64,000 bases of DNA from a virus: the IMG/VR virus record IMGVR_UViG_3300016457_000282, positions 86,431 to 150,430 of that record; one strand, 5' to 3'. The notes below the pieces were generated by a model, which saw only the letters and a program-made list of their open reading frames with translations, did no database searches and had not been told where the DNA came from. A program made the position numbers and the translations under genes. Shown here in pieces: positions 1 through 64,000 of the stretch (position 1 is the first letter of the stretch; every line of letters begins with the position of its first letter).

Positions 1-891
1 TGACAACCAATCTTTTAAAAACGGCATAATGATATTGAGTCTGGATGTAGATGTGAAGTCTGCTATTTTCGTTTTGATTTTGCTTTGTACTCTTTTCAGC
101 AACTGAGCATCAGTATGTACTTTAACGTGACAATCTGGGCACAGTGTAATAAGATTATCCGGATGATCTTTACCGTTTTGAGATCTGGGTACTACATGAT
201 GCAGCTGAAATTGAACGTTCTTCTTTCCGCATAGCTGACATGCATACTTATCACGGTGTAGTACATAAGCACGAATATTTTGGTAACCGAATAATCTTCC
301 GTGTTGATACTGCTCACCTTCAATATCTGAATTCATCATACGTTGGATGTCAAACTTAGCATATTCAAGTGAGATGTTAGCGTCAGGAACGTATTCAACT
401 ATTTTCTGTATAGCAGCTTTATGTGACTCTAGAAAATGTCGAACTGATGGAGTCAACCGTCCATCTAAACGTCTTCTATTTTCGAATCTAGCTGGTCTAT
501 GCTTTGGTACGAGTCCTTTTCTCTTAATACGTTTACGTCTGAAGTATCGTCTCATATTTCGATATCCCCGTCTTATCTCAAGTAATTGCTTGATTTCTTT
601 CGACCTTGTGTGAAATTCGATACTTAGCAATTGCTTGACTTTGTTATACATAGTGATTCTGACTAAACAAATACCAATCGTATCTCCTGGATCTACTCCA
701 ATCCAGTATATAGGGTTATCTCTTTGCTGCGATAGTGTCTTGAACACTTGTACGACCATAATTTTACCGACAAATCGAATGACTTTAGCATTCATCTGTC
801 GCAACCAACGTTTAACCATATCCAACTTTCGTGTTGGATGTAAAATGTTATTTCTTCCATCTACAAGAAATATTAATCGTTGATGTTGCAT
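1..891 (-). CDS. iscB: IscB-like RNA-guided nuclease, 3' end cut by window edge
   Basis: The frame is open for 297 codons from an ATG at 891 to the window edge. Visible parts in order: an N-terminal segment like the IscB PLMP region (LHPTRKLDMVKRWL), RuvC-I with IGVDPGDTIGI (Asp67), an arginine-rich bridge helix (RRGYRNMRRYFRRKR, about residues 107-121), RuvC-II with ISLEYAKFD (Glu176), and an HNH domain with CxxC at 218/221, LHHVVPRSQNG (His232) and CPDC at 251-254. RuvC-III should follow but lies outside the window. A strong CAGGAGG precedes the start. IscB proteins are the ancestors of Cas9 and use an omega RNA encoded just upstream. All catalytic residues in view are present. Confident in family. 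Confidence 0.9.
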   Translation of the reverse strand, partial: MQHQRLIFLVDGRNNILHPTRKLDMVKRWLRQMNAKVIRFVGKIMVVQVFKTLSQQRDNPIYWIGVDPGDTIGICLVRITMYNKVKQLLSIEFHTRSKEIKQLLEIRRGYRNMRRYFRRKRIKRKGLVPKHRPARFENRRRLDGRLTPSVRHFLESHKAAIQKIVEYVPDANISLEYAKFDIQRMMNSDIEGEQYQHGRLFGYQNIRAYVLHRDKYACQLCGKKNVQFQLHHVVPRSQNGKDHPDNLITLCPDCHVKVHTDAQLLKRVQSKIKTKIADFTSTSRLNIIMPFLKDWLS

Positions 892-904
892 CGATTTTCC
901 TCCT

Positions 905-1030
905 GGTGTATGCCCCTATAGGGCAGGAGCAGTAATACGTCCCTGGCCTGAGCTATGGCTTGAAAGTACGAACGCATTCAATCGAATGCTCCTTCGCAGA
1001 GCCAGGAGCTGGAACGACACCCCTGGGTGC
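905..1030 (-). ncRNA. Candidate omega RNA (HEARO-type) upstream of IscB
   Basis: The sequence just upstream of the iscB start folds well: a closing stem CCTGGC/GCCAGG (942-947 with 1001-1006), an inner perfect 6-bp hairpin GCATTC-AATC-GAATGC (974-989), and a 5-bp hairpin TGCCC/GGGCA (911-925). IscB genes carry their guide scaffold in this position, with the scaffold ending near the ORF and the guide further upstream (here above about 1030). The exact ends cannot be fixed by eye, and I make no claim of a consensus match. Confidence 0.6.
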
Positions 1031-2207
1031 ATCACCATAGTCCATTGGCATGATCACAAGCCAGGATGCTTTAGCTCCTAGTCATGTGACGGAGTTTAAG
1101 TGTACTCTAAACGCTACGATACAGAACCCACACATTGGAATACGACACTGTACTTTGCAGATCACGTGAAGAAAACCGTGATGCTTTAGCACCTAATCAT
1201 GTGACTATGTTTAAGCGAAGAAAAAAATCTAAGACGCCAATACAGATCACTACGTTACGCGACAGCACCTTTCACTTTACTGCACTTCAAAATACCACAG
1301 TACACTTAACCGTTACCACACACAACTTCAGACTGCTTTAGTTGACTTTACATTACCGGTGCAGGACCAGGCCTTACATCACCTTCGCAATATGATACGG
1401 TACCTCTCTTTACCATACTCCCCCACAACACGGAGCATTACGAAGCCACCACTCGAGTTCGCTAAACTTACTCAAGCCTCCACAGCATAGTACGATACAC
1501 CACCTTCACTTTAGTTGACTTTGCAATAGCTTCTCCTCAGAGCTGTCTTTTCTTCCACTTTTCCTTACTTTCTTAACAAAAACTACCAACGCATGTTGAA
1601 AAGGCTACCAAACAGTGCAGTCAACTACCTTAGAGACAAACTTCTAGGTTTTCTCTGAAAACTTTTGATAAAACTCCTTACATCTAAGTTATTCAGTACT
1701 TAATTGCTATGACCAAGACAGTGCGTCGCATGCAAAACAATACAATACCTTTACTTTACACAACATTGGTTTGCTCTACTGAACCAAGCTTTCACGCCCC
1801 GTAAAAACTCTTTGACTGCACTGTACAACATTCTTTGCCACATAATGGAACAATCTCTCTTTAAGAGACATCTGAGAAGGAACTTCCCTTCTTCTAACCA
1901 CCTATGAGTCATCGTATGTTCAGTTAGTCAAAGTAGTTTACTTTTACATCAAATTACATAACACCACGATACCGGTTACACGACTACACTTTTCCGTGCT
2001 AATACTACCTTTCCCCATTCTACCTACGATGGCTCTGTAATCTTCTGGTTTGCAAACTGATTTTCCGCTCACGGAACTGAGCATCACTGTGCTCATGCTT
2101 AGCTCTATAAAGACAAACCTTCACGCTTCGTTACAGTGCATTACAAACGCCATACAGAGAAAGTCATGATGTTTTAACACAGGATCATATGACCACTACT
2201 ACATACT
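1031..2207. other. 1.2-kb stretch without a convincing gene
   Basis: No frame on either strand has a ribosome binding site plus coding-like composition. No complete tRNA was found by eye. The stretch contains three copies of a degenerate motif (separate entry) and a palindrome GAGCA-TCACTG-TGCTC near 2078-2093. The upstream guide portion of the IscB omega RNA and the promoter for iscB would be expected here. Confidence 0.5.
1064..2193. repeat. Three dispersed copies of a ~27-bp motif
   Basis: Copies lie at 1064-1090, 1178-1205 and 2166-2193. The shared pattern is GATGCTTTAGC, then CCTA, then TCATGTGAC; the third copy is more diverged (GATGTTTTAAC, TCATATGAC). The first two copies are also preceded by GATCAC about 10-20 bp upstream. 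They are the only clear internal repeats of the gene-free stretch beside iscB and could mark protein binding sites or remnants of an element boundary. Confidence 0.5.
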
Positions 2208-2822
2208 TCAAGGTGACACTTCTACTATTTCGAAACGACCATAACCACCGGAGCCTCTCCACTGTCCTAACCCAACGTATTTACCATAATCAAGCATTTG
2301 CTCAATAGCGTCACGATTAATCCCAACTTTATTCTTCAGAATTCTCACTGTAAACTGAATTTCAGTCCCTGCATCTACATAATCACTTCTGCAAACAGTC
2401 ACTCGAGGACCTTTCGCTGTTAACGTTCTCAAAGGTCGCTCTAAGCAACCATCTGGTTCCTTCTTTCCTAACGGTATCTGCCGTGGGTCAATAAAAACTA
2501 CCAGATCGATCCACTTCTTATAAGCAACGATCTTAGACAAGGCTCCTGCGGACATGCACACTTCGCATGCGCTTTTAAGGAAGCCTTTGATCATGTAGTT
2601 GTAGATGAAAATACCTTGCTCGTTCTTATGAAATCCGGTCCAACCTCTCTCCTCTACTTCTTCGACGGTTTCCGTTTCTTCCTCTTCCAGTTCAGGTTCT
2701 GGTGCCTTACTTGCTACAAAACGAGTATAGACTTCTGGATCTTTTGGCACAGTACCTAAAAGTTTCTCCAACAAGCGGATTTTTACGTCAAACCTTTCTT
2801 CCAACTCCGAGAGCTTCTTCAT
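2208..2822 (-). CDS. Conserved phage-type protein with glycine-rich C-terminus
   Basis: 204 aa, ATG start behind AAGGAGGGTTAAAAAC. An acidic linker (residues about 43-58) separates a short helical N-terminus from a domain containing GWTGFHKNEQGIFIYNYMIK and a C-terminal glycine-rich GLGQWRGSGGYGRFEI. That loop recalls RAMP-like folds, but the similarity is only visual. It is the last complete gene before the IscB locus. Function unknown. Confidence 0.8.
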   Translation of the reverse strand: MKKLSELEERFDVKIRLLEKLLGTVPKDPEVYTRFVASKAPEPELEEEETETVEEVEERGWTGFHKNEQGIFIYNYMIKGFLKSACEVCMSAGALSKIVAYKKWIDLVVFIDPRQIPLGKKEPDGCLERPLRTLTAKGPRVTVCRSDYVDAGTEIQFTVRILKNKVGINRDAIEQMLDYGKYVGLGQWRGSGGYGRFEIVEVSP

Positions 2823-2890
2823 GTTTTTAACCCTCCTTATTTGATATTGAGTTAAATCGAGCTACTACTACAAAACTCTCTTTCTCAAGC

Positions 2891-3080
2891 TTACAGTGAA
2901 CCTTCTAAAGAGAGTCTCGTGCCTTGAATAACATTGTTACTCTTGCTACAAATACGCTCGTCCTCGCTATAACATATAAGACGACCGGCATAAGCGTCAC
3001 AAAAAATCTTCACTACACTTAGGCAAGGCTTTGCCGCAAGCTAAGTATTTGTCTTTCGTGCCATAGATGTAACATTTCAT
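2891..3080 (-). pseudogene. Cys-rich small protein gene broken at a T6 run
   Basis: ATG at 3080 opens 27 codons, then stops at TGA just after a run of six T (3001-3006 on the plus strand as A6). If one T is removed the frame continues to TAA at 2891, giving a 62-residue protein with six cysteines (MKCYIYGTKDKYLACGK at its start, SEDFCDAYAGRLICYSEDE across the junction). Composition on both sides of the break is coding-like. It may be a decayed gene, a sequencing indel, or a slippage-dependent gene. The ribosome binding site is weak. Confidence 0.5.
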
Positions 3081-3099
3081 AGCTTACTCTGCTACTTTT

Positions 3100-3882
3100 T
3101 TAGTCTAATCTTCCTAACATAGGCCAATGAACCATAATAAAAGATCCTCTTACAGTCACTGTATTAGAGCCACCTTCAACTAAGTCTTTGACACTCAAAG
3201 TGGCTTTTCCGTAAGTTCGGAATAAAGCCTGGGCTCGCTCGTGTCCATAGTAGTCTTCAGAGTAGGCTCTCCAAATATAGAGAGCTCCTTCAACTATTTT
3301 GATTTCGTGATGACCCATGTTAAAAGAATCGCCTTGAACCAACGTGTCAAACCCATCACTTTTTTCACAAGAAGGATAAACAAACAGTTTCAGTCGACTA
3401 AAAGAAATTGAAGAAGCTACAAAGAAAGCTCTCTGCCGCAGCCCTGGTATCACGCTACCTTTTAGTTTTATTTTACCGTTACACTGCCCGAGTCGAGGTA
3501 ATTTGTATATGTATTCAGAGTCATTTAGAATTTCTACAATATCTTCTACTCCTAAATCAGGAGCAGACAACCAATTCTGAGATAAAGGAGGTTCAGGACA
3601 AAAACGCCCTGGAACTTTACGAGCAAGTTCTTGGACCCCTTTGGAAATTAAATCTCTCAGCTCACTTTCTTTAGGAGGCGGGTAATAACAGTTAATTAAT
3701 TTAATGTCAGCGGCCTGTAATGGTTCGGATTCAAATTCCCGGGGAGTTGTACCTCCTGCAGGATTTATACTGCCCGGCATTTGTACTCTCACTACAGGAG
3801 TATCAGGCTCAATATACCAATGATACCTTTCGTTCAAATAACCTTTTAGTTTTCGTAAGCTACAGTAGGACAAACTCCCCAA
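3100..3882 (-). CDS. Unknown protein, probably the 3' part of a frameshifted gene
   Basis: 260 codons, opening only at a TTG directly after an in-frame TAA and without a good ribosome binding site. Not recognised. A 37-codon frame with a perfect ribosome binding site (3846-3959) overlaps its 5' end in another frame and probably supplies the true N-terminus through a -1 shift around 3846-3860. Contains PGSINPAGGTTPREFE and a C-terminus with beta-strand-like composition; a structural or substrate-binding role cannot be told apart. Confidence 0.6.
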   Translation of the reverse strand: MGSLSYCSLRKLKGYLNERYHWYIEPDTPVVRVQMPGSINPAGGTTPREFESEPLQAADIKLINCYYPPPKESELRDLISKGVQELARKVPGRFCPEPPLSQNWLSAPDLGVEDIVEILNDSEYIYKLPRLGQCNGKIKLKGSVIPGLRQRAFFVASSISFSRLKLFVYPSCEKSDGFDTLVQGDSFNMGHHEIKIVEGALYIWRAYSEDYYGHERAQALFRTYGKATLSVKDLVEGGSNTVTVRGSFIMVHWPMLGRLD

Positions 3883-3959
3883 TTATCTTCTTGATATGCT
3901 AAAGAGAACTGTACATTGAAAGTCTTAGTATTGCTAGCTCCTGTATTTAACAGTTTCAC
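3846..3959 (-). CDS. Short frame with strong RBS, likely N-terminus of the 3100-3882 gene
   Basis: GTG at 3959 sits 7 bases after AGGAGG and encodes 37 residues (MKLLNTGASNTKTFNVQFSL then AYQEDNWGVCPTVAYEN) before TAA. The long frame at 3100-3882 runs through the same bases in the -1 frame and has no start signal of its own, so the two are best read as one gene of about 290 aa. No classic slippery heptamer is present at the junction (CGAAAACTAAAAGG), so mutation or an indel is more likely than programmed frameshifting. Confidence 0.5.
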   Translation of the reverse strand: MKLLNTGASNTKTFNVQFSLAYQEDNWGVCPTVAYEN

Positions 3960-4239
3960 AACTTAACCTCCTAAGAGTAAGCTGGCTAACCAAAGCCAGA
4001 AGTTCTTCATCAGAAAATTCCTTATGGACTATTCTAATGAATCCGTTAAGGGTAAGAGTATCAATTCTGAATAAGACTTCTTCCCCAGAACTAGTCTTAC
4101 CTACAATAAAAACTTCATTCTGGTCAGAGTCATATACATAAATGTAGTCACCAATTTTAACTCTCAGTCCTGACATAAGGGCTTCTATTACAACTGTGCA
4201 AGCATCTCTTGACTTCGTCCTTAATCCTTCACTGGACAT
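3934..4239 (-). CDS. Unknown 101-aa protein
   Basis: ATG start behind AAGGAGTTAAGTT. Small beta-rich protein (VKIGDYIYVYDSDQNEVFIV) with a leucine-rich C-terminus. It overlaps the next short frame by 26 bp and follows the 136-aa gene by 18 bp, so it belongs to the same operon. Not recognised. Confidence 0.75.
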   Translation of the reverse strand: MSSEGLRTKSRDACTVVIEALMSGLRVKIGDYIYVYDSDQNEVFIVGKTSSGEEVLFRIDTLTLNGFIRIVHKEFSDEELLALVSQLTLRRLSCETVKYRS

Positions 4240-4257
4240 AACTTAACTCCTTATAAG

Positions 4258-4668
4258 TTAGTCATTTATGTTAAGCCATTTCCCTACTTTAGCTGCAGAA
4301 CCCCAACAGTCGGCCGGAGCTTCGTTATACAAATAGTAAACATAAGCAGGTAAATTTCGAATGTTAACATCATCTGCGCACAGCACTGCTCCTGTAAGAT
4401 CATTACTCAACACAGCTCTTAGAAAGTCTCCTATTGGTACTCTCTTCTCGATGTATAACCGTAAACCACGAAACATGCGCTGAGGGATGTAAAACTCTCC
4501 TACTTCGTATGCTACATCTGTACAGTCAATAGCATCGAAAGTCACTCCCCCTTTAAAAGACTCTCCGAAGAGGTAGACTAAAGAGTCCTCAATCTCTTGT
4601 GCTCCGTTGATGAGCTTCGCGCACGGATCGGTATCATTCACTAAAAATGTAATCGTAACTTTCTTCAT
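4258..4668 (-). CDS. Conserved phage hypothetical protein
   Basis: 136 aa, ATG behind AAGGAGGTATC. The pattern FYIPQRMFRGLRLYIEKRVP, AVLSNDLTGAVLCAD, N-x3-LPAYVYYLYNEAP and CWGS is one I associate with a short protein widespread in phage and prophage early regions, of unknown function. Its start overlaps the stop of the preceding gene by 4 bp, which suggests translational coupling. Confidence 0.8.
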   Translation of the reverse strand: MKKVTITFLVNDTDPCAKLINGAQEIEDSLVYLFGESFKGGVTFDAIDCTDVAYEVGEFYIPQRMFRGLRLYIEKRVPIGDFLRAVLSNDLTGAVLCADDVNIRNLPAYVYYLYNEAPADCWGSAAKVGKWLNIND

Positions 4669-5336
4669 GATACCTCCTTACTACTACCTGTGATTAGTTG
4701 GTCTAGAGTTAACAATCTCAAACGGTCCTTAATTATTCTTGAGGCATACGTGTTGCTGCTTAAGACCACTGAGATTTTTTCATTTGAGAAGAACGAGCTT
4801 TTAAGATCAAACGATGTCTTAGTAGGCACTAGTACGCCCAGCTTTTCGAGGATCACGCTTACCACGTCGGCAGGTAAGTCCTTATTAGCTTGGAAGTATA
4901 ACGCTTCTGAAAACTTACGGTCAACTGAGCCGTGACCCATTACTAAGAAGGAAATAGGTGGTATACTAATCCGTCCGCGTACTGCTACATAACGGAGAAA
5001 TTCCTTTGGCGATGCCGCAGACGAGGTAAATTTCTCATACTCCAATTCATCGAGTAACTGCTTAAGCGTCTGATCTAGCTCCTTTTCGGACGCCATCTCA
5101 ATAAAAAAGCGCATTCTGCCTGTATAAAGGCGCTCGCAATACCAACTAGAGAAGTCGACGAGATCTGAATAAGTCATATCAGGATCTTTCTTTAGTTTTT
5201 TGAGTATTGTACTTTGTGTATACATAGGCGCAAAACGAATAGTAATCGTTTTCTTGAAGAATTGAAATTCTAAGCTTGCTCGCGAATTAGGTAATCGCGC
5301 AGTTAGAATTTTTACACTAGACGGTATAAAGTGCAT
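4665..5336 (-). CDS. Unknown 223-aa protein
   Basis: ATG behind GGAGGTAGAGGTT, overlapping the next gene by 4 bp. A mixed alpha/beta composition without recognisable motif; the middle is rich in charged helices (EKELDQTLKQLLDELEYEKF). Not recognised. Operon member between an RHH regulator and the conserved 136-aa protein. Confidence 0.75.
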   Translation of the reverse strand: MHFIPSSVKILTARLPNSRASLEFQFFKKTITIRFAPMYTQSTILKKLKKDPDMTYSDLVDFSSWYCERLYTGRMRFFIEMASEKELDQTLKQLLDELEYEKFTSSAASPKEFLRYVAVRGRISIPPISFLVMGHGSVDRKFSEALYFQANKDLPADVVSVILEKLGVLVPTKTSFDLKSSFFSNEKISVVLSSNTYASRIIKDRLRLLTLDQLITGSSKEVS

Positions 5337-5353
5337 AACCTCTACCTCCGTAC

Positions 5354-5542
5354 TTATACTCTTCGTCCTGGCCCTTTTATCGGATCCTCGATTTGAAGAA
5401 CTACGTCAAGGAACCCTTTATTCTCAACAACTGCTCTAACGTAAGTCCTCAAGACAGTAGCCCGCGAGAGATGGTATTGTGTACAAATCTCGTCGAACTG
5501 ATCTAGAAGATCGTCAGGGATAGATAAACAAATCACTTTCAC
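5354..5542 (-). CDS. Ribbon-helix-helix regulator
   Basis: 62 aa from a GTG behind GAGGAGG. The N-terminal strand KVICLSIPDDLLDQFDEIC, followed by helix, LSRATVLRTYVRAVVENKG, is the MetJ/Arc/CopG ribbon-helix-helix pattern: a strand for the DNA groove, then two helices with the S/R-rich turn. Such proteins bind short operators as dimers. It lies first in the minus-strand run 5.5 to 2.2 kb and could regulate it; that is inference. Confidence 0.75.
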   Translation of the reverse strand: MKVICLSIPDDLLDQFDEICTQYHLSRATVLRTYVRAVVENKGFLDVVLQIEDPIKGPGRRV

Positions 5543-5665
5543 GACAACCTCCTCATTTCTAAAGTTTGAGAACAGTAAGAGATTTTTCGCCGAGTTGCGC
5601 TACTGTCTAACTCCTTGTCGTTTGATGGCACGAACGAGAGTAAACTTTTCCTATATTAATGAGTA

Positions 5666-6172
5666 TTACAACGAGTCTTGCATTAAGAAAACATATCTCT
5701 TGGACTTACCGAACTTAAGAGCGTCTTCTTTACGCCACATGAATACATCAACGTGTGGTCCTTTTACTTTTGGAGACATTAGATCTCCAATGATTTTGAC
5801 TCCAATTCCTTCAATATAAACTTTTCGACCCGGCGACCAACCTTGGCGCAGTAAGTCTCGAGAAATAGCAACGTACTTAGGATGAACTCTTTTGAGAAAA
5901 GCAGTGGTATAGGGAGTAGAGTCGCATTCACGAATGGAGGGCGAATATGCAGTAACAGTAGCGATGACATAGTTCTTGTACTTCAGGGATTTGAGCTCTA
6001 CTGTGAGGGAACTTACTTGCTTGGTTAAATCAGAGATGATCTCTTGTTGTCGAGCAATGATATAGTCGTACTGAGAAAATTTGTCGCTAATGTATTTACC
6101 TGCTGTAAATGAAGTAAGAGCAGCAAGACAGATAGTACTACCTGCAAAGAGTTGAGCTAATCTTCTGTTCAT
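5666..6172 (-). CDS. Membrane-anchored 3D-domain (MltA/RlpA-like) protein
   Basis: 168 aa. Residues about 8-25 form a hydrophobic signal anchor, followed by a coiled-coil stretch (about 38-65) and a 3D domain: VTAYSPSIRECD, VAISRDLL, PGRKVYIEGIG, GDLMSPKVKGPHVDVFM with the conserved aspartates. 3D/double-psi barrel domains occur in lytic transglycosylases and resuscitation-type proteins, so a cell-wall role at lysis or entry is plausible. Start overlaps the preceding gene end by 4 bp. Confidence 0.75.
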   Translation of the reverse strand: MNRRLAQLFAGSTICLAALTSFTAGKYISDKFSQYDYIIARQQEIISDLTKQVSSLTVELKSLKYKNYVIATVTAYSPSIRECDSTPYTTAFLKRVHPKYVAISRDLLRQGWSPGRKVYIEGIGVKIIGDLMSPKVKGPHVDVFMWRKEDALKFGKSKRYVFLMQDSL

Positions 6173-6381
6173 GAAGCCTCTGCTAGTAAATACTTTAACG
6201 GACGACCTGTCTTATACTCAACGATCTGGTCCGGAGAAGCAAATTTGAAATAAGGACACTTTATACACGTCCAGCCCAATGCGTTGAGCTGGGCCGCTTT
6301 CGTTAGACATTTATCGTAAAGCGGACAACTTATCCACTTCTTACAAACTGCCTTGGGTTTATTTATCATTTTAGGGTTCAT
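6169..6381 (-). CDS. Small Cys-rich protein
   Basis: About 70 aa with C-x5-C-x4-C and C-x2-C (KKWISCPLYDKCL, GWTCIKCPYF), a probable metal-binding fold resembling the C-x2-C...CPLY unit of the protein at 31239. Start taken at the ATG at 6381 overlapping the previous stop; the upstream GTG at 6387 is an alternative. No strong ribosome binding site, so translation is probably coupled. Function unknown. Confidence 0.65.
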   Translation of the reverse strand: MNPKMINKPKAVCKKWISCPLYDKCLTKAAQLNALGWTCIKCPYFKFASPDQIVEYKTGRPLKYLLAEAS

Positions 6382-6802
6382 AATCACTAATCAGTATAGT
6401 TGTTAAGATAAGTAGACAGACATTCCACAAGATAGTTTGAGTCGCTAAGTATTCACGAGGTAGAATACTCAATACTTCTACTTCCTCAGAAGGCCGCATT
6501 GAATAAGGTTCAGGAGCACCGCTAGCTCCTTGTGCCAGAGCTCCTAGTACGTTAGATAACCGATTAACAGGTTCAGACATTAATGAACACACTTGCGCCG
6601 TTTGTCTACGAGCTGTCATTAACAGCGTAGCAACCAAAACTCTCGGTTTTTCACAGAGATACTCGACCGTCTGTTCAAACCTAGCCAAGTCTCCTTCTAG
6701 AAATGACATTATTCGTCGCTGCAAATCTATAAACTCTTGAAAGAGTACTGTCTTCTCAATCCCTACTGCTTCAGCTAAACTATCACGTTCGTGATCAAAC
6801 AT
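6371..6802 (-). CDS. Unknown protein with C-terminal membrane segment
   Basis: 143 aa from ATG 6802, preceded by AAGGAGGTCAAAACG. The first two thirds is helical and arginine/glutamate rich; the last about 22 residues (ILWNVCLLILTTILIS) are a likely transmembrane anchor. Not recognised. A tail-anchored phage membrane protein is the safest description. Confidence 0.7.
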   Translation of the reverse strand: MFDHERDSLAEAVGIEKTVLFQEFIDLQRRIMSFLEGDLARFEQTVEYLCEKPRVLVATLLMTARRQTAQVCSLMSEPVNRLSNVLGALAQGASGAPEPYSMRPSEEVEVLSILPREYLATQTILWNVCLLILTTILISDYEP

Positions 6803-6827
6803 CGTTTTGACCTCCTTACACAAAAGG

Positions 6828-7079
6828 TTACTGAGCGTCTATACGTTGTCTTACTTGATCCAAAATGTTCTCTATTACTCGTTCTACTTCAACATAGTCT
6901 CCTTCATCTAAAGAGATGAGATCCTCTTTAGTCAGAGTAATTTTGTACTCGTCTTCTAAAGGAAGATCTCGCAAACTTAACTCACACAAACAATCTGACG
7001 CTGGCGAGCTAACTATACTGCCGTTACTATTACGATACATTCGAGCGCCGCACTTACGGCAAGTTCCTAGAAATTTCAC
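6828..7079 (-). CDS. Zinc-ribbon protein
   Basis: 83 aa from GTG 7079 behind AAAGGAGGAATC. The N-terminus carries CRKCGARM and later DCLCEL, giving a four-cysteine zinc-ribbon-like site, followed by an acidic helical tail. Sits between the VWA gene and the membrane protein on one transcript. Function unknown. Confidence 0.7.
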   Translation of the reverse strand: MKFLGTCRKCGARMYRNSNGSIVSSPASDCLCELSLRDLPLEDEYKITLTKEDLISLDEGDYVEVERVIENILDQVRQRIDAQ

Positions 7080-7099
7080 TTCTTGATTCCTCCTTTCAC

Positions 7100-8245
7100 T
7101 TAATCAATATAGTAAACAGTACCAAAAGGTACTCGTATGTCTAACGTTTGGAAAGTTCTAACTACAATCCAAATCACAGAGTAAGTAGGTGTCTTTTGAG
7201 GAAAGGTACCAAAAGTGTCTGTAAAGTATACGAACAAGTCAGGTTTCAGTTTTCTCTTCTCAACATCTTCAAAAGGCGGTGCTAGACTAGTACCTCCACC
7301 TCCTCTCAAGTTCGCAACCAGCTCGTCATACGACGGGTTATGTAATACAGCGTGAATATCAGCATCTATCACATAAACCCAATGTTCTGAAACTAACTTC
7401 TCAACTCGTTGATATTCAGCACAGAATTTCGAAAGTTCTTGTTGCGAAATACTACCTGAGGTATCAAAAGCCGTAACGAGATTAAACTCCTTCTTGTAGT
7501 TACCAGCTAAACGAACGTCGCAAGCGATTTGGTAGTACGGTAACTTCGTATAGGTTGGTGTAGCAACTTTCTTTCCTATGAAAGACAAAATCCTAGCCGC
7601 GATTACTCGCTCCCAAGGAACTTGAGACTTATAACCTTGGTCAATCTCACGCAGCACGTCGGCAGAAACACTACCTTGGGACTTGAGATGATTCCCAAAC
7701 TCATATAATGATCCAGTACTTATCGGCAGAGGTTCAGTAAAGTGCTTAGGGGGTCTGATACCATCTACAGTAAGCGGTACTAATCGTATTGTCTTGCCGC
7801 CAAACTTAAACTCGGTTTTTCCTTCCTTTTTAGTCTTATCTACTAAGCGTTGTAACTCTCGATAAATCAACTCGGCAGGCCCATCAGGAATATCTCGAAA
7901 CAGTATAAACCTATGTTGTTCAACCCAATTCACAGACTCAAGCTCGAGGACAGTAGTTAATAAGTTGTTTACAACATGGTCAATAGCTAGTCCCCAAAGG
8001 ACTCGATCTTTTCCAGCACCTCTTCTAATGTGGTTGAATATGTAGTGTAGCAGTTCGTGACAGTACACAAACAACTGAGTTTGATAATCTTCTTCTTCAG
8101 ATATTACAATGTGACTATCTCGAACCAGACAACCGCCTATTTCACTAGGCAACTTATCGAAGTAGATCGGAATTTGTAATGCAGCAGATGTTCCTACCTT
8201 TCGATAAGCATCAATTCTTAGTTTTGTATCCTTTTGTTTCTTCAT
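7100..8245 (-). CDS. Metallopeptidase-like/VWA protein (DUF2201 type)
   Basis: 381 aa. N-terminal domain with HELLH at 63-67, the zinc-binding motif of DUF2201-type metallopeptidases; C-terminal von Willebrand A domain starting at AFDTSGSIS (residues 259-267), the MIDAS DxSxS. This is the known partner of MoxR-family ATPases, and the ATPase gene lies one base upstream. Together they are expected to remodel or load cofactors into a protein complex; the phage target is unknown. ATG behind TAGGAG. Confidence 0.85.
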   Translation of the reverse strand: MKKQKDTKLRIDAYRKVGTSAALQIPIYFDKLPSEIGGCLVRDSHIVISEEEDYQTQLFVYCHELLHYIFNHIRRGAGKDRVLWGLAIDHVVNNLLTTVLELESVNWVEQHRFILFRDIPDGPAELIYRELQRLVDKTKKEGKTEFKFGGKTIRLVPLTVDGIRPPKHFTEPLPISTGSLYEFGNHLKSQGSVSADVLREIDQGYKSQVPWERVIAARILSFIGKKVATPTYTKLPYYQIACDVRLAGNYKKEFNLVTAFDTSGSISQQELSKFCAEYQRVEKLVSEHWVYVIDADIHAVLHNPSYDELVANLRGGGGTSLAPPFEDVEKRKLKPDLFVYFTDTFGTFPQKTPTYSVIWIVVRTFQTLDIRVPFGTVYYID

Positions 8246-8246
8246 T

Positions 8247-9236
8247 TTACTCTCCTAAAATAGCTGCTAGTTCATCTACAATTTCTTTCATGTGTCTATT
8301 ACGATACAGGAACTTGACCTGATCGGGAAATCGAGTGAGAACTAGTCTGAAGTAACAAGCTCGAGCGTCCGGAGTCAACTTCTTAATTGTCACAAGTATG
8401 CGGTCTGTGGGCTTGTATGACGATAGAAAGGCTGCCGCGGCTACTTGATCTTTCAAATCAGCGTCAGTGAAATCTTTCGACAAAAGATCATTGAGAGACT
8501 GATTCAGAAAAGGCCAAGCATCTACTATTTTGGATCCAGCATCGATTCCTACTACACCTGGAGCCACTTCAATTGAGAATCCTGCCTTAAGTGCCTTATC
8601 TAAAGAAAACCAAGCTCGAGGCGATGGAAACTTCTGACTCGTTCCTGGATCAGGCGTATATAAGTAGTCTGTTCCATAAGAAGACAAGAATGTAATAATT
8701 CTATTATCAAGACCTTGAGAAATCGCATACTTTACGAAGTCTTCTAGAGTAGGAGTGTACCCGACGAAAAGGTCGAACCTATCCATAATAGGCGCCATTA
8801 TCTCAGAGGCGCTAGCTGACGCCAGACCAATATTTCCAGCTGCAACGAACCTGGTCGACTCTGGAACTGTATGTCCATGCAGTCTTCTGCACAATAGTAA
8901 CTCATATAAAGGGCTTTGATTGTATTCACGAACTAAATGAATGTCGTCGAAAAACAGAGCCGTGTTTTCCTTTTCTGGTAGCCAATCAGGCCGAGACCAA
9001 ACAGTCCTTCTCTCAACTAGCCAAGGAATGCCTTTAGCCTCACCTGGCTCCATTAAATAGAGTCGTACCTCAGTCGGTGTCAGTACAGCAAACGATTCTG
9101 AGACTTCACTTATAGCTTGGAAGAAAATTTCGCTCTTCCCAATACCTGGCGCCCCTGAGGCCAAAACAGATAAATTGTTTCGCAGACACTTTACTAGTAC
9201 TTCTTTTAACGCGTAACTTCCTTCGATTCTATACAT
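8247..9236 (-). CDS. MoxR-type AAA+ ATPase
   Basis: 329 aa, ATG behind AAGGAGG. Walker A is GAPGIGKS (28-35), Walker B is ALFFDD (93-98), followed by a sensor region with RFVAAGNIG and an arginine-containing IMDRFD. Length and order match MoxR AAA+ proteins. It is directly followed by the VWA/metallopeptidase gene, the classic MoxR-VWA pair, which supports a chaperone or activation role during infection. Confidence 0.88.
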   Translation of the reverse strand: MYRIEGSYALKEVLVKCLRNNLSVLASGAPGIGKSEIFFQAISEVSESFAVLTPTEVRLYLMEPGEAKGIPWLVERRTVWSRPDWLPEKENTALFFDDIHLVREYNQSPLYELLLCRRLHGHTVPESTRFVAAGNIGLASASASEIMAPIMDRFDLFVGYTPTLEDFVKYAISQGLDNRIITFLSSYGTDYLYTPDPGTSQKFPSPRAWFSLDKALKAGFSIEVAPGVVGIDAGSKIVDAWPFLNQSLNDLLSKDFTDADLKDQVAAAAFLSSYKPTDRILVTIKKLTPDARACYFRLVLTRFPDQVKFLYRNRHMKEIVDELAAILGE

Positions 9237-9252
9237 AATAGCACACTCCTCC

Positions 9253-9588
9253 TTAATCTTGTTTAACTATCGGTGTTTCACGTAACCAAGCAATTAGATC
9301 AGCTTCAGACGCAAACCAATAAAACTGGTCTCCAACTAACATTCTCTCTTGAATGAACCTGATCAACTCTTCTGGACTAGAAGCACCCATACTTTCACGG
9401 TCCATGCCTCTATCGAGATAGGCCGAAAACCAACTGTACGCTCGTTCTCTACCAGCAGCGTCGTAAGGTCCTTTGAGGATTCTGTAGGACGGCGAGTAGA
9501 AACAAACCCACAACAACACACCTTTGTTTTCTTCTAAAACAGTTCGTAACTTATCTAATGTAATAACCTCTGAACGAACTACTTGCAT
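9253..9588 (-). CDS. Unknown 111-aa protein
   Basis: Start chosen at ATG 9588 because AGGAGG lies 6 bases upstream; a longer TTG-type extension to 9606 has no signal. Aromatic-rich (VLLWVCFYSPSY, QFYWFASEADLIAWL). Ends 17 bp before the MoxR gene and may belong to that module. Not recognised. Confidence 0.7.
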   Translation of the reverse strand: MQVVRSEVITLDKLRTVLEENKGVLLWVCFYSPSYRILKGPYDAAGRERAYSWFSAYLDRGMDRESMGASSPEELIRFIQERMLVGDQFYWFASEADLIAWLRETPIVKQD

Positions 9589-9619
9589 CGCGAGCCTCCT
9601 GTACAAAAAGTTGTAGTTC

Positions 9620-9937
9620 TTAATAACTTCGACCGTATGTATTGTTTTTCACATCTGTAGTGTCGTACGCTAATCGTACTTCCCAACCTCGTTTGTCGTA
9701 TAGCTCAATTACTTTTCTGCAACATTCAACTAGAGTTCGACCAATACAGTAGAGAGTAGAAGGATCTAACCACAACAACTTACGATGAGGGTCAATCGCC
9801 ATGAAATACTCTTGATCGTACTTCCTTTCTTCATTGTACTCTACAGCACCGGTACCAATGTCGTCAACGTCAAGTAGTACTAGTTCTCCAGTCTCGATCA
9901 GATTATCAACTACACGACGAGCGGCGTCGGTTAACAT
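9620..9937 (-). CDS. Unknown 105-aa protein
   Basis: ATG start behind GAGAGGA. Contains a helical N-terminus (DAARRVVDNLIETGELVLL) and LLWLDPSTLYCIGRTLVECC. No family recognised. First gene of the transcript that leads into the MoxR/VWA pair. Confidence 0.65.
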   Translation of the reverse strand: MLTDAARRVVDNLIETGELVLLDVDDIGTGAVEYNEERKYDQEYFMAIDPHRKLLWLDPSTLYCIGRTLVECCRKVIELYDKRGWEVRLAYDTTDVKNNTYGRSY

Positions 9938-10037
9938 CGCTCCATCGAAAGTCCTCTCAACTTCCTAAATCCCTATAGGCTGAATTATTGCCATCGCCGA
10001 ACGAGTTCCCATATTCCTACTACCTTATTTACTAGGA

Positions 10038-10352
10038 CTATGAACAAGTAACATTTTTTCTAAAAAATTTTTCTAAAAAATAAAAAAAAGAGCACATAAC
10101 AAACGCACATTCTGTCAAAACCAACAAACTGTATACTACACATACAAATATCAGTAAATTCACTTTTTTGTCTAAACAACACAACAGTCCTACGGTATAA
10201 GCCAACAGCACTTTCACTACAATCAACAGTCTAGGTGAATTCTCTAACAACGGTCTCACAAGCGGATTAGCTTCCCCACATCCTAAGTACATAGTTAATA
10301 CTACATCGAGTACCTGAAGCAGCATTAACAACATTGTTAATTGCAAGTACAT
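10038..10352 (-). CDS. Small multi-pass membrane protein (DUF5658-like)
   Basis: About 104 aa from ATG 10352; longer non-ATG starts would run into the divergent plus-strand gene. Three hydrophobic segments. The motif LLQVLDVVLTMYLGCGEANPLVRPLLE matches the pattern of DUF5658-type proteins, where D and EANP are conserved between the first two helices. Function unknown. Followed by an A/T-homopolymer stretch at 10050-10090 within its 3' end. Confidence 0.6.
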   Translation of the reverse strand: MYLQLTMLLMLLQVLDVVLTMYLGCGEANPLVRPLLENSPRLLIVVKVLLAYTVGLLCCLDKKVNLLIFVCVVYSLLVLTECAFVMCSFFYFLEKFFRKNVTCS

Positions 10353-10408
10353 GTTGACAATCCGTTGATCAGCATCTATACTTAGGAAAAAACAAAAAGA
10401 GGTAAATA

Positions 10409-10570
10409 ATGGCACTAAGACAACCACCAAGACCGCGTGATGGTAGAGGCCGAGGTAGAGGCGTTTCGGGAGGACAACGACAAGGTCGTAATAGAGGTCC
10501 TTGTAAATTTGGAGGACCTGGTTTCGGAATGGGAGGCGGTCGCGGGAAAGGTGCTGGTAGAACTCGCTAG
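10409..10570 (+). CDS. Gly/Arg-rich small protein, plus strand
   Basis: 53 aa, ATG behind AAAGAGGTAAATA. Composition is almost entirely G, R, Q, P (RDGRGRGRGVSGGQRQGRNR, then GPCKFGGPGFGMGGGRGKG). RGG-like proteins often bind nucleic acid; the pattern also recalls the N-terminus of DUF5320 proteins. It is one of few plus-strand genes and overlaps the end of the 60-aa zinc-ribbon gene by 4 bp tail to tail. Confidence 0.6.
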   Translation: MALRQPPRPRDGRGRGRGVSGGQRQGRNRGPCKFGGPGFGMGGGRGKGAGRTR

Positions 10571-10749
10571 TCGTATTTACTCAACGACGCTGCACACTCT
10601 TCACAGTATTCGCCGATCCAAAACTCGTTCAATGCCTTAGAGTAGCTAAAGTCAGAGTAGTCACAAGACACTACCTCGAACTCTCTACAAGCGATCAGAG
10701 CAAGCTCTCTGCCGCACTTTCTACAACAAATTGTAATGTAGTCCTTCAC
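10567..10749 (-). CDS. Zinc-ribbon protein, 60 aa
   Basis: Two cysteine knuckles (CRKCGREL, EYCEECAA) separated by about 36 residues make a zinc-ribbon fold likely. Small phage proteins of this type are frequent; role unknown. Start is 9 bp downstream of the queD stop on the same strand. Confidence 0.7.
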   Translation of the reverse strand: MKDYITICCRKCGRELALIACREFEVVSCDYSDFSYSKALNEFWIGEYCEECAASLSKYD

Positions 10750-10758
10750 GACTTACTC

Positions 10759-11247
10759 CTAAAGTGTTTTGATTGAGGACAACTCCTCAGTCAAAGCATC
10801 TTCAGTGTTAACAGGCAGCATCAAGCTGTAAGCGCCCCAAGAACGCTCAGTTTCATACAGAGTCGTGCACAAAGACGCAATAGCCTCAAAAGTAGGCTGT
10901 GAGAGAGTATTCTTTAACGCAAAGTACATCTTAACGGTACTAAGATAGGTTAAGTATTCAACTGTAGGATCTATAGGTAGTATTACCGTTCCTTTTTTAT
11001 CAGTACTAGCATCACTTGTCAAGAACTTGTGATCGAAAAAGTCCTCAACTTCTCTTTTGAGGAGTTGTTTTAACACTGAAAAATCAACGAGCATTCCTCT
11101 AAATTCGTGCGGCTCTTGAGTAGTTGTAATCGAAAATTCACCTTTGTACGTGTGTCCATGAACTCGAGAACACGGATGTCCTTCTGGTACAGTCTCGCTC
11201 AATCGATGAGCGGCATTAAACGAGAACTTTCTTGCGATTGTTAACAT
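10759..11247 (-). CDS. queD: 6-carboxytetrahydropterin synthase (QueD)
   Basis: 162 aa from ATG 11247, six bases after AGGAGG. Family signatures are complete: FSFNAAHRL with a zinc histidine, HPCSRVHGHTY with the catalytic Cys and the two zinc histidines, and GMLVDFSVLK followed by DFFDHKFL. QueD converts 7,8-dihydroneopterin triphosphate to 6-carboxytetrahydropterin on the way to preQ0, used for queuosine and, in phages, for 7-deazaguanine DNA. No QueC, QueE, FolE or recognised DpdA is visible in the window. Confidence 0.9.
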   Translation of the reverse strand: MLTIARKFSFNAAHRLSETVPEGHPCSRVHGHTYKGEFSITTTQEPHEFRGMLVDFSVLKQLLKREVEDFFDHKFLTSDASTDKKGTVILPIDPTVEYLTYLSTVKMYFALKNTLSQPTFEAIASLCTTLYETERSWGAYSLMLPVNTEDALTEELSSIKTL

Positions 11248-11248
11248 G

Positions 11249-11626
11249 TCATACCTCCTGATCAATATTTTCGCCTACTAAGATCCTTACATTAGGATCG
11301 CCGTTCCAGCGATAAGGAATGTGATAAGCATCGAGTTTTTCGCATAATTTCTTTCCTACTTCTTTAGTTGACAATCCTATTGTACCATATTTTTGAGTAA
11401 CACAAGGTCCATAAGCAATGTACATTCGACTATGATTTCTAAGACTCTCCTCATCTTGCCGAGTCCAAAAGATAGCTCCTTTAACTTCCTTTCCTTTCTC
11501 ATAAAGTTTTTCAGCTCTACAAGCAAGCTCTGATCCTGCGCAATTTCGACAACACATAAAATTGGCTCGAGCGAGGAATCCTTCTTTACGCAACTCTTTG
11601 AAAACTTCGATCAAACGACTTCTCAT
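11249..11626 (-). CDS. DUF6891-like protein
   Basis: 125 aa. The segment LRKEGFLARANFMCCRNCAG followed by YGPCVTQKYG and a C-terminal PYRWNGDPNVRI resembles the DUF6891 pattern (helix, CCxxC motif, then a strand-rich end). Role unknown. It ends one base before the queD start region, so the two are cotranscribed. Confidence 0.65.
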   Translation of the reverse strand: MRSRLIEVFKELRKEGFLARANFMCCRNCAGSELACRAEKLYEKGKEVKGAIFWTRQDEESLRNHSRMYIAYGPCVTQKYGTIGLSTKEVGKKLCEKLDAYHIPYRWNGDPNVRILVGENIDQEV

Positions 11627-11690
11627 ACTTCTATCTCCTTTTTCTACAAGTTACTAATCTTCTTACACAACTCTTGAAATTGACTTTGGG

Positions 11691-11855
11691 TCAACAAAAT
11701 CCCGCATAGTCCAAATTAACGTAGTCAAAGGCTTTAGTTTGTGCGTCGTTGAAACTCTTAGCGGTAATCTCAAACACATCAACTCTGTGATTGTCACCAG
11801 GTAGGTAACGAATCACAACATAGACTTCTTCTTTTCTCTTAAACTCAGTCATCAT
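11691..11855 (-). CDS. Unknown 54-aa protein
   Basis: ATG at 11855 behind AAGGAGTAA. Reads MMTEFKRKEEVYVVIRYLPG then NHRVDVFEITAKSFNDAQTK and ends DYAGFC. A short beta-alpha-beta-like protein. Its start directly follows the stop of the membrane peptide upstream, which suggests coupling. Not recognised. Confidence 0.65.
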   Translation of the reverse strand: MMTEFKRKEEVYVVIRYLPGDNHRVDVFEITAKSFNDAQTKAFDYVNLDYAGFC

Positions 11856-11990
11856 TTACTCCTTTACTAAGTACTTAACAGTTACACATAAAATCAATAA
11901 ACCTATAAAGTTCGCTACAGGAAACCATGAACCATCACTACTAATCAAACATATACTACCGCCAAATATTAATCCTTTTAGGAAGTTCAT
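11856..11990 (-). CDS. 44-aa membrane peptide
   Basis: ATG behind AAGGAGTG. Two hydrophobic stretches (FLKGLIFGGSICLI and FPVANFIGLLILCVTV) make it a likely small membrane protein. Its stop abuts the next start. Function unknown; small phage membrane peptides can affect host physiology or lysis. Confidence 0.65.
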   Translation of the reverse strand: MNFLKGLIFGGSICLISSDGSWFPVANFIGLLILCVTVKYLVKE

Positions 11991-12004
11991 AATACACTCC
12001 TTTC

Positions 12005-12634
12005 TTAACACCAATCCTTACGTAATTCTTCGTACTCACGATGTAAAATTTGTAGAATCTGTTTTGGTCCTTTAGACGGAACTTTCTTTTGCCAGTACAA
12101 GTACATATCGCAACTAAACTTCTTTACGAGATACCTTCCATTTCTTGTAACATAATTGGATATGTACAACTCATTTCCAGTCTCTTCAGACACAATTGAA
12201 AGATAGTAGTGAACATACTTTCTGCCAAATGCCAGCACGGGGTCTGAGCGACGGAATATAAGTCCAGGAATGACAGAAGGTTTAGTAACAGGCGACTGTT
12301 TGATACGCTCGTATTTTGCTTTAGCTTCACGACGTTTTTCTTCCTCAAGCTTCTTTCGTTTTTCTTCTTCGGCTCTGAGGTAAGCATCGATTTCCTGAAT
12401 GTCTTTTGTTATTACTTCTTCTACTTTCTCAGGACACTTGAGAACGTAATCACTAATACTGGCTCCTGTGCTGCTCGAAGAGAAGTAAGAAGTAACAATA
12501 GACAAGTCGTCTGAGACGTAACGCAGAACAGGCTTGTCTTGATGTTCTATTTTCACTAGAGCTAATGAGAGATCAACTACTTTCTTGTCTAACCATACCT
12601 TCGCCGCAATTACAGAACCTTGTCTTAGTTGCAT
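12005..12634 (-). CDS. Coiled-coil protein of unknown function
   Basis: 209 aa, ATG behind AGGAGACTGGAT. Residues about 85-112 form a strongly charged coiled coil (EEEKRKKLEEEKRREAKAKY) between two beta-rich parts. No catalytic motif seen. It follows the 121-aa gene by 12 bp, same operon. Confidence 0.7.
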   Translation of the reverse strand: MQLRQGSVIAAKVWLDKKVVDLSLALVKIEHQDKPVLRYVSDDLSIVTSYFSSSSTGASISDYVLKCPEKVEEVITKDIQEIDAYLRAEEEKRKKLEEEKRREAKAKYERIKQSPVTKPSVIPGLIFRRSDPVLAFGRKYVHYYLSIVSEETGNELYISNYVTRNGRYLVKKFSCDMYLYWQKKVPSKGPKQILQILHREYEELRKDWC

Positions 12635-12646
12635 ATCCAGTCTCCT

Positions 12647-13012
12647 TTACTCAATTTTTACTTCAGGATAAAGTACTACTTTCTGTGTCAATTCCCGTAA
12701 GTGAGCGTTGCCGTCTACAAACCGAATTTCGTACTCGTAGTCTGTACAGCCGAGTTCTTCTTCTAATGGCACTAAGTACACATTACCTGACTCTCCTTTC
12801 TTCAAATACCAAACAAGCTGAGCCGCAAGGTCTGTCATTCCGTTGTAGACATTTGTCGCTCCTACAGGAATTCCGTTAACATAGCGACGTACTTTTAGAA
12901 ACTCTTGTAGCTGCTTTCCTACACCGCTCAAATATCCATCAAACAGTATGTAGATTAAACAGATAGGACGGTCGTCTTCATCGTATACAGTAACAGTAGC
13001 TTGTGTTCCCAT
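12647..13012 (-). CDS. Conserved small viral/prokaryotic protein
   Basis: 121 aa, ATG behind AGAGGAGG. Pattern GYLSGVGKQLQEFL, VNGI, NGMTDLAAQLVWYLK, GNVYLVPL, YEYEIRF is one seen in a widespread hypothetical protein of phages and mobile elements. Function not known. It is the gene directly downstream of the reverse transcriptase. Confidence 0.75.
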   Translation of the reverse strand: MGTQATVTVYDEDDRPICLIYILFDGYLSGVGKQLQEFLKVRRYVNGIPVGATNVYNGMTDLAAQLVWYLKKGESGNVYLVPLEEELGCTDYEYEIRFVDGNAHLRELTQKVVLYPEVKIE

Positions 13013-13035
13013 ATTTTACCTCCTCTTAATTTAGT

Positions 13036-13127
13036 AGTTCCGGCTGAGACCTTGTACCTTTACGACTGCGAAGTGACTAAGTAGCAAGTGAGCGTAACAC
13101 TCACTATGAGATAGGTCCTATAGCCGG
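13036..13127 (-). ncRNA. Structured region at the 3' end of the RT gene
   Basis: On the minus strand an outer imperfect stem CCGGCT..GGACC / GGTCTCAGCCGG encloses a perfect-type hairpin at 13088-13104 (GTGAGCG-TAA-CACTCAC on the plus strand). The same apical sequence GCGTAACAC occurs in a hairpin upstream of the RT (14350-14366) with a different, compensating stem. It overlaps the last RT codons and stop. It could be a terminator-like fold or part of the RT element. Confidence 0.4.
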
Positions 13128-14066
13128 AACCGTTTCACTTCGGTACACCATATTTAACCAACCTTTGATACCGTTGATTTTATGTTTACTTAATGAGATC
13201 TTACCTGTCTTATTGTTGTGAAGCATAGCTCGGTACAATCTTCTAACCTTACGCGATATCGTAACTTTGTCAGAATGAACTACACAACCCAAAACTCGTA
13301 GCTTGCCTCTTCCGACTCTTAACTTAGAAGGATGAAGCTCAAGACTGATTTTGTTTAGGTAACGGTTAATGACCTGACTCGTTTTTGAGATGGAGATTTT
13401 AGCGTCTTTAGGAAAGGACACTAGTATATCATCTGCGTAACGAGTGTATACACCGTGTAGTCTCGCAATTACTTCTGCAATTACTAAATCAGTCTGAGAA
13501 AGCACGATATTGAACAACCGGCCCGAAGTAGGAGCTCCTTGAGGTAAACCTTTAAAGTAACAATCTCTTATCAACATTTGTCTAACAGAAAGCGGCACAT
13601 CGTGCTTTACCAGTACTGAGTCGAGAACTTTTTTTCTGATCGAAGGATAAGCATCCTTTATGTCCAGTCTTAGGAACAAGTAGTTACCTACATGCTTTTC
13701 AAGAGCATCTCGTAAAGATCTGCGTTTCTCGAACGCATAAGCGTGCGTCACTTTAGGAACCAAAATGTAGGTTAGCTTTAACCACGCTCGCTGTCTCTCC
13801 TTGAGTTGATCTGAAGGAATGTACAGAGTTCTAAAACCACCAGACCTTTTAGGGATCCTAACAGGAGTATACTCAACTTTAACGTCTTCGCTTAACACAT
13901 TATGGTACTGTTCATACCAATCTCTCAAAGCGTGCTTACGCACTCCTAACCAAAAAGCAGAAGTGCCTTTCTCTACCAACTGTGAGTAAACAAAAGCAAA
14001 GGAAGGAGACATCTCAACTTCTTCAACATCGTTAAAGATCGACAACAGTTCGTCCAAGCTGAACAT
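13104..14066 (-). CDS. Reverse transcriptase, retron-like
   Basis: 320 aa, ATG behind AGAGGAATAGT. RT motifs in order: RT1 IPKRSGGFRTLYIPS (71-85), RT3 LRLDIKDAYPS (Asp135), RT4 GLPQGAPTSG (173-182), RT5 YTRYADDILVS (YADD 210-213), RT7 VLGCVVHSDKVTISRK, and an end with KINGIKGWLN like the terminal helix of retron RTs. No maturase or endonuclease domain. QGAPTS and YADD separate it from diversity-generating RTs. Retrons are anti-phage systems with an RNA template just upstream, and a structured region lies there. The subtype needs a phylogeny. Confidence 0.88.
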   Translation of the reverse strand: MFSLDELLSIFNDVEEVEMSPSFAFVYSQLVEKGTSAFWLGVRKHALRDWYEQYHNVLSEDVKVEYTPVRIPKRSGGFRTLYIPSDQLKERQRAWLKLTYILVPKVTHAYAFEKRRSLRDALEKHVGNYLFLRLDIKDAYPSIRKKVLDSVLVKHDVPLSVRQMLIRDCYFKGLPQGAPTSGRLFNIVLSQTDLVIAEVIARLHGVYTRYADDILVSFPKDAKISISKTSQVINRYLNKISLELHPSKLRVGRGKLRVLGCVVHSDKVTISRKVRRLYRAMLHNNKTGKISLSKHKINGIKGWLNMVYRSETVPAIGPIS

Positions 14067-14202
14067 ACTATTCCTCTTTAATAGGCGTTATATGGTTTAT
14101 AGTTAGAGTGAGACAGTCCAACCAGTCGTGAGGGTTTACAACCAAACTAAGAGTACCTATGAAGAACTCGGCGAACTCTCGTCTTTTTCTCTTCTGAAAG
14201 TT

Positions 14203-14388
14203 CTTTTCACAATTTGAGAGTACAAACTTAAAGGATTCACGACAGCGACCTCTTTTGTGAAAGTTGGAGAGGTTCTATCTTGCGCAGCTTTGCCGAGACG
14301 AAGCGAGGCGAACCTGCTCAAGACTACGCACAATGGTAAGTAAATTAGTCTTGGCGTAACACCAAGCTCGCGCTTCAACCTCTCCTTA
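14203..14388 (-). ncRNA. Candidate RT-associated ncRNA (msr/msd-like)
   Basis: Upstream of the RT, arms 14266-14274 and 14377-14385 (GGAGAGGTT/AACCTCTCC, extended by GTT/AAC across a bulge) close a domain with at least two hairpins: 14350-14366 (CTTGGCG-TAA-CACCAAG) and a GC-rich one around 14284-14318. A further pair, TTCACAA/TTGTGAA (about 14207-14213 with 14253-14259), lies on the RT side. A 90-codon frame across it is not protein-like. The arrangement resembles retron a1/a2 repeats, but the branching G and exact ends are unproven. Confidence 0.5.
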
Positions 14389-14469
14389 ACACTAACGGAG
14401 AAACAAATATTACAGCTTTCTAATAACATAATGAATCACTAATAGCAACTTCAATGCCTGTCTGATCTG

Positions 14470-14655
14470 TTAGAATTGTTTCTGTACAATTCCTTCTTCC
14501 TCAGTTAGAGGTACAAGTGTAATTTGGTATTGTTTCACCTTAGCAGCTCCTTTTGTAAGATAAATCGTACCTACTATCTCTTCTCCTTCCACTAAGTATC
14601 TATGATATCGTTTTGAGTCTCGATCGTACACTATCTTACCTACTATTTTTTCCAT
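14470..14655 (-). CDS. Unknown 61-aa protein
   Basis: ATG behind AAAGGAGGCTATC. Beta-rich small protein (KIVGKIVYDRDSKRYHRYLV, then EEIVGTIYLTKGAAKV). Sits between the RT-associated RNA region and the decayed AT-hook gene. Not recognised. Confidence 0.65.
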   Translation of the reverse strand: MEKIVGKIVYDRDSKRYHRYLVEGEEIVGTIYLTKGAAKVKQYQITLVPLTEEEGIVQKQF

Positions 14656-14673
14656 GATAGCCTCCTTTCTACA

Positions 14674-15144
14674 TTAATCTATCAATCTCGCTAAATCATT
14701 CAAATCTCCTTGAGGAATCTCTCTAGGATTTCCAAGAGAGTCGTTCCAATAGTACAGATTGACGAGTACTTCTCTTCTAATTCAAACAACTTCAACTCAT
14801 ACTCGGTTTGGACTTTAGGATCTCTAACTAACTCAGATTTCTTTCTCCTCAGTCGTCCTCTCTTAACTTCACTCTTTGCTGTCAACAACAAATCTGTCAG
14901 TGCACTATTCTTCTTTATCTTCTCTCTTTTTTCTGATTACTTTCTGCTGACCACTCTGTCATCCGCGCTGATAGAGAACGATAAGGTAACCATTCCCATT
15001 CATACCGAGTCAACTTCGTACTTAGTAAAGCTTTAGGTTTACTAGCTTTGTTAGTACTAATATACGAAGTATACCTCTTTCCTTTCTTTTTCTCTGTTGC
15101 TCTCGCTTCACTTTTTCTAACAAATCCTTTAACTCGCTCAGCAT
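14674..15144 (-). pseudogene. Decayed paralog of the AT-hook protein at 19750-20244
   Basis: Three frames together align end to end with the intact 19750-20244 protein: an N-terminal part ELKDLLEKVKREQQRKRK from ATG 15144, then ASKPKALL-STKL-YEWEWLPY in a second frame, SEVKRGRLRRKKSELVRDPK in a third, and YYWNDSLGNPREIP and LNDLARLID in a further frame to a stop at 14674. At least three indels separate the pieces, so it is a genuine pseudogene. An 80-bp A/T-homopolymer tract lies just upstream (15153-15190). Confidence 0.85.
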
Positions 15145-15234
15145 AGTACTTCGAAAAAAAAATTAAAAAATTTTTAAAAATTAAAAAAATGTTACTTTAC
15201 AGTTAGTCATATTTTGCGAGAAAATCTGTTCAGC

Positions 15235-15645
15235 TCACACTAATTCATAACCCTGAACCATTAAGTTAACTTGTTTGTCACTTAATTGATCCGACCAGTG
15301 CTCCATTGTCAACTGATTCGCTCGACAGATTTCCACAAACTTGCGCAACTTAGTACGATCACTAACCTCAGAAAAGTTACTCTTTACATACTCTCTTGCT
15401 TTAGAGAAAATAACAGTAGCTGAAGGAACTTTTCGATTGCCTTGTACTTTACCTTCCAAATTGAACCAACAACCACATACTAAACAATGTGACCAATTAT
15501 CAACTTTAAAAGGTCGTATCTGCCATCGCCACTTTTCCGCAGATAGTACATCTTTAAATTGGCAATTAAGCAACTCATGTGCTCCGCAATTCGGACATAC
15601 AATACAACCACACTTACCTGATCCTGCATGTACTTTAACAATCAT
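15235..15645 (-). CDS. Zinc-binding protein of unknown function
   Basis: 136 aa. Two pairs of CxxC-type knuckles (CGCIVCPNCGAH and HCLVCGCWF) in the first half suggest a zinc ribbon; the second half is helical and basic. No family recognised. Probably shares a transcript with the 114-aa gene 27 bp upstream. Confidence 0.7.
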   Translation of the reverse strand: MIVKVHAGSGKCGCIVCPNCGAHELLNCQFKDVLSAEKWRWQIRPFKVDNWSHCLVCGCWFNLEGKVQGNRKVPSATVIFSKAREYVKSNFSEVSDRTKLRKFVEICRANQLTMEHWSDQLSDKQVNLMVQGYELV

Positions 15646-15671
15646 AATTACTAACCCTTCTAACTTAACTG

Positions 15672-16016
15672 TTACTCAAACATAAGTGAAAGTTCGTACA
15701 CATGAAACTCGTCTTCACTCTTCATTCTCGCAAGAAGCGCACACGAAGTACTATCATCCAATTCAGTCTCCTCACGTAAACCTAACTTAACAAGCATTCT
15801 CAACGGTACAATCAACAACTCAATCTCTCCAGTCAGAGAAGGAATGCAACAAAACGAACTTTCCTCTAGTTGCTTCAACGTGCACAGATCTACAACGCCC
15901 AGTTCCTCAATTGCACACAAACCTTGTCCTTCTACTGTTACCAAAATCTCCTTAGCTTCAACTTCTGTTACATCTCGATCTGAACCTTCGCCGAATCGGC
16001 GTAGACCTATTAACAT
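15672..16016 (-). CDS. Unknown 114-aa acidic protein
   Basis: ATG behind AAGAGGCGA. Rich in Glu and Leu (IELLIVPLRMLVKLGLREET); not recognised. It is the first minus-strand gene leaving the iteron/ParB control region, so its promoter probably overlaps the iterons at 16142-16313. Confidence 0.65.
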   Translation of the reverse strand: MLIGLRRFGEGSDRDVTEVEAKEILVTVEGQGLCAIEELGVVDLCTLKQLEESSFCCIPSLTGEIELLIVPLRMLVKLGLREETELDDSTSCALLARMKSEDEFHVYELSLMFE

Positions 16017-16141
16017 GATATATCGCCTCTTTTCTTGTTCTAACTAATCTCTCTTATGATTTACTTTTTTAAATACAGAGTACTAGGTTCGTTTTCGTTT
16101 TTTCAAAATTAAGAGTATCGGATTCACTCTTCAAATTTTTA

Positions 16142-16313
16142 AATGAGAGAGTACTAAAAGTCATTCTCCGATTTTAAATGAGAGAGTACTAAAAGTCATT
16201 CTCCGATTTTTATAAATGAGAGTGTACTAAAGTCATTCTCCTCTTTTAATGAGAGTGTACTAAAGTCATTCTCCTCTTTTAATGAGAGTGTACTAAAAGT
16301 CATTCTCCGATTT
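16142..16313. repeat. Five tandem iterons next to parB-like gene
   Basis: Units begin at 16142, 16177, 16215, 16248 and 16281, with periods of 35, 38, 33 and 33 bp. Consensus AATGAGAGWGTACTAAAAGT followed by CATTCTCCKMTTTT. Each unit is an imperfect palindrome (GAGARTG-TACT / AGTCATTCTC). A degenerate hairpin AAGAGTATCGGATTCACTCTT lies just before. Such arrays serve as replication-initiator sites, partition centromeres or multi-site operators between divergent genes; here they separate the minus-strand 114-aa gene from the plus-strand ParB-like gene. Confidence 0.85.
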
Positions 16314-16507
16314 TTAAATTTTTTAGATATGGGGTACTTACTCCTGTTATTGTAACTCAACCGCCCCGGGTTCAGTTCCTAAGGGGGTGTTTTGTGAGGT
16401 ACTTAACGTAGTTTAGTTCCTTGAGACAACCCCCGGCAGTAAGAGTCTGTCATTTAGATTATTATTTGCTATTCTACGCTTTGTTTTGCTGGAAATTTTT
16501 TCCTTAG
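16314..16507. other. Gene-free part of the control region
   Basis: No gene seen. It holds one copy of an 18-bp word TGAGACAACCCCCGGCAG (16423-16440) that recurs exactly near 19630-19648, and a GC-rich stretch with CCCCGGG around 16363-16369. It lies between the iterons and the first palindromic element. Confidence 0.4.
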
Positions 16508-16560
16508 ACGGGCCATGATGGCCCGTTCCTGAGTTGTAATGATTTCAATAAGTTAGCTGA
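16508..16560 (-). repeat. Palindromic repeat element, copy A (inverted)
   Basis: Minus-strand reading: TTATTGAAATCATTACAACT, five to seven bases, then ACGGGCCATCATGGCCCGT, a 9-bp-arm palindrome. The flank plus palindrome recurs at 17661, 19540 and 20310. This copy is upstream of the ParB-like gene and in opposite orientation to the others. Confidence 0.8.
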
Positions 16561-16572
16561 GAAAATACAGAA

Positions 16573-16693
16573 TTTTTTGTAGACAAAAATGAATGCAGGT
16601 ATCTGTCAGATACGACAATTTGCGCGTTTTAGTAGTGTTTTTGTCAAGTTTGAAGTATAATTACTGACAAAACTAACAAAAAAGGAGGTTATC
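16573..16693 (+). promoter_or_regulatory. Promoter/operator region of the ParB-like gene
   Basis: A consensus -10 TATAAT lies at 16656-16661, with no good -35. It is bracketed by inverted arms TTTTTGTCA (16638-16646) and TGACAAAAC (16665-16673). Two more inverted repeats precede it: TTTTTGT-AG-ACAAAAA (about 16574-16589) and GTATCT-GTC-AGATAC (16599-16613). Ribosome binding site AAAGGAGG is 5 bases before the ATG. The dyads suggest autoregulation by the ParB-like protein or another repressor. Confidence 0.55.
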
Positions 16694-17386
16694 ATGTTAG
16701 AAGTTGATCGAAAACAACTCAAACGGATCACAAAGGTTAGTGATAAAGTGTTCTATGCTTACAAACCTCTACAAAGACTACTACCTAACCTTACCAAAGC
16801 AGATATTGAGGACCTCAGAGAAGTTCTTAAGATGGAAGGATTAACAAAACCTTTGAGAGTAGTACTGTTCAGTGACAAGAAAGTCAAAAGGTATGTAGTG
16901 TTAGATGGTGTACATAGAGTTCAGATCGCAGTGGAGTTAGGTTTGGATTTGGAATTAGAAGAGGTTCAAGTGAGGAATGAGGAAGAGTTAGTAGAATTAG
17001 GATTGAAGCTCAATTTGCAGGAAAAGAGAGGTCGACAGATAAGTAAGAGACAGTTGGTAAAAAGATTACGAAAAGTACACTCTGATCTGTCTTTTGAAGA
17101 GTTCTGTGTGGTGTTGAAAGAGAAGTATGGTCTGCAGTTAAGTAAAGAGACAATCTCTAAGTATGTGTACTTGAAACAGAGAGGACAGGTTAAGTCAAGT
17201 GAACAGAAGTGTCGTATTAAAAGACTTGCACAGGAACTTGGTTGTAAACCTAAAGAACTGGCAGAGACAGTGTGTACTTTGGTTAGGACAGTTCATCAAG
17301 TTGCTGGACCTCAATGGAAGACAATGTTGATGCAACTGTCAAATCCTGAACTAATAAGAGTTGTATCTACTGTAGTACAGTCATAG
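16694..17386 (+). CDS. ParB-like DNA-binding protein
   Basis: 230 aa. The N-terminal ParB/sulfiredoxin-fold segment contains LTKPLRVVLF and YVVLDGVHRVQIAVELGL, where DGVHR takes the place of the usual GERR/GEHR CTPase box; a helix-turn-helix-like central part follows (QISKRQLVKRLRKV, LSKETISKYVYL) with a helical C-terminus. ParB proteins bind centromere sites and spread as CTP clamps; phage relatives can be nucleases or regulators. No ParA gene is in the window. The iterons upstream and palindromes on both sides are candidate targets. Confidence 0.8.
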   Translation: MLEVDRKQLKRITKVSDKVFYAYKPLQRLLPNLTKADIEDLREVLKMEGLTKPLRVVLFSDKKVKRYVVLDGVHRVQIAVELGLDLELEEVQVRNEEELVELGLKLNLQEKRGRQISKRQLVKRLRKVHSDLSFEEFCVVLKEKYGLQLSKETISKYVYLKQRGQVKSSEQKCRIKRLAQELGCKPKELAETVCTLVRTVHQVAGPQWKTMLMQLSNPELIRVVSTVVQS

Positions 17387-17397
17387 TAACTCAACCA

Positions 17398-17418
17398 AAC
17401 GGGCCATGATGGCCCGTT
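17398..17418. repeat. Palindromic repeat element, copy B (palindrome only)
   Basis: AACGGGCCATGATGGCCCGTT sits 11 bp after the ParB-like stop without the conserved flank seen in other copies. As RNA it could end the parB transcript (hairpin then TTTG), but the T-run is too weak to call a terminator. Confidence 0.6.
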
Positions 17419-17422
17419 TGAA

Positions 17423-17497
17423 AAATCTCAATTTTACTATGCAAAACCGCGTGAAAAAGTCAAAAATGTTAGGTTTTACATAGTAAAATTGAGATTT
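17423..17497. repeat. 26-bp inverted repeat with 23-bp spacer
   Basis: Arms 17423-17448 and 17472-17497 pair with one mismatch; the arm contains CAATTTTACTATGYAAAACC. The core CTATGTAAAAC recurs, in alternating orientation and less perfectly, near 17533-17545 and 17603-17618, so the 17.4-17.65 kb interval is an array of related sites. It lies immediately downstream of the ParB-like gene. Could be a hairpin RNA or DNA-binding array. Confidence 0.7.
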
Positions 17498-17660
17498 TAT
17501 TTTTCGGTACTTGTGAAAAAATTAAAGAAGCTCGGTTGTACATAGATAAAATTTCCTCAGTTTCTTATACAAAAACTTGCTGTTTTGTCTTTTTTGTAAG
17601 GTTCTACTATGTAAAACTATAAATTTTAGTAGACTGTTGCGAACCGTACTTCATTTTTGT

Positions 17661-17734
17661 CCTCAAAAATTCCTACTTTTCTAAGCTAACTCGTTGAAAT
17701 TATTACAACTCAGACACGGGCCATCATGGCCCGT
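17661..17734 (+). repeat. Palindromic repeat element, copy C
   Basis: Contains CCTCAAAAATTCCTACTTTT (17661-17680), the conserved TTGAAATTATTACAACTC flank and palindrome ACGGGCCATCATGGCCCGT (17716-17734). Nearly the whole 74 bp matches copy D, which implies a duplicated element and not a chance palindrome. Confidence 0.8.
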
Positions 17735-17764
17735 TTGGCTCAAAAAATGTATGTTTGTTATTCA

Positions 17765-17886
17765 AACCGAACCAATTTTGACTAAATACTTACTTGTCTG
17801 ATTAGTACCTTTCTCAGAGTATATGACAAGTACAATCGGTACCTAACTAATGTAAGAGTAAGTACTTACTCAAAATCAGTTCGGTT
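17765..17886. repeat. 29-bp imperfect inverted repeat spanning a gene end
   Basis: Arms 17765-17793 and 17858-17886 share AACCGAAC, ATTTTGA and TACTTAC at matching positions, with a few mismatches. A second pair, TTAGTACC/GGTACCTAACTAA, nests inside. The right arm contains the stop codon of the 17885-18364 gene. Works as a possible terminator of that gene or as the remains of a small inverted-repeat element. Confidence 0.7.
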
Positions 17887-18364
17887 ACTCACTTAACAAA
17901 TGAGCTACCCATCTATGAAGCACTTCCCATCGTACCTTCATTGTCTTAGCACCACATAGTACCAATCCGTTACCTTCTCTAATCGCGTTCCAGTCTAGCT
18001 CGAACAGATCGTACTTAGGATTGTACTCTCCTGTACGGTCACTGAACTCTGTGATTAGTACTTTCTTATGTTCTGCAGTGAACCCTAGAGCTTCTAGTAT
18101 TGTATCCCACACATCATATGGTTGTCCTTGTACTTCGTTGGACAGTCCTTCCGCAGCAATTCTAAGGAACCCTTTAGCAATATCTAACCTTATCTTTTCC
18201 TTGTGTGTCTTTGGTTGTATTTCCTCTAACTTCTCTCTCAAAGATTGGGCATATACTTTAGGACGGCACCATCTGAACTGGTCCGTCCAATCCCAATCCC
18301 AGTACTTATTGAACTGTCTCTTTCTTTTCTCGTTTAGTATCCTAACCGCGCCTCTCTTGGCCAT
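17885..18364 (-). CDS. Unknown 159-aa basic/aromatic protein
   Basis: ATG behind AGAAAGGAGGTAGT. Tryptophan-rich N-terminus (NKYWDWDWTDQFRWCRPK), helical middle and ELDWNAIREGNG near the end. Basic start (MAKRGAVRILNEKRKR) fits nucleic-acid contact. Not recognised. Directly follows the small gene with the in-frame TAG. Confidence 0.75.
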   Translation of the reverse strand: MAKRGAVRILNEKRKRQFNKYWDWDWTDQFRWCRPKVYAQSLREKLEEIQPKTHKEKIRLDIAKGFLRIAAEGLSNEVQGQPYDVWDTILEALGFTAEHKKVLITEFSDRTGEYNPKYDLFELDWNAIREGNGLVLCGAKTMKVRWEVLHRWVAHLLSE

Positions 18365-18365
18365 A

Positions 18366-18536
18366 CTACCTCCTTTCTTGTCTCAGTGAACCACTCTTCG
18401 TTTCGGTCACAAAGACGGTTTTGATTGTGTTGAAGTCGAGAGAACAGGACCAATTATTGAGTTCTGAAACTGTATTCCAGTTATGTATGGTATGCCATTC
18501 CTTACACGTGTTACACTATACCTGTACTTCTCTCAT
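18366..18536 (-). pseudogene. Small CxxC gene interrupted by in-frame TAG
   Basis: ATG 18536 follows a perfect AAAAGGAGGTAGAGTA. The frame reads MREVQV, TAG (18516-18518), then CNTCKEWHTIHNWNTVSELN and on to a stop at 18366, 56 sense positions in all. The stop overlaps the ribosome binding site of the next gene, a normal operon arrangement, and the post-stop part has a zinc-knuckle CxxC, so the gene looks real but carries a nonsense codon. Other genes here end in TAG, arguing against general recoding. Confidence 0.55.
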
Positions 18537-18613
18537 TACTCTACCTCCTTTTCCTAAGTGGTTATTAACATAAGGGACCCTAACAAAAGGGTCCCTTATC
18601 AACTTAAGGTTCG

Positions 18614-18952
18614 CTATTTCTCATCTCTTACTCTGTAGTATAATTGACCGACTTCCGACCTATACAATGTCTTTCCAACTTGGGACATTACCTTCTTGTA
18701 CAGATCGGGCTTCTTCTGTTCCATTAGCTTACATACCACATAGAAGGCCGCTCCTGGTCCTAATGTCTCATACTCTTCTTGACCTACTTCCTTCTTAATT
18801 GTCCGTAAGGTTTCCCTGGCAAAGGATATGTGTCCTAGGCCGGCCGATTGTCCTTTCTTCCTCTGACGGGCTTGGGTCAATAAGTCCCTCAAGGATACCT
18901 GTTCCTCTCTTTTCTGAAGATCGGGATTGTGGATAACTGTCACTTTTTCCAT
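18614..18952 (-). CDS. Small basic protein, paralog of 20575-20886
   Basis: 112 aa, ATG behind AAAGGAGGAG. Residues 20-34 SLRDLLTQARQRKKG form a short motif shared with three other proteins here. The remainder (LGHISFARETLRTIKKEVGQ, TLGPGAAFYVVCKLMEQKKP) aligns along its length with the 103-aa protein at 20575 (LGHVSLSRTYIREIKREVG). Probably DNA- or protein-binding; no enzyme motif. Confidence 0.8.
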   Translation of the reverse strand: MEKVTVIHNPDLQKREEQVSLRDLLTQARQRKKGQSAGLGHISFARETLRTIKKEVGQEEYETLGPGAAFYVVCKLMEQKKPDLYKKVMSQVGKTLYRSEVGQLYYRVRDEK

Positions 18953-19053
18953 TTTTTCTCCTCCTTTCTTCTTTTTTACCGGTTAACGTTTAAAATTATA
19001 AAAATTTTATTTATAAATAAGAAAATGTAACTCGACCATCACCTCCTTTTCTC

Positions 19054-19428
19054 TTAAAAGGCCACAATCCACCCTTCATGCTTGAAGACAGCTTTCTTCT
19101 CAACTGTACCATCTTCAAGCACCTTTTCTTCAACCATTCTCTTTGTGAAAGAGAAAAGCGGTGTTACTCCTCTACACCGCAATATTGCCGCCAACGGAGT
19201 CATGAAGAACAAGGCTCCTCCAATCATCGCTTTTGTAACTCCGTGTTCAACGGCAATGTCGGCTAGAGCCTGTGCTTTAGACATCACTTCTTCATAAGAC
19301 GGGAGTTCATTAAACGTTAGCAACTCTCTTACCTTCTCTTTATCCTTCGGTTCAATTACTCCTGCTTCAATCTGATCCGACGTGGCTGGATGTTGTGTTA
19401 GGTTCAAAATTTTCTCCTTTTTTTCCAT
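19054..19428 (-). CDS. Conserved phage/plasmid protein (NLTQH family)
   Basis: About 124 aa from ATG 19428, behind GGGGGCAG; an upstream extension to 19464 has no support. Begins KILNLTQHPATSDQIEAGVI and continues LLTFNELPSYEEV, MIGGALFFMTPLAAIL, FKHEGWIVAF, a pattern I know from a common short phage and plasmid protein of unknown function. Its AT-rich leader resembles that of the 18614 gene, suggesting shared promoter type. Confidence 0.75.
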   Translation of the reverse strand: MEKKEKILNLTQHPATSDQIEAGVIEPKDKEKVRELLTFNELPSYEEVMSKAQALADIAVEHGVTKAMIGGALFFMTPLAAILRCRGVTPLFSFTKRMVEEKVLEDGTVEKKAVFKHEGWIVAF

Positions 19429-19539
19429 TTTTCTGCCCCCTTTTCTCTTTTTTACAGGATTCACGCAAAATTTTAAAAAAATTTTAGATAAAATTATATG
19501 TAAATAAAAAAATATGACCTAACCTGTCCTCATTTTTTG

Positions 19540-19614
19540 CCTCAAAAAATTCCTACTTTTCTAAGTTAACCTATTGAAATCATTACAACTCCTGACCGGG
19601 CCATGGTGGCCCGT
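19540..19614 (+). repeat. Palindromic repeat element, copy D
   Basis: CCTCAAAAAATTCCTACTTT, then CTATTGAAATCATTACAACT, then palindrome CCGGGCCATGGTGGCCCG (19596-19613). About 85% identical to copy C by eye. It lies between two family genes, and the 18-bp word TGAGACAACCCCCGGCAG follows 15 bp later, as it also occurs near copy A. Confidence 0.8.
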
Positions 19615-19749
19615 CTGTCACTACTTTCTGAGACAACCCCCGGCAGATGAACCAAACTAACCTTCCCTTTCCTTTAACAAAGCAGACGGAGGGATCCCAA
19701 GGTCCCTTTTAAGAACCCGGTTCTTGTTACCTGACCTAAACCCGTGGTA

Positions 19750-20244
19750 CTACAGTAACTTATCTACCAACCGGGCCAGGTCATCCAAATCTCCCCAAGG
19801 AATCTCTCTAGGATCACCTGGAGAATCGTTCCAATAATACGGATTAACCGGGTATTTCTCCTCTAACTCGAGGAGTTTTAATCCGTATCCGGTCTGAATC
19901 TCCGGGTCCCTAACCAACTCCGGCCTCTGCTTACGAGGTCTCCCTCTCTTAACCGAGGCCTTCGCTTTAGTTAGGAGATCCCTTAAGGAGCCTTCTGGAG
20001 CAGGAGTGGTCTTCTCTTCTAACCTACGTACCTCTTCTTGATACTGTAGGTTAGCTGACCACTCCGCCATCCATGCTGATGGAGAGTGGTACGGAAGCCA
20101 TTCCCACTCATTCCTCTTAAGTTTCGTGCCCAACAGAGCCTTAGGTTTGGAGGCCTTACGGTCACTTATCACAGGACGGTGACCACGACCTCTCTTCCGT
20201 CGACTCTGAGCACGAGCCTGTTGAAGGAGCTCCTTAATATTCAC
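19750..20244 (-). CDS. AT-hook protein with duplicated LL-x2-A-K motif
   Basis: About 164 aa; GTG 20244 is preferred over GTG 20253 because it is spaced 7 bases from AGGAGG. Two copies of the shared motif occur: VNIKELLQQARAQSRRKRGR at the start and SLRDLLTKAKASVKRGRPRK in the middle. Each leads into basic Gly-Arg-Pro sequence; KRGRPRK is a canonical AT-hook, which binds AT-rich minor groove. The C-terminus (ELEEKYPVNPYYWNDSPGDP) is acidic and aromatic. A decayed paralog lies at 14674-15144. Confidence 0.8.
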   Translation of the reverse strand: MNIKELLQQARAQSRRKRGRGHRPVISDRKASKPKALLGTKLKRNEWEWLPYHSPSAWMAEWSANLQYQEEVRRLEEKTTPAPEGSLRDLLTKAKASVKRGRPRKQRPELVRDPEIQTGYGLKLLELEEKYPVNPYYWNDSPGDPREIPWGDLDDLARLVDKLL

Positions 20245-20273
20245 TTTTCTCACCTCCTTTCTGGGCCGGTTGC

Positions 20274-20424
20274 CCTAAATACCTCAACGACTTTTTTGCC
20301 CCCGAAATTTACGAGTTTTTCAGGGTAATCTACTGAAATCATTACAATTCCTGACCGGGCCATCATGGCCCGTGTCGTTAAGGTATTTAGGACGGTCACA
20401 AAGGATGTTCAGTCCTTTGTGACC
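20274..20424. repeat. 18-bp inverted repeats around copy E plus adjacent perfect hairpin
   Basis: Arms 20274-20291 (CCTAAATACCTCAACGAC) and 20374-20391 pair with one mismatch and enclose palindromic copy E, so the element is a nested dyad of about 118 bp. Directly beside it is a perfect 12-bp hairpin GGTCACAAAGGA/TCCTTTGTGACC (20394-20424) with no T-run. The surrounding 20254-20574 stretch has no gene. Confidence 0.75.
20310..20373 (+). repeat. Palindromic repeat element, copy E
   Basis: Carries the conserved TACTGAAATCATTACAATTC flank and palindrome CCGGGCCATCATGGCCCG (20355-20372), in the same orientation as copies C and D. It is nested between the 18-bp inverted arms described separately. 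Confidence 0.8.
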
Positions 20425-20563
20425 TTGTAACCTCATTACAGTAGGTTCGGGTTGGTTTTGAAGGTCCGTCAGTGTAGCTCCCGACCGTCCGTACCCGTTA
20501 CGGATCGGGCCTTAACGGACCTTTGTGTGTAAAGAGGGTTTACAGGACTCTCCTTACCTTACC

Positions 20564-20601
20564 TTCAACCTCTACTACTTTTCCCTGTAGTAGAGGTTGA
20601 A
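20564..20601 (-). terminator. 15-bp perfect hairpin over the stop of the 20575 gene
   Basis: Arms TTCAACCTCTACTAC (20564-20578) and GTAGTAGAGGTTGAA (20587-20601) are perfectly complementary with an 8-base loop, and the stop codon lies inside. No U-run follows, so a factor-independent terminator is not proven; it could stabilise the 3' end of the mRNA. Confidence 0.5.
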
Positions 20602-20886
20602 TACCTCCCTTTTAAACCTTTCTTCCCCTACCTCTTCTTTAATCCGGGGAAGAAGGTCAGGTTTTCTCTGTTTTATCAGTTCCACCACCACTTTGTACAC
20701 AGTGGTGGGTCCGAGAGTCCCGAACTCTTCGGTCCCAACCTCTCTCTTTATTTCCCGAATGTATGTTCGGGAGAGGGACACGTGTCCCAAGGTACGTTGT
20801 GGTTTCTGGGTTTTTACCTGGGAGATCAGGGTTTTGATGGTGACCTGGGGTTTAAGGTCAGGGTTGTAAATTTTCAAGTTCTTCAT
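20575..20886 (-). CDS. Small basic protein, paralog of 18614-18952
   Basis: 103 aa, ATG behind AGGAGGAGG. The short motif appears as TIKTLISQVKTQKPQ, then LGHVSLSRTYIREIKREVG and TLGPTTVYKVVVELIKQRKP, matching the 112-aa paralog along its length. A TATAAT at 20937-20942 (minus strand) is a plausible -10. Function unknown; likely a nucleic-acid-associated phage protein. Confidence 0.8.
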   Translation of the reverse strand: MKNLKIYNPDLKPQVTIKTLISQVKTQKPQRTLGHVSLSRTYIREIKREVGTEEFGTLGPTTVYKVVVELIKQRKPDLLPRIKEEVGEERFKREVFNLYYREK

Positions 20887-20970
20887 AATTTACCTCCTCC
20901 TTTCTTAAGTTTAAGTGATGTTTTAATTTTAGGTAAATTATAATAGGGGAGGCGAATTTAACTCGTATGG

Positions 20971-21190
20971 GTCCTTACTATATAACCCTCTTCCTCTGTT
21001 GTACAGACCCTCTGTAATATAAACCTCACTATATGAACCTTTGTTATGTAAACTCCTATTACATAGACCTTGTTATATAGAGTCCTTACTATATAACCCT
21101 CTTCCTCTCCTGTTGTACAAACCCTCTGTAATATAAACCTCACTAATATGAACCTCGTTAATATATGAAGTCCTTACTATATGAATCCCC
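20971..21190. repeat. Tandem 111-bp duplication of TATATA-rich short repeats
   Basis: The block starting GTCCTTACTATATAACCCTC at 20971 recurs at 21082 (period 111), with a partial third start at 21170. Inside, a degenerate 15-20-bp unit of type AACCT-NN-TTATATA repeats about a dozen times. No credible gene. Lies between the minus-strand 20575 gene and the plus-strand methyltransferase, so it may act as a binding-site array or divergent control region. Confidence 0.8.
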
Positions 21191-21483
21191 AGTTAAATGA
21201 ACCTTCATTATATAGGTCCCTATCGTGTAGGTTCTTACTAAGTACTGTTTAAGTTCTATTTAGGTTCCCATCTAGGTCCTATTCCTATTTTAGGTTCCTC
21301 ACTAAGGTACCAATTTAAGCGCCTTTTACCTTGAGTTCCTATTCACTGTTAATACCCTTCTTTTCTCAATCTCAGTTCTTATCTACTTCTTCTTAGATAA
21401 GTGTCGTATATCACGAACTCTTGAAAAAGGGAACAGATCGGAGGTAAACTCTAAAAAACTTGTATCAGAAGGAGTAATTAATT
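21191..21483. other. Gene-free upstream region of the methyltransferase pair
   Basis: Continues the degenerate AGGTTC/TAGGTCC repeats of the preceding array to about 21310, then becomes pyrimidine-rich. No gene. A ribosome binding site AGAAGGAG precedes the ATG at 21484. The promoter for the plus-strand pair must lie here but no good -35/-10 pair stands out. Confidence 0.4.
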
Positions 21484-22227
21484 ATGTGGTATGTCAATAC
21501 TATTGGAAGTAAGTACAAGTATATCAAAGCTATAGAAGAAGTTATTGATAAGGAAGTTAAAGGAACAAGAAGGGTTATAGAACCTTTTGCAGGTACTTAT
21601 ACTATTAGTCATTTAATGGTTAGGAAAGGTTTGCATGTAATTAGTAATGATATAGGATGGTGGTCGTATAGTATAGGGCGGGCGTTGGTTGGAGATGGGA
21701 AGTGGTTTGGCACCGCAGTGAGAGTGGTAAGTGTACTAGAAAGTGTTAGAAGGGTACCTAGTGAAGGGTACGATAGGAAGTTGAAGAAGGATAAGATGGA
21801 AGAGATAGCAAGGAGGTTAAGAGAGAATAGGGTTAGAGGAGGAAGGTTAGTAGTTAGTAGAGGGAGTTATGATGAGTTTTTGAGGAAAGTTAAGAGAGTG
21901 GGAAGAGGTAGTGTTGTATATATAGATACTCCTAAAGTATTTAGGTCGGCGAAGGAGAGTGTTTTTAAGAATTTTCCTAAGTTGGACAGTTGGTTAATAG
22001 GTAAAGAAGTAGAGTATGAATTGTGGAATGAGAGTAATGTAAGAGAACATCATGAGAGGTTATTTAAGTTAGTGAGCGCGGTGGGGGTTAGGAAGGTGAT
22101 TGTGGAATGCTACAAGAAGGCGGTACCTAAAGTGGATGAGATTGAGAGGATGATGAGGAAGTATTGGAAGGTAAGAAGAGCACATGAATTTAAGAATGAC
22201 ATTACTTTAGTAGGAGAGGAAAAATGA
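21484..22227 (+). CDS. D12-class DNA adenine methyltransferase with altered DPPY motif
   Basis: 247 aa. Starts WYVNTIGSKYKYIKAIEEVI, the Dam/D12 opening, with SAM-binding motif I VIEPFAGTYTISHL (E33-PFAG) and acidic ND at 55-56. Motif IV, normally DPPY, is YIDTPK (D148 T149 P150 K151), so the aromatic residue that stacks on the flipped adenine is lost. It may be inactive, modify another base, or only bind DNA. Its stop overlaps the next start (ATGA), so both genes act together. Confidence 0.75.
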   Translation: MWYVNTIGSKYKYIKAIEEVIDKEVKGTRRVIEPFAGTYTISHLMVRKGLHVISNDIGWWSYSIGRALVGDGKWFGTAVRVVSVLESVRRVPSEGYDRKLKKDKMEEIARRLRENRVRGGRLVVSRGSYDEFLRKVKRVGRGSVVYIDTPKVFRSAKESVFKNFPKLDSWLIGKEVEYELWNESNVREHHERLFKLVSAVGVRKVIVECYKKAVPKVDEIERMMRKYWKVRRAHEFKNDITLVGEEK

Positions 22228-23492
22228 AGGCGGTAGGTTTGGTAACTAAGAAAATTGGGGAAGTGTGCTTGGTCAAAATACCAGGAGTAAAAAGGGTTTT
22301 GGTTAGAGGAAATTGGAGGTTAGGAGAGAAGGTAGAGTTGGATGTTGACTTGCTCAAGGGGAAAGAAGAGGTAATAGTGTTGAGAGTGAAGAGTGTTAAA
22401 AAGGGAGAAGGAGAGTTGGGTGTTGAGATGGTTAGGAAGAGTGGAGCTGAGATAGGTAAGAGAGAAGTTTTAACGGGAACTTTATGTTCGCAAAGCAAGC
22501 GTAAAGTGGTGAAAGCAACTCCTGAGGTACTTTGGGATAGTAGGAGGATTCAAAAATACCTAGAGTTTTGTGATCAGTATAAATTACCTGCGAGTATTGT
22601 TAGTTGGAAGTATGGTATAGTCCCAAGGGAAGCAGAAGTGTTCAATTACGATGAGTTCGAGACTAAGAGGGTTGAGCATTGGGTGAAAGTGCTGAAAGAG
22701 GCTAGAGATAGATATGGTATAAGAGAATTGTATATGTGGTTTGACCCTAGTAAAAGAACTATGAGTAGTACTATTTTGGAAGCGGCAAGGAGGGTGTTTG
22801 AGAAGAGTGGAGGAACGAGGCACCTGTATAACCTAAATAGATATCTAAATGGAAGGAGAGACCTCGAGGATGTAGTTAGTTCTTGGATACCCGTGAGATC
22901 ACGAGTGATTGTAATCAATTCAGGTGATTTCTCTCTGTTGTATCACCTAACAAACGAGAAGTATTGTAGGTGTGTTGTGTATGATGATAGACCATGGGCG
23001 AAGGAGGTTCAGAAGGCAGTAATTAAGAGGGAGAGGATCCCAAAGAGGTTGCCAGAGGAACTACCTGAGTTACTTAAGCATAAGAACCTAACCGTCCGTG
23101 CAGCTGCAATTCTGTATTTCCTCCGACATAAAGAGATAGGAAATGTCGATCTGTCTGAGTTGAGAGAAATTGGAGAGATCCTCTTAAAAACTGGAAGGTA
23201 TAGGAGAGTCGAAGTACGACATGTCTTTCCTAAGATACTGAAGAACGATATTGTACTGGTCAAAGAACCTACCTCACATTCCTTCCTTGAAAAGTACTTC
23301 GGCGAGACAAAAAAAGATTTTGACTGGGATAAGGTAATGTTCAAGTTGGGAGAGGAACTCCCTTCTAGTGTACTGATAATTCGAGAAGGTAAACTGAAAG
23401 AAGTGAACAGTTTCTACCAAAAAACTGGGAAGTACTTTAGTGATAGATCGGTTTTGACTCTTAACGATAATGTTGTGTATAGGTGCGCTTAA
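22224..23492 (+). CDS. Unknown protein with beta-barrel N-terminus and DUF6884/YaaA-like middle
   Basis: 422 aa coupled to the methyltransferase gene. The first 90 residues are strand-rich and look like an OB/TRAM-type barrel (GEVCLVKIPGVKRVLVRGNW). The middle has LPASIVSWKYGIVPREAEVF then YDEF, reminiscent of DUF6884/YaaA-like proteins linked to modified-base chemistry; the C-terminus is unassigned. With QueD in the same genome, a role in modified DNA is a reasonable guess only. Confidence 0.6.
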   Translation: MKAVGLVTKKIGEVCLVKIPGVKRVLVRGNWRLGEKVELDVDLLKGKEEVIVLRVKSVKKGEGELGVEMVRKSGAEIGKREVLTGTLCSQSKRKVVKATPEVLWDSRRIQKYLEFCDQYKLPASIVSWKYGIVPREAEVFNYDEFETKRVEHWVKVLKEARDRYGIRELYMWFDPSKRTMSSTILEAARRVFEKSGGTRHLYNLNRYLNGRRDLEDVVSSWIPVRSRVIVINSGDFSLLYHLTNEKYCRCVVYDDRPWAKEVQKAVIKRERIPKRLPEELPELLKHKNLTVRAAAILYFLRHKEIGNVDLSELREIGEILLKTGRYRRVEVRHVFPKILKNDIVLVKEPTSHSFLEKYFGETKKDFDWDKVMFKLGEELPSSVLIIREGKLKEVNSFYQKTGKYFSDRSVLTLNDNVVYRCA

Positions 23493-23500
23493 AGAGAAGG

Positions 23501-24352
23501 TTATTTACTTAGGAAGTTCCAAGATCTCTCAAGTGTTTCGAAGTAGAGGGTAATAGCGTTGGTTGAGCATTTACCTGTTTTAATGTAGAGAAGGAACTCC
23601 TCTGCAAACCCTTCAGAGGGATTGGAGCGGCCGTAGGTTGATTGGATCCTGTTTCGTTGCCTCTCGTAGATTATGTTCCAAGCTTCGAATTCTTTATTGG
23701 AAATCTTTCCCATAAGAAGGTGCCCGAATTCGTGAATCCACACGTCTTTTTCTGTCTTTACGTAACTAGAAGGGTTCCTTGTAGGTAAGGCAGGGTTCAT
23801 AAAGAGGTAGTTTCGGTCACCTAGTAGTTTTTTGTTTTGGTAGTAAGACCTAAGGGACCTTTTTAAGTCGTGTTCTACCAATTCTTGAAGGAAGTTTACA
23901 AAGTTTTCGTCTAATTCCTTCACACCATAGGGAATTAAATGGAATTTCTTTGCTGTTGCGATGAACTTCTCTTGGGAAGTTTTGGATTTCTCTAGCTCAG
24001 AGATTATCTGACGGTAATAGGCTATCTTGCGCTTTCCGACATCTGTACTAAGAGCAAACCCCTTTAGTTTCCTTTTCTCTGTATCAGAAAAGAAGTGGAC
24101 CTCTACGTTCTCGAGTAGTCCCGGGAATTTTTTGTCGGTGTCCTTGCACGCGGCGGCGAGCCATTTCCAGTCGATTTTCCCCTTATATGGAACTAACCCT
24201 TTGAAGGTATGAGGTGAGGAGTGTGAAAGTCTCTTAAGTAGAGATTCCGTGTCTGCTCTACGAACAAACTTAATTCCCTTAAAAAGGCTCTCTCGGATGG
24301 GGATCCTTTTTCCTTTGTAGGTAATCCACGTTATGATCCTTTCATAAGTCAT
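23501..24352 (-). CDS. HExxH metallopeptidase-like phage protein 1
   Basis: 283 aa. WIHEFGHLL (His207, Glu208, His211) followed about 40 residues later by EGFAEEF (Glu251/252) is a zincin layout with a third acidic ligand, as in lethal-factor-like domains. The N-terminus ITYKGKRIPIRESLFKG matches the G-[KR]-x-I-x-[IL] segment that opens several proteins here and many phage head-associated proteins. Paralog of the next gene (same length). Possibly ejected or morphogenetic protease. Confidence 0.75.
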   Translation of the reverse strand: MTYERIITWITYKGKRIPIRESLFKGIKFVRRADTESLLKRLSHSSPHTFKGLVPYKGKIDWKWLAAACKDTDKKFPGLLENVEVHFFSDTEKRKLKGFALSTDVGKRKIAYYRQIISELEKSKTSQEKFIATAKKFHLIPYGVKELDENFVNFLQELVEHDLKRSLRSYYQNKKLLGDRNYLFMNPALPTRNPSSYVKTEKDVWIHEFGHLLMGKISNKEFEAWNIIYERQRNRIQSTYGRSNPSEGFAEEFLLYIKTGKCSTNAITLYFETLERSWNFLSK

Positions 24353-24377
24353 TACTTACTTGTTAACTAGCGTCATT

Positions 24378-25229
24378 CTAAAGTAAGTTCCACTCTTTGT
24401 GAAGGCTTCTAAAATACTCGTTAAGTTCTTTTGTCGAGTTATTTCCTCTTGAAATGAACAACCAAAATTCCTCTGCAAACCCTTCAGTGGGGCTAGTTCT
24501 TCCGTACTCCGAACGTAACTTTAGCTGGTTGGGATAGTAAACATCAACCCAACGTTTCCACTGAGAAGGTTGAAGCTTAGCAGTTAGGACGTGCCCGAAC
24601 TCGTGAATCCACGCGTGTCTTTGTGTTAGTGGATCTCGTTTATTCAAAACGGAAGGTTGAAAGCAAATGATTATATCGTCCGGAGTAATAGCGCTCTTTT
24701 GAGGTCTTCCTCCCCTGAGAGGAAGTATTACCAAGGGTTTCAGCTTCTCTATTTGAGTAAGATAGTAGTTTTTAAGATGAGTCAGGGTGTCGTACGTCAA
24801 GTTTGGGTTGGAGGTACCCAAACCGTATTTCGCGGCGATCTTTCGAAGTTCAGTGCGTGAGGTTGCACTACGTAATTCCTTACTGATGATGGTAAGTACC
24901 TGTAAATCTCTTCGCCCCAGAGTATCATTAACGACAAAACTCAGTACTGACGTTCCTCTACTTGTCTTGATTGGGATTATCTTGGTGCCGTGTAGGATTC
25001 CCGGGAACTTTTCGTCTACGGCTCGAACTGAAATCCCCAAGCTCTTCAGGTCGTACTTCGTGAAATGAGGTTCGATGTCGCCGTACCTTCTCCAATACCT
25101 TCGATCAAGCTCTTCAGCTATTGGTATAGCTTCTTTTTTCGAGAGAAAGCGGGCTCCTCTTAGGATTCTCTCCGTGATTGGAATCCTCCTGCCCTTATAC
25201 GTTATCCACTTGAGGATCCTGAGCCTCAT
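24378..25229 (-). CDS. HExxH metallopeptidase-like phage protein 2
   Basis: 283 aa, ATG behind GAGGGTATAA. Same architecture as the neighbour: WITYKGRRIPITERILRG at the start, WIHEFGHVL (His209, Glu210, His213), and EGFAEEFWLF. The two differ widely between motifs, so the duplication is old. Overlaps the upstream Cys-rich gene end by one codon spacing. Active-site residues intact. Confidence 0.75.
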   Translation of the reverse strand: MRLRILKWITYKGRRIPITERILRGARFLSKKEAIPIAEELDRRYWRRYGDIEPHFTKYDLKSLGISVRAVDEKFPGILHGTKIIPIKTSRGTSVLSFVVNDTLGRRDLQVLTIISKELRSATSRTELRKIAAKYGLGTSNPNLTYDTLTHLKNYYLTQIEKLKPLVILPLRGGRPQKSAITPDDIIICFQPSVLNKRDPLTQRHAWIHEFGHVLTAKLQPSQWKRWVDVYYPNQLKLRSEYGRTSPTEGFAEEFWLFISRGNNSTKELNEYFRSLHKEWNLL

Positions 25230-25493
25230 TTATACCCTCGGCTCGAAAATGTAGTCACCTTGCTGTTGTGGAAGAAGGGCGATATGCCAGTACGGACTTA
25301 ACAGGAGCTTTCGAGGTATTCCTTTAGGGAAGGCTTTGCATTTGTCGTTCTTGAGGTAGTGTTTACACTGATAACATGTTGGAGAGAGCGCGTTTGCTAG
25401 GGGATATAAGGGAAGATCCTTGATTGCGTTAACTTTGGGAATCTCCACGATTTTACTCTCCTCTCTAATCAGTCGTTGACTATGTATATCCAT
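25230..25493 (-). CDS. Small Cys-rich phage protein
   Basis: About 87 aa from ATG 25493; upstream in-frame GTG/TTG codons would overlap the SQD1 gene. Contains CYQCKHYLKNDKCKAFPKGI and later QQQGDYIFEPRV, a pattern common to small proteins near phage head genes and probably a single metal site. Function unknown. Confidence 0.7.
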   Translation of the reverse strand: MDIHSQRLIREESKIVEIPKVNAIKDLPLYPLANALSPTCYQCKHYLKNDKCKAFPKGIPRKLLLSPYWHIALLPQQQGDYIFEPRV

Positions 25494-25521
25494 TAATCTG
25501 CTAAGAGAGGCAAGGGAACTC

Positions 25522-27663
25522 CTACTCCTCAACTGTAATAATCCTACACTTGTTCTTATCACCACTCCAACGAATTTCCGGGATTATCTTTTCACGTATT
25601 ATTCTGTGTTTGTATTTGATTAGGTTGGTTAAGATGTTTTTGATCACTACAGCGGGGTTTGCTGTAGGTTTGTAGCCAAGTCTAGGTAAGTTGTTCCTAT
25701 CAGGGTTGTAGTAGTGATCTTCCGCTTCAACTCGTGGATTTTCATAGTGAGCGAGTTTGACAGTGAACCCCAGCTTTTCTGCCTCCCTCTTTACCAACCG
25801 AGCCAGCCAGATGATTTCGTATACATCCTCGAATTGGTTAAACACTCTATATTCTCCTTCCTTGGGAGGGTTCTCAATAGCAATACGGAAGCATTGCATG
25901 GAGTCTTGAATGGGAAGGAACCCTCTCTTCTGCTTCCCTTTTCCATAAACCGTTAGTGGAATTCCTACAATAGCCTGAGCGCAAGTACGATTTACGAGAG
26001 TGCCGAAGCAGTTATGCACCTGGACGTTGTTTGCGACGTACGTGTGATCTTCTTCAACATGGAGGTTGTATACCTTCCCTTTGTACATCTTACTTGAAAC
26101 TGATTTTACTCGCACCAGGTTGTCAAACCCTCCTGAATGTAAATAGATAGGACAGCTCAAATCCATTACGCTTATGATCGAAGTCCCGTTTGCGACTAAC
26201 CTGTTAAACCTCTCATACTTCTCAAGGAACGGATTAGTTTGAACTTGGAGCCATTCTTTTAGTTCTCGCGCTGTCATCCACCGTGTCGTCTCTTTACCGT
26301 GCGCTGAAGAGAGCGTCGTTACTAAGATGGGATGACCTGGCGTACAAACAATTTTTCCAAAAGCGCGCTCAAGTTCTATCTCTATCACTTCCCCAACGTA
26401 TTCTCGTTCAAACTTCTTAAGCACCTTTCGAAACCGACCCTTATGAGTTAAGACTTTGTCTCCTACCTGAACGTCTTTTATAGGTTTTACGCCCTCTAAG
26501 CATGTAATTCTGGTGTTAGGAGGAAAACATTCATCTACATCATAGCGAGTAATTAATCTCTCATCTCCTTTCATTTCGGGGATCTGAATCCCATAAACCA
26601 CTCCTTGCATGATATCAGTAGATCTAAGCCCCCAAACGTCGCAAGCAAATCTAATGTTGACAGAATCGTGTACCTTCGTACAATGATAAAAACTAGGAGG
26701 TTGACAAGGAAAAGGAAGAGTATCTTTACGCCCTCTATATTCAACTTCAAAGAATCCCTCAGGAATGTCGAGGTTTGTGACGCCATACTCTCCCATTGTG
26801 TTTCCTGACCAAGCCGCTTTTCCGTTCCGGCGTACATATATGATTCCTGTAGGAACGGTGCAACAGTACACCTTTCCTGCATAAGGAACCCATTCCATAT
26901 CAGAAGGAGTTACTTTAGTTTGGCTATCTATCTGTGGAATTATGAAGCTAGATTTCTTTGCCACGTGATCAGCCCTCTTTATCTGCACAACTCCCGAAGG
27001 AGATTCTCTAAAGACCACTCTATGATTGGGAGTAATCACGAAATCGACATCGTCGTTCACAATTCTCAGCATCTCTCCCGCATACGGATACTCAACTATA
27101 TGGTTTGGACAGTTGAACGATACTTCTCCTGTTTCTCCGTTGAGACAGCATACTTTGTCAGAGTAATCTAGGTCCTTGAACAACTTCCATCCTTTACTTG
27201 TTAGCACCTCTGTTTTGTCGTCATAACATCCTAATTTAACTAAGTGGATATCCTTACTCACAGCTTTGATGGCGTACAAAAGGTTTAAGGTCCCCACTAG
27301 GTTGTTGACTTGGGTGAAAGTAGTGTGATGTACATCGATCATTGAGTAAGGTGCAGAAGGCATTTCACCTAGGTGGACAATTGCATCTGGTTTGAACTCT
27401 TTAATGGAGTTCAACACAAATTTGGGGTTCCTTAAGTCCCCGAAATAGAAAATAGGTTTCCTACCAAACACTTCCTCACAAGCACGTATCCTCTCTTCCA
27501 TACTCGCGATGGGTGTCACGGATTGAGATCCCATCTCCTCAACCCACTCTCTTCTCAACATCAAATCACAGCCACCTACTACGTAACCCCTAGCAAGTAA
27601 GTAAACAGTTAAAGTCCAACCCAAGTAACCATCCATTCCTGCAATATACACTCTCATCTGCAA
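25522..27663 (-). CDS. SQD1-like NAD(P)-dependent sugar-nucleotide enzyme with two inteins
   Basis: 713 codons; removing two inteins leaves 397 aa, the normal size of UDP-sulfoquinovose synthase (SQD1). Rossmann start VYIAGMDGYLGWTL, then TMGEYG with the catalytic Thr, FYHCTKVHDS (Tyr326/Lys330 YxxxK), TVYGKGKQKRGFLPIQD, RVFNQFEDVY and NPRVEAEDHYYNPD are all SQD1-type. It should make or modify a sulfo- or related sugar nucleotide for glycan or lipid decoration. Spliced product needs both inteins removed because they interrupt the active-site region. Neighbour terminator at 27683 isolates it as its own unit. Confidence 0.9.
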   Translation of the reverse strand: MQMRVYIAGMDGYLGWTLTVYLLARGYVVGGCDLMLRREWVEEMGSQSVTPIASMEERIRACEEVFGRKPIFYFGDLRNPKFVLNSIKEFKPDAIVHLGEMPSAPYSMIDVHHTTFTQVNNLVGTLNLLYAIKAVSKDIHLVKLGCYDDKTEVLTSKGWKLFKDLDYSDKVCCLNGETGEVSFNCPNHIVEYPYAGEMLRIVNDDVDFVITPNHRVVFRESPSGVVQIKRADHVAKKSSFIIPQIDSQTKVTPSDMEWVPYAGKVYCCTVPTGIIYVRRNGKAAWSGNTMGEYGVTNLDIPEGFFEVEYRGRKDTLPFPCQPPSFYHCTKVHDSVNIRFACDVWGLRSTDIMQGVVYGIQIPEMKGDERLITRYDVDECFPPNTRITCLEGVKPIKDVQVGDKVLTHKGRFRKVLKKFEREYVGEVIEIELERAFGKIVCTPGHPILVTTLSSAHGKETTRWMTARELKEWLQVQTNPFLEKYERFNRLVANGTSIISVMDLSCPIYLHSGGFDNLVRVKSVSSKMYKGKVYNLHVEEDHTYVANNVQVHNCFGTLVNRTCAQAIVGIPLTVYGKGKQKRGFLPIQDSMQCFRIAIENPPKEGEYRVFNQFEDVYEIIWLARLVKREAEKLGFTVKLAHYENPRVEAEDHYYNPDRNNLPRLGYKPTANPAVVIKNILTNLIKYKHRIIREKIIPEIRWSGDKNKCRIITVEE
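26011..26529 (-). mobile_element. Intein 2 in the SQD1-like gene
   Basis: Residues 379-551 (173 aa). Starts CFPPNTRITCLEGVKPIKDV (block A), has TPGHPIL (block B), and ends VYNLHVEEDHTYVANNVQVH-N before Cys+1 (blocks F and G). Class 1 signature with C1, His-Asn terminus and Cys+1. No room for a LAGLIDADG endonuclease; about 60 residues between blocks carry none. Inserted between the conserved YDVDE and FGTLVNR of the host protein. Confidence 0.9.
26800..27228 (-). mobile_element. Intein 1 in the SQD1-like gene
   Basis: Residues 146-288 (143 aa). Starts CYDDKTEVLTSKGWKLFKDL, block B is TPNHRVVF, block F VYCCTVPTGIIYVRRNG, and the end AAWSGN precedes Thr289. Penultimate residue is Gly, not His, as in a minority of inteins. 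It is a mini-intein without homing endonuclease, placed exactly before the catalytic TMGEYG motif. Confidence 0.88.
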
Positions 27664-27682
27664 CCTCCCACTACAATGTAAC

Positions 27683-27709
27683 TAAAAAGGGCACGTGAGG
27701 GTGCCCTTT
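27683..27709 (-). terminator. Rho-independent terminator
   Basis: Perfect 9-bp stem AAAGGGCAC/GTGCCCTTT with a 6-base loop, followed on the minus strand by TTTTTAG. It lies between the stop of the 27735 gene and the start of the SQD1-like gene, so the latter must have its own promoter or rely on readthrough. Confidence 0.8.
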
Positions 27710-27734
27710 CAATTGCGAGTTTGTGCTCTCTAAG

Positions 27735-28730
27735 TTATCTTTCCTTCTTGAGAATGCGCGCTGCGGCGCGTGCATTAGCAGCCCAAAGTCTCATCCCCCA
27801 TTGTATCGCTCTGGCAATTATGTGAGTTAGGAATCCTCCCACAACCCCAATAGCGCTAATGGCAGCGACCTTAAGCGTAGTCTTCTCCGCAATTTTTTTA
27901 ATGGCAGATTGAATTGACTTGAGAGCTGCCTTTTTCGCAGGATCCTTAACAGCTAGGGAAGCTACTTTGGTAAGACCTGCTGTGAGTATAGGAACACTCA
28001 TTATTCCCGCAGTCGTGAAAAGGCCTAGCGTTCCCATCACCGCAGCAAAAGCTCCTACCCCCTCTACAGCCTTCCAATTATGGTATTGCTTTTGATATTT
28101 TTCGGGAATGAAGATCTTTCTACCATTTTTTAGAGTCACCCAGTATCCTCTTTCGCCTTTCCACGTAGTTAGTTTGGAAACTTTGGAAACCGGGTCTTCC
28201 TTTGCAGCTCTCTGAAGGAGAGCCGTTCCTTTCTTGAGGTTCTCTCTAGGTGTGAGTACAATCTCGAGAACGATATACCCATTCTTATCAACCACTGAAG
28301 TGAGCTCAAACTGAACTTTTCCTTTATCTCGAGTAGGACGGAACCTAGAGGATAGTGGTGTCTTAAACACTCTTATTGGTGTCTTAGGTATGTAATCGGC
28401 GGGCTTTTCCTTTTTAATTCGAGAAATAAACTCCTCAAAGAGCTTCTCTGTTTTCGGTTTACCAATATCCTTCTCCTGTGCTTTGAGAGATAGATACTCG
28501 CCGAAGTTAGACTGATGAAATGCTTTGGACCCAAGTACTCTATGTGCTTGAGATATCGGAGTGACCGCTCCTTCCTCTTTATACACTTCCTCAAATCGGG
28601 GAAGGAATTCCTCGAAGATCTCTCTAAACAAGGGGATAGTAGAAACGCCAGCCTCCCTCCAACCCCACTTCACTGAAATCCTGGGATTGACTTTCGCTGG
28701 CGCCGCTGCAAGAGCGAGTTTCCGCGGCAT
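27735..28730 (-). CDS. Phage protein with membrane-active C-terminus
   Basis: About 331 aa from ATG 28730, behind AGAAGGAGG (an upstream start at 28754 is unsupported). Central part has YWVTLKNGRKIFIPEKY, the same G-[KR]-x-I-x-I segment as in the ART and metallopeptidase genes. From residue 235 on there are two long Ala/Gly/Val-rich hydrophobic stretches and a basic tail. Could be an internal virion or DNA-ejection protein. Not recognised. Confidence 0.7.
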   Translation of the reverse strand: MPRKLALAAAPAKVNPRISVKWGWREAGVSTIPLFREIFEEFLPRFEEVYKEEGAVTPISQAHRVLGSKAFHQSNFGEYLSLKAQEKDIGKPKTEKLFEEFISRIKKEKPADYIPKTPIRVFKTPLSSRFRPTRDKGKVQFELTSVVDKNGYIVLEIVLTPRENLKKGTALLQRAAKEDPVSKVSKLTTWKGERGYWVTLKNGRKIFIPEKYQKQYHNWKAVEGVGAFAAVMGTLGLFTTAGIMSVPILTAGLTKVASLAVKDPAKKAALKSIQSAIKKIAEKTTLKVAAISAIGVVGGFLTHIIARAIQWGMRLWAANARAAARILKKER

Positions 28731-28807
28731 TCTTAATTCCTCCTTCTTAACCAAGTGCTAACCTTATTCTAGTAGGTTAAACTCTTAAGTCAAGGGGATG
28801 CCCACTT

Positions 28808-29407
28808 ATGAGAGTACCAAAGAAAACTTGGAAGAACAAATCTCAGTACAGGCTCTCCCTTGAGGAGAGAGAATACGTAGTCTCCTTACGGAGGACGGAC
28901 TTCCCTCTGTACTACACTCCCTTAAACCTTTCCGAACTTGTTGTAACTAATTGGCTAGATCTTCGCAGAAGGTGCTCCCATACGTTCCAACGCGTCCTGT
29001 TCGTCTGGCCTTCGGATAACGAGAGTAAGAGCTACCGTATACCTCTCGATCTAATCTACCGACTTACCTTAAGAAAGACCTTACACATAGCCGTCTTCAA
29101 ACCACTACGTTGGTACGTGAATAGATTGTTTGACGTACGTGTCCTCCCTACTGTCCTTTGGCTGGGATGGGATGCACGTTGGATCGAGCTGGGCCGCTTC
29201 GAGGGAGGTAACTTCACCGTACAGGAACTTCTAGTTATAGAAAGGAGTATTTCCTGGAATGGAGTAAAGGTATCAAACTTTGGCCTCGGAGGGTTCAAGG
29301 AAGAGGTCGAGCTCGATAGATGGGAAAAGCGAATTCAGTGGCTCTCTAAGAAACAGTTGTTGACCCGAGGCAGTTACGTTGCCTATGGAAGTAAACAGGG
29401 TCGATAG
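28808..29407 (+). CDS. Unknown 199-aa plus-strand protein
   Basis: ATG 11 bases after AAGGGG. Basic N-terminus (RVPKKTWKNKSQYRLSLEER) and aromatic middle (LPTVLWLGWDARWIEL). Plus-strand single gene between two minus-strand genes and divergent from the 27735 gene, suggesting a separate acquisition. No family recognised. Confidence 0.65.
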   Translation: MRVPKKTWKNKSQYRLSLEEREYVVSLRRTDFPLYYTPLNLSELVVTNWLDLRRRCSHTFQRVLFVWPSDNESKSYRIPLDLIYRLTLRKTLHIAVFKPLRWYVNRLFDVRVLPTVLWLGWDARWIELGRFEGGNFTVQELLVIERSISWNGVKVSNFGLGGFKEEVELDRWEKRIQWLSKKQLLTRGSYVAYGSKQGR

Positions 29408-29471
29408 TAACTCAAATAAATTTAAACACTTAGTAAAATTGAACTCAGTTCCCTTTTGTGGGATTACTATT

Positions 29472-30791
29472 TTAGAAGGGTTTGAGTATATCCCTTGAGG
29501 CGAAGTAAAAAGCGTGCGTCGTGTCTTTGGTAGTACTAAATGGAGACGTGAGCAGACTCTTAGGAGTAGTTGGAATTGCAAAATACCACTCTAAGTCGTA
29601 GTTTTTCGTAACTCGATCAATTACTTTGGGGATGTTGGAAACAAGATCACGGCTACGGCCGCGAGTCAGTTGATCACAGAAAGTTGAGTAGAGTTCGAGG
29701 GCGTCGTCTCGATTCTTAACGTAAAACACCCATTCCCTGTTTAAGACTTGCATGGATTCTAAAAACGTTTTTGTTCGGTCATAGAACGCGCTGTTAAATT
29801 GAAGTGTTACGTAGTGAATGCGGTGGGAGCCCGCTACGTAATCAGTGTCACCCGCGTGTGTTACTAGGCGAATTTCGCGAAAAGCGAAGTTCCTCCGAAA
29901 AGGTACTTCAGAGAACACTTCTCTATTAAACCTGTAAACTCTAGTAGCGGTCTCCGGGAGTGGGGAATACTGTATGTCCGGCCACTTCTTCGCGCTCTTT
30001 AAACTCGAACTTGCCCGTGTTATTAACTCAGGAACTCTCCTGTACGATGTACGGACGATAAATTCCTTCTCTCTTGTTGAACCAAAACCAATCCTATAGT
30101 GCCCAACAATACGGGAGACAGGGATTTTGGCGTGATCGACCATTCCAAACTTCTGAGCCTGACTTTGAAGGGTTGAAAAAGATGCGAACGGGAAGTCCTT
30201 GAGAATGTACTTCTGTGGGTTGAGTTGCATCTCTTTTAAGTCTGCAAAAAACTGGATCATATGGTGCGCGTAGGTTGGCGAATAAGGGGTTGAAACCCAC
30301 ACACCTCTGTACAAAGTAATACGAGGTAGTTCCTTAGACTCTTTTAGCAAAAGTGCCCTGTTCAGTGCGGATACTTCATCCCAAAAAGGGTTCTTAAGTT
30401 CCCCAGAAACTAGCTTCTGTAGAGTATCCCTAGCTCTAGAACGGTTCCAATGCCAGTTCTCGATCAACTTCCTATACCACAACTTATCCTGTTTGTTTGG
30501 CCAAGTACGATATAGTTCTGAGAAGAGAGGATGTACATATTTTCCTGTGTTCCCTAAGAAGGTTTTAAAGTTACGATCCTTTACCAGCTTGTATAGTCCT
30601 ACTTCGTCAATTCTATCCATCCAGTATTTAACACGTTGCTCGTTGACGCGAGCTCCCTTGGACTTTAACTTTAGGAATATCCTCCGACCTCCCTTTGTAA
30701 TGAAGACACCCTCTTCTCCACTTCCATTCAAGTAGATCCTGAAAAGTTTGTTGCGAATCTTGTGGAAAAAAGAAGTGCGAAAGTAGTTCAT
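29472..30791 (-). CDS. ADP-ribosyltransferase-domain protein
   Basis: 439 aa, ATG behind GAGGAGG. N-terminus holds FITKGGRRIFLKL, the phage G-[KR]-x-I segment. Residues 155-250 carry the R-S-E signature of arginine-type ARTs: ITLYRGV (Arg162), FASFSTLQ (Ser-Thr-Leu at 206-208) and EKEFIV (Glu241-x-Glu243). The C-terminal 180 residues are unassigned. Such proteins modify host arginines using NAD, as T4 Alt does after injection. A virion-associated host-takeover enzyme is likely; target unknown. Confidence 0.75.
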   Translation of the reverse strand: MNYFRTSFFHKIRNKLFRIYLNGSGEEGVFITKGGRRIFLKLKSKGARVNEQRVKYWMDRIDEVGLYKLVKDRNFKTFLGNTGKYVHPLFSELYRTWPNKQDKLWYRKLIENWHWNRSRARDTLQKLVSGELKNPFWDEVSALNRALLLKESKELPRITLYRGVWVSTPYSPTYAHHMIQFFADLKEMQLNPQKYILKDFPFASFSTLQSQAQKFGMVDHAKIPVSRIVGHYRIGFGSTREKEFIVRTSYRRVPELITRASSSLKSAKKWPDIQYSPLPETATRVYRFNREVFSEVPFRRNFAFREIRLVTHAGDTDYVAGSHRIHYVTLQFNSAFYDRTKTFLESMQVLNREWVFYVKNRDDALELYSTFCDQLTRGRSRDLVSNIPKVIDRVTKNYDLEWYFAIPTTPKSLLTSPFSTTKDTTHAFYFASRDILKPF

Positions 30792-30973
30792 TTCCTCCTC
30801 TCCCTTCTCTTGAGTTTACGACGTAGCAGACGCGCTTCTGAGATAGGAGTCAGCGAAATAGCGTCGCCTATCAACGTAGTAAAGGGAACTCCTTCATGTG
30901 GAGCCTTGTGAATCCACTCGTCGTCGATCAACCTCGAGAGATCAAATACCTTGACTTTTCGTGTTTGTTTCAC
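30788..30973 (-). CDS. Unknown 61-aa basic protein
   Basis: GTG start behind AGGAGGAAGCTT. Ends in a strongly basic stretch (EARLLRRKLKRRERRK) and overlaps the ART gene start by 4 bp, so it is cotranslated with it. Not recognised; might be a partner of the ART protein. Confidence 0.65.
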   Translation of the reverse strand: MKQTRKVKVFDLSRLIDDEWIHKAPHEGVPFTTLIGDAISLTPISEARLLRRKLKRRERRK

Positions 30974-31108
30974 AAGCTTCCTCCTAAGTTTTTACCTAAT
31001 TTCAAGTCTGCAAGGTTTCTCCCTTTCTAAGCAAAGAGGGATGTCAATAGTGATTATTACGTTAACGTGTCGTAAAAGCAAGGGGGAGACGTGATCTTCA
31101 GTTGCTTG

Positions 31109-31124
31109 TAAAAATCGATTTTTA
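31109..31124. repeat. 16-bp perfect palindrome in the 30974-31238 gap
   Basis: TAAAAATCGATTTTTA sits in a gap of 265 bp between the Cys-rich gene and the 61-aa gene. It could be an operator or weak terminator for the upstream transcript. A second dyad CCCTTT/AAAGAGGG lies at about 31021-31040. No gene found in the gap. Confidence 0.4.
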
Positions 31125-31238
31125 GCCCAGAAGTGCGCATACCTTTGGCACTTAAATCGCAGGTAACGCTCAACCTATACTTAGTTATACCCGAGGGTGT
31201 GGGGTAAGTTCGTTGTAGTGGAAAAAGAAAATTTTATA

Positions 31239-31610
31239 CTAGTCGTTCATGTTCTTACTGAAGCGAAACTCTCGGGGACTCTTGACCCTCTCCAGGACTA
31301 CATTGTTATCAATACGACCTGTTCTGTACACATATAAAGGGCACAATCTCGCAGTGCAATCTTTAGGTGTTCTGCTATTTGAACACCATTGACAATATCT
31401 AACTATTGCTTTATTTCTCTCAGCGGATCTACCTCGTACACCTTTACCAGTTCGGAAAGGGTACAGAGGGCAGTCTGTAAAGGTACACTGTGAAACTGCG
31501 TAAGCATTCCACGCGGAACAGTTCAAGCACCTTTCATGTACCGCTTTGGTACGAGTGAGGTTTACCACTTTAGTACCACCATCTTTAGCAAGAACTTCAA
31601 CTTTGATCAT
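31239..31610 (-). CDS. Duplicated Cys-rich zinc-binding protein
   Basis: 123 aa, ATG behind AGGAGGTTAAC. Two tandem copies of C-x2-CS-x8-C-x4-CPLY-x3-RTG: HERCLNCSAWNAYAVSQC..DCPLYPFRTGKG and YCQWCSNSRTPKDC..LCPLYVYRTGRI. Each likely binds one metal. Similar small proteins are frequent in phages; role unknown. Confidence 0.8.
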   Translation of the reverse strand: MIKVEVLAKDGGTKVVNLTRTKAVHERCLNCSAWNAYAVSQCTFTDCPLYPFRTGKGVRGRSAERNKAIVRYCQWCSNSRTPKDCTARLCPLYVYRTGRIDNNVVLERVKSPREFRFSKNMND

Positions 31611-31622
31611 GTTAACCTCCTT

Positions 31623-32063
31623 TTACTTCTTCATCTTCTTTTTGATCAACTCTTTAACACGGGGATCTGTAATCCCGGCTCTTTCAAACTGCTTGTCAAT
31701 ATCAGTAGTTTTCTTCAACCCTTTAACTACAACCTTTCCTGAACCCTGGATATTTACTGGGGCGACACGAGCTTTAACTACAGGTTTAACTACAAATGTA
31801 TCCTCCCAAACACACAAACAGAATTCAGGGCTTACTATCTCCAACTTAACTGGTACCTTCAATTCCTTCTCGAAAGAGACCTTAACAAAGCTCTCAAAAG
31901 GTGGGATAGAAACGTCGATCGAGTTCTTTCGAATTGTAGCAGGAACTCCATATTCAATGCCATTGATGGACATTCTCAGGAATCCCTTTAAGTTGGACGT
32001 ATCAACTCCCGTGATTTCGGATTCGAAGGAGAGGTTGTAAGGTTTGTTAGGAGCGAGTTTCAT
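31623..32063 (-). CDS. Beta-domain phage protein, paralog of the next gene
   Basis: 146 aa from ATG 32063, behind AAGGAGGTCAGT. The first 100 residues (NLKGFLRMSINGIEYGVPAT, IDVSIPPFESFVKVSFEKEL, WEDTFVVKP) align with the 32060-32413 protein; a helical tail with ITDPRVKELIKKKMKK is added. Likely a small structural or assembly factor. Not a recognised family. Confidence 0.7.
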   Translation of the reverse strand: MKLAPNKPYNLSFESEITGVDTSNLKGFLRMSINGIEYGVPATIRKNSIDVSIPPFESFVKVSFEKELKVPVKLEIVSPEFCLCVWEDTFVVKPVVKARVAPVNIQGSGKVVVKGLKKTTDIDKQFERAGITDPRVKELIKKKMKK

Positions 32064-32413
32064 ACTGACCTCCTTTTCAAAACTATACACGGCGTCTTCT
32101 CATTTACTACCTCAACGTTCTTGACTGCAATCGAAGGTTTAAACACAATGCTATCTTCCCAAGGAACCAAATAGAAACCGCCGCCAATCACTTCTAATCT
32201 TACTTTATAAGTCCTATCAAGCGCAAGACTCACGAACTTCTGTAATGCGGGAATGGTAACAACGATCTTGTCTCGTAGGACTTCACCAGGAAACCCCAGC
32301 TCAATTTTACCGACTTGCACTCTTAAATAAGCTGTTAGTACGGAGTAGTGGACCCCTTCAATGGTAACTCTGAATTCGAACGTTTTTGCAGATTGTAAAT
32401 ATGCCTCAATCAT
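32060..32413 (-). CDS. Beta-domain phage protein
   Basis: 117 aa from ATG 32413, with GGAG 8 bases upstream. Pattern AYLRVQVGKIELGFPGEVL, KIVVTIPALQKFVSLALDRT and PWEDSIVFKPS repeats that of the downstream paralog, so the pair arose by duplication. Ends overlap neighbours by 4-8 bp. Function unknown. Confidence 0.7.
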   Translation of the reverse strand: MIEAYLQSAKTFEFRVTIEGVHYSVLTAYLRVQVGKIELGFPGEVLRDKIVVTIPALQKFVSLALDRTYKVRLEVIGGGFYLVPWEDSIVFKPSIAVKNVEVVNEKTPCIVLKRRSV

Positions 32414-32591
32414 GTACCGACTCCACAATCACCTTCAAGAGCTGACTTGTGTCAGGAGCATCTTTGGTAACTAACCTATCAATATAAATTCGGGGTTTTT
32501 CCTGAGTAATCACTTCACCCCCACTTACTACTACAGGTTGAGCTTCACCTTTACATTTTCCAAAACCTCTTGTGATAATCAAACTCGTCAT
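32406..32591 (-). CDS. Short phage protein (RGFG type)
   Basis: 61 aa, ATG behind AGGTGATGTT. Begins MTSLIITRGFGKCKG, similar to very short proteins found beside head/tail genes in many phages whose N-terminus reads ITRGxG. Role unknown, perhaps a decoration or head-closure peptide. Confidence 0.65.
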   Translation of the reverse strand: MTSLIITRGFGKCKGEAQPVVVSGGEVITQEKPRIYIDRLVTKDAPDTSQLLKVIVESVHD

Positions 32592-32599
32592 AACATCAC

Positions 32600-33004
32600 C
32601 TACACTCCCATACTGTAGTTCTCGGAAACTTTAATACGTTTAGGAGGTACAGGGGCGCCGGCAGTGGCTTTAGCATGAGCCACTGCCAGTTCTATCGTCC
32701 CTAGTTGGTCAGCAGGAATTCTCAGTTTTCTCTCAATCTGCTCTTTCAGAAACTTGAGTTTACGCAGCTCCTCCTTCACAGATTGGGGCATATTTTGGGG
32801 AATTGGGTAACGATCTTGAAGCTGCCAAATTCTCTGCTGTATTTGGTAATACCTATCAGACCATATCTTCTGGTCCAAGCGCTGCTCTATTTTCTCCACG
32901 TACACCTGTTTAGCATAACGGGAGTCCACTGCCGCTACAGCTCCTATCAGAGAGCAAAGCCCCACCAGCACCCCTAATAAGGTACTCACTCTTCCTACCG
33001 ACAA
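32600..33004 (-). CDS. Small membrane-anchored protein
   Basis: 134 aa; TTG start is supported by GGAGG 7 bases upstream. Residues 8-27 are a transmembrane segment (LLGVLVGLCSLIGAVAAVD), the rest a periplasmic-type helix (EKIEQRLDQKIWSDRYYQIQ) and a proline-rich end. Topology is like an i-spanin (Rz), though the gene is far from the holin. Function uncertain. Confidence 0.65.
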   Translation of the reverse strand: MSVGRVSTLLGVLVGLCSLIGAVAAVDSRYAKQVYVEKIEQRLDQKIWSDRYYQIQQRIWQLQDRYPIPQNMPQSVKEELRKLKFLKEQIERKLRIPADQLGTIELAVAHAKATAGAPVPPKRIKVSENYSMGV

Positions 33005-33026
33005 GGCTCAACCTCCAAGTAGTAGA

Positions 33027-33368
33027 TCATTCTGTCGATATAGAGAAGCCCGAAGGAAGAGCGGGTAGTGTTTTTGTAAAGTCGAAAGGGACCGGATCAC
33101 TCACCCCCCAAATGTTCTTCGCTCTTACTTCAACATGATGCTCCCCTTCTGTTACACTAGCTAGATCGAAATGGAGACGTACAGTACCATTACCCAAATC
33201 TTGAGCAGGTACTTCGGTCTCAGTTCCATCTAGGGTAACTATGTAAGAGGTTACGTTAGTTTGGGGGTCGCAAACTAGATAAGGAGCGGCAAATGCACTC
33301 CCTGCCATGAAAATACAAAAAGCCAGAAGAAAAATTCCTGTCAATACTTTCGACATCCTAATCATCCT
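33027..33368 (-). CDS. Secreted Ig/Fn3-like protein
   Basis: 113 aa from ATG 33368. Signal peptide (GIFLLAFCIFMAGSAFAAPY) with Ala-x-Ala cleavage site, then PYLVCDPQTNVTSYIVTLDG and EGEHHVEVRAKNIWGVSDP, a fibronectin-III-like sheet. Small secreted beta-sandwich proteins of this type are common in phage tail/lysis neighbourhoods. Role unknown. Confidence 0.7.
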   Translation of the reverse strand, partial: RMIRMSKVLTGIFLLAFCIFMAGSAFAAPYLVCDPQTNVTSYIVTLDGTETEVPAQDLGNGTVRLHFDLASVTEGEHHVEVRAKNIWGVSDPVPFDFTKTLPALPSGFSISTE

Positions 33369-33387
33369 AATCCCTCCTTCTCTTTTT

Positions 33388-34134
33388 TTAAACTCGACGC
33401 CTTTCATAGGCGTCATCTTCTTCACTAATCAATGCCCCGTCTTTATTGTAGAGATCAAATCGAGCAACTTCCGTAGTGTTATCTTCTTTATAAAACACCA
33501 TTTGATGTCCGTCAAGCACCCAACGACCACCTTCAATGTCCTTAATAAAAGACACATCTAACTGAATAGTGGGAATCTTATCCGTTTGCTCTTTTACTGA
33601 GTCTATCTGGTCAGAAAGGGTTTTGAGAGAGTCGCTGTCAACACCTCTTATGTTCGCTTCAGCTTGATCCAACTCAGTTTTGGTTGCGTGACTTTGAACT
33701 TCCTCACCAAATGATCCAGAAGTAGTATGATCAGAGGTTGTCTCATCCCATACAACATCGGCAATCTCATCTGCTGTAGGAATGGCATCAACAGACTCTT
33801 GGGAAGCCCTGGAGCTGATAGTTATATCTATCTTAGGTTCTACCATATTACGGTGGTTTTGAATCTCGTCAGCAGTATCATCCATCCACCCGCTTAACAC
33901 TATCTTCCCATACTTGCTATATTCTCCATTGTTCATTACCCACAAGTATTCTTCTTTCTGCGAAATCGTCTGACTAAAAAGATACTTAAATATCCCTGTT
34001 TCTGCCACTTCAGAGCAAGAAGCACCATCCACCACCTTCGTATTGTCTGACAACCTGTACACATTAATCGTTACAGTATCTCCGCTATTAAATAACGCTA
34101 AAATGTTTGTGGACTCTGATTTGGCATACCTCAT
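33388..34134 (-). CDS. Phage tail-associated protein
   Basis: 248 aa. N-terminal beta domain (MRYAKSESTNILALFNSGDT, TVTINVYRLSDN), a middle segment PTADEIADVVWDETTSDHTT typical of phage tail and fibre proteins, a coiled-coil part, and a C-terminal strand region (GHQMVFYKEDNTTEVARFDL). Start overlaps the upstream stop (ATGA). Likely an appendage or chaperone of the adhesin encoded upstream. Confidence 0.7.
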   Translation of the reverse strand: MRYAKSESTNILALFNSGDTVTINVYRLSDNTKVVDGASCSEVAETGIFKYLFSQTISQKEEYLWVMNNGEYSKYGKIVLSGWMDDTADEIQNHRNMVEPKIDITISSRASQESVDAIPTADEIADVVWDETTSDHTTSGSFGEEVQSHATKTELDQAEANIRGVDSDSLKTLSDQIDSVKEQTDKIPTIQLDVSFIKDIEGGRWVLDGHQMVFYKEDNTTEVARFDLYNKDGALISEEDDAYERRRV

Positions 34135-34970
34135 ACTAAGGCCTCTTGGTCAACATTAATATTCTCTTTCTTAAGAACTACTGGAAAGTCCGCCAGTTTT
34201 TTAGTTAGTTCGATCTTTGTTTCATACTTTTGGTACCCTTGTTTTGTAACAACAAGGGTATGAGGAGTTGATGGATACTCAATACAATTACTACTGTCGT
34301 CGAGAGCATAATATCCCCAGTCGAGGACTTGAATGGGACTCCTTCCTGACTCATCTGACGTTTCAGAATAAACAGTATTACCGTTATTATCTTTCAAAAT
34401 AACCGATGCGTTTGATATGGGATTATTTCTTTCATCTTGAACTCTAACGTTAAAAGAATACTGCCGCCAAAGTTTATTAAGACCTTCATATGCGGTTCCC
34501 TCAAGAACGGCCATATTCCAATCAACATCCCAATCAATCGCAAAAGATTCACTTCTAGCAAACCTGCACAAAACAAGAGCATTCCTGATATTTCTCCCAA
34601 CAAGATTTTTGATAGCAAATCCAGCGTACATAAAAATAATAGCTGTATATGAACAATTAACAACAGTGATTTTTTCCATATTTCCAGAGCCAACACTAAA
34701 ATACAAAAAAGGTGAAACAAAGCTATCTTGGGGAAAATTACCAAGTTCCACATTGTATATATCTAAATTTGCAGCACTCCCTCTTAATACAAAAAGATGC
34801 AATTCACTATTCCAAATCTTTCCGATACAGTTATCAACTGCCAAGATACTATAGTTATCAGCATTTCTTGAAACAACTTTTATATCAAGCAAATCAATTT
34901 CTTGAATATTACCATCAATAAAATAATTTCCATAACACTCTATATAGCATCCATTCTTTGCAGTTTTTTC
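34131..34970 (-). CDS. C-terminal part of a split adhesin gene
   Basis: Continues in the same frame as the 34971-35261 gene, directly after its TAA; the first residues EKTAKNGCYIECYGNYFIDG extend the upstream domain. Contains beta-helix-like sequence and a carboxypeptidase-regulatory-like domain (VRVQDERNNPISNASVILKD, TLVVTKQGYQKYETKIELTK). No start codon with a ribosome binding site exists near the junction (TTG 34892 is the first candidate), so it is either untranslated or made by readthrough. Noticeably more AT-rich than neighbours. Confidence 0.6.
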   Translation of the reverse strand, partial: EKTAKNGCYIECYGNYFIDGNIQEIDLLDIKVVSRNADNYSILAVDNCIGKIWNSELHLFVLRGSAANLDIYNVELGNFPQDSFVSPFLYFSVGSGNMEKITVVNCSYTAIIFMYAGFAIKNLVGRNIRNALVLCRFARSESFAIDWDVDWNMAVLEGTAYEGLNKLWRQYSFNVRVQDERNNPISNASVILKDNNGNTVYSETSDESGRSPIQVLDWGYYALDDSSNCIEYPSTPHTLVVTKQGYQKYETKIELTKKLADFPVVLKKENINVDQEALV

Positions 34971-35261
34971 TTATTCATTTTCAATTTCTCCCAAAATTAA
35001 ATGCCCCGTCCGAACAGAATTTTTAAAAGCACAATCAGCAAAGAAAAATAGTTGTTTATTCTTATCAACCAGCCAAGCATCATGGTCACTATCACCAAGC
35101 TGGATAATAGCATGTATGAAATATGCAGTCTCCTTCTTTTCTACAACTCCCCATCCATTTGACACGTCAGTTTGATAAATATCTTCAAAAGTACAAGGAC
35201 TTTCCAGTGTAAAATCCGTAATGATAATTGTACTGTTTTCTGAATCATATGTTATCGACAT
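34971..35261 (-). CDS. N-terminal part of a split adhesin gene
   Basis: 97 aa from ATG 35261, behind AAGGTGG. Reads SITYDSENSTIIITDFTLES, FEDIYQTDVSNGWGVVEKKE and ends GEIENE-TAA. The pattern belongs to a tail-appendage domain in which this sequence normally continues into a TK-T-x-NGC segment, exactly what follows the TAA in frame. The stop is therefore probably a nonsense mutation in one 377-codon gene, or a readthrough site. Confidence 0.6.
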   Translation of the reverse strand: MSITYDSENSTIIITDFTLESPCTFEDIYQTDVSNGWGVVEKKETAYFIHAIIQLGDSDHDAWLVDKNKQLFFFADCAFKNSVRTGHLILGEIENE

Positions 35262-35397
35262 AAGAACCACCTTCCTAACAGATGTAGACTACCACTGTTA
35301 CGCCCTCAGCTCTTCATCAGTAGGTACACCCTCCAATTTTTCAATAGGTCAGCTATAGTTAGCCTAGACCACTATAGAAAATTAATAAGCCATCCCG

Positions 35398-35894
35398 TCA
35401 TCGTCTAAAATTAAAATCCTCTTTTCTCCGAAGACTTTTGATGAAACGTTTCCACTTAGGCTTAGAACTTGGATAACTTCCTACGTGATACTCAAACGGC
35501 GCTACCAATCTCCAACGTCTAGTACTTATAGGTTCTACTATCAAAGGTGTTGTGAACGGACTCATGTTAACACCTGAGGATGAATCCCTTAGATTAAAGC
35601 ACGTACTCCAACGAAGTAGCAACCTTCCTCAGATAGTGTAATTGTATACTGTGCCTCAGAAATGAGATCTGTAGTCACTTCTTGAACTTGGACATCAGAG
35701 GCATCTCGCTTGACGTAAACACGATACTTAAGTGAATTGTCCCTGGGGACAGGATTACCGTTTGCTAGAATTGTAGGTCCCATGTAACTGTAACTTGATT
35801 AACTACGTGCCAATTTACTTGTTGAGCAAGCACAATCACTGAGAAAAGAAAGGCACCAATTAAGATTGAAAGAGAGGTTGTCTTTTTTCGTCAA
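35398..35894 (-). pseudogene. Decayed secreted Fn3-like gene, paralog of 40797-41273
   Basis: Starting from a TTG at 35894 with AGGAGG, the protein parallels the 40797 gene but needs three shifts: at an A6 run (35883-35888), after VNQVTVTWD where LANGNPVPRDNSLKYRVYVK follows in another frame, and after GCYFVGVRAL where SSSGVNMSPFTTP follows in a third frame to the stop at 35398. The intact paralog reads TVAWNAP, TGDPIPTDAVLKYRVYIRR, FIGVRAVLYDSNGVQISESP. Confidence 0.8.
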
Positions 35895-35911
35895 ACCTCC
35901 TAAGTCCTTCC

Positions 35912-36235
35912 CTAATCACGAATATAAAGCACAAACTCACCCCACACAATACCATGTGGGTGAGATGGGTCGTAAACGATTAATCGAGCAATAAATCTAC
36001 CCGTTGGCAACGTACCAGTGTACCTATTTAGGTCAATCACAACCCTTCCCCTTTCCAGTGAACCCGCCCACTGTATCAGTCCGGGATAATCTTCAGTTGA
36101 AAGAGTAGTAACCCCCTTGATCTCCAGTTCCATCTTCGTAACTGGGGAAAGGTCAACAACTGAGTTATTAGACTTCAGAAGCAAATCTATGCTATTGTCA
36201 TGCCCTAAGTAGAAGACTTCGACTATCATCTTCAA
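35912..36235 (-). CDS. Phage structural beta protein
   Basis: About 107 aa. FYLGHDNSIDLLLKSNNSVV, VDLSPVTKMELEIKG and GRFIARLIVYDPSHPHGIVW form a pattern often seen in small proteins between fibre genes of phages, with a single beta-sandwich. Start could be at the second Met (36229). Function not established. Confidence 0.65.
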   Translation of the reverse strand: MKMIVEVFYLGHDNSIDLLLKSNNSVVDLSPVTKMELEIKGVTTLSTEDYPGLIQWAGSLERGRVVIDLNRYTGTLPTGRFIARLIVYDPSHPHGIVWGEFVLYIRD

Positions 36236-36283
36236 AAAGTCTCGTATCGCAAATTAATTTAAAAAATGTGAAAGCGCGTACTA

Positions 36284-37090
36284 TTAGTCCATACTTATGT
36301 TGAAATCTCCAGCGGGGAACCGGTAAGTATCTCCATCGCCGACTTCCTGATCTGTTACTCCGTTATCGTAGAACAACACGTTACCTGCACTCGAAGCGTC
36401 TACCAAGGCAGTGGCTACTATAGTACCCCAAGAACCCCCTGAAGCAGGGCCCACATCAATGTTATCCGCGTTCTCAATAGCCCCATTCGAAACTGTTCCC
36501 CAAGCAGGAGAGCTACCTCCATTGGGATTCACTAACACTCTAGAGTAGCCATTTCCTGGCGGTTCAGAAATAGTTGACCCTGTGTCACTATCACTAATAG
36601 TAGCAGTAGTTAGAGCTACGTAAGTAGAAGGCGGTGTGTAGGTTTGGTTACGAAATACAAAATCAAGTAATGCGTTGGCAAGGTAGCTGGAAATGTACCC
36701 TGCAGTGAATTCTATATACACTTCACCTGACGCTATCGAAGGAGTGTTGCCTTCATAAACTGTCTTAGCAGACGCCAATTCGCCATACGCTAACATATTA
36801 CCACCTGTACTAGCATCAAAAAGAGCCCAGTGAGTAATAGTACCCCAATCAGCGGTGGCCTGAGGAAACTCAACATCCGTGTTTTGAACCACTCTCCTAT
36901 TAGAAGCTGCTCCAAATGTAATAGGTTGCCTAGCATAACCACCTCCAGATGGTTCACTCACTCCAGAACCATCATCTTGAGGATCTGCAGTAGACAAAGC
37001 TATGTAAATAGTAGTAGGTGGTGTGTACGTATTCTGATTAAGAACATGATCTAGTAATGCATTCTCTAAATAATTTGATAGTGATCCCAT
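36284..37090 (-). CDS. Tail fibre protein with internal duplication
   Basis: 268 aa, ATG behind GGAGG. Two tandem copies of one domain: LENALLDHVLNQNTYTPPTT with IYIALSTADP, EPSGGGYAR and WGTITHWALFDA in residues 1-133, and LANALLDFVFRNQTYTPPST with YVALTTATIS, EPPGNGYSR and WGTIVATALVDA in 134-268. This domain is a known phage tail-fibre head module. Probably an appendage of the 883-aa fibre upstream. Confidence 0.8.
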   Translation of the reverse strand: MGSLSNYLENALLDHVLNQNTYTPPTTIYIALSTADPQDDGSGVSEPSGGGYARQPITFGAASNRRVVQNTDVEFPQATADWGTITHWALFDASTGGNMLAYGELASAKTVYEGNTPSIASGEVYIEFTAGYISSYLANALLDFVFRNQTYTPPSTYVALTTATISDSDTGSTISEPPGNGYSRVLVNPNGGSSPAWGTVSNGAIENADNIDVGPASGGSWGTIVATALVDASSAGNVLFYDNGVTDQEVGDGDTYRFPAGDFNISMD

Positions 37091-37092
37091 TT

Positions 37093-39744
37093 TTAAACCT
37101 CCTCTATGGTTCGCCTCGGCGTAAGCGATTCTATAGTTGTGTCTACAATCAAACCTAACATGGTAGTGATCAACTCAACCGCTCCAGTTAAGGTCGTACT
37201 ATCTACTCCCAAAGATGTCGATCTTAGTACCCTGAGCAACACATCCGCAGTAATGGTGTTAGAGGTAATATCTATAGCAAGTGCCTTTAGAATCGCGAGA
37301 GCTGCTTGAGCAACCTGAGCAGTGACTACAATCTCTACTTGCCCAACTTTAACGATTATTAGCCCGACGCTGTTCGACGACGTAACAGCGGCCTGAATAG
37401 CAGAAGTAACAGAGCGAATCAGCTCGAGTACCACAGCGTGCGAAGCGGTTTGAGTTTGAACTTCAGTTGAAATCAGTCTTAATATCGAGAACTTCGCATT
37501 ACCAGTAAGAACTTGTGAAACAACATCAGCGGCTGCTTTTATGAGCGCGGCAATAGAAAGTTCAACAGAATCTGAAGAGGTAGTCTTAACTTCGGTTAGT
37601 GTTAACAACTCGCGTAGTACATTCGAACTAACTTCACTGGTAGTAACAGTAGTTACAACGTTGGCCGCAGCAATAAGCACTTCGACTAACAACAAGACAA
37701 CGTCATCAGCAGCCAGTGTTTGGACTGAGGTAGCACTCGAAACAGGTCTTAGCACTCGTAGCGGAGCTGTTGAACCACTTGCTTGACTTAAAATATTAAC
37801 GAGCACTTCTCTCAATAACTCAAGAGGTACATCGCCCGTGCCAGTAGTCGTTTGAATATGTGATACGAGAGCTCGTTTTATTGCCAGAGAAGTAGTTGAA
37901 GGTATAACTAGCGCAAGAATGTTTGAGACTGCTGTGATCAACTGCGCTAGGAGAAGTTCGGCGTCGTCGGGAGTTGACGATTGTGCGGTGATCGAGTTTA
38001 AAGCAATCCGTAGAACGTTCAATGTCGTAGGTGACGTAACAGTGTGACTCAAAACGTAGGTAAACACCCTTTTCAGTAGTCGAAGTACTACACTGTTGGA
38101 GTCCGTCAACACAGAAGCGCTCGTTACAAGTGACCGGAGTACCAAGAGACGTGGCGTGTTAGTACTTGTTCCAGTGACAATGTTCGCGATCGCTGTAAAC
38201 AGCTCGGCCAGCGAAAGTATGACTTCGTCAGAGGCGTCGGATTGCAAGGGTATATTTGCCAGCAACTCCCTAACTACGTGTAAGTGAATCAGAGCTGATG
38301 TAAAAGACTGCGCTTGTAGCGAGCTTGTGAGATTCCTCAAAACTCTGAGGGCAGTAGTGCTTGCGTACGACTGAATTGGCTCAGAACTAGTTACACGGCG
38401 TAGTACTGAGAGAGCACCACTCGGAGTAAACGTACCAACCTGAGATTGTGTTAAAGCGTTCCTCAGTATATCTAAATGAAAGATGCTAGAGTCAGAGACT
38501 GGGAGTACGTTACTTAACAGCGACCGTAAGATGACTAAATCCGAATCGGCAGTAGTTGATTGACTACTTACACCGACCATCGCTAGTTTAGTTAAAGAGA
38601 GGATAATCTCGTCAGTAGAGGAACTAGGTTGAATGTTTGAAGTAAGGGTAAGGAGCAGTCCTAAGTGGGAAAGAGAAGTAGTGCTTAGAGAACTGAGGGA
38701 AGCTGATATACTCCTGAGTACGCTAAACGACGTGGCCGGAGTGAGAGACGCTAATAGTATATCAGCTATAGCTGTAAGTACTCCTCCACCTCCGCTCACA
38801 TATTCATCCACTCCAATATCCCAAGGAGCAGAGCGAGTTTCACCATCGATGTCGTCAGTGAAAGCTAAATAAGGATCAGATGAAAGGTCTGTACCTGCGT
38901 CTCTAGCTACTGTATCAGAAGCATCAAGGTGAAAGTCGCCATTAGCTGCGTCTACAAAAGTGACCGTAGCATTATGGATTGAATTTGGTCCTGGAGCTGT
39001 ATCATCTGACGAGATGTTGAAATCTGAATCAGAGTCGAAAACTCCAACAAAACAAGTAGTACAGTCAACAATGTTGTTGATAGCTCTGCAATACCCTGAT
39101 GATCCACCATCTACACCAGTACCACAGTTGATAATAGTATTGTTGTATAAGTAGTAATAGTCGTTTCCACGAATGGCATATTGAGGTATGTCATAAAAAA
39201 GATTATTGACCAAATAAATTTGTACAGCAGAATTATCACAACTAATTCCAGTATTTACTGTTCCACCAGCATTCTCTCTACAGAGGATACATTTTTCGAC
39301 CCGCAGATAACGGCTTGTGTAATATGTATGTATCAACAACTGAGACCCTGTCGATCTCGTTCCTTTCATCTGTAAGCCAATAAGTCTCACATACTCTTCT
39401 TGTATGTCAAAAATAGTTCCTTCGGAGAGCACAAGCCTGTACTTTGTGTCATCCCATTTCCCTGGGTGTCTGTACCCCTGATCTGGATCGGTCCAAATCC
39501 TAATGTAGTGATCCGAGTCTACAGAAGTCCATCCATCAATAGTAACTGCACTATCATCCTCATCCCCAGTTGAACACCTACAATCAGCAACAGCGATCAA
39601 GTCCGCTCCCACAAGGTCACCGTCTCCAGACATAGAAGGGTAGTTCGACTGGGTACAGCTCCCGAAGTCTGCTTCCCAAGCAGCTAGAGATGAGTAATCT
39701 CCACTTCCTCCTGTATCGACTATCTTTACAACTTCAGTTGCCAT
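37093..39744 (-). CDS. Large tail fibre: beta-helix head plus ~17 short repeats
   Basis: 883 aa. Residues 1-310 look like a parallel beta-helix (VVKIVDTGGSGDYSSLAAWE, HYIRIWTDP, YLYNNTIINCGTG). From about 320 to the end it consists of roughly 17 degenerate 28-32-residue repeats of the form S-x-T-x-A-x-L-x-VLR-x-L-x5-Q (for example ASTTALRVLRNLTSSLQAQS, SGSTAPLRVLRPVSSATSVQ), which should make a long regular stalk. No glycosidase residues identified. A receptor-binding fibre is the likely role. Confidence 0.8.
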   Translation of the reverse strand: MATEVVKIVDTGGSGDYSSLAAWEADFGSCTQSNYPSMSGDGDLVGADLIAVADCRCSTGDEDDSAVTIDGWTSVDSDHYIRIWTDPDQGYRHPGKWDDTKYRLVLSEGTIFDIQEEYVRLIGLQMKGTRSTGSQLLIHTYYTSRYLRVEKCILCRENAGGTVNTGISCDNSAVQIYLVNNLFYDIPQYAIRGNDYYYLYNNTIINCGTGVDGGSSGYCRAINNIVDCTTCFVGVFDSDSDFNISSDDTAPGPNSIHNATVTFVDAANGDFHLDASDTVARDAGTDLSSDPYLAFTDDIDGETRSAPWDIGVDEYVSGGGGVLTAIADILLASLTPATSFSVLRSISASLSSLSTTSLSHLGLLLTLTSNIQPSSSTDEIILSLTKLAMVGVSSQSTTADSDLVILRSLLSNVLPVSDSSIFHLDILRNALTQSQVGTFTPSGALSVLRRVTSSEPIQSYASTTALRVLRNLTSSLQAQSFTSALIHLHVVRELLANIPLQSDASDEVILSLAELFTAIANIVTGTSTNTPRLLVLRSLVTSASVLTDSNSVVLRLLKRVFTYVLSHTVTSPTTLNVLRIALNSITAQSSTPDDAELLLAQLITAVSNILALVIPSTTSLAIKRALVSHIQTTTGTGDVPLELLREVLVNILSQASGSTAPLRVLRPVSSATSVQTLAADDVVLLLVEVLIAAANVVTTVTTSEVSSNVLRELLTLTEVKTTSSDSVELSIAALIKAAADVVSQVLTGNAKFSILRLISTEVQTQTASHAVVLELIRSVTSAIQAAVTSSNSVGLIIVKVGQVEIVVTAQVAQAALAILKALAIDITSNTITADVLLRVLRSTSLGVDSTTLTGAVELITTMLGLIVDTTIESLTPRRTIEEV

Positions 39745-39745
39745 T

Positions 39746-40288
39746 TTACTTAGCCAGCTTCGCTAAGGTTGCTGATATTTTCTGAGGTTTGTCTGTTACG
39801 CTGATTTTGTCACTGGTTACTTCAGCAACTACCTCACTTTGTAGGATGTCCTCAATATCTTCAATGTTGATCCTATGTCTGCGCCTGGCCACAACGTGTC
39901 TGATAGGTTCTATTCTTGTTACGATTTGGTAACTAGGAGATAAATCGTGGTCTTGTAATCTCTTCAGAACAGCATCAGCTAGGGTTTGGCAAGTCTTAGA
40001 TGCTGTCTCTGCATCAGGACCTTCTGCCATTACTCCTAATTCAGGAGACTCAGCAATGTACCGATTTCCCAGCACAATTTCATCTTCCTTTGTCAAAAAC
40101 TTTAATTCATCGACTTCTTTGTCAGGCACACACAGAATGTAGAACTTATTCTTGTTCAACTCTTCTTTCCCCCATTTCCATCCATCTGGCTTCACAACTA
40201 CAACGTCACCCTTTTTGTAGCATCCGCGTAAATCTTTTATTGGATCGGGGTTTGTCGTATCACTAGACTTGACTAATAGTTCGGCCAT
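39746..40288 (-). CDS. Phage protein of unknown function
   Basis: 180 aa, ATG behind GGGAGG. N-terminal beta part with GCYKKGDVVVVKPDGWKWGK, then IEPIRHVVARRRHRINIEDI and an acidic/basic tail. Similar proteins of this length occur beside phage fibres, but I cannot name a function. Its start overlaps the decayed gene at 40273-40515. Confidence 0.65.
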   Translation of the reverse strand: MAELLVKSSDTTNPDPIKDLRGCYKKGDVVVVKPDGWKWGKEELNKNKFYILCVPDKEVDELKFLTKEDEIVLGNRYIAESPELGVMAEGPDAETASKTCQTLADAVLKRLQDHDLSPSYQIVTRIEPIRHVVARRRHRINIEDIEDILQSEVVAEVTSDKISVTDKPQKISATLAKLAK

Positions 40289-40515
40289 TTTTTCGGACCT
40301 CCCAATTGAAGATAATAGCTGTAATACAGTTGTACCCTCGTGTAAAGCTCTGCCGATGATTCAAAGCGGTCTGACTCACCTAATGAAGTACCCTAAGTGC
40401 TGTAGGTCTTACTGGACCGGGTCTGGGAGTGGCGCTAGTACGTGCTACTCCCAGAGCGTGACTAACAAACACGAAAAAAGCACAAGATTAAAGCGATCAC
40501 CAGCCTCGTAAACAC
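40273..40515 (-). pseudogene. Broken small secreted-protein gene with two frame breaks
   Basis: GTG 40515 follows GGGGG and opens VFTRLVIALILCFF, then a T6 run (40474-40479). Removing one T continues the signal-like segment into VFVSHALGVARTSATPRPGP and VRPTALRVL; a further shift leads into GESDRFESSAELYTRVQLYY and SYYLQLGGPKKW, ending at 40273 inside the next gene. Each piece is coding-like and joined without gaps. Situated next to the holin, it may once have been a lysis-associated peptide. Confidence 0.5.
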
Positions 40516-40544
40516 TCTTCTACCCCCTAATGCGAGTTAGTATT

Positions 40545-40760
40545 CTATTGTTGACTCCCTTTCTTAGCAGAACCTCTTGCCAGAGAGTAGCCAAATGCAG
40601 CTGCTACAACTCCCACTACTCCGGCTAGTTGAGTAATCGCTTGAGTTACCACAGAAGCTTGCTCAGGTGTAAACACACCTAGAGCCGCAAGCAGGGCAAT
40701 TGCTTTCGCTGTTACAGTTACCCAAAACTCAGTAGTTTTGTATCCTGGTTTAATCTCCAT
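40545..40760 (-). CDS. Holin
   Basis: 71 aa, ATG behind AGGAGG. KPGYKTTEFWVTVTAKAIALLAALGVF is the phage holin opening, then QAITQLAGVVGVVAAAFGYS is a second hydrophobic segment, with a basic tail SAKKGSQQ. Two membrane segments and a charged end fit a class II holin that opens the inner membrane for endolysin release. No certain endolysin is adjacent; the DUF5675 protein is 1 kb upstream. Confidence 0.75.
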   Translation of the reverse strand: MEIKPGYKTTEFWVTVTAKAIALLAALGVFTPEQASVVTQAITQLAGVVGVVAAAFGYSLARGSAKKGSQQ

Positions 40761-40796
40761 CTTAACTACCTCCTGTTTTAGAATTTAGTGTGCTTT

Positions 40797-41273
40797 TTAC
40801 CATCGATGATGCCAAAGCTGGCCCCATCGAGGTCTTCGCCCCAATATAGTTATCAACTTCGAGGAATAGTTACGCATCCCGAACGTACGACCATTAGCTG
40901 CTACTCTAAGGTCGTACGACCACGCGATAGGTGATTCACTAATTTGAACTCCGTTAGAATCGTAAAGTACTGCACGTACACCAATAAAACAAAAGTCAAC
41001 TTTAGGAGGAGCGAACGTAAATTGAGTCTCTGTAATAGGAGCAGAAGTAATCTCTCGCGGAGGAGACCCAACTCTTCGAATGTAAACCCGGTACTTTAAA
41101 ACAGCATCAGTTGGAATCGGGTCACCTGTAGACAGCACTATAGGAGCGTTCCACGCGACAGTAATTGTAGAGTCTGAGACGAATTGACGTTTACGCACCC
41201 ATTGAGCACAAACACTTGTTGTAAAAATCGCCAAGAGCAATATACTAATTGAAAGGACTTTCCTGACCATCAC
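40797..41273 (-). CDS. Secreted Fn3-like protein
   Basis: 158 aa. Signal peptide (VLSISILLLAIFTTSVCAQW) with a cleavage site at VCA-Q, then a beta-sandwich (STITVAWNAPIVLSTGDPIP, KYRVYIRRVG, FCFIGVRAVL) like fibronectin III. Start directly follows the stop of the upstream gene. An inactive copy lies at 35398-35894. Exported phage beta-sandwich proteins may bind the cell surface; exact role unknown. Confidence 0.75.
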   Translation of the reverse strand: MMVRKVLSISILLLAIFTTSVCAQWVRKRQFVSDSTITVAWNAPIVLSTGDPIPTDAVLKYRVYIRRVGSPPREITSAPITETQFTFAPPKVDFCFIGVRAVLYDSNGVQISESPIAWSYDLRVAANGRTFGMRNYSSKLITILGRRPRWGQLWHHRW

Positions 41274-41717
41274 TTATCGATCCACAGTTATCCCCAATAG
41301 AATTGTTACAGTACCTCCGGAAGTCCCAGAAGTTTCAACCACCTCAAACTGCAAATACTTCGTCATTGCACCCAAATCAACTGGTATAAACAAATGGCCG
41401 TCGCTCTCCGGACCAGAAGTAGAAGTAAGCTCAGTCGCAATATCTGGGACTCCTTCGGGGGTTCTGAAAAACTGTTCATCGAGACTGCACTTCTCCTTAA
41501 TAGTGTAAACACCTCCTCCAGTAATCGTCACTTGTAACGAAAAGTACCCTGTAGCGCGTAGTTTATCAAGATCGAGGACTCGAGTGGAAACAACTTCACC
41601 AGCAGAGAAATGCTTGTTGTTTAGCAAACTAAGCCAAGTAATCCGATTCTTCGCCAGGCAAAGAGAACTGTTCATTAAAAACAACAATAATACTCCTATT
41701 AAAACTCTTTTCACCAA
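41274..41717 (-). CDS. Secreted phage protein of unknown function
   Basis: About 147 aa; TTG 41717 is favoured because AAGGGGG lies just upstream (ATG 41738 overlaps DUF5675). Signal peptide RVLIGVLLLFLMNSSLCLAK, then beta-rich sequence with LRATGYFSLQVTITGGGVYT and a C-terminus SGTSGGTVTILLGITVD, often seen in phage decoration-like proteins. Not recognised precisely. Confidence 0.7.
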   Translation of the reverse strand: MVKRVLIGVLLLFLMNSSLCLAKNRITWLSLLNNKHFSAGEVVSTRVLDLDKLRATGYFSLQVTITGGGVYTIKEKCSLDEQFFRTPEGVPDIATELTSTSGPESDGHLFIPVDLGAMTKYLQFEVVETSGTSGGTVTILLGITVDR

Positions 41718-41728
41718 TTTAACCCCCT

Positions 41729-42142
41729 TTAATAACATTCCAGAATTGTCAAATGAAACTTATCAAAGTCCTTCATAACCTCCATAAACCTCTTGAACGT
41801 CTTACCCGAATTCAGCACAGCTCTATCACCGTGTAACTTCCCATAATGTTCCGCCAAAAGAATGCACCCAGCAGTATCTTCAACTTCATTGCCCGGATGG
41901 AATAGAATACCAACACGGCCCGGTACATTTGTAACTATGAAAGTCTCCCCAAACCGGCTAGAAACGTGCCTTCTACATATGTACTGCTGTGCGGGAATAC
42001 ATGAAACTCCGGGCATATTGAATCGGTCCGCAGGTTCGAGAGTCACACAAAAGACTTGCTTCTGAATACGAAGCACTCCAAAGGTGCCGTAAGATTCATT
42101 CTCCTCTAGCCTTACAATTTCAACAACAGGATACTCTATCAT
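41729..42142 (-). CDS. DUF5675 family protein
   Basis: 137 aa, ATG behind AGAGGAGG. SYGTFGVLRIQKQVFCVTLE, SCIPAQQYICRRHVSSRFGE, VPGRVGILFHPGNEVEDTAG and a closing FKRFMEVM are the ordered motifs of DUF5675, which is found in phage lysis and tail regions. The HxGN...DT..GC cluster suggests a catalytic or metal site, perhaps acting on peptidoglycan, though biochemistry is not established to my knowledge. Confidence 0.8.
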   Translation of the reverse strand: MIEYPVVEIVRLEENESYGTFGVLRIQKQVFCVTLEPADRFNMPGVSCIPAQQYICRRHVSSRFGETFIVTNVPGRVGILFHPGNEVEDTAGCILLAEHYGKLHGDRAVLNSGKTFKRFMEVMKDFDKFHLTILECY

Positions 42143-42154
42143 AAGCTACCTCCT

Positions 42155-43003
42155 CTAATCATTCAAAACTCCGCAACCACCGGTCTTACGGAGCTCTCCT
42201 AGTAATTCGTTAATTTTCGCTTTTAAAGCATCACAGTAATCAATAGTCCCTATCAAGACAGAGTGGATAGAAGTAACATCAGCTCTTAACGCATTATAGT
42301 CACTCTTTATCTCGTTTACCAGAGGTACAAGATCGTTATATTTGGATTTCAGATCGTTAATCAAGTCTCTCTCATTCGCGTCATACGTTAAGTCTGCGTC
42401 TCCTAAAGTAACAGCCGCAGCATCGGCATAGGTAACTGCAGTAGACGTAATAGCAGATGGGTCGCTCTGGGAAGCATCAACATCAATCACCTGAGCGGTT
42501 CCAAAGCTGTCACTTGCCCCTACTATATGTAAACCTCCTACTTCTGCCGTCCTAGTGCTAGCAAAGTCGCACCCCAAAGATACGAGCAGGAGTGTGGTTG
42601 AAGAAACAGCAATCCCAACACATTGAACTATATTCGACCCAGTAGGCCGTGTAGAAGTAATCCCTCCATTTGTACCTACGAAATACTTAGACCCAACTGT
42701 AAGACCTGAAAACAGCGCGGCACGCCCGTCAAACTGTATCCACACATCGTTACCTGCAGATGCATCCTTATAGACAAACCCTACACAAGGCATGGTACTG
42801 TCAGAAGTATTGCTAGCTCTATAAGCCCTTTGATCACTTGCGATATAAACAGCTTGTCCTTTAGAGAGGTTTTCTCCAGCTGTAACCGAATAACAAGGAG
42901 CACCGATTGCATCTCTTACTTTTTGAGTGTTTCCTGTGCAAATAGCATCCCATCCAATTACATTCCCCATCTCCTCAAACTCGTAAGGCTCTAAGAATCC
43001 CAT
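42155..43003 (-). CDS. Tail appendage / decoration protein
   Basis: 282 aa, ATG behind AGGAGG. Middle contains a DUF2190-like beta segment (APCYSVTAGENLSKGQAVYI, SDSTMPCVGFVYKDASAGND, VWIQFDGRAALFSGLTVG), the C-terminus a long helix (LINDLKSKYNDLVPLVNEIK) for trimerisation. Likely a tail-tip or fibre component following the tip protein. Confidence 0.7.
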   Translation of the reverse strand: MGFLEPYEFEEMGNVIGWDAICTGNTQKVRDAIGAPCYSVTAGENLSKGQAVYIASDQRAYRASNTSDSTMPCVGFVYKDASAGNDVWIQFDGRAALFSGLTVGSKYFVGTNGGITSTRPTGSNIVQCVGIAVSSTTLLLVSLGCDFASTRTAEVGGLHIVGASDSFGTAQVIDVDASQSDPSAITSTAVTYADAAAVTLGDADLTYDANERDLINDLKSKYNDLVPLVNEIKSDYNALRADVTSIHSVLIGTIDYCDALKAKINELLGELRKTGGCGVLND

Positions 43004-43015
43004 CTACTAACCTCC

Positions 43016-45355
43016 TCAGCGTAGTACTGTTAGTTCAACAGTGTCCGCCTCACATACGTTGTTCCTTGGCGTAATTTTAATCGTGAAGTTCTTGTTAAGC
43101 ACGCCGTCTGAAGATTGCAGCGCGGACGTGTAGTCATACGACGTAGTTGTGCCATCTAATATCTCTTCTCTCACCTGCGTGGTACCATCATAAATCTCTA
43201 ACCGGATCTGGTCATAATCAGGAGTAGGATCCTGTGGCTTTTGCTGACTTGGGAAATGAAACCCCGCCCCATCTCTAGATTGGTTCCTCCAACTAATGCT
43301 GACGTCATCGCCCGAAGAAACGCGGTGATTATTACCTTGCTCATTAACCTGGAGATTACAGATTGGCAATGGCCTAAAAGGATTACCCTTGTACGTAAAG
43401 GAGTCTGTCTCCGCGTGTTCTGTATCGTCGATTTCCGCTCCAAGGAAGTGATGTCGAGGGGTCATGTCAATATCGAGGGTTTGGTTAGCAAGAGGCGCAA
43501 ACGTATTTCTATCCGTAGTAACGGGAGAGTTGTAATTCAGATAGAACACGTCAGTTCCAGCAGCATGTGAAGAGATGATTGTCTTGAAGAATCCCCTGAT
43601 TACTCCTACAAAATGGTATCCACTCTCATCTACACTTACATCTCTAACAGAAATTATCTCGTTATTGATCAGTAATAACAAAGAACCAGCGAACCAACCA
43701 GCATCACTAGATCCAAGTAGTGAAAAAGCGACGTCACTAGTAACATCGATCTGATAAGTCCTAGAAGTCTTATGAGTAACAGGAACATCGTGAGTTAGCG
43801 TCCCTAAGTAGTTAACCAAAATCTCTGCCGTAGAAAGCTCTAAAGAGTCGTAACTCAAGGTTATCGAGAAACCTTTTAAGTAAGGATTGCTTAAATCAGG
43901 TTTACACCAGAAGTAAACACCTCCAATTGGGTTTTCGAGATAACCCCAGGAAATCCAACTACTCTCGAAGTCCTGCGTAACTACTCCTGGACCAACAGAA
44001 GGAACGTCTGACATGTCAACAGGTTCTGCTTCAACAAGTTCTATAGCCTCAAGCTCGTAAACGCCCACTCCCTTTCGAACAATTGATGTAACCCTAAATG
44101 TACCCGTTACTCCAAACTGGTCAGAATCAATCTCAATGATTTGGTAAGGTTCGATAGACACAGTAGTCGTGAAAGTAGCTTTAATACGGGGGAACGTAAC
44201 CTCAGTCATCTTACGATCAAGCACTTTCTTTGCAATAGTATCAGAAGCAATAATCCTATAACTAAACTCGTTTAGTTTAAAATTACCTGCAACTGCTTCG
44301 GTACCGTGGTCAACCTGATAAATCCAGTTCGTCTCATAATCATTGTGAGGATCAATCCACTCCAGCGAAGCTGCACAATGAACTGCGGTCCAAAGATTCC
44401 CCTCGAGTGACAAGTTGTCAATGTCATCATCAGTTAAAGTCAACGTTGCAGCCCCTGTATTTCTAATTACCTTAACGCAAATTTTGTTTTGATACCAATA
44501 AAGCTTGGCCCCGCACCAATCTAAGATCTCTCTTATTACCTGTCCTAGGTCGGCTGAAGTTGAAACTACATATGAACCTCCAATTCCCTCCGACGCAAGA
44601 ACATTACCTGCCTCTATAAACGAATCTTTATCGACCAAACTTTCCGGGATGTTCAAATACCATCGATTCGTTAGAATGTAGTAAAGGACTTGCATCAAAT
44701 TAGCGTCATCTCCAACTTTCTTCCCAAGTGAAGTCAAGGGCTGAACGAACCTTTTCAACTCACATTGTGGGTGGATAGGAGATGGAGATTGTCCTAAACA
44801 AATATTTAGTGTAGCGTACGCCACATTGCGATAGTTCAATAGGTCGGAACTGTCATGAAGAGCGGTGTCGTGAGAATGTCGAGTTTGCGTAGACGTACCA
44901 TAGTACCAATAGCCCCCGAGGTACTTACCTCGTTCACTCTGATCGCACCCCGAAGAAGGGTGATCTACATCCACTCGAGTGGACTCAAGGATTAGCTTCG
45001 TAAACTCATCGACCGGGCCTATAGAAAAGGCCCAACGAGCAACCATCACGTAGGTGTAATAGGTAATTTCTGCCTTAGCCTTACCAGAACCTACCTTCTT
45101 CTTATGTTCAACCTCTTGAAATGACCGCTTGAAACGACCATATGCCTCTACTTTAGGAACCATATCAATCATTACGCCAGCAACCTGGCCCCTTCCAAAA
45201 ACAGAGGGAATCGCCAGCCCAACTCGGTTGCGAGGAATCTTTACTTCATTAGCACTTTGGTCGCCCGGACTGTCCTCAGTCTTAGGTGGCCCCGCCAAAA
45301 AGTAGCTCGCGAGAAACAACGCCGCATAAATTGCTAGAGTTGCAAAGACCGCCAT
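43016..45355 (-). CDS. Tail-tip / host-specificity protein
   Basis: 779 aa. N-terminal hydrophobic segment (LAIYAALFLASYFLAGPPK), then IPRNRVGLAIPSVFGRGQVA and YVMVARWAFSIGPVDEFTKL, the start of the lambda J / GTA tail-tip type protein; a hub domain with LGQVIREILDWCGAKLYWYQ and KKVLDRKMTEVTFPRIKATF follows, ending in Fn3-like sheet. Position after NlpC-like and minor tail genes agrees. Forms the distal tail tip and contacts the receptor complex. Confidence 0.8.
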   Translation of the reverse strand: MAVFATLAIYAALFLASYFLAGPPKTEDSPGDQSANEVKIPRNRVGLAIPSVFGRGQVAGVMIDMVPKVEAYGRFKRSFQEVEHKKKVGSGKAKAEITYYTYVMVARWAFSIGPVDEFTKLILESTRVDVDHPSSGCDQSERGKYLGGYWYYGTSTQTRHSHDTALHDSSDLLNYRNVAYATLNICLGQSPSPIHPQCELKRFVQPLTSLGKKVGDDANLMQVLYYILTNRWYLNIPESLVDKDSFIEAGNVLASEGIGGSYVVSTSADLGQVIREILDWCGAKLYWYQNKICVKVIRNTGAATLTLTDDDIDNLSLEGNLWTAVHCAASLEWIDPHNDYETNWIYQVDHGTEAVAGNFKLNEFSYRIIASDTIAKKVLDRKMTEVTFPRIKATFTTTVSIEPYQIIEIDSDQFGVTGTFRVTSIVRKGVGVYELEAIELVEAEPVDMSDVPSVGPGVVTQDFESSWISWGYLENPIGGVYFWCKPDLSNPYLKGFSITLSYDSLELSTAEILVNYLGTLTHDVPVTHKTSRTYQIDVTSDVAFSLLGSSDAGWFAGSLLLLINNEIISVRDVSVDESGYHFVGVIRGFFKTIISSHAAGTDVFYLNYNSPVTTDRNTFAPLANQTLDIDMTPRHHFLGAEIDDTEHAETDSFTYKGNPFRPLPICNLQVNEQGNNHRVSSGDDVSISWRNQSRDGAGFHFPSQQKPQDPTPDYDQIRLEIYDGTTQVREEILDGTTTSYDYTSALQSSDGVLNKNFTIKITPRNNVCEADTVELTVLR

Positions 45356-45798
45356 TTCCTAAACGAAAATCCTCCCCACGAGATTGCAAAGTCAAACTTA
45401 AACACAGGTGTGATAGTAACACACTCTTTCGGGAAAGATGTAATAAACTGACCTCCTACAAACAGAGCACTCTCAACGTCAAAATTTCTTCCTATAATTC
45501 TTAACACCCAGTCCCCACACTTCAAGTCTGCTGGGTTAGTTGTTTCAACAAGTCGTCCACCACTCCCTTCCTGAATAAACGTTTTGAATTTATGTACACC
45601 CTCTTTCCTTAGAATCCTAAGTACCGTTGTAGTATGAATTACTTTGAACTGATCCTCCGAAATCAAACCACTCTCTTGTGCTATACGTAATGAGACTCCA
45701 AAGCAGTCAATTCCCTTAAGAGAAGTACCCCCGAGCTTGAAAGGGGTATTAACCCACTTCTGTGCTAACTGATAATAATAACAATTCTCACACTTCAC
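45334..45798 (-). CDS. NlpC/P60-like tail protein 2
   Basis: About 154 aa from GTG 45798 inside the end of the upstream paralog. WVNTPFKLGGTSLKGIDCFG carries the catalytic-type Cys; GDWVLRIIGRNFDVESALFV occupies the place where NlpC/P60 has GD-x-V..HVGI, but the His is absent. Same layout as the upstream gene. Probably a lambda K-like tail-tip protein that has lost peptidase activity. C-terminus overlaps the tip gene start. Confidence 0.7.
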   Translation of the reverse strand: MKCENCYYYQLAQKWVNTPFKLGGTSLKGIDCFGVSLRIAQESGLISEDQFKVIHTTTVLRILRKEGVHKFKTFIQEGSGGRLVETTNPADLKCGDWVLRIIGRNFDVESALFVGGQFITSFPKECVTITPVFKFDFAISWGGFSFRKWRSLQL

Positions 45799-46249
45799 AA
45801 GGACACCTAAAATTGACTTTAGAAATTTTGTAGTCAAATTCAAAGTTAGCAACCCACTGAACTCCGGTTACAGGTCTAGCAACGAGAAACTTATCGGACA
45901 CATAGACTGCGGCGAACATCTCTCTATAGCGCCCAATGTCTCGCACCACAATATCTCCGCACTTCACACTTTTATCTCCAGTTACCACCATGTAATTGTC
46001 ACCAAAAGTATGCGCCAGTTGCCGTAAGAACTCTTGATGGTTTTGACGAAATAGTTTGAGCATTCGCGCGCTGTAAATATCTAGAAACGTTTCCTTAGGA
46101 AGTAGACCTACATCTACCAAGATCGAAAGAGGCGCACTCACACAATCAGCCCCCCTACCTTTAACACAATCCCTGAGTTTAAATGGGGTACCAATCCATT
46201 CATTAGCCTTCTCAAAGAGTACGCAATTGTAGCACTTACTTCTTTCCAC
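45788..46249 (-). CDS. NlpC/P60-like tail protein 1
   Basis: 153 aa from a GTG overlapping the BR0599-like gene. WIGTPFKLRDCVKGRGADCV gives the Cys position; VKCGDIVVRDIGRYREMFAA has no His where the catalytic one is expected. N-terminal CYNC and a second Cys pair are shared with the downstream copy. A duplicated, probably non-catalytic, tail-tip component; it may act as a plug or assembly scaffold. Confidence 0.7.
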   Translation of the reverse strand: MERSKCYNCVLFEKANEWIGTPFKLRDCVKGRGADCVSAPLSILVDVGLLPKETFLDIYSARMLKLFRQNHQEFLRQLAHTFGDNYMVVTGDKSVKCGDIVVRDIGRYREMFAAVYVSDKFLVARPVTGVQWVANFEFDYKISKVNFRCPCEV

Positions 46250-47036
46250 CAGACGCAGTCTTTCCCTGTCTTCCTCTTAAAGTCGCACTCTCTGTAGGAG
46301 TATGAGGAAAACCTAAGTAGTTATCCAAATTGTTAAACTTGTCTCTACAAGTTGCAATCGATTTATCACACCCGGCGTAAACAGTAACAACATCTCCTAC
46401 AGACAGATCACGAGTAGCAAACCTCACCACCACAGAACCCGCATCATTAAAAACTATACTCCTAACTTCCGTTGGCGCAACTAACTTCCCATATTTCAGA
46501 AAATTATTTGGAACGGGGTCTGGGAAGTTTGAACCCCGAGTAGTATAGTTAATCGAGATAGTTCTCCCACTAATACCAGCTACTATTCCAGAAGCAGAAT
46601 AAGAATCCCATGCGACTCCACATTCGTCTAAAGTTCGAATACATCCTAGAGAAAGGCGGACACGATTCGCTGACCTAAGACCTAACGACACCATACTCTC
46701 AACTTCGAGTTCGACAAAGTGGAGGTCGATTTTAAACTTAGTGACATTACCTTGATAAAACTCTGACCAAGTTGCCGTATCCACATCAATCTCAACAGCG
46801 CGAACTGTCACAGAACCAACTCGATTTACAAGGTAACTTGAGAGATCGGGTACTTTATCCCGTAAAATTTTAATAGTAAACGCTTCTTTCCGATCTACGC
46901 CAGAAAGCTCGTATGAAATATCAGACGTGATAAGAGGTTCCCAGGTAATAGAGTCATTGGTCGTAAACGGGAAGTTAGTCGCAATTAAATAGTCTGTATG
47001 CATGCCATAAACGAGAATTACGCCGTCAAACTTCAA
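46236..47036 (-). CDS. Minor tail protein (BR0599/DUF2163-like)
   Basis: 266 aa from TTG 47036 with AGGAGG 6 bases upstream. WEPLITSDISYELSGVDRKE at the start, a central beta region, and CDKSIATCRDKFNNLDNYLG-FPHTP near the end, which is the diagnostic Cys/His motif of phage BR0599 proteins. In other siphoviruses this gene precedes the NlpC/P60 gene, as here. Part of the tail tip; the Cys cluster may bind metal. Confidence 0.85.
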   Translation of the reverse strand: MKFDGVILVYGMHTDYLIATNFPFTTNDSITWEPLITSDISYELSGVDRKEAFTIKILRDKVPDLSSYLVNRVGSVTVRAVEIDVDTATWSEFYQGNVTKFKIDLHFVELEVESMVSLGLRSANRVRLSLGCIRTLDECGVAWDSYSASGIVAGISGRTISINYTTRGSNFPDPVPNNFLKYGKLVAPTEVRSIVFNDAGSVVVRFATRDLSVGDVVTVYAGCDKSIATCRDKFNNLDNYLGFPHTPTESATLRGRQGKTASGGKK

Positions 47037-47895
47037 CGAGGGCCTCCTTCAAATAGGACTCTATCTCTTCAAAAAATACTTCAGGATTAAAATCTTGGCA
47101 CTTCAAACCAAAGGGACACACAAAATTGTCAGGAACTCCTGGCCAAGGACGGCGGCATGGGTACAAATCGCAGCGGTTAGGTGACTGAACTGAAATGTGC
47201 AGAGGATAGGACAACTGTCTCGGGTCCGTAGACGTAAAGATAAAGAAACCTCTCTTCCCCAGTGCAGCCCCGGCGTGGCAAAGCCAACTATCCACACCCA
47301 CTAGAGCGTCCGCTTCTGACACAAGAGAGATGGAAAACCTTAAGTTCAAATCAGGATGCTCAAATCCAGGTAGCGAGGGTTGGGACAAACCGCGCAGTAC
47401 GAGTACAGTACCAAAATCGCTCAAGAACCGGGCTAACTTCAGCGCTTGATCTTTACTCAAAGAGCGTTGACCTGAAGAGAGGGGGCTGGATACGTCGGTA
47501 GAAGCTCCAAAAGGTTGGAATAAAATAACAGGGCGCCCTTTCCGATCGAGATAGGCCCGTGCATCCTTCTTCTCTTTATCAGTTAAGTAAAGCTTCGGGG
47601 CAGCGCCCTGCACAAGCTTAACATCACAGGATCTAAATATTGCCTCAATCAGAGTAATCTTCCCTTGACGGTAATCCGCAACGTAGTAGGGTTCAACTTT
47701 CCTTATATCAAACTCACTCAGCACCCTAAAGTTGGAAGAAGGCCACGGCACACACTCCTCCACATAAGGACTATTCTCAAAGGCAACAGGGAACGAACAT
47801 AAAATGGTTGGTTTAGAGTCGAGGTAAGGGAGCACTGCAGTAAAAGCAATATTCTTCCCTAACCCCCCAGTGAGCTCAAGTGCTATTTTAGTCAT
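47026..47895 (-). CDS. GT9-like glycosyltransferase in the tail operon
   Basis: 289 aa, ATG behind GGGAGG; overlaps both tail neighbours (8-11 bp). ALELTGGLGKNIAFTAVLPY at the start, PVILFQPFGAS in the middle and ALVGVDSWLCHAGAALGKRG followed by TSTDPRQLSYP match the heptosyltransferase (GT9) GT-B fold with its D-S-x2-H motif. Possible roles are glycosylating a tail protein or altering host LPS; the tight coupling to tail genes favours the first. Confidence 0.75.
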   Translation of the reverse strand: MTKIALELTGGLGKNIAFTAVLPYLDSKPTILCSFPVAFENSPYVEECVPWPSSNFRVLSEFDIRKVEPYYVADYRQGKITLIEAIFRSCDVKLVQGAAPKLYLTDKEKKDARAYLDRKGRPVILFQPFGASTDVSSPLSSGQRSLSKDQALKLARFLSDFGTVLVLRGLSQPSLPGFEHPDLNLRFSISLVSEADALVGVDSWLCHAGAALGKRGFFIFTSTDPRQLSYPLHISVQSPNRCDLYPCRRPWPGVPDNFVCPFGLKCQDFNPEVFFEEIESYLKEALVEV

Positions 47896-50800
47896 ACGCT
47901 TCCTCCCAAGTAACAGTTACGAAACAGCCATCGCCCTTGAAATCAAACTCGATGGTATCCTCTGTTAAGTAAGCGTCAATCTTAAAGTGGAGTGGGGTAC
48001 CCTTCGGTGTGTCTAACGACAAATTATCTTGAAGGGTAACTACACAATGATCCTCAGCAGTAACTACGCCCGTAACGGTCGTGTGAACTATAGTAGATCC
48101 ATAATCAATCACCACCTTCTTGTAAGCACTCCAAATCTCAGAGTAAGTCCGAGGTATGATCTTTAGCGAAGCAGAACCTTGATAAGCGTCTTCGTAAACG
48201 CGTAATTCACTCAACCAAGTGATTATATTGACTTTCTGATAGCGCCCTTTTGCGTATAAAAACAAGTCTTTGAAATCCCTCCAAGCAGTTCCAAAGAACT
48301 GGTAACTATGCGTTACAACAATTTTATCACGCAGACGAGAGCTCAAAGGATTTTTAATGGACGGGACGCCAACTTCAAGACCCTTAACATCCCTACTATC
48401 AACTACAGACCCTTCAACAAGCACCGTTCTTGGCCGTTTGTACCACTGCGAAGTAGTACCTGTCAATGCGTTACAGCCCTCAGGGATTATTTCATCTACG
48501 TCAATCTCAAGGTTGTAAACATTATGTTTCACTAAAGAACGAGTCCGTCGCACGTGGCCGTACCCCGTAAAACTGGGGTACACCCAGGTATCGTTCACAT
48601 CATAATCATACTGAAGCTGGCCAGCAAACTTAAGTGTTTTCGAGGCTGCGTCAATTTCGGTGATCTGGCCCGCTTCTAAATGACGCGAGCTACACAAAAC
48701 AGCAGAATACCCTACCTCAAAGTCTGTGACATCTTCTACCACTATCTGGGTATCATGTTGGTGCGCGTTGCTCACTAATCGTACTCTAAGAGGAAACTCA
48801 GGCACTACTACTAAATAACGAGCCGCATTGATAGCATCATAATCAAGATCATATGCAACCTCATCAACAGCTCCCAAGTGCAACGAAGACGAGCGGGTAG
48901 GGTAATAAAGTTTAGGAATACGGGTGGGCTTGCTTGCTAAGTTGTGAACCAATTCTGTTTCGAACTTGAACTTTATCTTCTGAAAAGTATGAGGTGTATT
49001 CCATTGATCATACTTTCTCGGTTTCAAGAGGACTATAGCGAACGTAGCAGAAACATAACAAATGGCGTCTCCTACTGTATCAAAATGGAAGTAGATGGGC
49101 GCGTCTACTACTCTCACTGCCCCCACCTGTGCCACATTCACAAGACCGTCCATCTCAGCCCCGGGAGCCATAGTGTGAGGCAAAGGCTCAGGAAGAGTTA
49201 CCGAAAACGTAGGATCCGAAGAAGAAACAGATTGTAAATCGTGAGAGGTGTCTTCATAACGATGTAAAATGTGAATTAACCGAGACGAACCTACCTTAGT
49301 AAATCCGAAATCAATTTTTGTAGGGACAACGTAAACTCTGTTCCAGAAGAAATTCTTTGGTTTGTCCTCAATTGTTTTACCTGCGTAAGATGAGGGAGTT
49401 CGTGAGTACGGTGTCCCTACTATTACACCCCAATAATACCGTTGGGGGGAGAAAAACGTGTCGTAACGACGATCCTTCGAAATACGTGAATAGTTAATAC
49501 CCTCCTGCCCTTTAGATACGGGTTCACCGCAAGAATAAGGCCACCACCACCATGGACGTTCGCGAGTAGAAGGAGGAACGAGCCGGTAATCACCTTCAGG
49601 GCCGTCCCAATGTTGAATCAAATGAGGGACCACGAGCTGATAGGATCGAACTTGGTTGGCTATTAAAGTTAACGCATCAGCAAATACTTTGTTCTTGACT
49701 TTAGTAATATCACCTCCCCAAATTCTAAAGAACATATAAAAGGTAGAAGTAAGGTAATGTTTAGAATTGTAGGCAATCTCGTAAAGGCGATTTCGAATAC
49801 AAGAAATAGCCTGATACCAGGTAGGGCCGACAAGTTGCTCTTCGTCTCCTGCAGTAGAGAAAGAAGGTTCGGGAGACACATATTTACGGACTCTGATCTC
49901 ATCCAGCCAGCCCTCCCACTGACCCGCTCCAAATGCCACCCTGCCTGCATCAGATAAATCAGAGTCTGTAGTCGATAAAACCTCTGAACCGTCAACAAAG
50001 AATTTTATATTGTTTTCATATATTGCTAGAGCTAGTATAGTTTCAGTATTCATTGGAATGTAATTATTTGACGGGGGTGTAGCAATGTCACTCTCGGTAC
50101 TAGCAACCCACTTACGTATTATTGGTGATGTATAACTACAATAAGAACCTGTCCCCCCAGTCTCACTATACTGTTGTGCTGCCTTTTGGCCTGTGTACAT
50201 ATTGTTGTCATCTTGATACCGTCCTACTACAGTACCCGTAGCACCATACGGGTAGCCTCCTGAAACAAGAAACTTAGCCTGGGCATGAAAATTTCTGATG
50301 GTAAAATTTTTCGGGGAATAAACCGTTTCAAGGTTATCACCAGTGTTAATGTTTACTCTCTGATTAACTACATCATAAGTTCCTGCTGTTTTATCATCAG
50401 TACCGTCGCCGAAGTGAAACACCGAAATCAGATCATAGTTTGAAAGTGAGTCAATGCTAAAATCGTCAAAGAACTCAAACGTATTTTTCCCGTTGCTTAC
50501 ATTACCTGTCCCAGGGTTGCCATAATAACAGTAAATATTCACATCCGAATCTAAGTTGTCGTTTATCTTAACCCAACAATAAGCTACTCTATTGGGTGCC
50601 TCACCTTCTACCTTCTCAACCCAGAAGTTTAAAAAAGTAGAACCATCGTTATCTACAAAACGAAGGTCTCCTGAATCATTGGTTCCTGAAGGGAACTTGG
50701 CAGAATGCCCTTCAACATGGAAATCACAGTTACTAGCTCCAGAACTTTCTCCTACTTTTAAAAGGACTTGATAACCTGTTCCGGCTCCTGGAGAACCAGA

Positions 50801-51880
50801 AATAGTAATTTTCTTTCTATAACTCCACGCCGTTACATGCTCACAAACAGTTATCAAACTATTAAATAAAGAATAATAAGTCGCCTTGATCCAAGCATCG
50901 GAACGAGCCACGTTGGAAATTCTTACTTCGTCTATCAAACCATCTGCAAAAGAGATGGGCGTAGCTTGAGGAGAACACGCAATTACAGCAGTAGAAAGAG
51001 ACTGTGGCAACCACGTACCTCCCGTAGCTGCTGTTACATTAGCGTCGTTTATAAAAACAGCAGCATTGGACGTGGTAATAGAGTCTCCAGAAGAACCCGA
51101 AAACTTGCCAGCTACGTACTGATAAACATCCCAGGCAAAATCACCAGAATCTGAATCACAGTAGTTACCTTGCGTGTCTGCAAGGCGTACTCTACCACTT
51201 GAATTCACCCACAATGTATATTGCAGACGCCCTTCAAAAAAAGCTTGACTCCCGCCTGTAGAAGATAACTTCACAACTGACTCTATTGTAAGAGGACCAG
51301 TAATATCCAAGCTGCCGTCGCTCCCACAATCCACATAGTCGTCACTTCCGTCGAAGTCCAGAGCCTTTCCTACCCCCCCATCAACTAAATCATCTGAAGT
51401 CATACTTCCATGAGGAGTACCGTCATTATTGTTGCTGGTGCTATCTTTAATACATCCATTGCCTCCTGTGGGATTTTGAGATAAATGGTAAACCGCTTTA
51501 AAGTTGTCATCCCAAACATTTGCAGCAACAGAATCTCCAGGATCTCCAACGTAAGTTGTGTTGTCTGCAACAGACGCGTCGTAGTAAAGATAAAAATAAG
51601 TATCTGAAGATGACGAAATAGTCCAAGACGACCTAGAAATATGGAGAACTGCCTGTTTATTCGCTGAGTCCCATACTTCAACTTCTACATAAAGTTGAGT
51701 AGTACCATCATCAGAAGTAACTGCAATCTTCTTATAGTTAGAACCCAGTTCATTAAAGACTGCATCAGCATTATCTTCAGTCAAGAAGAGGGTAATAGGG
51801 AAGTGAGTAAGATCAGAGTCAATCTTTGCATGATCAATCTTGAACCTGATTCTGTGTGAATATTCTGGGAGCCAGCCCAT
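47888..51880 (-). CDS. Large distal tail protein with DUF2341 and LamG-like domains
   Basis: 1330 aa, ATG behind AGGAGAGG. Residues about 10-115 and 360-480 are DUF2341-type (GSNYKKIAVTSDDGTTQLYV; YRKKITISGSPGAGTGYQVL), 130-340 a concanavalin/LamG-like domain (AVYHLSQNPTGGNGCIKDST, ALDFDGSDDYVDCG). A unique middle (RERPWWWWPYSCGEPVSKGQ) and a beta-rich C-terminal half follow. Domain content indicates carbohydrate binding on the tail. Confidence 0.8.
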   Translation of the reverse strand: MGWLPEYSHRIRFKIDHAKIDSDLTHFPITLFLTEDNADAVFNELGSNYKKIAVTSDDGTTQLYVEVEVWDSANKQAVLHISRSSWTISSSSDTYFYLYYDASVADNTTYVGDPGDSVAANVWDDNFKAVYHLSQNPTGGNGCIKDSTSNNNDGTPHGSMTSDDLVDGGVGKALDFDGSDDYVDCGSDGSLDITGPLTIESVVKLSSTGGSQAFFEGRLQYTLWVNSSGRVRLADTQGNYCDSDSGDFAWDVYQYVAGKFSGSSGDSITTSNAAVFINDANVTAATGGTWLPQSLSTAVIACSPQATPISFADGLIDEVRISNVARSDAWIKATYYSLFNSLITVCEHVTAWSYRKKITISGSPGAGTGYQVLLKVGESSGASNCDFHVEGHSAKFPSGTNDSGDLRFVDNDGSTFLNFWVEKVEGEAPNRVAYCWVKINDNLDSDVNIYCYYGNPGTGNVSNGKNTFEFFDDFSIDSLSNYDLISVFHFGDGTDDKTAGTYDVVNQRVNINTGDNLETVYSPKNFTIRNFHAQAKFLVSGGYPYGATGTVVGRYQDDNNMYTGQKAAQQYSETGGTGSYCSYTSPIIRKWVASTESDIATPPSNNYIPMNTETILALAIYENNIKFFVDGSEVLSTTDSDLSDAGRVAFGAGQWEGWLDEIRVRKYVSPEPSFSTAGDEEQLVGPTWYQAISCIRNRLYEIAYNSKHYLTSTFYMFFRIWGGDITKVKNKVFADALTLIANQVRSYQLVVPHLIQHWDGPEGDYRLVPPSTRERPWWWWPYSCGEPVSKGQEGINYSRISKDRRYDTFFSPQRYYWGVIVGTPYSRTPSSYAGKTIEDKPKNFFWNRVYVVPTKIDFGFTKVGSSRLIHILHRYEDTSHDLQSVSSSDPTFSVTLPEPLPHTMAPGAEMDGLVNVAQVGAVRVVDAPIYFHFDTVGDAICYVSATFAIVLLKPRKYDQWNTPHTFQKIKFKFETELVHNLASKPTRIPKLYYPTRSSSLHLGAVDEVAYDLDYDAINAARYLVVVPEFPLRVRLVSNAHQHDTQIVVEDVTDFEVGYSAVLCSSRHLEAGQITEIDAASKTLKFAGQLQYDYDVNDTWVYPSFTGYGHVRRTRSLVKHNVYNLEIDVDEIIPEGCNALTGTTSQWYKRPRTVLVEGSVVDSRDVKGLEVGVPSIKNPLSSRLRDKIVVTHSYQFFGTAWRDFKDLFLYAKGRYQKVNIITWLSELRVYEDAYQGSASLKIIPRTYSEIWSAYKKVVIDYGSTIVHTTVTGVVTAEDHCVVTLQDNLSLDTPKGTPLHFKIDAYLTEDTIEFDFKGDGCFVTVTWEEAYD

Positions 51881-51898
51881 TTACTTCCTCTCCTTAAG

Positions 51899-51964
51899 TT
51901 ATAATCGCAGTAGCCCACTAGGAGTGTAAGACTCGAGAATTGGAGTAGTCGTCTTAAGAGTCAT
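51899..51964 (-). CDS. Very short 21-aa tail-operon peptide
   Basis: ATG 51964 lies behind AAGGGGACCCAG and encodes MTLKTTTPILESYTPSGLLR-L, ending 18 bp before the start of the 1330-aa gene. Ribosome binding site and spacing fit a real peptide in the 94-bp gap. Function unknown; might serve coupling of translation. Confidence 0.45.
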   Translation of the reverse strand: MTLKTTTPILESYTPSGLLRL

Positions 51965-51974
51965 CTGGGTCCCC

Positions 51975-52928
51975 TTAAGCATAGATCACAATAAAGGGCA
52001 CCTCATTCGAGAAACAAGGCGCAGCGCCCGCAGGGATAACTTCTTTAGCCCAAGCAGGCTTCGAAGACGGGTGAGTTTTAAACGAGACAGAATCTCCAGA
52101 CTGCCATGAACCTCCCCAACCGGAGGCGTAGAGTGTGAAATAGGTGCCCCCCACAGGATTACTGGGCGAAAAATCGTTGTTAATATCTCCTGTTCCAACA
52201 GTTCCCGTAGTTAAACCTACACACGTAAACGCAGAGGAACTATAAAACGTCAAAGTCCAAACATCTTCAACCGTCCCCACATTATACACACTAGGAGGGT
52301 AATTCACTTCATCATAAGTCCCTGAAGAGCTAGACTCCAACCAATCAGAGTAACTAGGGGCAATACTACCCAACGGAAGTAAGTGGCACAAACGAGAACC
52401 CGTATCGTACGAGTGGTTAGTACCATTACTCAAAGTAACGGTTACACTCAGTCCGGAACTGGTAACAGCGGCCACAGTATGCAGTTCATTATCAGTCGCA
52501 CTAGCCAAAAGAACGGTATCGTTCACTTCAATATCAGGGACATCACCATCAAAAGACGCAACTACAACTGTAGCCCCAGAGGCAACGGGTTGGGTAATCC
52601 TACCAGTACCATACCACTTGTGCGAAGGAAGTGCGAGTAAACTTCCTTGAGTCTGAGCAACAGTTGCTGCGTGAAGTCTAAAATAATCTCCTGCAGGGCT
52701 CCTGTCAAAGATTCCTACGTACGAACTAGAGATAGTTTGAGCAGTTGCGTGAACGAAGAACTTTCGATAACGAACGTACCCAGAAGCACGTTCGGAGGGC
52801 GAGACATCTGGAAAAAGGTTCTCATATTGTCCTGAGAAAATCTCGGACGAGCAATCTTCATAACCTCCGTTGAACTCCGAATCGTTAACAATTTTTGACT
52901 TATAGAGTTTAATCACACCCATGCTCAA
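51975..52928 (-). CDS. Distal tail protein
   Basis: 317 aa (TTG 52928 or ATG 52922). FSGQYENLFPDVSPSERASG-YVRYRKFFV is a pattern of phage proteins between tape measure and large tail genes; the rest is Ser/Thr/Gly-rich beta structure (YSDWLESSSSGTYDEVNYPP). Likely part of the tail tip ring. Exact family not named with confidence. Confidence 0.7.
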   Translation of the reverse strand: MSMGVIKLYKSKIVNDSEFNGGYEDCSSEIFSGQYENLFPDVSPSERASGYVRYRKFFVHATAQTISSSYVGIFDRSPAGDYFRLHAATVAQTQGSLLALPSHKWYGTGRITQPVASGATVVVASFDGDVPDIEVNDTVLLASATDNELHTVAAVTSSGLSVTVTLSNGTNHSYDTGSRLCHLLPLGSIAPSYSDWLESSSSGTYDEVNYPPSVYNVGTVEDVWTLTFYSSSAFTCVGLTTGTVGTGDINNDFSPSNPVGGTYFTLYASGWGGSWQSGDSVSFKTHPSSKPAWAKEVIPAGAAPCFSNEVPFIVIYA

Positions 52929-52935
52929 TTAACTC

Positions 52936-53886
52936 CTAAGCGAGTCTAATTGCAAACCATCTTGAGAGATTCAGATCTACTGTACCAGGGAATACTTTGT
53001 ACGAAGCCGAGTTAATTGTAACTTCGTCCTCCGGATCCAGCCCAACAGCTCGAGATAACTTATAAACCCACTTAATTTCGCCGCGTATACCTGTCTCATC
53101 GGCGATCATAAAAGGGGCAATAGCTTTCTCGTTGTTAGGCAGTTCCATTGCGTGGATAAACATATTAGCGGTAAAGATTTTCTTTTTTCTTTCAGGATGT
53201 TCATGTCGCATAGTATCTCCTGTACCAGGATCCACGGGGTAGTAACCAAAATCCGAATGCCAAGTATCCTGATTGTACCACAAGTAATCTCTACAGTAAT
53301 CCCCATGTCGGTAAGAACTGATTCCTCTGAACCGCGAAGAGTCGTTCCAGTCATAGTCATAAGGGTAATTGTATCCGCCACTGAAAGTTCCAAACGCATA
53401 AAGAGGGTAAGGATCAAAATACCGTGACCAATAACGTCGTAAGAGGCCAACACAAAAGTGGGGGTAAATAGTAACACACCTAACTACACCGAAACAACTA
53501 TCTTTATCTCCACAAAACCACACGTGATCGTAATTTGTGTCCTGAAGTAGTACGGTGGGCAACCACCTATAAACACCGTGGGACTTCTCCGTATTTAGAG
53601 AACCTAAACTACTAAAGCCGTAAGCACTGTCGAACCCTGTATAAGCGTTTACTTGAATGCCGCAACGAATATTAGTACGATAATACCAACTAAATCCAAC
53701 GTAAATATCTTCTTGCTCTGATTCGCCGCTAGAATAAAGGATAGTATAATCTCTTCCGTAACTACCTCCAGTAGTTCCAGTTTTCTTGACTTCCCACCCT
53801 AACGTACTTGTCATAAAGTCAATCAAGGCGTTGTATAACGCTTGAGGCCCGTTTATATCAGTTAAGTGTTCTATATGATATGCCAT
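52936..53886 (-). CDS. Distal tail protein, paralog of the next gene
   Basis: 316 aa. Layout shared with the 53886 protein: FMTSTLGWEVKKTGTTGGS, YSSGESEQEDIYVGFSWYYR, CGIQVNAYTGFD, DHVWFCGDKDSCFGVVRCVT, YWSRYFDPYPLYAFGTF. Very rich in Tyr, Trp, Cys and Ser, especially residues 175-215. Directly adjacent to its paralog (1-bp overlap), so a tandem duplication within the tail operon. Confidence 0.75.
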   Translation of the reverse strand: MAYHIEHLTDINGPQALYNALIDFMTSTLGWEVKKTGTTGGSYGRDYTILYSSGESEQEDIYVGFSWYYRTNIRCGIQVNAYTGFDSAYGFSSLGSLNTEKSHGVYRWLPTVLLQDTNYDHVWFCGDKDSCFGVVRCVTIYPHFCVGLLRRYWSRYFDPYPLYAFGTFSGGYNYPYDYDWNDSSRFRGISSYRHGDYCRDYLWYNQDTWHSDFGYYPVDPGTGDTMRHEHPERKKKIFTANMFIHAMELPNNEKAIAPFMIADETGIRGEIKWVYKLSRAVGLDPEDEVTINSASYKVFPGTVDLNLSRWFAIRLA

Positions 53887-54860
53887 TATTCGTAATCCCT
53901 TATTGCTATTGAAACGGAGTCTTCTCCATAAGTACTTACAAAAACCAAGTAAGGGTCGCCCCCAACGTAAATAGTAGACTCAGACGGTACATTACCATAA
54001 AAGTATGAATAGTAAACATATTTCAACTCACCGAGTAGGTCAATCTCTGGGCTCCCGACATAAATAGGAAATAAAACGTGCCCTTGAGACCGGGTCGAAT
54101 ACGATTGGCAATAGAAGTAAGTAACCAACCACCAACAAGAATTAGTATGGCTTAGAAATTCACAGTTATTATAACTATCTACACAATTAGTTACAAAGCG
54201 GCGAAACCACTCAGTATTTCCGCAATTTCGAAGCCAGGAACCACAGCAACCGAAAAAGGCGTCATAACCTTCACCACTCCCCAGATTCCGGCGATACGGG
54301 ATTGCAAGCTGACGATCACGCCAACAAACGCTAGTACAGCCAAATCTAAGATAGGGGTCGAAGGTTAAAGAACCAAGAACTACTAATGGTAAAGGGTAAT
54401 CACTCCAGTACGAATTAATCAACCCCACGTAAGCTGATAAATATTTAGAACCAATTCTAAACAAAAGAAATGCAAAATCCTTATCCCCAATAAACCAATA
54501 CGCCATCGACGTCCCATCATCAACAGCGCTTAAGATAGGATACCTTACAAACTGGCAGCAACAACAGTCTGGAGTTCCAAAACCCCCCGGCTGACTATCG
54601 AAATCCTCCGACGTGTTTATATCTGTACAAGCTGTAAACTGAAAGCCGCACAAAGTGCTACTGCGCCGGAAAGATCTAACACCAATGTAAATGTCTTTAT
54701 TTCCAGCCTCTCCTGTACTATGATAAAAGTAGTAAGCACTCCCCATTTGAGTTCCTGAGTGAACTTGTGTCCATCCGAGAGAGCCAACAAAGAAAGTCCT
54801 AATTCGAGCAAATAAATCCGACAGCGAAGATACAGTTCCAGACGTTTTTCTAAAAGCCAT
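53886..54860 (-). CDS. Distal tail protein, paralog of the previous gene
   Basis: 324 aa, ATG behind AGGAGG. FFVGSLGWTQVHSGTQMGSA, YHSTGEAGNKDIYIGVRSFR, CGFQFTACTDIN, MAYWFIGDKDFAFLLFRIGS, YWSDYPLPLVVLGSL correspond in order to the neighbour. First gene after the tape measure protein, the place of the distal tail protein in siphoviruses. Has at least 14 cysteines, unusual for a virion protein. Confidence 0.75.
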   Translation of the reverse strand: MAFRKTSGTVSSLSDLFARIRTFFVGSLGWTQVHSGTQMGSAYYFYHSTGEAGNKDIYIGVRSFRRSSTLCGFQFTACTDINTSEDFDSQPGGFGTPDCCCCQFVRYPILSAVDDGTSMAYWFIGDKDFAFLLFRIGSKYLSAYVGLINSYWSDYPLPLVVLGSLTFDPYLRFGCTSVCWRDRQLAIPYRRNLGSGEGYDAFFGCCGSWLRNCGNTEWFRRFVTNCVDSYNNCEFLSHTNSCWWLVTYFYCQSYSTRSQGHVLFPIYVGSPEIDLLGELKYVYYSYFYGNVPSESTIYVGGDPYLVFVSTYGEDSVSIAIRDYE

Positions 54861-57800
54861 TAGCTAGTCCTCCTCGCGATTCTCTCACCTACATTGTTCG
54901 CAACAACCCTGCCATAAGTGGGAGAGCTATAATACTTATTAAGCTCCTTCTCATCGAAAATAGTCACAACCGTTACCTTCGGTTCCTGCGTTTGTTGTTG
55001 CATCGGCGTAACCAAGCCTCCCGCTTGGTAATGAAAAGGTGTTATCGTCGGAGGTACAACACCTTTACGTAGCGCGTCAAAGAACGAAACTCCTATTTTT
55101 TCTACCACAGGCCTTGGAACAACATATTCTCCTGGTTCTAGTAAAGCGGGGACGCTATCTCCACGTCCTTGCCCAGGTACCGGGCCGCCGGCCTGCCTCC
55201 TTAAAGGAACCAAACCCCCACGTCTCATCATAGGAACTCGAATTCCCATCGCCTGCAGCGCCATCATAGCTAGTTTAAATTCTAACAACTGTAGCATTGC
55301 CTGAGCAAGACCTGCCGTAAAGCTTCTCAAAATTTCCTGCCAGTTCATCTGAAATCGCTTTCCGTATACTATAGAATCAATTATTGCCCTGTTCAACTCA
55401 TCAAACGCGCTCGCAGCGGTCCTCGCAACAGCCTCTTGAGTCATTTGTCCGAGGGCGCCAAAGAACCCGCCCATTTCCTCGATCTTCGCCCCAATCTCAG
55501 CATAGTTCTTCAAGATTCCTTGCATTGCACTCTCGCCAATAGTCCTCAAGCCATTAGCAAAAGCTTCAACTTCATCCTTATTGCGCGACCAAGCGCGTGT
55601 TTGTTCGGCCAGCTTAGCGTCCACGAACTTCGTAAAAGTATCAACTCGTCTACGAGCCAACTCAGTTAACTCTGTGTAACCTGTAATAGTCCTTGTTATG
55701 TCCTCCAGTGCTTGTTTCTGCGATTCACTCAGTACCACACCCGCTCGTCGGTACTGTTGAATCAGATCTTGTACAGCAATGTTAGCGAGCTCGGACACAT
55801 TCTCATGAAGTTGCTGAGTGGAAAATACCAAAGAGGAACTCAACTCCAAATTCTTACGGCGGCTTTCTCGCAAACGTTCCTCAGCATCAGTCAATGTGTT
55901 TAACTGGGAAACCAGTATTGAAACGATCCTAGCATAATCTTGAGTCTTCGCGATCATGTCAGCAGTTTGCACTTTCCCTTTAGCTAAAGCCTGAACTTGC
56001 GCGTTTAAATGAGGGAGTACGCTACTAAGGGCGGTACGTACTTGCTCTTCCAAACTCGTGATTTTACTCAACCCCTCACTATAAGCCGAAGAAGAACTCT
56101 TAGCTTCATACATCGCCGAAGCGCTGTCTAACACGCTTTGTATAACAGGAGCGAGGTTAGCATCAAGCTCACGGACTCTGTCAACCAACCCCCTAAATCC
56201 AAAGATAGCGTTCAGGAGAGCGGGTTTGAGGTAATCATTCGCTGAAATGAAATCCTTAGTCTTCCCTTGTAAGCTCTCAAATACATTAGCTAAGCTTGAC
56301 CCCCATTGGGGGACATCAACTCTGGTCAGCTCGAGTAACTTCTCAACTAGAGAGGTAACTTCTTGAGCGGTCTCTTTTGAAACATTGTTGTAATCAACTT
56401 GATGTGCGCTTAAAAGGGCGAGATAAGAAGCCAGTTCACTCACAGTAACCGTAGAGGAATCAAAGGCGAGGGCCGAAATCCCTGTCTGCTTTGCTAGGTC
56501 ACGAGAACGATTAACCAAATCAGCGATCAGATTCGAGTAATTCCCAAAAGTAGTATAAACAGGGTGAATTACTTTCTCGAGTTCTTTAATCCGCCTCGCA
56601 CTTTGGATCGTCATAGCCGCATACTCACGCTGTTGAGATGTAGCACGAGACAGAGCTTCTAAGAGGGTTTCCTTAATAGCCCTACTTAACAAGTCGGTAC
56701 GACCTTGTAATTGCACCAGAGCCTGTCTAACGGCTGTAGTAGTTGAAATAGCCCCTTTCTCGTAATCATCAAAGGCTTTGAGAGAAAGTCCTGCTCTGCT
56801 ATACTGCTCGATACTTTGTTGTAAAGCCTCGCTAAGATACTGTTCTGCTTGGGCTCTCTTTTCTCTTGTAGTCAACCCCTGTAACGTAAGGGCGTTTAAC
56901 CGAGAATGGAGGTTAAACTCAGACTTCCAAAGGTCAAGTAGAAGTTTCCGAAGCTTCAGAGTTTCCGTTGTTACCTTATTCTGCGCCTTCAAAGTAGCGA
57001 GTCGTGCTTTTATACGAGCCGATAAAGTTACATGAACTTGAGACTCACTCTCATAAGACTTTATCAAGTTATCAACGGTTCGAATCTGTGCTTCCAAGTA
57101 AGCATTCAGGAGCTGTCTCCCCTTTGCGTCCTTAACAAGAGTGGCAAATTCGTCGTTCTGGGACTTCTGAATTGTTTCAAGATAGTTCCGGTACACTTTA
57201 AGAGAGTCTATATTACCATTGATAGCTTCTTCGTAGCGACGAGCACCTACTTCGGAGATCTTCGCTAAAGCGAGCTGTACACGGGCGGCAGTTTCGGCCG
57301 AGACTGTTACATCTTTAGAATACACATTCGCGAACTGACCCAGTCCCTCAGTTGTATCGGAAATCGATTTATGTAAGTAAGTCAAAATTGCTTGGTGCCT
57401 TTGTAATTCGTCATTCACAGCACGTTGGGCAGCGGAGACTTTGAAGGAAGTCTCGATTAATTTTTCATCAATTTTGACCTTCCCTTTGGTCCTCTCCATT
57501 ACCTTAGTTAGTATACCAGCTTGCTTCTCATAAGACTTAGCTTCTGCTACCAACGCGGCCCGTAGTGAAGGGCTAGCTTTAGAGGCCATATCACGAAGTA
57601 TACCTGCTAACGAGTTGTACGCTTCTGCGGTTGTCTTAATCCCACTTAAGTTTCCCTGTGTAATCTGATTTAAGCCTTGCCAAATCCGTGAAATAGCTTG
57701 CCCAGTTTTGAGAGTAACTACTTGTCCAGTCGAAACGTCGCCAATAGCTTTAGTGTACTTTGAGTACAAACTTACCAACGTTTTAGTTTCCTTAATCTGG

Positions 57801-60800
57801 GCTCCTGTAATTTCAAACTGCTTCTTCAAATTCTCTGCAAGAGCGGAACGCGCCTTCGAAAGCTCCTGAACCGCTTCGGTACTTCTCCTATGTAAAGCCT
57901 CTGCATCTTCTAACTGCTTACCCTCAGTCGTCCTACCTTTCTCAATCTCATCTTGAACTTCGAGGAACTCTTGGTAGGCATCTCGATACTCCTGAATAGC
58001 GTTAACAACTCGCTCCAACGACTTAGCAGACGAAAGGTTCAGTCCCAGTTCCTCTTGTCGTCTCTTCATTCCTTCAGCAAGTTCCTTTCGCAACCGCGCA
58101 GTACGATCGATGTTAGTCTGTAGTACCTTGTTCAGCCCAATTATAGCTCGAGCATTATCTGCAGACCGTTCTCCAAACTTGATCAAAGTCTCGCCAGCAC
58201 TGTCAAGTTTCTTGTTCAAGGAGTCAACAGACTTACCCCAAATACCGAACCACTTCCCCACATTAAAGACGGACTTCCCGAGTAAATAGAAAGGTCCTGT
58301 TAAGCGGAGAAGAACGCCCCTGTACTTAATAATCAATCCCAGTGCATACGAAATAACACCTGCAGTCCCAGCGATTCCCGTCGCAAACAGCTTAACGGGG
58401 CCAGTAACAATCTGTACAATGATTTTTCCTAACCAACCCAAAACTTTCCCTAGTGCAGAAACCGCGGCCCGAAAAGTTTCGGACTCCCCAAAAGTTTCCT
58501 TAAAAGCCGGGATAAGCGCTTCTTTGAAGGCTTTATACACCGCGGGAATGACGATCAAAATAATCCCAAAAATCTTGGCAAAGCCTTTGAATATGTTAAT
58601 GAGTTTTAACACGGCACCTTTAACTTTTGTAACGACACCTAAGAAAGTGTACCATACTTTAGACAAACCCCCGGCCGCCCCAGTAAACGTAATTATGGTA
58701 TTAGCCCACTCCCGTTGAGCTCCGGCGACGTCATGAGTAATTAAGTACAAATCTCGAACCTGTTTAGCGTGCTTCTGTACCATAGGAGTTACCTTCTTCG
58801 CCAGCACCAACCCTTCGGCCATAAAAGTCGCTTGCATCAACTTACTAGCAGCCAGAGCTTTCCTAATCACACCCCTTTCTGGAACCATAGCAGATGCTAG
58901 AGCTGGGCCAAAAATGGCCTTGGGAACTTTAGTCGCCATTAATGTGGAGATCGCAGTTCTTAACTCTACAACAAGGCCTTTAACAGCCTTGGCACCGTTT
59001 TTGAAGAAGTTTACAAAGGTAGTACCAATGTAAACGCTTAACCTCTTGAGAACTTTGCTTAGTGACGAGGCAGTAAAACTAGTTTTGACCATACCATCTC
59101 TCATCACGAATAGAGGAGCAAGAGCTGTTCTCTGAGTCATCCCAAAGACGTCAAAGGCTGCGTTTAGTGCTGTTAACGCCTTTTCAACTAAATGTACAGT
59201 CTCAATCAATACAAACAACTGCGCTCCGAGTTTTACAAAACGTCCTAGCAAATCAAGTGAGGCGGCACCAGCGGCCTTCATCGTAGTGATAAAACCTCCA
59301 ATCCCGGGCTGAGCCATGACCTCGTTAATTCGGGTCAAAATTTTGTAATAAGCATTCAAAATAGGAGTTACATAATTTCCAGTTTGGGCCGCGAGAAGTT
59401 CTTGAGAAACGCGATAACGTCTCAGAATACCATACCCTGTTTCCATCAACCTATTGTTAACACCCTGTAAGTAACTCAACTCCTGTATAAGAGCGAGCAT
59501 CCTCGCTTTTTGTTTGACGGACTTTCCAGTTTCGGTGCCTTCTTTCCGGAGTTGTTCTTCGTAAAACTTAGTCTTCTCTCTGAGGTGGTCTATGTTAATG
59601 CCCAAAATCATGGCTGAATTAGTTAACCCAGCCAACGCACCGTGGACATGTTGCAAGGTCTCGAACACATCTTTGCCCAAGAAACTCGAAACGTCTGTCA
59701 TCAAAGAAATGAATCGCTTCGTCTCCTTTTGGTTCAACTTATACAAAGCCGCAAAATCCAACAGAGCACCGGTAACCCGGCGCATCTCTGAAACGTTTTT
59801 ACCTGCAGAAAGAGCAAGTCTGTCGGACCACTGGAGCCAATCTTTTGCACTCATAGAAGCATCGCCGGTCAACTCAGCATACCTCCGAACCGCTCGGTTC
59901 AAATCAACCTGCGTGCGAATCATCTCAGAACTGACTCTATACGATTCGGAGAAGTGCTCGAGCATGGCTTCACCAAAGTAAGAGAGCTTCTCACCCAAGA
60001 GCTCGAATCCGTGAGCTAGACTAACATTAAACTTGAATATCATAAGGTAGTGAAAGGTGACTTCCCCAAGTGCCTTGATCAATCTAGGAAGCGCGGCCGT
60101 TTGTATGTTAATCTTACCGGTCAACTCTGAGAAACCGCGAGTAACTCTGCGTAATCGGTCGTTGACTCCAGGTAATGTCTTATCCAAATGGGACATTACC
60201 ATAGACCACGACCGCGAAAACGAGGACACAGAAGCGAGGGAGTACCCCAACGTAGTTAGTGTAGAGCCTAACTTCTTAGTCAAGGGAAAGAAACGCAACA
60301 GTTTCCCGGAAAGAATGGTCAAACTCCCCATCATCGCCACAAAAGGTTTAGATAACTTCGCGCCTATAGAAACGGCCTCACCACCTAGGGATTCGTTAAT
60401 ACGAGCCCCGAGCTGCAAGATCTTGTCTCGCACCTTATCCAATACAGTACCTAAAAACGCAAAACTAGCGGTCAGTCCTATCTTGCCGGCTAACTTAGAC
60501 TTCACCACACTCCCGATCTGGGCTACACGATCACGTAGGGAATAAGCAAGTCGGAGTAAGCCTTTCCAGAGGTCGGCTACGACACGAAGTCCAGACACAA
60601 ACTTAGTAGAGATAACATCCGCGACATCAACGATTATCACTTTAAGCCTGGTAAAAACTTCGGTTAGCTTAGTAAAGGCGTCTGGAATTCTCAGTCTAAC
60701 AAACAGACGAGAAAGAGCTTCCCTTACTGGAGTAAGAGAATCGCTCAACTTCAAAAACAAGCGCGTTACCGTAGCAACAGCAGGAGTCAAGAACTCAACT

Positions 60801-61477
60801 AACCTAGTAGCTGCCCTTACAGCATAAACAGCAATAGAAACGAACGCAGACTTACCAACTTCTGCAACGTGCGTAAACTGAGAAGCTATCCAAGTAAAAG
60901 GTCCCCTGCGAAACTCGGTGAACAACACTCTGAGCGCATCTCGCACAGAATTTAAAGACTGTTTCATTGCGGCAGTAGCAGGGATTGATCCTTTTGCCCA
61001 AGTAATCCAAGCAGAAGTTGTAGTGGAAAGTATATGAACGGTTTGCGTCAAAACGGTACCAAGGAAGCGATGCTGTACTGCAAATGAGGTGACTGCTCGA
61101 GCAGCGCTTTGGGCTGAGCGCGTATAAAGTACGTACAACTTATTCGCTAAGCTCATCGAGATCTTTTTAGAGTTAATCGCTGCAGTTACCAACCCAGCTG
61201 CAGAGGCAATAGCAATAAACGCAGTCCTTAACGTGAGAACAGAGGAGGCGTACTGTGAAGTGGCCTTCGAAGCACTTTGGGTGGACTTAACAGAAGCTTG
61301 GGTACTCCGGGCGGTATTACGAATCGACTCAACTAATTGTCGTTGACTTTCAGCGAGCTTACGTACAGTTTCAGAAAGGGTTTGGACAGACTCAGCGGTT
61401 TTCGCGACTTGGGTACGGAGTTTTTCTAACTCCTCCTTATTCTCAACACCTATTTCTACTATATACTCTTCGGCCAT
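54860..61477 (-). CDS. Tape measure protein
   Basis: 2205 aa, the longest gene. Coiled-coil N-terminus (ENKEELEKLRTQVAKTAESV), several hydrophobic stretches (IFGIILIVIPAVYKAFKEAL; ATGIAGTAGVISYALGLIIK) and long helices; the C-terminus MRRGGLVPLRRQAGGPVPGQ-G-GDSVPALLEPGEYVVP is the typical tape-measure ending. At about 1.5 angstrom per residue it implies a tail near 330 nm. Preceded by the frameshifting chaperone pair, as expected. Confidence 0.92.
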   Translation of the reverse strand: MAEEYIVEIGVENKEELEKLRTQVAKTAESVQTLSETVRKLAESQRQLVESIRNTARSTQASVKSTQSASKATSQYASSVLTLRTAFIAIASAAGLVTAAINSKKISMSLANKLYVLYTRSAQSAARAVTSFAVQHRFLGTVLTQTVHILSTTTSAWITWAKGSIPATAAMKQSLNSVRDALRVLFTEFRRGPFTWIASQFTHVAEVGKSAFVSIAVYAVRAATRLVEFLTPAVATVTRLFLKLSDSLTPVREALSRLFVRLRIPDAFTKLTEVFTRLKVIIVDVADVISTKFVSGLRVVADLWKGLLRLAYSLRDRVAQIGSVVKSKLAGKIGLTASFAFLGTVLDKVRDKILQLGARINESLGGEAVSIGAKLSKPFVAMMGSLTILSGKLLRFFPLTKKLGSTLTTLGYSLASVSSFSRSWSMVMSHLDKTLPGVNDRLRRVTRGFSELTGKINIQTAALPRLIKALGEVTFHYLMIFKFNVSLAHGFELLGEKLSYFGEAMLEHFSESYRVSSEMIRTQVDLNRAVRRYAELTGDASMSAKDWLQWSDRLALSAGKNVSEMRRVTGALLDFAALYKLNQKETKRFISLMTDVSSFLGKDVFETLQHVHGALAGLTNSAMILGINIDHLREKTKFYEEQLRKEGTETGKSVKQKARMLALIQELSYLQGVNNRLMETGYGILRRYRVSQELLAAQTGNYVTPILNAYYKILTRINEVMAQPGIGGFITTMKAAGAASLDLLGRFVKLGAQLFVLIETVHLVEKALTALNAAFDVFGMTQRTALAPLFVMRDGMVKTSFTASSLSKVLKRLSVYIGTTFVNFFKNGAKAVKGLVVELRTAISTLMATKVPKAIFGPALASAMVPERGVIRKALAASKLMQATFMAEGLVLAKKVTPMVQKHAKQVRDLYLITHDVAGAQREWANTIITFTGAAGGLSKVWYTFLGVVTKVKGAVLKLINIFKGFAKIFGIILIVIPAVYKAFKEALIPAFKETFGESETFRAAVSALGKVLGWLGKIIVQIVTGPVKLFATGIAGTAGVISYALGLIIKYRGVLLRLTGPFYLLGKSVFNVGKWFGIWGKSVDSLNKKLDSAGETLIKFGERSADNARAIIGLNKVLQTNIDRTARLRKELAEGMKRRQEELGLNLSSAKSLERVVNAIQEYRDAYQEFLEVQDEIEKGRTTEGKQLEDAEALHRRSTEAVQELSKARSALAENLKKQFEITGAQIKETKTLVSLYSKYTKAIGDVSTGQVVTLKTGQAISRIWQGLNQITQGNLSGIKTTAEAYNSLAGILRDMASKASPSLRAALVAEAKSYEKQAGILTKVMERTKGKVKIDEKLIETSFKVSAAQRAVNDELQRHQAILTYLHKSISDTTEGLGQFANVYSKDVTVSAETAARVQLALAKISEVGARRYEEAINGNIDSLKVYRNYLETIQKSQNDEFATLVKDAKGRQLLNAYLEAQIRTVDNLIKSYESESQVHVTLSARIKARLATLKAQNKVTTETLKLRKLLLDLWKSEFNLHSRLNALTLQGLTTREKRAQAEQYLSEALQQSIEQYSRAGLSLKAFDDYEKGAISTTTAVRQALVQLQGRTDLLSRAIKETLLEALSRATSQQREYAAMTIQSARRIKELEKVIHPVYTTFGNYSNLIADLVNRSRDLAKQTGISALAFDSSTVTVSELASYLALLSAHQVDYNNVSKETAQEVTSLVEKLLELTRVDVPQWGSSLANVFESLQGKTKDFISANDYLKPALLNAIFGFRGLVDRVRELDANLAPVIQSVLDSASAMYEAKSSSSAYSEGLSKITSLEEQVRTALSSVLPHLNAQVQALAKGKVQTADMIAKTQDYARIVSILVSQLNTLTDAEERLRESRRKNLELSSSLVFSTQQLHENVSELANIAVQDLIQQYRRAGVVLSESQKQALEDITRTITGYTELTELARRRVDTFTKFVDAKLAEQTRAWSRNKDEVEAFANGLRTIGESAMQGILKNYAEIGAKIEEMGGFFGALGQMTQEAVARTAASAFDELNRAIIDSIVYGKRFQMNWQEILRSFTAGLAQAMLQLLEFKLAMMALQAMGIRVPMMRRGGLVPLRRQAGGPVPGQGRGDSVPALLEPGEYVVPRPVVEKIGVSFFDALRKGVVPPTITPFHYQAGGLVTPMQQQTQEPKVTVVTIFDEKELNKYYSSPTYGRVVANNVGERIARRTS

Positions 61478-61482
61478 ATTCT

Positions 61483-62144
61483 TTACCCACCAACCACCTC
61501 AAAATCGACTCCAATATCTCGCACTTTCTTCAACAAGGTACGTGGATCATCACTATCTGGCCGAACGTAATCATCACGAAGTTCTGCGCCTACTAGAGAA
61601 GCATAGAAACGATACTGAGCGTGGAGTCGTTCTCTCGCTTCTTCTAGTAAACCCTCAATCGTGGGCCTTGTCAAGGCGAAAACCTGGTCAGGAGTCCATC
61701 CATACTGAGAGCACAAGAAGTCGACTACCTGCGCTATGGTCTTCTCTATGGGGTCTCCCCCGCCTCTTCTGCCAACTTCGTTACCGCGTTGGTTAGTCCG
61801 AGATTTAGCTTTCCGAAAATGTGAAGCGACAAAGGGACGATAAACTCTACCATATCCTTTGAGGTCAGATTATTTTCAACCCACTTCTTGTCTTTGTTGA
61901 AAATAATCGATGCAATCTCAGACACGTCATTAGCAAAGGCGGTCATGAACGCGTAGACTTGGGACTCATCGAACTGAGGATTGCCTTCTGCATCAGTACT
62001 AACGGAAAGCTTAGAAAAGACCTTAGTTAGAATGTTGTAGAGCCTAAGTTCCTTCCCCCAAGTAAGCGGAGGAATCTCAACCGTGTTCCCATTGCTTAAG
62101 GTAACTTCACGAGCTCCTTCAATGTACTCTTCAAAAGCTTTCAT
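61483..62144 (-). CDS. Tail assembly chaperone, extended frameshift product (GT type)
   Basis: Reads from ATG 62144 through residue EEAG, slips -1 on GGGGG at 61757-61761 and continues GDPIEKTIAQVVDFLCSQYG, WTPDQVFALTRPTIEGLLEE to a stop at 61483, about 220 aa. The downstream frame has no start signal of its own (its only candidate, TTG 61716, lacks a ribosome binding site) and continues coding-like right up to the slip site. This matches lambda gpG-gpGT, where a small share of ribosomes shift to make the longer chaperone. Confidence 0.8.
61746..62144 (-). CDS. Tail assembly chaperone (G type)
   Basis: 132 aa, ATG behind AGGAGGTGC. NGNTVEIPPLTWGKELRLYN and a helical body with LTSKDMVEFIVPLSLHIFGK resemble tail chaperones between major tail and tape measure genes. 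Ends TP-TAG five codons after the slip site. Coats and solubilises the tape measure during tail assembly. Confidence 0.8.
   Translation of the reverse strand: MKAFEEYIEGAREVTLSNGNTVEIPPLTWGKELRLYNILTKVFSKLSVSTDAEGNPQFDESQVYAFMTAFANDVSEIASIIFNKDKKWVENNLTSKDMVEFIVPLSLHIFGKLNLGLTNAVTKLAEEAGETP
61757..61763 (-). promoter_or_regulatory. Programmed -1 frameshift site
   Basis: Minus-strand sequence GCG GGG GAG ACC CCA TAG (0 frame). A GGG codon preceded by G lets the P-site tRNA re-pair perfectly after a -1 shift; the next codons GGA GAC CCC ATA GAG enter the T frame. A-site pairing is less ideal than in lambda GGGAAAG, so efficiency may be modest. Confidence 0.7.
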
Positions 62145-62197
62145 AATAAATGCACCTCCTGGGGCGTCTAAATTGTACTAACTAAGTTAACCTAAAA

Positions 62198-62701
62198 TTA
62201 GGAGAAGTCACCGATTAACCTAATTCGGCACAACCTTCCCCTCTCATCCAAGGTAGTGCCATCCCAAGCAGTATCGGCATCCAGAGCAACGAACGAGTAA
62301 GGGAATTCGTGTGGATCGTTCCCAAACTCGATCGAGAGTTCTCCTGCGGACTGAGCTCTCCAAATATCAATTTCCACAGTTCCTCCAGCAGGCATCTGGT
62401 GAACGAACTTCAGCGACGCTTCAGTAACTTCCATATCTCCGCCGAAATCCATCGTCTTCTCATTTCCCGAAGTTTGAATGATACCACAACCAATAGCATA
62501 CCTCAAATTCTCAAGATTCCATTCATGACCAACAACATCTAGTTTAACTGTCTCAGTAACAACCCACTGTTTGATCAACTTCTCGGGAGAACCCTGTTTA
62601 ACCTCGAGTTTATCTCGAGTAAATGTTAGAGTTGCTCCAGTCTTAACAGCGCCTATATCAATAGTAGGTGTTTGGCCGGCGCTTCCAATATAAAGCACAC
62701 C
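62198..62701 (-). CDS. Major tail protein, exon 2
   Basis: 167 codons beginning GVLYIGSAGQTPTIDIGAVK with no start codon or ribosome binding site of its own (in-frame TAA lies just upstream). Continues TGATLTFTRDKLEVKQGSPE and AIGCGIIQTSGNEKTMDFGG, typical of tail tube proteins, ending RLCRIRLIGDFS. Joined to exon 1 (63891-63935) it gives a 182-aa tail tube subunit. Position before the chaperone pair agrees. Confidence 0.85.
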   Translation of the reverse strand, partial: GVLYIGSAGQTPTIDIGAVKTGATLTFTRDKLEVKQGSPEKLIKQWVVTETVKLDVVGHEWNLENLRYAIGCGIIQTSGNEKTMDFGGDMEVTEASLKFVHQMPAGGTVEIDIWRAQSAGELSIEFGNDPHEFPYSFVALDADTAWDGTTLDERGRLCRIRLIGDFS

Positions 62702-63890
62702 CGCTTTAACCTGTTATTTTTCTTGACCCTTTCGGGCAAGTAGTACAACTACTTCCCTACGTCACCGTAGGGGTCGGACTGTCGTATACACTAACCAGAT
62801 CCTGAAAGAGGTTAGTGTCCTCTACGCTCAGTCTCTGCAGCCGCAGTTCGCTATTCAACTCTCTTTTGGGTCCCCGTCTTCTCTCGGGCGGATTTAATTC
62901 ATTAAATTTCGTCCAGAAAAACTGATATAGAACTTCCTTCAAATCTTTCTTCCTCCGCCCAAGAGGCAAAGCTAACGCAATTGTAGCTAACATTCGTTTA
63001 TCGTCCGGAAGAAACAAATGGACCCTTTCTAAAACACGTTTCGCTTGTCGACCTCTAACTACAACCTCACCTTTCTTCCTTGAAGTTCTGATTCTCTGAA
63101 GGGCATCTTTAACGTCTTTATCATTAACCATTACGACTAACTCAGGAAAGTACGACAAGTACCGCCGTTCCTTCGAACCTCCCCAAACGCGTAAAATCAT
63201 AATCTTCTTAATACACCTCGCAACCTTTTGAGCTAGGTCATCGTCCCACAGAGTCGCGCGAACTGCTTGCTGGGGGTTGACAACGGTAATCCACTTATAA
63301 GAGTGAAACGGAATTAGTGGGTCTCCTATGTACTCGAAGAAATCTAGGGCACAATCTTGATGTAACCTAAAAATCGGTCCTGTTGGGGTTTGGACAACCG
63401 TCCCATACAAGCCCAACTCTTCAAAGCACCTAACTATCTCTTTCACCTCGGGAACCGCCCAACTATTTAAGCACATAGTCGGGCTATTCTCAATAACAGT
63501 ACCATCACCACAATAAGCAACGTTCAAAGTAGTAGGCGTCCATCTAAAATCTTTGGGAAGCTTTTTCTTTTTATCATCATACCAACGATAGTGAAGATTC
63601 TTCATAACAGGAGCTTTATATCCAACAACTCTGTAAGAGATAAATTTCTTCCCAAATCCAATACGTACTTGTTCTCTAATAGAACAGGAAATAACAGGAC
63701 GAAGAAGGTTACAAACTTGCTCTGCGTACAAACGCTTGGTCGTCCCCAACTCGAACCTATAGTCACCAGCCTTACAATAAGCAATATGCCCATCACTGAA
63801 AATTAATCCATCTAAAATCTCATTTAGCTGAGTGGATACCATTGTGTTTCCCCGTTGATCAGCAGAGGTTTTACGGGCCCAGTGTCACTT
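62702..63890 (-). mobile_element. Group I intron in the major tail protein gene
   Basis: 1189 bp separate exon 1 (..TTC GGG CCT) from exon 2 (GGT GTG CTT..), and joining restores one frame. At the 5' site CGGGCCU pairs with GGGCCCG as a P1 stem ending in the obligatory U-G pair; the last intron base is G. Near the 3' end, A-GAGACUGAG and GACAGUCC resemble the P7 R and S elements, with ACACUAACC/GGUUAGUGU as P8, and hairpins CCCUACG/CGUAGGG, AAGUAGU/ACUACUU and GCCC-GAAA-GGGU follow. The endonuclease ORF overlaps this core. Confidence 0.8.
62757..63842 (-). CDS. LAGLIDADG homing endonuclease (intron-encoded)
   Basis: 361 aa. LDGLIFSDGHIAYCK at residues 10-24 is the first LAGLIDADG helix, followed by FISYRVVGYKAPVM, then a second-domain pattern YCGDGTVIENSPTMCLNSWA and VKEIVRCFEELGLYG. 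The C-terminal third (HLFLPDDKRMLATIALALPL, RRRGPKRELNSEL) is basic. It starts 49 bases after the 5' splice site. Such enzymes cut intronless alleles of the tail gene to spread the intron. Confidence 0.85.
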   Translation of the reverse strand: MVSTQLNEILDGLIFSDGHIAYCKAGDYRFELGTTKRLYAEQVCNLLRPVISCSIREQVRIGFGKKFISYRVVGYKAPVMKNLHYRWYDDKKKKLPKDFRWTPTTLNVAYCGDGTVIENSPTMCLNSWAVPEVKEIVRCFEELGLYGTVVQTPTGPIFRLHQDCALDFFEYIGDPLIPFHSYKWITVVNPQQAVRATLWDDDLAQKVARCIKKIMILRVWGGSKERRYLSYFPELVVMVNDKDVKDALQRIRTSRKKGEVVVRGRQAKRVLERVHLFLPDDKRMLATIALALPLGRRKKDLKEVLYQFFWTKFNELNPPERRRGPKRELNSELRLQRLSVEDTNLFQDLVSVYDSPTPTVT

Positions 63891-63935
63891 AGGCCCGAAA
63901 CTCAATCTTTTGGTGTTATAAGTTGGTGTGTTCAT
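63891..63935 (-). CDS. Major tail protein, exon 1
   Basis: ATG 63935 follows TTTGAGGAGGTGAGAATTGTAA and encodes MNTPTYNTKRLSFGP, after which the unspliced frame hits TGA within two codons. N-termini of this kind (..TYNTKRLSFGPG-x-LYIG) fit directly onto exon 2. The ribosome binding site is the only one available for the tail tube gene. Confidence 0.8.
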
Positions 63936-64000
63936 TTACAATTCTCACCTCCTCAAATTAAGTGTGTACCTCAACAACCTAACTCACTACAAGTACTTCT

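Follow-up and report, generated by a model that had tools for sequence, protein, structure and literature searches.

Does a reverse transcriptase (RT) gene carried by a phage, with a hairpin of the same apex on either side of it, belong to a retron, and does its enzyme work with one structured RNA or with several? The locus that raises this question lies in a 64,000-nt stretch of viral DNA (hereafter, the window), which corresponds to positions 1–64000, minus strand, of the 150430-base record G000. Most of what is known about retrons concerns bacterial defence systems, each having one non-coding RNA (ncRNA) and one effector. The reading that we consider somewhat the more probable is that the locus may be a variant phage retron whose single RT serves two or more structured RNAs; it is drawn from the retron character of the RT, from the closing stems and common apex of two RNA domains (R1 and R2), which stand above shuffled controls, and from relatives with several RNAs. 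The features are listed in Table 1.

Table 1. Features of the RT locus, in coordinates of the window.
Feature	Coordinates	Strand	Basis
R1, upstream RNA domain, 120 nt; retron layout (a1, hairpin, msd-like hairpin, a2)	14266..14385	minus	folds, shuffles
a1 arm of R1; G directly after	14377..14385	minus	stem shuffles, coordinate check
msr-like hairpin of R1, CTTGGTGTTACGCCAAG, UUA triloop	14366..14350	minus	hairpin search, fold
msd-like hairpin of R1	14277..14324	minus	constrained fold
a2 arm of R1; AG directly before	14266..14274	minus	stem shuffles, coordinate check
Retron-type RT, 320 aa	13104..14066 (stop codon included)	minus	profile matches, AlphaFold, Foldseek
R2, downstream RNA domain, 96 nt; overlaps RT stop codon	13036..13131	minus	folds, shuffles
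5' arm of R2 closing stem, within last RT codons	13122..13131	minus	fold, stem shuffles
msr-like hairpin of R2, AGTGAGTGTTACGCTCACT, UUA triloop, 9-nt apex as in R1	13087..13105	minus	hairpin search, fold
3' arm of R2 closing stem	13036..13045	minus	fold, stem shuffles
Next gene, 121 aa	12647..13012	minus	weak match to phrog_1987 (unknown function), 5.8e-5

Reverse transcriptase and phage context

The RT gene is an intact ORF, and its product carries the motifs LPQGAPTSG and YTRYADD, with the catalytic motif intact; the initial annotation had read LPQGAPTSG and YADD from the sequence. Its best matches were retron RTs. The NCBIfam model of retron St85 gave 158 bits, below its cut-off of 235, and that of group II maturases 61.6 bits; among the PADLOC models, RT_II-A was the best (2.1e-43, 146.6 bits), followed by the Ec107-like (4.2e-39) and III-A (5.4e-38) models, and among solved chains Ec86 ranked first by RT sequence (5.5e-22). 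A classification of retrons was reportedly given by Mestre and others (2020). In a Foldseek search with the AlphaFold model (pLDDT 88.4, pTM 0.83), ranks 1–16 by E-value were all retron RTs with a TM-score on the query of 0.59–0.68; since G2L4 and group II RTs, which occupied ranks 17–26, had TM-scores as close as 0.61–0.64, the fold alone was not decisive for the RT type. Taken together, profile matches, PDB sequence and fold support assignment to the retron RT family. Group II or DRT identity was ruled out, as the retron models scored ahead. The alternative of a new RT class, also raised initially, was an overstatement: the enzyme is a divergent retron-type lineage.

The degree of divergence is considerable, with 26–37% identity over the best segment to relatives beyond the same phage (best 80 per collection). 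Region X of the enzyme reads ALEKH (RSLRDALEKH) with no NAxxH, and region Y reads VLG, not VTG. According to PMC6868368, NAxxH is present in 14 of the 16 validated retron RTs, so that this motif is usual rather than strict, and VTG variants exist among validated retrons. The same departures are not specific to phages, because NAxxH and VTG are also absent from L011, a retron on a plasmid whose annotated effector is of the St85 family.

Two long proteins showed weak similarity to tape-measure and tail proteins encoded by tailed phages, and no tRNA genes were found in the window. The RT gene and its flanks were present twice in record G000, inverted about its exact centre, which fits an inverted duplicate of about 75 kb (an artefact or a real inverted end); in a 107-kb contig of the same phage the RT was present once. 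With regard to a possible DGR, the segment 13000–14480 matched, within its own record, which is probably a fragment, solely itself and the inverted copy. Another assembly of the same phage (L001) had 11 differences from the window, all at 10594–11108; because none of them falls in the retron region, it provides no independent evidence on the retron.

Structured RNAs on both sides of the RT gene

Between the end of R1 and the RT start there are 200 nt. The domain is closed by the perfect 9-bp stem GGAGAGGTT/AACCTCTCC, and a stem as good or better arose in 8 of 1000 shuffles (60/120-nt flanks) and 13 of 500 (130/130-nt flanks); its fold z-score was −2.50. The initial annotation had noted this closed domain upstream of the RT. 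R1 has the organization of a retron ncRNA adjoining the RT, with an a1/a2 stem, an msr-like hairpin and an msd-like hairpin. When held to the stem and the hairpin, it had an energy of −45.0 kcal/mol vs. −46.3 kcal/mol for the free minimum, so the retron-like fold costs 1.3 kcal/mol more. Among the checks proposed in the initial annotation, folding gave a retron-like R1 at this cost, and the search with covariance models gave no match, either to Rfam (zero matches in the window at gathering thresholds) or to the group RNA model described below. The R1 hairpin was absent from the minimum-energy fold at 37 °C, where four of its five stem pairs had probabilities of 0.06–0.07 and the innermost 0.23; at 60 °C it lay inside the minimum-energy structure, yet its probability was 0.11–0.16.

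The structured region that the initial annotation noted after the RT corresponds to R2 (fold z-score −4.29; two folds of the R2 type were strong). It is closed by the stem GGTTCCGGCT/AGCCGGAACT, which has 10 bp including one G-U and encloses the downstream hairpin; shuffles with a stem at least as good as its 9-bp core numbered 3 of 1000 (60/120-nt flanks) and 8 of 500 (130/130-nt flanks). The R2 closing stem was missing from the list of the initial annotation. The pairs of the R2 hairpin had a probability of 0.91, and the last two letters of the RT stop codon sit inside it.

The hairpins of R1 and R2 both have 7–8 bp, a UUA triloop and the identical apical sequence GTGTTACGC (GCGTAACAC on the plus strand), with different lower stems; the shared apex and the differing stems had been noticed initially. 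One hairpin pair with the same loop and different stems within 1500 nt was found on the real minus strand, whereas, when the 64-kb strand was dinucleotide-shuffled 60 times, at least one such pair arose in one of the shuffles. Both occurrences of the apical 9-mer in the 107-kb contig of this phage fall in these hairpins, and the window was, together with L068, one of 2 of 170 RT loci (some of them near-identical) with a common apical 9-mer upstream and downstream, vs. 12 of 28,730 mismatched pairs. Region Y of the retron RTs studied recognizes its own msr hairpin, and exchange of region Y exchanges the recognition; two hairpins of the same form and apex are what would be expected of two RNAs per RT. 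The second RNA in the window rests on one common hairpin and a strong closing stem. As for the covariation proposed earlier, the stems do differ compensatorily within the genome; no independent homologue of the window's RNAs was found (L001 being the same phage), and covariation with controls was observed in the RNAs at RT loci of other phages.

IMG/VR was searched for exact 17-mers taken from both hairpins; beyond the phage itself they were found in L176, L178 and L179, which was judged to be due to chance. The match in L176 lies at a contig end beginning with adapter-like letters.

In RT sequence and fold, as well as in the upstream ncRNA with an a1/a2 stem, an msr-type hairpin of 7–8 bp with a three-base loop and an msd-like hairpin, the locus resembles the St85/Ec86 retrons (PADLOC RT_II-A, NCBIfam NF038233). 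In contrast to them, it has an RT score below the model cut-off, lacks NAxxH and VTG, shows no effector among the neighbours tested and has a second RNA with the same apex.

Related phage RTs with several RNAs

Around 30 of the viral loci collected encode relatives of the L068 RT. A scan of viral contigs with the group alignment yielded 373 relatives, of which the best 80 were kept and, with 11 earlier loci, gave 91 loci, reduced to 80 after RTs more than 90% alike were dropped. In this group of phage RT loci with several ncRNAs (A4, L180–L259), the consensus reads RSxxDAxKxH and NLG; in the alignment of 84 RTs (hand-picked from 141 non-redundant RTs and the window), eight group rows lacked NAxxH and VTG (six NLG, one CLG and one IHG).

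When 400 nt upstream were compared with 500 nt around the downstream side, a similar stretch (score of at least 32) was found in 28 of 79 group loci vs. 1.11 expected from mismatched loci, so the test was negative in about two-thirds of the group. Among bacterial retron loci the count was 2 of 78, with 0.16 expected, and among other viral RT loci it was 0 of 47; at the lower threshold of 28, bacterial loci reached 5 of 78 vs. 1.46 expected. The two bacterial loci at the higher threshold were L105 (Phycisphaeraceae) and L109 (Corallococcus), whose similarity may be due to coding or low-complexity sequence. In a stricter hairpin test, 6 of 80 group loci had upstream–downstream pairs (0.56 expected), the hairpins being identical in two of the six. 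L248 and L202 are among the loci whose copies keep the second hairpin and have a wholly different first stem; the long identical copies in L235 and L230 could be a recent duplication or a product of assembly.

In an alignment of 24 RNA copies from 15 loci, at least one two-sided compensatory change was found in 14 of the 15 consensus pairs; this alignment omits six of 30 copies (one from L187, both from L243, both from L076 and one from L184), which aligned badly. A covariance model was searched for in 81 of the 91 group loci and in the window. At E ≤ 1 it gave 112 matches, of which 110 were on the RT strand and two, both in L253, on the opposite one; the 635,632 bases of 80 bacterial retron loci gave a single marginal match (E = 0.97). 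The 79 matches of at least 30 bits, which include the copies used to train the model and come from loci not independent of each other, were distributed over 36 of the 81 loci, with at least two copies in 26 of the 36 (two in 14, three in 11 and eight in one). An a1/a2 repeat closed 66 of these 79 matches, compared with 33 of 395 controls with a shuffled 3' part; among the 66 closed RNAs, a G followed a1 in 57 and AG preceded a2 in 39. The group RNAs are mostly about 300 nt long (median span 307) with two msr hairpins each. At least two matches at E ≤ 0.01 were also found in 19 of the whole records of 20 phages, which had been hand-picked among loci already having model matches. In these related phages, one RT plausibly yields several msDNAs.

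The largest array, in L182, contains eight copies in 5.3 kb, 277–323 nt long and each closed by a repeat of 8–13 bp (one G-U allowed). Over the first 70 nt, the last six copies were 76–90% alike, and the two nearest the RT were 51–71% like the rest, whereas the msd parts were 54–64% alike throughout vs. 54% for shuffled letters; within this array, the one examined closely, the msd parts are unrelated. A search of one L182 msd against known phages gave zero matches.

An RNase HI gene (PF00075, 6.4e-44) lies among the ncRNA copies of L182 at 5621–6088. RNase H was considered as a component of the system for this reason and was rejected, PF00075 being present in just 2 of 22 records. Upstream of the ncRNA–RT array, at 170–3338, L182 has a ThiF gene (PF00899) and three ORFs with no Pfam match, which by eye seem to encode a ubiquitin-like protein, a protein of unknown kind and a JAB-like protease. 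By eye, a ThiF-like ORF stands at the corresponding place in L016, L017 and L018. Long, strong msd-like hairpins were seen 67–284 nt downstream of the RT in L017, L028, L018 and L036, that of L028, for instance, consisting of 14 perfect base pairs that enclose 39 nt.

In a tree of 56 rows (hand-picked from the 84-row set, with six group RTs added), the window RT was sister to the group (92/80), and both joined L023, L035 and L077 (91/92); its branch was long (1.6), and it belonged to none of the starred sets. In the first quick tree, built from the 84 rows, the same fork had a support of 49. The group profile scored 151 bits on the window RT, so near the St85 and II-A scores (158 and 146.6 bits) that profile scores do not separate the group from either. 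The window shares with the group the RT lineage (with moderate support), the departures from NAxxH and VTG, RNAs flanking the RT and, in R1, the G after a1 and the AG before a2; it differs from the group in that its R1 and R2 are shorter and are unmatched by the model of the approximately 300-nt group RNAs (zero matches in the window at E ≤ 1). Because of the long branch, the weak first tree, the lack of a model match and a flank similarity score of 18, under the control median of 21, the window was not placed within the group; it probably represents a sister lineage of the same design. Whether the group forms a class of multi-template phage retrons, with two to eight ncRNAs of common msr and unrelated msd, from which one RT would make a panel of msDNAs, and with no dedicated effector, of which the window would be a second and more divergent case, is in our estimation evenly balanced.

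Competing explanations, proposed mechanism and minor observations

The alternative that survives best is an ordinary retron with a single ncRNA, in which R1 would be the sole cognate RNA of the RT, and R2 would be a structure at the 3' end of the mRNA controlling its stability or translation, with the apex shared by chance. Several properties of R2 agree with it: by fold and coordinate check, R2 lacks both a clear msd hairpin and a G directly after its 5' arm, the start codon of the next gene stands 24 nt past it, there is no convincing overall homology between R1 and R2, and the group RNA model misses R2. The rarity of the common apex and of the R2 stem in the shuffles speaks against this explanation, as does the same arrangement at RT loci of other phages, and we regard it as a serious though distinctly less probable account than that of one RT with several RNAs.

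A classical tripartite defence system carried by the phage, with an effector that escaped recognition, appears improbable. Retrons are typically described as an RT, an ncRNA and a toxic effector (PMC12548924), and type II-A was the best PADLOC model; in the ten neighbouring ORFs, however, the only PADLOC matches were a weak pair (E = 0.0017 and 0.0048), and none of the neighbours compared with Pfam and NCBIfam was identified as an effector. With the patterns used, the 121-aa gene following R2 was found in IMG/VR just in the same phage. The remark in the initial annotation that no effector was obvious holds for these neighbours and is not extended to the whole phage. That the two hairpins are instead bound by some other protein, e.g., a phage regulator of transcript processing, the RT gene merely lying between them, is still less credible: both hairpins belong to the RT transcript strand, one at each end, but within the 107-kb contig the apex is confined to the RT locus, and R1 carries other retron features.

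Under the preferred reading, that of a phage-borne retron with more than one RNA, the window RT would recognize the UUA-triloop hairpin of both R1 and R2 in the way that region Y recognizes the msr hairpin. It would prime from the G after the a1 arm of R1 and copy the msd-like hairpin into branched DNA, and R2 may be a second RNA ligand, another but short template, or a control site in the RT mRNA to which the enzyme binds. Counter-defence or phage competition, raised in the initial annotation, are putative functions. The DNA products would probably serve the phage during infection, e.g., by luring host DNA sensors or nucleases away as decoys, or in competition with other phages; decoy, weapon against other phages and regulator may each be considered as roles, and that the products serve the phage as a decoy or against competing phages is a guess to which we give rather low credence. 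If the reading is true, phages produce sets of small DNAs that serve their own purposes, one enzyme yields several DNAs at once, and natural panels of msd on a common msr would make recognition of msDNA testable.

Among titles and beginnings of abstracts in the open-access literature, with preprints and most subscription papers outside the scope, no phage retrons with several ncRNAs were found. In PMC6868368, a hairpin-containing ORF is proposed as an alternative msr of Retron-Sen1 (Se72), and Retron-Nex1 (Ne160) is described as having repeated msr/msd sequences and no RT within a kilobase; they offer earlier examples of, respectively, an alternative msr, as proposed, and repeated msr/msd units, although the second element of Se72 is an ORF, and the Ne160 repeats have no RT nearby. 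Retronphage phiR73 (Ec73) is likewise a retron on a phage-like element, but a second ncRNA is unmentioned in the passages on it in PMC6868368.

Elsewhere in the window, a palindromic hairpin, ACGGGCCATSATGGCCCGT, is repeated at 16514, 17405, 17722 and 20361, with one variant in the first letter, and dispersed repeats are located around 16124–16319, 17650–17734 and 19521–19616. By eye, the ORF at 25522–27663 (minus strand) is presumably epimerase-like and seemingly broken by an intein-like sequence, and the ORF at 62757–63842 (minus strand) presumably resembles a LAGLIDADG endonuclease.
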